12,802 nucleotides of DNA from Bacteroidota bacterium (GTDB lineage: Bacteria > Bacteroidota > Bacteroidia > Bacteroidales > JAAYUG01): NCBI GenBank assembly GCA_021812865.1, contig JAKAMP010000019.1, forward strand, positions 1 to 12,802. Reading direction: 5' to 3'. The notes under the pieces were generated by a model. It did no database searches. It saw nothing but the letters and a program-made list of their open reading frames with translations, and was not told where the DNA came from. The translations under genes and the position numbers were made by a program. Each line of letters opens with the position of its first letter. Within the stretch, counting starts at the first letter, position 1. Shown piece after piece: positions 1 through 12,802 of the stretch.

Positions 1-106
1 TTCTTTTATCTTTTTATCATATTCCTCTTTACTTAATTGTTCATTTTTAAATACATATGACTTATTTCTTAAGTTATAAGAAAAATAACAATTAAAACTT
101 AATGAG

Positions 107-379
107 ATGGAAAATATTCATGGAAATGGTGCCTCTGGGCATGAGAAAGAATTCGTAATTATTGTAAATGGTCGGGAAAGGGCGTTTATTGAAAAAGAAA
201 TTACCTTCAGACAAGTCGTTGAACTTGCTTTCGGTACTTATGAGGAGAATCCTGACATTGTTTATACAATAACCTATAGCAAAGGGGAAGACAAAAAGGA
301 GGGTACAATGACAGTTGGAACCAGTGTTAAAGTTAAAAATGGGATGATTTTCAATGTTACACGAACTAATAGAAGCTAA
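107..379 (+). CDS. Multiubiquitin-family ubiquitin-like protein (single beta-grasp domain)
   Basis: A 90-residue protein that is almost entirely one ubiquitin-like beta-grasp domain (about residues 14-86). It shows the pattern I know from the multiubiquitin family (PF14452): VNGR at 20-23, ITFRQVVELAF at 32-42, an N-x-x-Y-T-x-T-Y segment near 48-57, GTM at 66-68, and VKVKNGMIFNVT at 74-85. Longer family members carry tandem copies; this one has a single copy. It is presumably the modifier that the downstream E1-like enzyme adenylates and transfers to a target. The C-terminus is TRTNRS, with no di-glycine, which from memory is usual for this family but unlike ubiquitin, ThiS or MoaD. The ATG at 107 has no clear Shine-Dalgarno sequence, as is common in Bacteroidota. 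The 3' end overlaps the next gene by 26 bp, suggesting translational coupling. Family assignment is confident; the cellular target is unknown. Confidence 0.88.
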   Translation: MENIHGNGASGHEKEFVIIVNGRERAFIEKEITFRQVVELAFGTYEENPDIVYTITYSKGEDKKEGTMTVGTSVKVKNGMIFNVTRTNRS

Positions 380-1538
380 CCCGGATCTTAAACGACTCCA
401 AGATGAAGGGTATGCTTTTGAGGTAAAGGATTCCTTTCTTCTGATACATGAAATCCCGTATGTAAATTCAAATCGAATGATCAAATACGGAATTCTTGTA
501 TCAGACCTTTCCTCAATGGCTGGTAACAGAACAACAAGTCCAATTGGACAGCATGTGGCATATTTTATTGGTGATCATCCTTGCAACTCGGATGGTTCGA
601 TAATTTCTGCGATTAGGCTTAGTAGTCAGAATCAACAACTTTCTAAGGATATTACCGTTAATCATTCATTTTCAAATAAGCCGCAGAGTGGGTATCAGAA
701 TTACTATGAGAAAATGGTCAGTTATATTAACATTATTTCATCGCAGGCCAAGGCTATTGAAGATTCTGTGACAGAGAAACCATTCAGGACAATAGATTCT
801 GAAAATGAGGAACAAATATTTAAATACATCGATACAAATTCTGGAAAGGCAAAAATTACTGCAATTGTTTCTAAACTGAAGGAACAGAAAGTAGCAATCA
901 TTGGATTGGGTGGGACAGGCTCATATATTTTAGATTTGATTTCGAAAACTCCAGTTCAAGAAATTCACTTGTTTGATGGGGATCTATTCTTCCAGCACAA
1001 TGCTTTCAGATCACCTGGTGCAAGTTCATTGAGTGAATTGCAGGCCTTGCAGAAAAAAACTGATTATTTCCAAACCCATTATTCCAATATTAGGACAAAC
1101 ATTTACTCTCATAATTATTACTTAGACAATCAGAATATTGAAGAATTATTAGCAATTAATTTTGTTTTTATCTGTATTGATAAGTCTGATATAAAAAAGG
1201 TCATTATAGAAAGACTGGTTGCACACAATATTTCTTTTATCGATACCGGAATAGGGGTACTTAACATTGAAAATTCATTAATTGGTCATATTAGAGTGAC
1301 AACAAGTACACCAGAAATGCGTGAGCATATAAAAACCAGAATTACTTCCTGTGACGATGGGGGAGAAAACGACTATTCTACAAATATTCAAATCGCAGAG
1401 TTAAACGCTTTAAATGCTGCATTAGCAGTAATAAAGTGGAAAAAACTATCTGGTTTTTACCAGGATCAGAACAAGGAATTCAATTCAGTTTATTCAATAA
1501 ATGATGGAGTTTTAATTAATGAAGACAATCTCATTTGA
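354..1538 (+). CDS. ThiF/E1-family adenylyltransferase with N-terminal DUF6791 (E2-like?) domain
   Basis: A 394-residue two-part protein. Residues about 1-160 match the DUF6791 domain as I know it: IPYVN at 34-38, HVAYFIGDHPC at 67-77, HSFSNKP at 104-110, and YQNYYEKM at 114-121. Residues about 165-394 are a ThiF/E1 Rossmann adenylation domain, with the nucleotide loop GLGGTGS at 184-190, LFDGD at 206-210, NAFRSPGA at 216-223 (the Arg of the E1 N-x-x-R motif is R219), and CIDK at 274-277. It should activate the C-terminus of the upstream Ubl with ATP. C333 (in TSCDD) is the most obvious candidate for a thioester cysteine, but this is uncertain. The N-terminal region has an HP-x-N-x-D-GSI stretch resembling an E2 active-site region, so the protein may be an E2-E1 fusion (inference). 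The start overlaps the Ubl gene and the end overlaps the DUF6527 gene by 20 bp. G+C is low (about 25-35% in sampled lines). Confidence 0.9.
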   Translation: MLHELIEANPDLKRLQDEGYAFEVKDSFLLIHEIPYVNSNRMIKYGILVSDLSSMAGNRTTSPIGQHVAYFIGDHPCNSDGSIISAIRLSSQNQQLSKDITVNHSFSNKPQSGYQNYYEKMVSYINIISSQAKAIEDSVTEKPFRTIDSENEEQIFKYIDTNSGKAKITAIVSKLKEQKVAIIGLGGTGSYILDLISKTPVQEIHLFDGDLFFQHNAFRSPGASSLSELQALQKKTDYFQTHYSNIRTNIYSHNYYLDNQNIEELLAINFVFICIDKSDIKKVIIERLVAHNISFIDTGIGVLNIENSLIGHIRVTTSTPEMREHIKTRITSCDDGGENDYSTNIQIAELNALNAALAVIKWKKLSGFYQDQNKEFNSVYSINDGVLINEDNLI

Positions 1539-1890
1539 ATTTGTTGAGTTCATACCCGAACGACTCGAGGACGGAAAACTCTACATCTCCACGAAGTATT
1601 GTACAGCTGTACATAAATGCTTCTGCGGCTGTCAGGAGGAAGTGGTTACACCATTGTCTCCCGTTGATTGGGAGTTGACTTTTGACGGCAAAACAATTTC
1701 ACTTTATCCTTCTATCGGGAATTGGGGAATGAAATGCCAATCCCACTACTGGATTAGAAAGAATAAAGTTGTGTGGTCAGATAAATGGAATGATACGAAG
1801 ATTCGACTTCTACGGGAATCTGAGAAAATTCAAAAAGAAGAGTACTTTAATAGGGGAAAAAGGAAAACTAGATGGCCACGAAAGTGGTAG
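1519..1890 (+). CDS. DUF6527 family protein, putative metal-binding partner of the Ubl system
   Basis: A 123-residue protein with the recognisable DUF6527 core: H32-x-C34-x-C36-G-C38, then TPLSPVDWELTFDG at 44-57, SLYPSIGNW at 61-69, and C73-x-S75-H76-YWI. The clustered Cys and His residues look like a zinc site. The invariant-looking Ser/Asp/His residues (S47, D50, S65, S75, H76) would also be candidates for catalysis if it is a hydrolase. The family recurs beside ThiF/Ubl genes, and a role in removing or maturing the Ubl is plausible, but the sequence alone does not prove a reaction. The C-terminal tail (about 92-123) is highly charged and basic. The ATG lies inside the 3' end of the E1 gene (20-bp overlap), with GGAG at 1506-1509, 9 nt upstream, as a possible ribosome site. 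Its G+C (about 38-52% in sampled lines) is higher than that of the two upstream genes. Confidence 0.85.
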   Translation: MKTISFEFVEFIPERLEDGKLYISTKYCTAVHKCFCGCQEEVVTPLSPVDWELTFDGKTISLYPSIGNWGMKCQSHYWIRKNKVVWSDKWNDTKIRLLRESEKIQKEEYFNRGKRKTRWPRKW

Positions 1891-1993
1891 TATAAAAAAG
1901 ATTGTGTAAACACTCATAATAAGTAAATCGGTGTCAATGCCCTGCGAAATGAAGCGGAGGAATGGAACGGAAAATTGAGCAAACCCTAATTAA

Positions 1994-2055
1994 TTCTGAA
2001 ATTGGGGAATCTTTTACAAGCCTGGCTTAGAGTTTAATACTCCCCAAATTCAGAA
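1994..2055. repeat. Imperfect 15-bp inverted repeat, possible bidirectional terminator or island scar
   Basis: The arms TTCTGAAATTGGGGA (1994-2008) and TCCCCAAATTCAGAA (2041-2055) are reverse complements with one mismatch, separated by 32 bp. The loop contains a smaller palindrome, AAGCC-T-GGCTT (2018-2028). The repeat lies between two convergent genes, so a bidirectional transcription end is one reading. The U-tracts next to it are weak, so a mobile-element or island-boundary remnant is also possible. Confidence 0.5.
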
Positions 2056-2081
2056 CAGTTAGCTAAGTTGGAAAATAACAG

Positions 2082-2540
2082 TTACTCCCTGTCTATCTTT
2101 ACATTGATGGCATTGGGACCCTTCACTCCCTTAATGATATCGAAAGTAACCTTCGTATTCTCCTTCACCGGTTCAGTAAGGGAATTTACGTGGACGAATA
2201 TATCCTGACGCGTATTGGATTCCTTGATAAATCCAAATCCTCTCGATTCATCAAAAAACGTAACCACTCCCCTGTGTCCAGCAATATCTTCATCAGACTC
2301 CGCCCGGCGCGGAACTCCAATGACTATATCTTCGACCTTAACATCTTTCTTCTGACTTATATCCGGCGGTGTGGAAGTAATGTTCCCAAATTCATCCACA
2401 TACGCAATCATATCGTTCAGGTTATTGCCATCGCGGCTCTGGCGCTTTCTGTCCTCTTTCTTCTGTGCTTTCTCTTTTCTTTTTTTCTCTTTCTTGGCTC
2501 TTACTTCTTTTTTGCCGAAAGATTCATTTCCTCTACCCAT
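2082..2540 (-). CDS. Cold-shock-domain (CspA-like) nucleic-acid-binding protein with basic N-terminal extension
   Basis: A 152-residue protein ending in a cold-shock domain (about residues 88-150). It has RNP1 as RGFGFI at 100-105 and RNP2 as DIFVHV at 113-118, the aromatic and basic residues that bind single-stranded RNA or DNA. Residues 1-36 are very rich in Lys, Arg and Glu and probably form a charged helix. A linker with DMIAYVDEFGNITSTPPD (43-60) follows. This long architecture, rather than the 65-70-residue bacterial CspA, is common in Bacteroidota. Its likely role is RNA chaperone or translational regulator in the cytoplasm. It is convergent with the Ubl operon. No exact TAnnTTTG promoter was found upstream; TACTTTTA on the minus strand (2639-2632) is a weak candidate that would give a leader of about 85 nt. 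Confidence 0.92.
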   Translation of the reverse strand: MGRGNESFGKKEVRAKKEKKRKEKAQKKEDRKRQSRDGNNLNDMIAYVDEFGNITSTPPDISQKKDVKVEDIVIGVPRRAESDEDIAGHRGVVTFFDESRGFGFIKESNTRQDIFVHVNSLTEPVKENTKVTFDIIKGVKGPNAINVKIDRE

Positions 2541-3685
2541 TTATATTCCTTGTTTTAGTTATTTCATCGAAACAGCCTGTGATTTAGATTATCAGATAAC
2601 TGTACTGGCTCACTAACAGGCAAATTTTCTGTAAAAGTACATTAAATAACTGACATCTACCTGAATTTTCCCTGACCTGGTCCATATTCTTTACAAAGAT
2701 GACCATGAATTTGGCTTTCGTACTTTCCCCAGGCCCCTAAGCGAACCTTTTCATGAAGCTGTTCTCCGGAGTTAATTCCCCGACAACGGAATTTTCTGAA
2801 TCAACAGCAGCCGCTATTTTTGTAAATGGCCTCAAAGATCTTCAGGAAATACCTCGCATTGATCAGCTGAAAGACCCGACACAGTCTCGGCTATTAGCTT
2901 AATGAAATCTTCTCAGGTTCTTCCTTTCTTTTCAGGTGCTTTTTTTCTCTCCACATTCCTCACACAAGCTTTCGGCCATCAATCAAATTTATAGGTATTC
3001 CCGCATAAACGAACTTATCGAAGGCTGCAAAAAGGATCCGGGAGTTTTCCTAGCCCGGAACAGAATGATGGTCATCCCTGCCTTTCTCAGTCGTATTGCA
3101 TATCGAATTAAGCCGCTGCAGGTGAAAACAAAACCTTTGCCCTACCGGTAGAATTTGTTCTTTTAACCGCTTTGCCCACCCTAATACATTCTAGCTAACC
3201 TGCCTCCTGGGACCTGTCTTCCAGCCTGAAGGTATAGCAGATAAAAATCAGTAATTCAGGTATGATTTTCAGTAATTTATATTCAATCGACCATAAATAA
3301 AACCATTCGATCGAATATCCCGGGAAGCAGTGATTTTGACTGGAATATTACACTGGCCTATAATTTCAGCAGGGTTTACCGGGCATTGAAATGAGTGGCT
3401 CAATGGCTTAATGCTCTCTACGGAATGTCTTTCTTCTGTGGAACAGAAATAATTCCCCCTTTCTTCCATCTTTCTTTAATAAGGAAATGAATCGGGTATA
3501 GGTCAGTCTGTAGGGTGATGAGTATACAATCCAATTCCCATAAGAAGTTACAATGAAGAGTCGTCCCCTCTAAGGAGAATGAAAAGTCATTCACCTTCCC
3601 ATTTCGGGCATTCACCGATAATTCATTTACCAGTGTATTCCTGCCTTGTACCTTCGTTTTCATAAACCTAATCTTCATTTCGATT
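2541..3685. other. 1.1-kb stretch without a convincing gene
   Basis: Both strands were read. Open frames here are short and match no family I recognise: a 49-codon frame from ATG 2753 to TAA 2902 (+), a 71-codon frame at 2936-3151 (+), and leftward frames at 3269-3469 and 3418-3783 (the latter running into the start of the next gene). The left end must contain the cold-shock gene promoter and the right end the promoter of the DUF6263 gene. The middle may be decayed coding sequence or a former insertion site. No transposase motif, tRNA or strong hairpin was seen. Confidence 0.55.
3626..3656 (+). promoter_or_regulatory. Candidate Bacteroidetes-type promoter for the DUF6263/outer-membrane operon
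   Basis: TACCTTCG at 3649-3656 matches 7 of 8 positions of the -7 element (TAnnTTTG), counting the free positions. TTTA lies at 3626-3629, 19 bp upstream, where the -33 TTTG is expected. Transcription would begin near 3661 and give a leader of about 25 nt before the ATG at 3686. One mismatch in each box makes this tentative. Confidence 0.4.
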
Positions 3686-4633
3686 ATGAAAATTATATCT
3701 GCTTTCCTCATGACCTTATTCCTGTGCGCTGCAGCAACAGGACAACAGAAGACCGACTTAAAACTGAACCTTGAGAAAAACAAGACCTATCGCCTGCGTT
3801 CGGTCACTGAACAGACCATCATCCAGACCATAAACGGGAACCAGCAAACTATTGAATCAGGAGCAACCTATGTATTGTCTCTTAAAATGGTTGATGCAAA
3901 CCGTGCATTCATGGTGGCTGAAATTCATATCGACACCCTTGCCAGCAAGACCAATACCATGGGGAAAACCGTCGTCATGACTTCCGCATCAGCAGGCAAT
4001 GTCGAATCGAAGGAAACCTCCGACATCATGTCGTACTTCATGAACCGGATCACTCAAAACCCGGTATACGCGAAAATCGACTCCACCGGTAAGGTTATAG
4101 AACTGATTAATTCCAAAATGCTGTCGGATATGATTCTTCGCGATACTGGAAAAATAACGGTAACCGGACCTACTGCTCCCGCACTCAAAAAGCAGGTTGC
4201 TGACCTGGTGGGAAACACTTCGCTGATCAACATTATCGAAATGTTCACCCATTATCTGCCGGGCAAGGAGGTTGAGACGGGTGATAAGTGGAACATTATT
4301 ACTACAACCAATGCCGGAGGAATGTCGCTCGACATTACAAGCGCCTGTCAGTTGAATCAGGTATCCGGTGGATTGGCTGACATCAGTGTGGAATCGGCCA
4401 TTAAGGCAGCGCCGAATGCGGCGCCTATGGAAATGGGCAGCGCCAAAATAACCTATGACGACATCAGCGGATTGACCAAATCGACCCTGCACGTCAATGC
4501 TCAGACAGGTCTTATGGAAAATCTTGCTTCAAACACCCATATCACGGGGAATCTCAGTGTAAGCATGCCGGGAATGAGCATGCAGATTCCCATGGATATC
4601 ACCAGTACCGGGAAAATAAACAGAATGGAATGA
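3686..4633 (+). CDS. Secreted DUF6263 family protein
   Basis: A 315-residue exported protein. Residues 1-19 form a signal peptide (MKII, then a hydrophobic core ending AAATG before QQ). It has no lipobox, so it is probably periplasmic or on the outer membrane face. The rest is soluble and rich in beta-strands, Thr, Ser and Met, with features I associate with DUF6263: an early LKLNLEKNKTYRL segment (25-37), a middle LPGKEVETGDKW segment (about 191-202), and a C-terminal GxM-rich stretch (NLSVSMPGMSMQIPMDIT). No catalytic motif is visible and the function of the family is not known to me. It lies immediately before the outer-membrane barrel gene (a gap of 16 bp to the preferred start), is transcribed in the same direction, and probably forms an operon with it, so a joint envelope role is likely. 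Confidence 0.82.
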   Translation: MKIISAFLMTLFLCAAATGQQKTDLKLNLEKNKTYRLRSVTEQTIIQTINGNQQTIESGATYVLSLKMVDANRAFMVAEIHIDTLASKTNTMGKTVVMTSASAGNVESKETSDIMSYFMNRITQNPVYAKIDSTGKVIELINSKMLSDMILRDTGKITVTGPTAPALKKQVADLVGNTSLINIIEMFTHYLPGKEVETGDKWNIITTTNAGGMSLDITSACQLNQVSGGLADISVESAIKAAPNAAPMEMGSAKITYDDISGLTKSTLHVNAQTGLMENLASNTHITGNLSVSMPGMSMQIPMDITSTGKINRME

Positions 4634-4649
4634 CATGATCTGTACCGCT

Positions 4650-7019
4650 ATGAAGAAATTATTATTGGGATTGGCATTGCTTCTGCCTGCCGCCCTGTTT
4701 GCCCAGAATATTAAAGGAACCGTATACCTCCAAGGTGAAGGCTCGCCAGCCCAGTTTGCCGGAGTCAGCCTGTTGCGGATAACCGATTCAGTGCCCCTTA
4801 CCGGGGTGATAACCCTCTCCGACGGCGGCTATGCTTTCGAAAAAGTCAGTCCGGGAGACTACCTGGTCAAGGTGAGCTTCTTAGGCTATAATGCAGCTTA
4901 CAGAAATGCCTCCCTCAAACCGGGAGTCAAGGAAACGCTGGTAGATACCATCTTTTTAACTGCCAAAAGTTCAGATCTGCAAGAAGTTACCGTTTCAGCC
5001 GAACGACTGAAGGGAAAGGAAATGGTCGACCGGACGGTATACGCCGTGCCCTCGGCCATGGCCAAGTCATCCACCACCGGGTACGACCTGTTGAAGAAGA
5101 TTCCCCAGGTGAATGTCGATTTTCAGAACAACATTACCTTAAATGGAAGCAGCAACTTTATCATCCAGGTCGACGGCAAACAGCGCGACCGGGAATACCT
5201 GGCGAAGCTGCTGCCTTCGGAGATTGAGAGTATCGAGATCATCAGCAATCCATCCGGGAAATACGAAGGAAACATCGACGGGGTAATCAATATTATCCTG
5301 AAGAAAGAAGCCCGGTATGGAATGAGCGGAAACGCTTCCCTCTCGGTTAAACCCTTTAACAAACCTACCACATCGGCCTCAGGAAGCCTCGATTATTCCG
5401 CAGGCAAGATCACTTTTTACGTTACGGGATTTGCTTTCCTGCAGAACCTGGAGATCAGCTCGCGGAATGAGTCGCGCTTTCTTACCACCGATTCAATGAG
5501 CAGGATGACAGGCAGCGGAAAGATCAGGATATCCAATTCGTCTGTCAATAGCGGATTCGATTATTATATAAACGGGAAGAATAACCTGAGCCTTAACCTG
5601 AGCTATAAACCTATCGGGCAGGATATTCATATACCCAACCAAACTACACTTTTCAGCAACAATGTGCCTCTTAATTCAATCATGTCCACCACGGACGAAC
5701 TGACAAACAGCGATGAATATTCAGCTTCCCTTTTCTATAAAAAGACCTTCAAAAAACCCATACAGGAATTCACTGTCGAAAACACCTTCTATAAGTTTTC
5801 GTCCGACGACCGGAATGATTTTGCCAACACGCAATACCTCTATGACAGCGATACGGTGATCAGCCTGACCAAAAGGTTTGAAAACAACCTGAACAAGAGA
5901 AATTATGTGTCCACGAAAGTGGATTATGTACAGCCCATCGGCATGAATATGAAAATTGAAACCGGCTACCAGTTTTACTACCAGCACCTGACTTACGATT
6001 TCAAGATCGACGACGTGGCATCGAACAATTTATTTACATACAACGAGTTGCGGAATTCTGCGTATGGAGGATTCACCTTCAATCATAAAAAAATCGGGTT
6101 CCAGGCGCTGGTAAGGATTGAAAACAGCCAGATCAAGGCAGATTCTGTTACCGATCCGAACTACTCCTGCATTCTGCCTTCGGTAAACCTGCAATACAAG
6201 ATATCTGCATCGCAGAACCTGAAGTTTACATACAACCGTAGGATAAACCGCCCGGGTATCTATGATATGAATCCCTATTACCGAATTGATCAGAACTATC
6301 GCATTACCCAGGGGAATCCCGATCTAAAGCCCGATTACAGGGACCGTTTGCAGCTCACCTTCACCTGGAATTTCGGCAGCAATTATTTGTCGCCCTACAT
6401 TTACCATGAATTTTTCACTGGCAAGATTGGCAGACTTTACCAGATCGTTCAGTTGCCGGGATCCAGCAACTTCACCACCCTGACCAAACCCTATAACCTG
6501 CTCAACGGGTATGAATCAGGCGGAGGGTTAAACGCCATGCTCTGGTTCGTAAACATCAATGCAAGGCTGTACCGTGGCCACTATAATGCCTATACCGAGG
6601 GCTCCGTTACCATTCCTGCGGTAGATTATTTCTCGTATAACCTCACCAGCTATGCCTATGCACAGCCCGGCAAAAAGAAAAAGACCACCATCTTTGCCTT
6701 TATCTCATACAATGGCGTGGACCGGAATGCGCAGAGCAGAACCTACAATATGCCCTTCTATGGCTTCGGAGGACAGCATCAGTATAAGGACCACAGTTTC
6801 GGGATTTTCTGGCTTCTGCCCATGTCGACCAATGTGACTCTAAGCAAGACCATAACCGAAACTCCCTATTATACCTCCACAAACATTATTGGCTTCAACG
6901 TAAGCAACTACATCCAGTTCATGTATACCTACAAATTCAACAAGGGCAGGACTGTGAAAAAGATGAACCGAAGCGTTGAAGTCGAGAGCGACAGCAAAAG
7001 CCAAGCAATAGGGAAATAA
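4650..7019 (+). CDS. Outer-membrane beta-barrel family protein (TonB-receptor-like, CarboxypepD_reg + plug + barrel)
   Basis: About 789 residues. In order: a signal peptide 1-19 (MKKLLLG..., ending LFAQ), a CarboxypepD_reg-like beta-sandwich (about 20-108, with GYAFEKVSPGDYLVKVSFLGY), a TonB-receptor-type plug (about 115-220, with LLKKIPQVNVD, IIQVDGK, IESIEIISNPSGKYEG and GVINIILKK), then a large barrel of the PF14905 type (outer membrane beta-barrel family) with RRINRPG near residue 530 and GNPDLKP near 554. Such proteins sit in the outer membrane; whether this one takes up a ligand through TonB or has another envelope role cannot be told. The final residues are a charged tail rather than the usual terminal aromatic residue. 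The in-frame ATG at 4635 adds MICTA ahead of the signal peptide; the ATG at 4650 gives a normal signal sequence and is preferred. There is no SusD-like partner beside it. Confidence 0.88.
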   Translation: MKKLLLGLALLLPAALFAQNIKGTVYLQGEGSPAQFAGVSLLRITDSVPLTGVITLSDGGYAFEKVSPGDYLVKVSFLGYNAAYRNASLKPGVKETLVDTIFLTAKSSDLQEVTVSAERLKGKEMVDRTVYAVPSAMAKSSTTGYDLLKKIPQVNVDFQNNITLNGSSNFIIQVDGKQRDREYLAKLLPSEIESIEIISNPSGKYEGNIDGVINIILKKEARYGMSGNASLSVKPFNKPTTSASGSLDYSAGKITFYVTGFAFLQNLEISSRNESRFLTTDSMSRMTGSGKIRISNSSVNSGFDYYINGKNNLSLNLSYKPIGQDIHIPNQTTLFSNNVPLNSIMSTTDELTNSDEYSASLFYKKTFKKPIQEFTVENTFYKFSSDDRNDFANTQYLYDSDTVISLTKRFENNLNKRNYVSTKVDYVQPIGMNMKIETGYQFYYQHLTYDFKIDDVASNNLFTYNELRNSAYGGFTFNHKKIGFQALVRIENSQIKADSVTDPNYSCILPSVNLQYKISASQNLKFTYNRRINRPGIYDMNPYYRIDQNYRITQGNPDLKPDYRDRLQLTFTWNFGSNYLSPYIYHEFFTGKIGRLYQIVQLPGSSNFTTLTKPYNLLNGYESGGGLNAMLWFVNINARLYRGHYNAYTEGSVTIPAVDYFSYNLTSYAYAQPGKKKKTTIFAFISYNGVDRNAQSRTYNMPFYGFGGQHQYKDHSFGIFWLLPMSTNVTLSKTITETPYYTSTNIIGFNVSNYIQFMYTYKFNKGRTVKKMNRSVEVESDSKSQAIGK

Positions 7020-7220
7020 AACAAACTTTCATAAGGATTTGAAATACATACCTCGGATAAATCTGTGACATTAAGTGCATTTTTCTACGCAATTAGCCGT
7101 TTGCTTATGGCTATTGGCGGATAATTCAGAGGTGAAAACATCATCGAACTCTTGTTTCGGGTTGTGGTCAGGAAGGACTGATTTTCAGAATTATATATTT
7201 TTTCTTATAGAGATTGATAA

Positions 7221-7275
7221 AGGAAAAAGATTATAAAAAAATAACAGGTCAGGTTGAAACTGACCTGCCTGTTAT
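7221..7275 (-). terminator. Rho-independent terminator of the secreted glycosidase-like gene
   Basis: AGGTCAG (7246-7252) pairs with CTGACCT (7260-7266) around a 7-nt loop. The outer arms ATAAC (7241-7245) and GTTAT (7271-7275) extend the stem with a 4-nt bulge. On the minus strand the stem is followed by a U-rich run (complement of the A-rich 7221-7240). It begins 24 bp past the stop of the leftward gene. The same hairpin could help to end the rightward barrel operon, but there is no U-run on that side. Confidence 0.8.
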
Positions 7276-7298
7276 GCTGTAAGTAATATGCAGATTTT

Positions 7299-9701
7299 CT
7301 AATATTTCACAAACCTCCTTTGCTCGATCCAGTGGTTGCCGATGATCTGCACGAGATATACGCCCGGTGAAAGACCGGACACATCGAAGGTTTGCGTGTT
7401 GTCTCCCTTCGACAGTTGTTTGTCCATGACAATGATCCCGCTGGCGGACAGGATTTTTACACGTGTGGCTATGCTGTTCCTGTACTGCGACAGCCCGGTG
7501 ATCACCAGGGTGCCTTTTGTGGGCACAGGATAAAGCAACAATCCTGACTGCCTGGGGGTAACCACCGCCGATGTTTTGTATACGTTTACCGTTGTGGTTT
7601 TCGTCACGTTCAGGTAATTGCTGCTGTCGGTGGGCAGGAAGGTTACACTGAGCAGGATGTTGGTTCCCGTATCCAACGCGGTACCTGCCGGTGGATCGTA
7701 TACGAATGTGCCTGGAACGCTGGCCGTGGCGTCGAGCTGTACCGTGGAAAGGCTGTCGCCATAACTCATATCCGCCGGCTGACTACAACTGGCCACGGGG
7801 GTTGCCTTCTTCACTTTTATCAAAACCATTTTCGTGACCGGTGCATAGGTTGCATCAAGAGGTGTGAAAGTAACGGAGAGGGGTATGCTGTCGCCCGCAG
7901 TGAGCAAGGACCCTGACTGTGGTGAATAAGAATACGTTCCTGTCATATAGGTTGAAGCATTCAACTGGGTGGAGCTAAGTTTTGTGCCATACACGATATC
8001 GGCAGGATTGCTCCACTGCAAAGCCGGCCGGATGGTATCGTTCACCAACAGTTGGCGGCTGCCTGTATCTGCCAGAAGGTAGGTAACGGAATAGGGAGGT
8101 GCATCGACCACCAGCTCGTTGCCGGTAACCGCCGAAAATGCTTTGATACTGGCATAATTCACGGGACCTCCGGCAGGAAGAGTGGGGCCCTGGCCGTTTA
8201 TCAATACCTTTCTTGAAAATGGTCTGGTTGGATCGGCAGGCACATCGGTACCTCCTACAAGGGTATACCAGTAGCAGCGGTTTCCCACACCGGCATTTTC
8301 AATATTCACCCGTATGTATTGCTCCCTTGAACCCTTGTTTACCAGCATGGTGGCTACCTGTCCCGAACTGAATGAACTGGAATATGCCGTAATATCGGTA
8401 GTTCCTTTGAAGGTGGTATTGAGCAGGTGGTCGCCCATGAATCTCCGCATGAAATAGAGGTAATAAAAAGGTGCATGGGGCGTGAATTTGGGTACGTCGG
8501 GATCGTTGTATGCATACATTCCATGATCATCGCCATTGTTCCAGCCATTCGCCAGGTCCCAGCGCGAGGCTTCACCCAGCCCTGCCTTGATGCCTTCACC
8601 CACCACCATAGCCGAAAACATGCCGTCGATCTGCGAAACCGCCTGCTTCGAACCGACTGCGAACACGTTGTATTCTGTGAGCGCCACAGGAAGCATAGGT
8701 ACACCGGCCTGCTGCGCACAGGACTTTACATAGGATATGTAATTATTGACCAGTGGCGGACTGCTGAGTATGGTGGCGGCTGTTGAATTCTGCTGCCATG
8801 GCGTGAAATAGCTGTGGACAATATAAAAATCGAGCACGTCTCCCGCGGTTTTCATCAGGTCAATGTTCCACTTTGTATTTTCGGTGGAAGACGATTCGCA
8901 GGTTACCGCACCAATGTATATGGTGGCGCCTGTTTCCCGGGCGGCCGCTTTCATGGAGTCGACGAACACCCTGCAATGCGTGCCATACAGTTGGCCGTTG
9001 ATGTACATGGGCTGCCCGTCCTGGTTAAGAGAGGTATCGATTTTGTAGCCCGCTTCCCACGAGCCCGACACCTCGTTTCCTATTTCCCAGAATTTGGTCC
9101 TCCCCTTGTCGTAACGCACCCAGTCGGCCGCGAGATGTGCCGCCTGCGCCACCGGATTAGCGCTGGTGCCATACCGGGCATACCCGTAGTTCACGGTGAT
9201 GATGCCCGTGGAACCGGTCTGCTTCAGGATGCTGTAAAATGAATCGATATCCATGGTCCATCCCGCTTCCCAGGGATCGGGCCTCTTGCCGAACCATTGC
9301 CAGTTTGGGCCTCCGCCCAATAGGGAATCGGGCACGTCGGTAGCCGGATCGTAATGACTGCGGTTCCAGAAATACACATCGCTGATGCTTCCCCCGGGCC
9401 CTCTCAGCACCCCCATCTGGCGATCAGTCATGTATCGCATCAGGGTTTTGTTTTCCGACATGCTCGAAGTATACGGATTGGCATTATCACCAAAAACATA
9501 CTCCGGCACTTTCGATAGGGTATCTGCGCCATGTATGGTAATGGCCACGCTTGCCGGAATCAGTGGCATGATGGTGTCTGTATAGGCCGGGGCAGTGATG
9601 GTACGGGTATGCCACCCATCCAGAAAAATACCCTGCTGGGCATACAACATGATATTCAGGGTGAAGAAAAGGGGAATTAGAAACAGTGTCTTCCGGTTCA
9701 T
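7299..9701 (-). CDS. Secreted clan GH-A-like glycoside hydrolase with MBG-like repeats and T9SS type A sorting domain
   Basis: About 800 residues (numbering from the ATG at 9701). In order: a signal peptide (about 1-22, MNRKTLFLIPLFF..., ending YAQQ), a (beta/alpha)8-like region of about 60-430, a beta-rich region to about 545, two MBG-like repeats (about 557-630 and 632-707), and a Por/T9SS sorting domain (about 720-800, with LYPVPTKG, LSPGVYLVQI and RRFVKY). WEIGNEV places the acid/base glutamate at E210 and ALTEYN places the nucleophile at E343, the usual clan GH-A arrangement. The nearest feel is GH51/GH39-type arabinofuranosidase-like proteins, but the family and substrate are not certain. 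It should be exported and attached or released at the cell surface. A longer frame starts at 9764, but the promoter lies inside it, which supports 9701. There are no SusC/SusD partners next to it. Confidence 0.8.
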   Translation of the reverse strand: MNRKTLFLIPLFFTLNIMLYAQQGIFLDGWHTRTITAPAYTDTIMPLIPASVAITIHGADTLSKVPEYVFGDNANPYTSSMSENKTLMRYMTDRQMGVLRGPGGSISDVYFWNRSHYDPATDVPDSLLGGGPNWQWFGKRPDPWEAGWTMDIDSFYSILKQTGSTGIITVNYGYARYGTSANPVAQAAHLAADWVRYDKGRTKFWEIGNEVSGSWEAGYKIDTSLNQDGQPMYINGQLYGTHCRVFVDSMKAAARETGATIYIGAVTCESSSTENTKWNIDLMKTAGDVLDFYIVHSYFTPWQQNSTAATILSSPPLVNNYISYVKSCAQQAGVPMLPVALTEYNVFAVGSKQAVSQIDGMFSAMVVGEGIKAGLGEASRWDLANGWNNGDDHGMYAYNDPDVPKFTPHAPFYYLYFMRRFMGDHLLNTTFKGTTDITAYSSSFSSGQVATMLVNKGSREQYIRVNIENAGVGNRCYWYTLVGGTDVPADPTRPFSRKVLINGQGPTLPAGGPVNYASIKAFSAVTGNELVVDAPPYSVTYLLADTGSRQLLVNDTIRPALQWSNPADIVYGTKLSSTQLNASTYMTGTYSYSPQSGSLLTAGDSIPLSVTFTPLDATYAPVTKMVLIKVKKATPVASCSQPADMSYGDSLSTVQLDATASVPGTFVYDPPAGTALDTGTNILLSVTFLPTDSSNYLNVTKTTTVNVYKTSAVVTPRQSGLLLYPVPTKGTLVITGLSQYRNSIATRVKILSASGIIVMDKQLSKGDNTQTFDVSGLSPGVYLVQIIGNHWIEQRRFVKY

Positions 9702-9730
9702 TGGATCAGGATATTGGTTAAAATCAATAG

Positions 9731-9764
9731 CAAACTTATCAATTTTCTGCAGGATAAGTGTCAA
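9731..9764 (-). promoter_or_regulatory. Bacteroidetes-type promoter of the secreted glycosidase-like gene
   Basis: On the minus strand TAAGTTTG (9738-9731) matches the -7 element TAnnTTTG exactly, and TTG (9764-9762) lies 23 bp upstream as a -33-like element. Transcription would start near 9725, giving a leader of about 24 nt before the ATG at 9701. This rules against the upstream ATG at 9764, which would lie before the transcript start. Confidence 0.65.
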
Positions 9765-9942
9765 TTTTACTATTAAATAATATGATTCTATTCCCCCGGC
9801 TATGTATAAGAACTATCCTTAATGGTTCAATGAAAAATACCATCCATATCGTTTACAGCGATTCAGCCTTCAAACTTAGCCAGAAGCCTGTCGTTCAAGG
9901 TATACTAATCAAATGGCAAAGCAGACAAAAATATTAGTCATT

Positions 9943-10500
9943 TTAGTATTTCACCAGCAATACCGCCAACCCCTTTTTCAAAGGCTTTTCATCCAGTTCA
10001 TTAAACCCCGCATCCCTGGCCATGGCAATGGATTTACGAAACTCCTCGGTAGTGACATGATTCTGAGGTTCAACAAATAAAATCTTGCCTCCGGGTTTTA
10101 ACATGGCAAACATGTCCGCAAAAAGCGCTGCCTTGTCGGGTACCTCATGCACCACGGCAAAGAGCAAGGCAAAATCCAGTTTGCCCTGCAGATTAGCTGC
10201 GTGATAGTCTTTACCCACCTGCAAAGGGACAATAATGTCAGCCACTGCATACTTTGCCGCCCTCTTTCTCAGTTTGGCCAGCATTTTCTCCTGGATGTCC
10301 ACGCAGTATACCTTTCCCCCGGAACCCGTCATCCGGGCAAGGGGAATGCTGAAATAACCCATGGCACAGCCATAATCCATCACAGTCATTCCCGGGTTAA
10401 CATGCGGGGTAAGGATTTTCTGCGGATCGTGCTGCAGTTTCCTTATGGGAAGAATAAGCGTGTAACCCAACCACCAGGGGCATATACGTTCCTGTTCCAT
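9943..10500 (-). CDS. Class I SAM-dependent methyltransferase
   Basis: A 185-residue cytoplasmic protein with the Rossmann methyltransferase motifs in order: motif I VMDYGCAMGYF at 40-50 (SAM-binding glycine loop), the acidic end of strand 2 in VYCVDIQ at 64-70, motif II near DFALLFAVVHEV at 109-120, and motif III LKPGGKILFVEP at 134-145. This resembles Methyltransf_11/25-type proteins. The N-terminal CPWWLGYTLILPIRK segment is typical of a small group of such enzymes, but the substrate cannot be read from the sequence. It is a single-gene unit: 242 bp separate its stop from the preferred start of the glycosidase gene, and the kinase gene diverges on the other side. No exact promoter match was found upstream. 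Confidence 0.88.
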   Translation of the reverse strand: MEQERICPWWLGYTLILPIRKLQHDPQKILTPHVNPGMTVMDYGCAMGYFSIPLARMTGSGGKVYCVDIQEKMLAKLRKRAAKYAVADIIVPLQVGKDYHAANLQGKLDFALLFAVVHEVPDKAALFADMFAMLKPGGKILFVEPQNHVTTEEFRKSIAMARDAGFNELDEKPLKKGLAVLLVKY

Positions 10501-10721
10501 TTGTTTTAATGTTTAAGCGCAGAATTACTGCAAGTTATGAAAACTCCTGATGGCATAGACATGCATGTTCATATTTATTTTAAGGTACCCATGTCCTAAC
10601 CAGGCGAGCCAGGCGCCAAAGAAATGGTATGGTTACCCATGTATCACGTTGAAGAATCCCGGTTCTATTCCCTCTTCATTTTTTCCGCTCCGGCATCCAT
10701 TTTTGCCGTCTCACTGAGAAA

Positions 10722-10754
10722 TTGCCCTCCCGATTCTTACTTTCCGTATATTTG
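10722..10754 (+). promoter_or_regulatory. Bacteroidetes-type promoter of the LytS/LytTR pair
   Basis: TATATTTG at 10747-10754 is an exact match to TAnnTTTG, with TTG at 10722-10724, 22 bp upstream, as a -33-like element. Transcription would start near 10759-10761, leaving a leader of about 40 nt before the ATG at 10799. The in-frame GTG at 10754 is part of the promoter itself and so is unlikely to be the start codon. Confidence 0.65.
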
Positions 10755-10798
10755 TGGGTGAAAGTCAAAGTTTCTGGCCATCGGCATTCACTTCGACC

Positions 10799-11851
10799 AT
10801 GAAAAAGAGCTTAGAAAAGCATTATTTTATTATCGTTGCCCTGCTCTCCCTCGGCATTGCCCTCACCATACGATTCCCCAATATGATGGGAATCATTTTC
10901 AGGGAAGGGGGTGAATTCCGCAGGCTGGGCATGGAAGAGGCGCTGACCCATTTTGCCATTGAGTTCTTCATTACCCTTATCGTGGCCTTCCTGATGTTCA
11001 CCATGAATTTCTTCGTGCTGAAGCCTACAGGTAAACCTGGCCCGCTGAAATTCCTCCATGTCGTCCTCGCAGTGGTCCTTACCTTAGCCGCGGTTTCCAT
11101 ACTCAACCACCTGTTGTTCTCCCTGTCAAGCCTCTTCGAGGATGAACCGCTCCGGCATGGACGGCGTGGTGAATTTGCACTCACCAATTTTTTTGTTTCC
11201 GCGCTGGTAGTGGGCTGTGTGATTTTTATCCGCCTCATCTACCAGAAGCAATCCATCAGCATCGAGAACGAGGCCCTGAAACGGGAAGCCCTGCAACGGC
11301 AGTACGAATCGCTGAAAAACCAGCTCAGTCCGCATTTTCTCTTCAATTCCCTCACCGCCCTTAAAATCCTCATCGAGGATGCGCCCGATAAAGCCCAGCA
11401 TTATGTGAGCAGTCTCTCGAGGGCCCTGCGCTACACCCTTCAAAGCCACCAAAAACAACTGGTGAGCCTGAAGGAAGAAATGGATTTCATGGAATCCTAC
11501 CTGTACCTCATCCGCATGCGATTTGATACCAACCTGGAAGTGAGCAGTTCTATCACCGATGACCTGCTCATATGCCTGATCCCTCCCCTTACCATTCAAA
11601 CGCTTGTAGAGAACGCCATCAAGCATAACGAGATCAGCAAAAGGAATCCCCTGCGTATCGATATCCTCACCCCGGACAACCAAACCCTCCGGGTAGTAAA
11701 TCCTGTGCAAGTGAGATTGACACAGGAGGAAGGTACAGGCATAGGGCTGACCAACCTGTCCAAACAGTTTCTGTTGCTGATCGGGAAGGATATTTCCATA
11801 AGGCAGGAAAACAATCATTTTATTGTGGATGTTCCCCTTATCAAACCCTGA
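10799..11851 (+). CDS. LytS/YehU-type sensor histidine kinase
   Basis: About 350 residues (numbering from the ATG at 10799). Four membrane segments are visible at about 9-25, 52-74, 85-109 and 128-148; between the first two is a short loop rich in charge and glycine. A coiled linker (about 150-172) follows. The His_kinase (PF06580) domain begins at LKNQLSPHFLFNSL, with H179 as the phosphoacceptor. The ATP-binding part has LVENAIKHN (269-277, N box) and GTGIGL (312-317, G box). This is the usual Bacteroidota kinase that pairs with a LytTR regulator. No extracytoplasmic sensor domain is present, so the signal is probably sensed in or near the membrane. The response regulator follows after 3 bp, in the same operon. 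An upstream GTG in frame at 10754 overlaps the promoter and was not used. Confidence 0.92.
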   Translation: MKKSLEKHYFIIVALLSLGIALTIRFPNMMGIIFREGGEFRRLGMEEALTHFAIEFFITLIVAFLMFTMNFFVLKPTGKPGPLKFLHVVLAVVLTLAAVSILNHLLFSLSSLFEDEPLRHGRRGEFALTNFFVSALVVGCVIFIRLIYQKQSISIENEALKREALQRQYESLKNQLSPHFLFNSLTALKILIEDAPDKAQHYVSSLSRALRYTLQSHQKQLVSLKEEMDFMESYLYLIRMRFDTNLEVSSSITDDLLICLIPPLTIQTLVENAIKHNEISKRNPLRIDILTPDNQTLRVVNPVQVRLTQEEGTGIGLTNLSKQFLLLIGKDISIRQENNHFIVDVPLIKP

Positions 11852-11854
11852 ATC

Positions 11855-12610
11855 ATGAAGGCGCTGATCATTGAAGACGAAATCCCTGCTGCACGGCACC
11901 TGCAGCATGTTCTCGATAAGGTCGGTAATATCACGGTGCTTGACATTCTCGACTCCATAGCCGAAACCGTTGAATGGTTTGAGGTCAATCCCCTGCCCGA
12001 CCTGGTGTTCATGGATATTCATTTGGCCGATGGCCTTGCTTTTGAGATATTCAGCCGTGCCACCATCAGTTGTCCTATCATCTTTACCACCGCATACGAC
12101 GAATATGCCCTGAAAGCCTTCAAGGTGAACAGCATTGACTACCTGCTCAAACCGGTTGAGGTGGCGGATGTGCAGGAAGCCCTGAACAAGCTGAAAAGAC
12201 TCTCGGCGCCGGCAGACATGAAAGATGCCCTGGCCGGCCTCATCCGTACCTTCGGGCAGCAAAACGTGTACAAAACACACTTCTTAATTCCTGCAAAAGG
12301 GGACAAACTCATACCTGTACAGATAAATGACCTGGCTTGTATATACATCCATACAGGAACCTTGAAAGCCCTTACTTTCGACGGGAAATCCTATTTTCTG
12401 GATTATACCCTCGATGAGCTTACCGGCATGCTGAACCCGGATACCTTCTTCCGGGCCAACCGGCAATATATAGTTGCCAGGAATGCCATACAGGATATCG
12501 ATATCTGGTTCAACAACCGGCTTTCAGTAAACCTTAAGGTTCCTGTTCCTGAGAAGATCATCATCAGCAAAGCCCGGATAGGGGAGTTCAAGCGTTGGTT
12601 CGGCGCATGA
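11855..12610 (+). CDS. LytTR-family response regulator
   Basis: A 251-residue transcription factor. The receiver domain (about 1-118) has the acidic pair E7/D8, the phosphoacceptor D54 in VFMDIHL, T78/T79 in FTTAYDEYAL, and K99 in LLKPVE. The LytTR DNA-binding domain (about 140-248) has the family's FFRANRQYIVARNAI stretch at 198-212 and a C-terminal VPEKIIISKARIGEFKRWF. It is partner to the kinase 3 bp upstream. LytTR regulators usually bind direct repeats in target promoters and often act on nearby genes; the target here is not evident. Confidence 0.94.
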   Translation: MKALIIEDEIPAARHLQHVLDKVGNITVLDILDSIAETVEWFEVNPLPDLVFMDIHLADGLAFEIFSRATISCPIIFTTAYDEYALKAFKVNSIDYLLKPVEVADVQEALNKLKRLSAPADMKDALAGLIRTFGQQNVYKTHFLIPAKGDKLIPVQINDLACIYIHTGTLKALTFDGKSYFLDYTLDELTGMLNPDTFFRANRQYIVARNAIQDIDIWFNNRLSVNLKVPVPEKIIISKARIGEFKRWFGA

Positions 12611-12747
12611 TCCTTCTCCGGTCACTGAGTCTCGTATTCTGCCTGCCTCATCGTACAACAGAATCACACGAACGTTAGAGTAATTCTGCCTTAGAAAAAA
12701 TCAGGTTTTGCCCTGAAATATTCCCTTGATCAGCATGCCATAAAGTA

Positions 12748-12779
12748 AAAGCCTCCCCCAATGAACAGGGAAAGGCTTT
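12748..12779. terminator. Hairpin, possible terminator
   Basis: AAAGCCT (12748-12754) pairs with AGGCTTT (12773-12779), and inner CCC/GGG can extend the stem around an AATGAACA loop. It lies 138 bp past the response regulator stop. The T-rich side is on the minus strand (complement of TAAAGTAAAA), so it may end a leftward gene beyond the window, or both units. Confidence 0.55.
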
Positions 12780-12802
12780 CAAATACAATGTCCTGCAGGA
12801 TT

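What the first reader, a model, noticed from the sequence alone, without database searches (positions are those of the whole stretch)
107..1890. Compact ubiquitin-like conjugation operon: Ubl, E1-type enzyme and DUF6527 in three overlapping genes
Three genes overlap by 26 and 20 bp and encode a multiubiquitin-family Ubl, a ThiF/E1 with DUF6791, and DUF6527. The families and their association are known from comparative genomics of bacterial ubiquitin-like systems, and related bacterial ubiquitination-like operons have been tied to phage defence. This is a minimal version with one Ubl domain, no separate E2 gene and no JAB peptidase gene in view. The target of conjugation and the trigger are unknown.
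Basis: partly seen in the sequence, partly recalled or inferred. Interest (0 to 1): 0.85.

Follow-up and report, generated by a model that had tools for sequence, protein, structure and literature searches.

The report
Three-gene bacterial ubiquitin-like tagging operon
A compact three-gene bacterial operon carries a ubiquitin-like tag that ends in serine instead of glycine, an activating enzyme that may have a ubiquitin-transfer (E2) domain built in, and a zinc protein; it looks like a stripped-down cousin of a recently described bacterial ubiquitination pathway and has no visible tag-removing enzyme.

Summary
In detail: three overlapping + strand genes (26 and 20 bp) match Multi_ubiq, DUF6791+ThiF and DUF6527. 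The operon kind is not new: Iyer et al. 2006 described polyUbl operons whose E1 carries an unknown domain in place of JAB. The tools add: (1) The three genes stay together in 41 fetched locus entries (40 distinct places), archaea to actinomycetes; in one the DUF6527 is interrupted. (2) The sister is the Bub pathway (Ubl, E2, JAB-E1, often DUF6527). E2 and JAB turn up in 1 of 41 DUF6791 entries, as a separate operon; DUF6791 in 0 of 16 Bub loci. (3) DUF6791 gives a weak profile-profile match to the Bub E2, so the 'missing' E2 may be fused to the E1; plain HMMER does not see it. (4) The Ubl ends in Ser in 41 of 41 loci, while Bub Ubls have Gly at or near the tail in 16 of 16; the gene overlap does not force this. 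(5) The E1 has no invariant cysteine; a loop Tyr is conserved and aligns with the Bub E1 Tyr mutated in a solved complex. Best reading: an oxyester-type E2-E1 fusion attaching a Ser-ended Ubl, probably DNA-damage-controlled. No activity or phage effect is shown.

The parts
107..379 (+). Ubiquitin-like protein (90 aa, one Multi_ubiq domain, residues 16-87)
   Evidence: PF14452 3.5e-17; nearest solved chain 9cd2 'ZDHYS365 multi-ubiquitin domain protein', 3.1e-08, 1.7e-21 with the family profile
374..376 (+). Codon of the C-terminal Ser of the Ubl (AGC, directly before the stop TAA 377-379)
   Evidence: Ser at this place in 41 of 41 loci including the window
354..379 (+). 26 bp overlap of Ubl 3' end and E1 5' end
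   Evidence: 26 bp in 29 of 31 loci (the other two 11 and 29 by the ORF start used)
354..1538 (+). E1-like protein, 394 aa, PRK06153/NF004805 family
   Evidence: NF004805 7.6e-167; AF2 model mean pLDDT 88.8, pTM 0.81
381..836 (+). DUF6791 domain, proposed fused E2-like (UBC-type) domain; invariant P35 H67 P76 S107 K120 Y124
   Evidence: PF20590 6.6e-56; secondary structure helix, four strands, hairpin, helix; hhalign to Bub E2 E 2.8e-4, probability 41%; not seen by HMMER; residue counts in 127 E1s
870..1253 (+). ThiF-type adenylation domain (residues 173-300 matched)
1374..1376 (+). Codon of Tyr341 in the flexible crossover loop, proposed acceptor of the activated Ubl
   Evidence: Tyr in 126 of 126 E1s with a residue there; aligned by hhalign with the conserved Tyr of Bub E1s
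1519..1890 (+). DUF6527 zinc protein, 123 aa; putative zinc ligands C34 C38 C73 H76; basic aromatic C-terminal tail
   Evidence: PF20137 3.1e-24; A3 invariants; found in 27 of 27 locus entries first checked and 41 of 41 later; tail statistics
1519..1538 (+). 20 bp overlap of E1 3' end and DUF6527 5' end

Best explanation
A self-contained ubiquitin-like conjugation module, sister to the Bub pathway. The ThiF domain adenylates the C-terminal serine of the Ubl. The activated Ubl passes to Tyr341 of the E1 crossover loop as an oxyester, not to a cysteine, and then to an acceptor with the help of the N-terminal DUF6791 domain, a diverged Bub-type E2 fused to the E1. DUF6527, the zinc protein shared with Bub operons, is the targeting or acceptor subunit, perhaps held at a surface (membrane or nucleic acid) by its basic, tryptophan-rich tail. 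Without a JAB the Ubl needs no trimming, so its mature end is encoded directly, and no partner enzyme removes the tag. Transcription is likely induced by DNA damage, through HTH/ImmA-IrrE or WYL regulators upstream. Shown by sequence: the genes, their steady partnership, the Ser end, the lack of an invariant Cys, the near-exclusion of E2 and JAB, the regulators in relatives. Inferred: E2 identity of DUF6791, Tyr oxyester chemistry, the role of DUF6527, induction, irreversibility.
For: E1 and DUF6527 in 41 of 41 entries, Ubl in 40 of 41 by profile and the last by eye. The ThiF parts of this E1 family and of 16 Bub E1s align with hhalign probability 99.4%, E 6.9e-22, and the aligner sets Tyr341 on the conserved Bub Tyr (15 of 16). 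The deposited ternary complex is titled BubCD(D104A/Y370F)-BubB-BubA(155-229), and Y370 falls in the same loop (a numbering offset of 2 is inferred from the JAB motif). E2 and JAB profiles hit 1 of 41 DUF6791 entries (L004, a separate neighbouring operon); the DUF6791 profile hits 0 of 16 Bub loci. Bub E2 profile against DUF6791 profile: E 2.8e-4, score 29.6; 0 of 200 column-shuffled profiles reach it (best 20.2); controls JAB, ThiF, DUF6527 and Ubl give E 0.1 or worse. C-terminal Ser 41 of 41; Bub Ubls have Gly at or near the tail in 16 of 16 by eye. No Cys is invariant in 127 E1s; the best column, C77, has 118. HTH/ImmA-IrrE or WYL regulators upstream in 13 of 28 loci. Operon G+C 36% against 47% for 2000-12802; patchy spread (2 of 99 relatives and 14 of 395 phylum genomes, the window's own genome counted in both); 114 plasmid records.
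Against: hhalign gives the E2 match only 41% probability (8.9 to 10.5% in the other direction), with confident columns over about 73 positions. HMMER finds nothing: the E2 profile against the 127 E1s has best E 1.1, the DUF6791 profile against the 32 E2s best E 0.13, filters off. S107 of DUF6791 is not placed on the Ser of the Bub E2 'WSRH' motif but two columns off. In the other shuffle control the margin was thin (24.0 against a best of 23.5 in 100). The DUF6791 part could not be folded or searched alone, so its fold was not tested against solved E2s (one search covers 151-394 only). C77 is present in 118 of 127 and could be a catalytic Cys lost in a few. In 5 of 41 loci (L010, L077-L080) the tail has Gly two residues before the end, and two Bub Ubls (L060, L064) also end in Ser after a short extension, so the Ser/Gly contrast is not perfectly clean. 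That Bub works through oxyesters is recalled from an abstract of a paper not held here. DUF6527 has no structural match; its tail is amphipathic by test in 11 of 39, not in the window's copy. No function has been measured.
Confidence: 0.45

Rival explanations
1. DUF6791 is not an E2 but a substitute for the JAB peptidase (a deconjugase or regulator), as Iyer et al. 2006 speculated for the unnamed N-terminal domain ('domain X'); the E1 transfers the Ubl directly to targets or to DUF6527.
For: It sits where JAB sits, N-terminal to the E1, and has H67, S107, K120 and Y124 in 127 of 127 proteins, which could be a hydrolase site; Iyer's suggestion read. HMMER does not link it to the E2.
Against: No JAB-like profile similarity (E 0.2 or worse); the Bub E2 profile match is reached by 0 of 200 shuffles; a JAB replacement alone would leave the loss of the E2 gene unexplained; a Ubl whose encoded end is already its last residue needs no trimming.
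Confidence: 0.25
2. The E1 works like MccB: it adenylates the Ubl C-terminus and leaves a nucleotide-linked or otherwise altered Ubl, not a protein conjugate.
For: MccB, an E1-like enzyme that adenylates a peptide ending in Asn (recalled), is among the nearest solved relatives by sequence (6e-05) and fold; the Ubl ends in a non-Gly residue in 41 of 41.
Against: Nearest relative by sequence and structure is BubCD, not MccB; DUF6527 and the loop Tyr are shared with Bub.
Confidence: 0.1
3. A metabolic sulfur-carrier pair of the ThiS/ThiF or MoaD/MoeB sort.
For: Same E1 superfamily; weak NCBIfam hits to ThiF and MoeB models.
Against: Those hits are far below cut-off; no Gly-Gly end; defence-type regulators upstream in part of the relatives; patchy spread, also on plasmids.
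Confidence: 0.03
4. The C-terminal Ser is only a by-product of the overlap with the E1 start.
For: Overlap of exactly 26 bp in 29 of 31 loci.
Against: With the E1 protein held fixed, Ser has a chance of 0.25 to 0.5 per locus; product over 16 distinct E1 tripeptides 5e-7, if they were independent, which relatives are not. L003 with an 11 bp overlap by the ORF start used still ends in Ser.
Confidence: 0.04

Closest known systems
Bub (bacterial ubiquitination-like) operons, e.g. Citrobacter BubCD (PDB 9ea4, 9ea5, 9ea8, 9eae, 9eav)
   Same: Multiubiquitin-family Ubl, E1 of the same branch with a crossover-loop Tyr, DUF6527 in 10 of 12 fetched plasmid operons, HTH/ImmA-IrrE regulators upstream of several
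   Different: Window kind has DUF6791 fused in place of JAB, no E2 gene, and a Ubl encoded with Ser as its last residue; Bub Ubls have Gly at or near the tail
Iyer, Burroughs and Aravind 2006 operon type 6e (polyUbl), subset with E1 'domain X' and metal-binding protein Y
   Same: One to three Ubl repeats, E1 with an N-terminal domain in place of JAB, a small putative zinc protein
   Different: They list an inactive E2/RWD gene and the motif C-x3-C-x35-38-H-x2-C; the window kind has no E2 gene and reads C-x3-C-x34-C-x2-H; domain X was not assigned a fold there
CBASS type II Cap2 (E2-E1 fusion)
   Same: If DUF6791 is an E2, the same E2-then-E1 order in one chain
   Different: Cap2 acts on a CD-NTase, not a Ubl (PMC12355090 passages), and uses cysteines (recalled); here the partner is a beta-grasp Ubl and no Cys is invariant
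Bil (BilABCD)
   Same: Bacterial Ubl and E1
   Different: Bil has a JAB, a separate E2 with a catalytic Cys and an E1 Cys domain (PMC11354881 passages); none was found here
PDB 9cd2 ZDHYS365 multi-ubiquitin protein
   Same: Closest solved Ubl; the chain ends ...VTQTDKS
   Different: 222 aa chain of which only the last part matches well, against one domain in the window

Membership tests
Bub operon | Multiubiquitin-family Ubl (BubA) | tested here: met
   PF14452 3.5e-17
Bub operon | E1 of the BubCD branch | tested here: met
   hhalign 99.4%, E 6.9e-22 to 16 Bub E1s; BubCD first in Foldseek and VIA lists
Bub operon | JAB peptidase fused to the E1 | tested here: not met
   the residues before ThiF are DUF6791; JAB profile in 1 of 41 DUF6791 entries, in a separate operon
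Bub operon | E2 gene of the PF14462 kind | tested here: not met
   1 of 41, same separate operon; 0 in own genome
Bub operon | E2 function present in some form | tested here: inconclusive
   DUF6791 to E2 by hhalign E 2.8e-4, probability 41%, 0 of 200 shuffles; HMMER best E 0.13 and 1.1
Bub operon | DUF6527 gene | tested here: met
   PF20137 3.1e-24 in the window and 1e-22, 1.8e-19, 1.6e-21 in the three Bub copies tried; annotated in 10 of 12 Bub plasmid loci; the window-type profile finds it in 8 of 16
Bub operon | Gly at the mature Ubl end | tested here: not met
   encoded last residue is Ser in 41 of 41; Bub has Gly at or near the tail in 16 of 16 by eye
Iyer 2006 type 6e, domain X subset | One to three Ubl repeats beside an E1 without rhodanese and with a non-JAB N-terminal domain | tested here: met
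   definition read
Iyer 2006 type 6e, domain X subset | N-terminal domain is the same as 'domain X' | not testable with these tools
   the figure alignment is not held; position and description fit
Iyer 2006 type 6e, domain X subset | Protein Y motif C-x3-C-x35-38-H-x2-C | tested here: inconclusive
   window has C34-x3-C38-x34-C73-x2-H76
CBASS Cap2 | CD-NTase partner gene | not tested
   not scanned for in the flanks
Bil | E1 and E2 with catalytic cysteines | tested here: inconclusive
   no invariant Cys in 127 E1s, but C77 in 118; no Bil profile was run beyond PADLOC
ThiS/MoaD sulfur carriers | Gly-Gly C-terminus | tested here: not met

The most novel reading that the evidence does not exclude
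A whole class of Ubl conjugation, spread over archaea and several bacterial phyla, that runs without any catalytic cysteine and without Gly at the Ubl end. A Ser-ended Ubl is adenylated, held as an oxyester on a Tyr of the E1 crossover loop, and passed on by an E2-like domain fused to the same chain, with no deconjugating enzyme, so that tagging is one-way. This would be a second solution to Ubl activation in which the mature end is encoded directly, and would show how the E2 and JAB genes were lost or fused together.
Probability: 0.3. Interest if true: 0.8.

Novelty: new variant of a known kind. Interest (0 to 1): 0.58.

Why it matters
Ubls with known E1s end in Gly (recalled), which is thought necessary to thread the tail into the E1 active site. 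A large natural family whose Ubl always ends in Ser in the loci seen, with an E1 that has no invariant cysteine, makes the minimum chemistry of ubiquitin-like transfer testable with two purified proteins. It also places DUF6791 and DUF6527, two families of unknown function, in one pathway, and suggests that E2 and E1 fused at least once outside CBASS. If tagging is one-way, the operon would be a simple model for Ubl effects without a deconjugase.

Tried and rejected

Phage carriage: no match in 50,697 phage records, none confirmed in viral contigs at close-relative sensitivity. Literature: searches for DUF6527 and for DUF6791, PRK06153, NF004805, 'Multi_ubiq domain', 'multiubiquitin domain-containing' found 0 held papers. 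Papers most likely to discuss this class, Ye et al. 2026, Gong et al. 2025 and Chambers et al. 2024, are not held, so prior description there is not excluded.

Rows dropped and limits of the counts: of 14 HMM hits, L055 (a 1130 aa UvrD-helicase protein), L011 up2 and L006 up3 (no HExxH) were not counted as regulators. In one search, L003 and L051 are the same place, so 41 entries are 40 distinct loci, the window not among them; flanks differ (some only 1 to 2.5 kb), so a distant E2 or JAB gene could be missed. The 16 Bub loci were chosen because they hold a PF14462-type E2, and the E2 and JAB profiles were built from them, so their 16 of 16 is by construction; as a check, 14 of the 16 show the JAMM motif and PF14464 is matched in 5 of 7 tried, over its cut-off in 3. 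L008, whose Ubl is identical to that of L009, was left out. L079's E1 as annotated is cut short, hence 126 and not 127 at Tyr341. Of 58 downstream proteins listed, 57 were scanned, with PADLOC only; upstream ones with Pfam and PADLOC.
Full report
WHAT IS THERE. Three + strand ORFs overlap by 26 and 20 bp at 107-379, 354-1538 and 1519-1890. They match PF14452 Multi_ubiq, PF20590 DUF6791 plus PF00899 ThiF, and PF20137 DUF6527, all above curated cut-offs. The E1 falls in NCBIfam NF004805 (PRK06153.1-4, 'hypothetical protein') at 7.6e-167. PADLOC has only E1-E2 hits to the ThiF part (best 1.3e-09) and none for the other two. The window is a complete contig, so the region left of base 1 is unknown. 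The E1 is common: all of the 8000 candidates scored were relatives, and only the best 8000 were scored.

A STEADY THREE-GENE UNIT. In the first set a DUF6527 ORF is found in 27 of 27 locus entries (L001 and L002 are both the window), and a Ubl ORF precedes the E1 in 26 of 26 (L002 left out). With flanks fetched, Ubl, E1 and DUF6527 are there in 29 of 29 loci. In the widest set E1 and DUF6527 are found in 41 of 41 entries (40 distinct places) and the Ubl in 40; the missing one is L073, where the Ubl is unannotated but readable. In L076 the DUF6527 frame is interrupted beside an IS256 gene. Ubl proteins run from 76 to 313 aa. In L021 and L025 the DUF6791 and ThiF parts are separate overlapping ORFs, so DUF6791 can stand as a module of its own.

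IS DUF6791 A HIDDEN E2? The AF2 model of the whole E1 is good (mean pLDDT 88.8, pTM 0.81), and the N-terminal part runs helix, four strands, a hairpin, long helix, which is compatible with a UBC fold. A profile of 32 Bub-type E2s against 127 DUF6791 domains gives E 2.8e-4, score 29.6, probability 41%; the reverse gives E 0.0037, probability 8.9%. Controls with JAB, ThiF, DUF6527 and Ubl profiles give E 0.1 or worse. None of 200 column shuffles of DUF6791 reaches the score (best 20.2); in the other direction none of 100 shuffles of the E2 reaches 24.0, but the best is 23.5. Against it, HMMER with filters off sees nothing: best E 1.1 for the E2 profile on 127 E1s, best E 0.13 for the DUF6791 profile on 32 E2s. 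I take this as suggestive, not proof: the confident part ends near residue 87, and the domain could not be folded alone.

NO INVARIANT CYSTEINE, AN INVARIANT TYROSINE. In 127 E1s the best Cys column is C77 with 118; the next, C274, has 99. P35, H67, P76, S107, K120, Y124, G186, D210 and K235 are in 127 of 127; D208 in 126; N216 in 124. Tyr341 is in 126 of 126 with a residue there. It lies in the least certain stretch of the model (334-343), the crossover loop, where non-canonical eukaryotic E1s hold their catalytic Cys (recalled for the exact site; that the Cys is embedded in the adenylation domain is in PMC11354881 passages). hhalign set this Tyr on the conserved loop Tyr of Bub E1s, present in 15 of 16. 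The solved complex is titled BubCD(D104A/Y370F)-BubB-BubA(155-229); by my numbering Y370 is that Tyr. That Bub uses oxyester intermediates and has no catalytic cysteine is my recollection of the abstract of Ye et al. (not held).

A UBL THAT ENDS IN SERINE. All 41 Ubls of this kind, window included, end in Ser right before the stop (31, 10). Bub Ubls have Gly at or near the tail in 16 of 16: 6 end in it, 4 have 2 to 8 more residues, 6 run on into the E2 (by eye). So where JAB exists there is often something to trim, and where it does not the end is encoded as is. Two facts blur this: two of those Bub Ubls (L060, L064) end in Ser after the extension, and 5 of the 41 (L010, L077-L080) have Gly two residues before the Ser. 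Ser is not dictated by the overlap: with E1 residues fixed it has a chance of 0.25 to 0.5 in each of the 29 loci with a 26 bp overlap. Relatedness inflates the joint figure (5e-7 over 16 distinct E1 tripeptides). The closest solved Ubl chain, 9cd2, also ends in Ser.

SETTING. Of 55 proteins upstream of the triad in 28 loci, 9 match Peptidase_M78 and 2 match WYL; 10 match a PADLOC RmrA model, 9 capP and 7 capH. By locus, 11 have an HTH/M78-like protein with HExxH within three genes and 2 have WYL, 13 of 28; 15 of 28 have neither. Four of the ten later plasmid loci carry ImmA/IrrE or WYL by annotation. Such regulators answer DNA damage at CBASS and Bub operons (PMC13373217 passages). Downstream proteins include defence-type hits, each family in at most 2 of 57; Pfam was not run on them. 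The family is patchy (2 of 99 and 14 of 395 genomes, own genome included), on 114 of 72,556 plasmid records and in no phage record. The operon's G+C is 36%, against 47% for 2000-12802, which fits arrival from elsewhere.

DUF6527. Invariant H32, C34, C36, C38, C73 and H76 in 40 copies. The Bub copy in L059 keeps CxxxC with Ser in the middle, so C34, C38, C73 and H76 are the likely zinc site. The model is a beta-rich domain with a C-terminal helix (pLDDT 84.4, pTM 0.67) with no match of note in the PDB library. The last 22 residues of 39 copies carry a mean charge of +4.7 and 1.03 Trp, against +1.0 and 0.28 in neighbour proteins, and are amphipathic by a shuffle test in 11 of 39, against 10 of 156. 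The window's own tail is basic and aromatic but not significant (p 0.28).

VERDICT. Known kind (Iyer et al. 2006; section 14 read whole, table row 6e as a passage), new variant: a JAB-less, E2-gene-less sister of Bub with a Ser-ended Ubl. The mechanism is inferred; no experiment was run and none on this class was found in the held papers searched.

Noticed in passing
window 1-106: Very AT-rich end (18% G+C) with a minus-strand reading frame that stays open to the contig edge by eye; may be the edge of a neighbouring gene or remnant.
   Followed up: no
L004 11571-13366: In an archaeal contig a JAB-E1 gene and an E2 gene of the Bub kind lie on the opposite strand beside the DUF6791 triad, so both kinds coexist.
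   Followed up: partly
L021 1474-2674, L025 762-1947: DUF6791 and ThiF parts are encoded by separate overlapping ORFs.
   Followed up: partly
L076, 3' of the E1 (about 3670-3800): On a Methylomonas plasmid the DUF6527 frame breaks off next to an IS256 transposase gene.
   Followed up: no
window 1519-1890 and relatives: Basic, Trp-rich C-terminal tail of DUF6527 in this kind; Bub-type copies often start with a hydrophobic or aromatic N-terminal stretch instead (by eye).
   Followed up: partly
window 2082-12610: Ordinary-looking genes downstream: cold-shock domain protein, DUF6263, outer-membrane beta-barrel, secreted protein with a Por tail, methyltransferase, histidine kinase and LytTR regulator.
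   Followed up: no
L037, L039, L045 upstream; L028, L031: Sigma-70-like matches (two of three below the Pfam cut-off or only partly) upstream of some DUF6791 loci and similar-looking ORFs upstream of Bub loci (by eye), perhaps another control mode.
   Followed up: no
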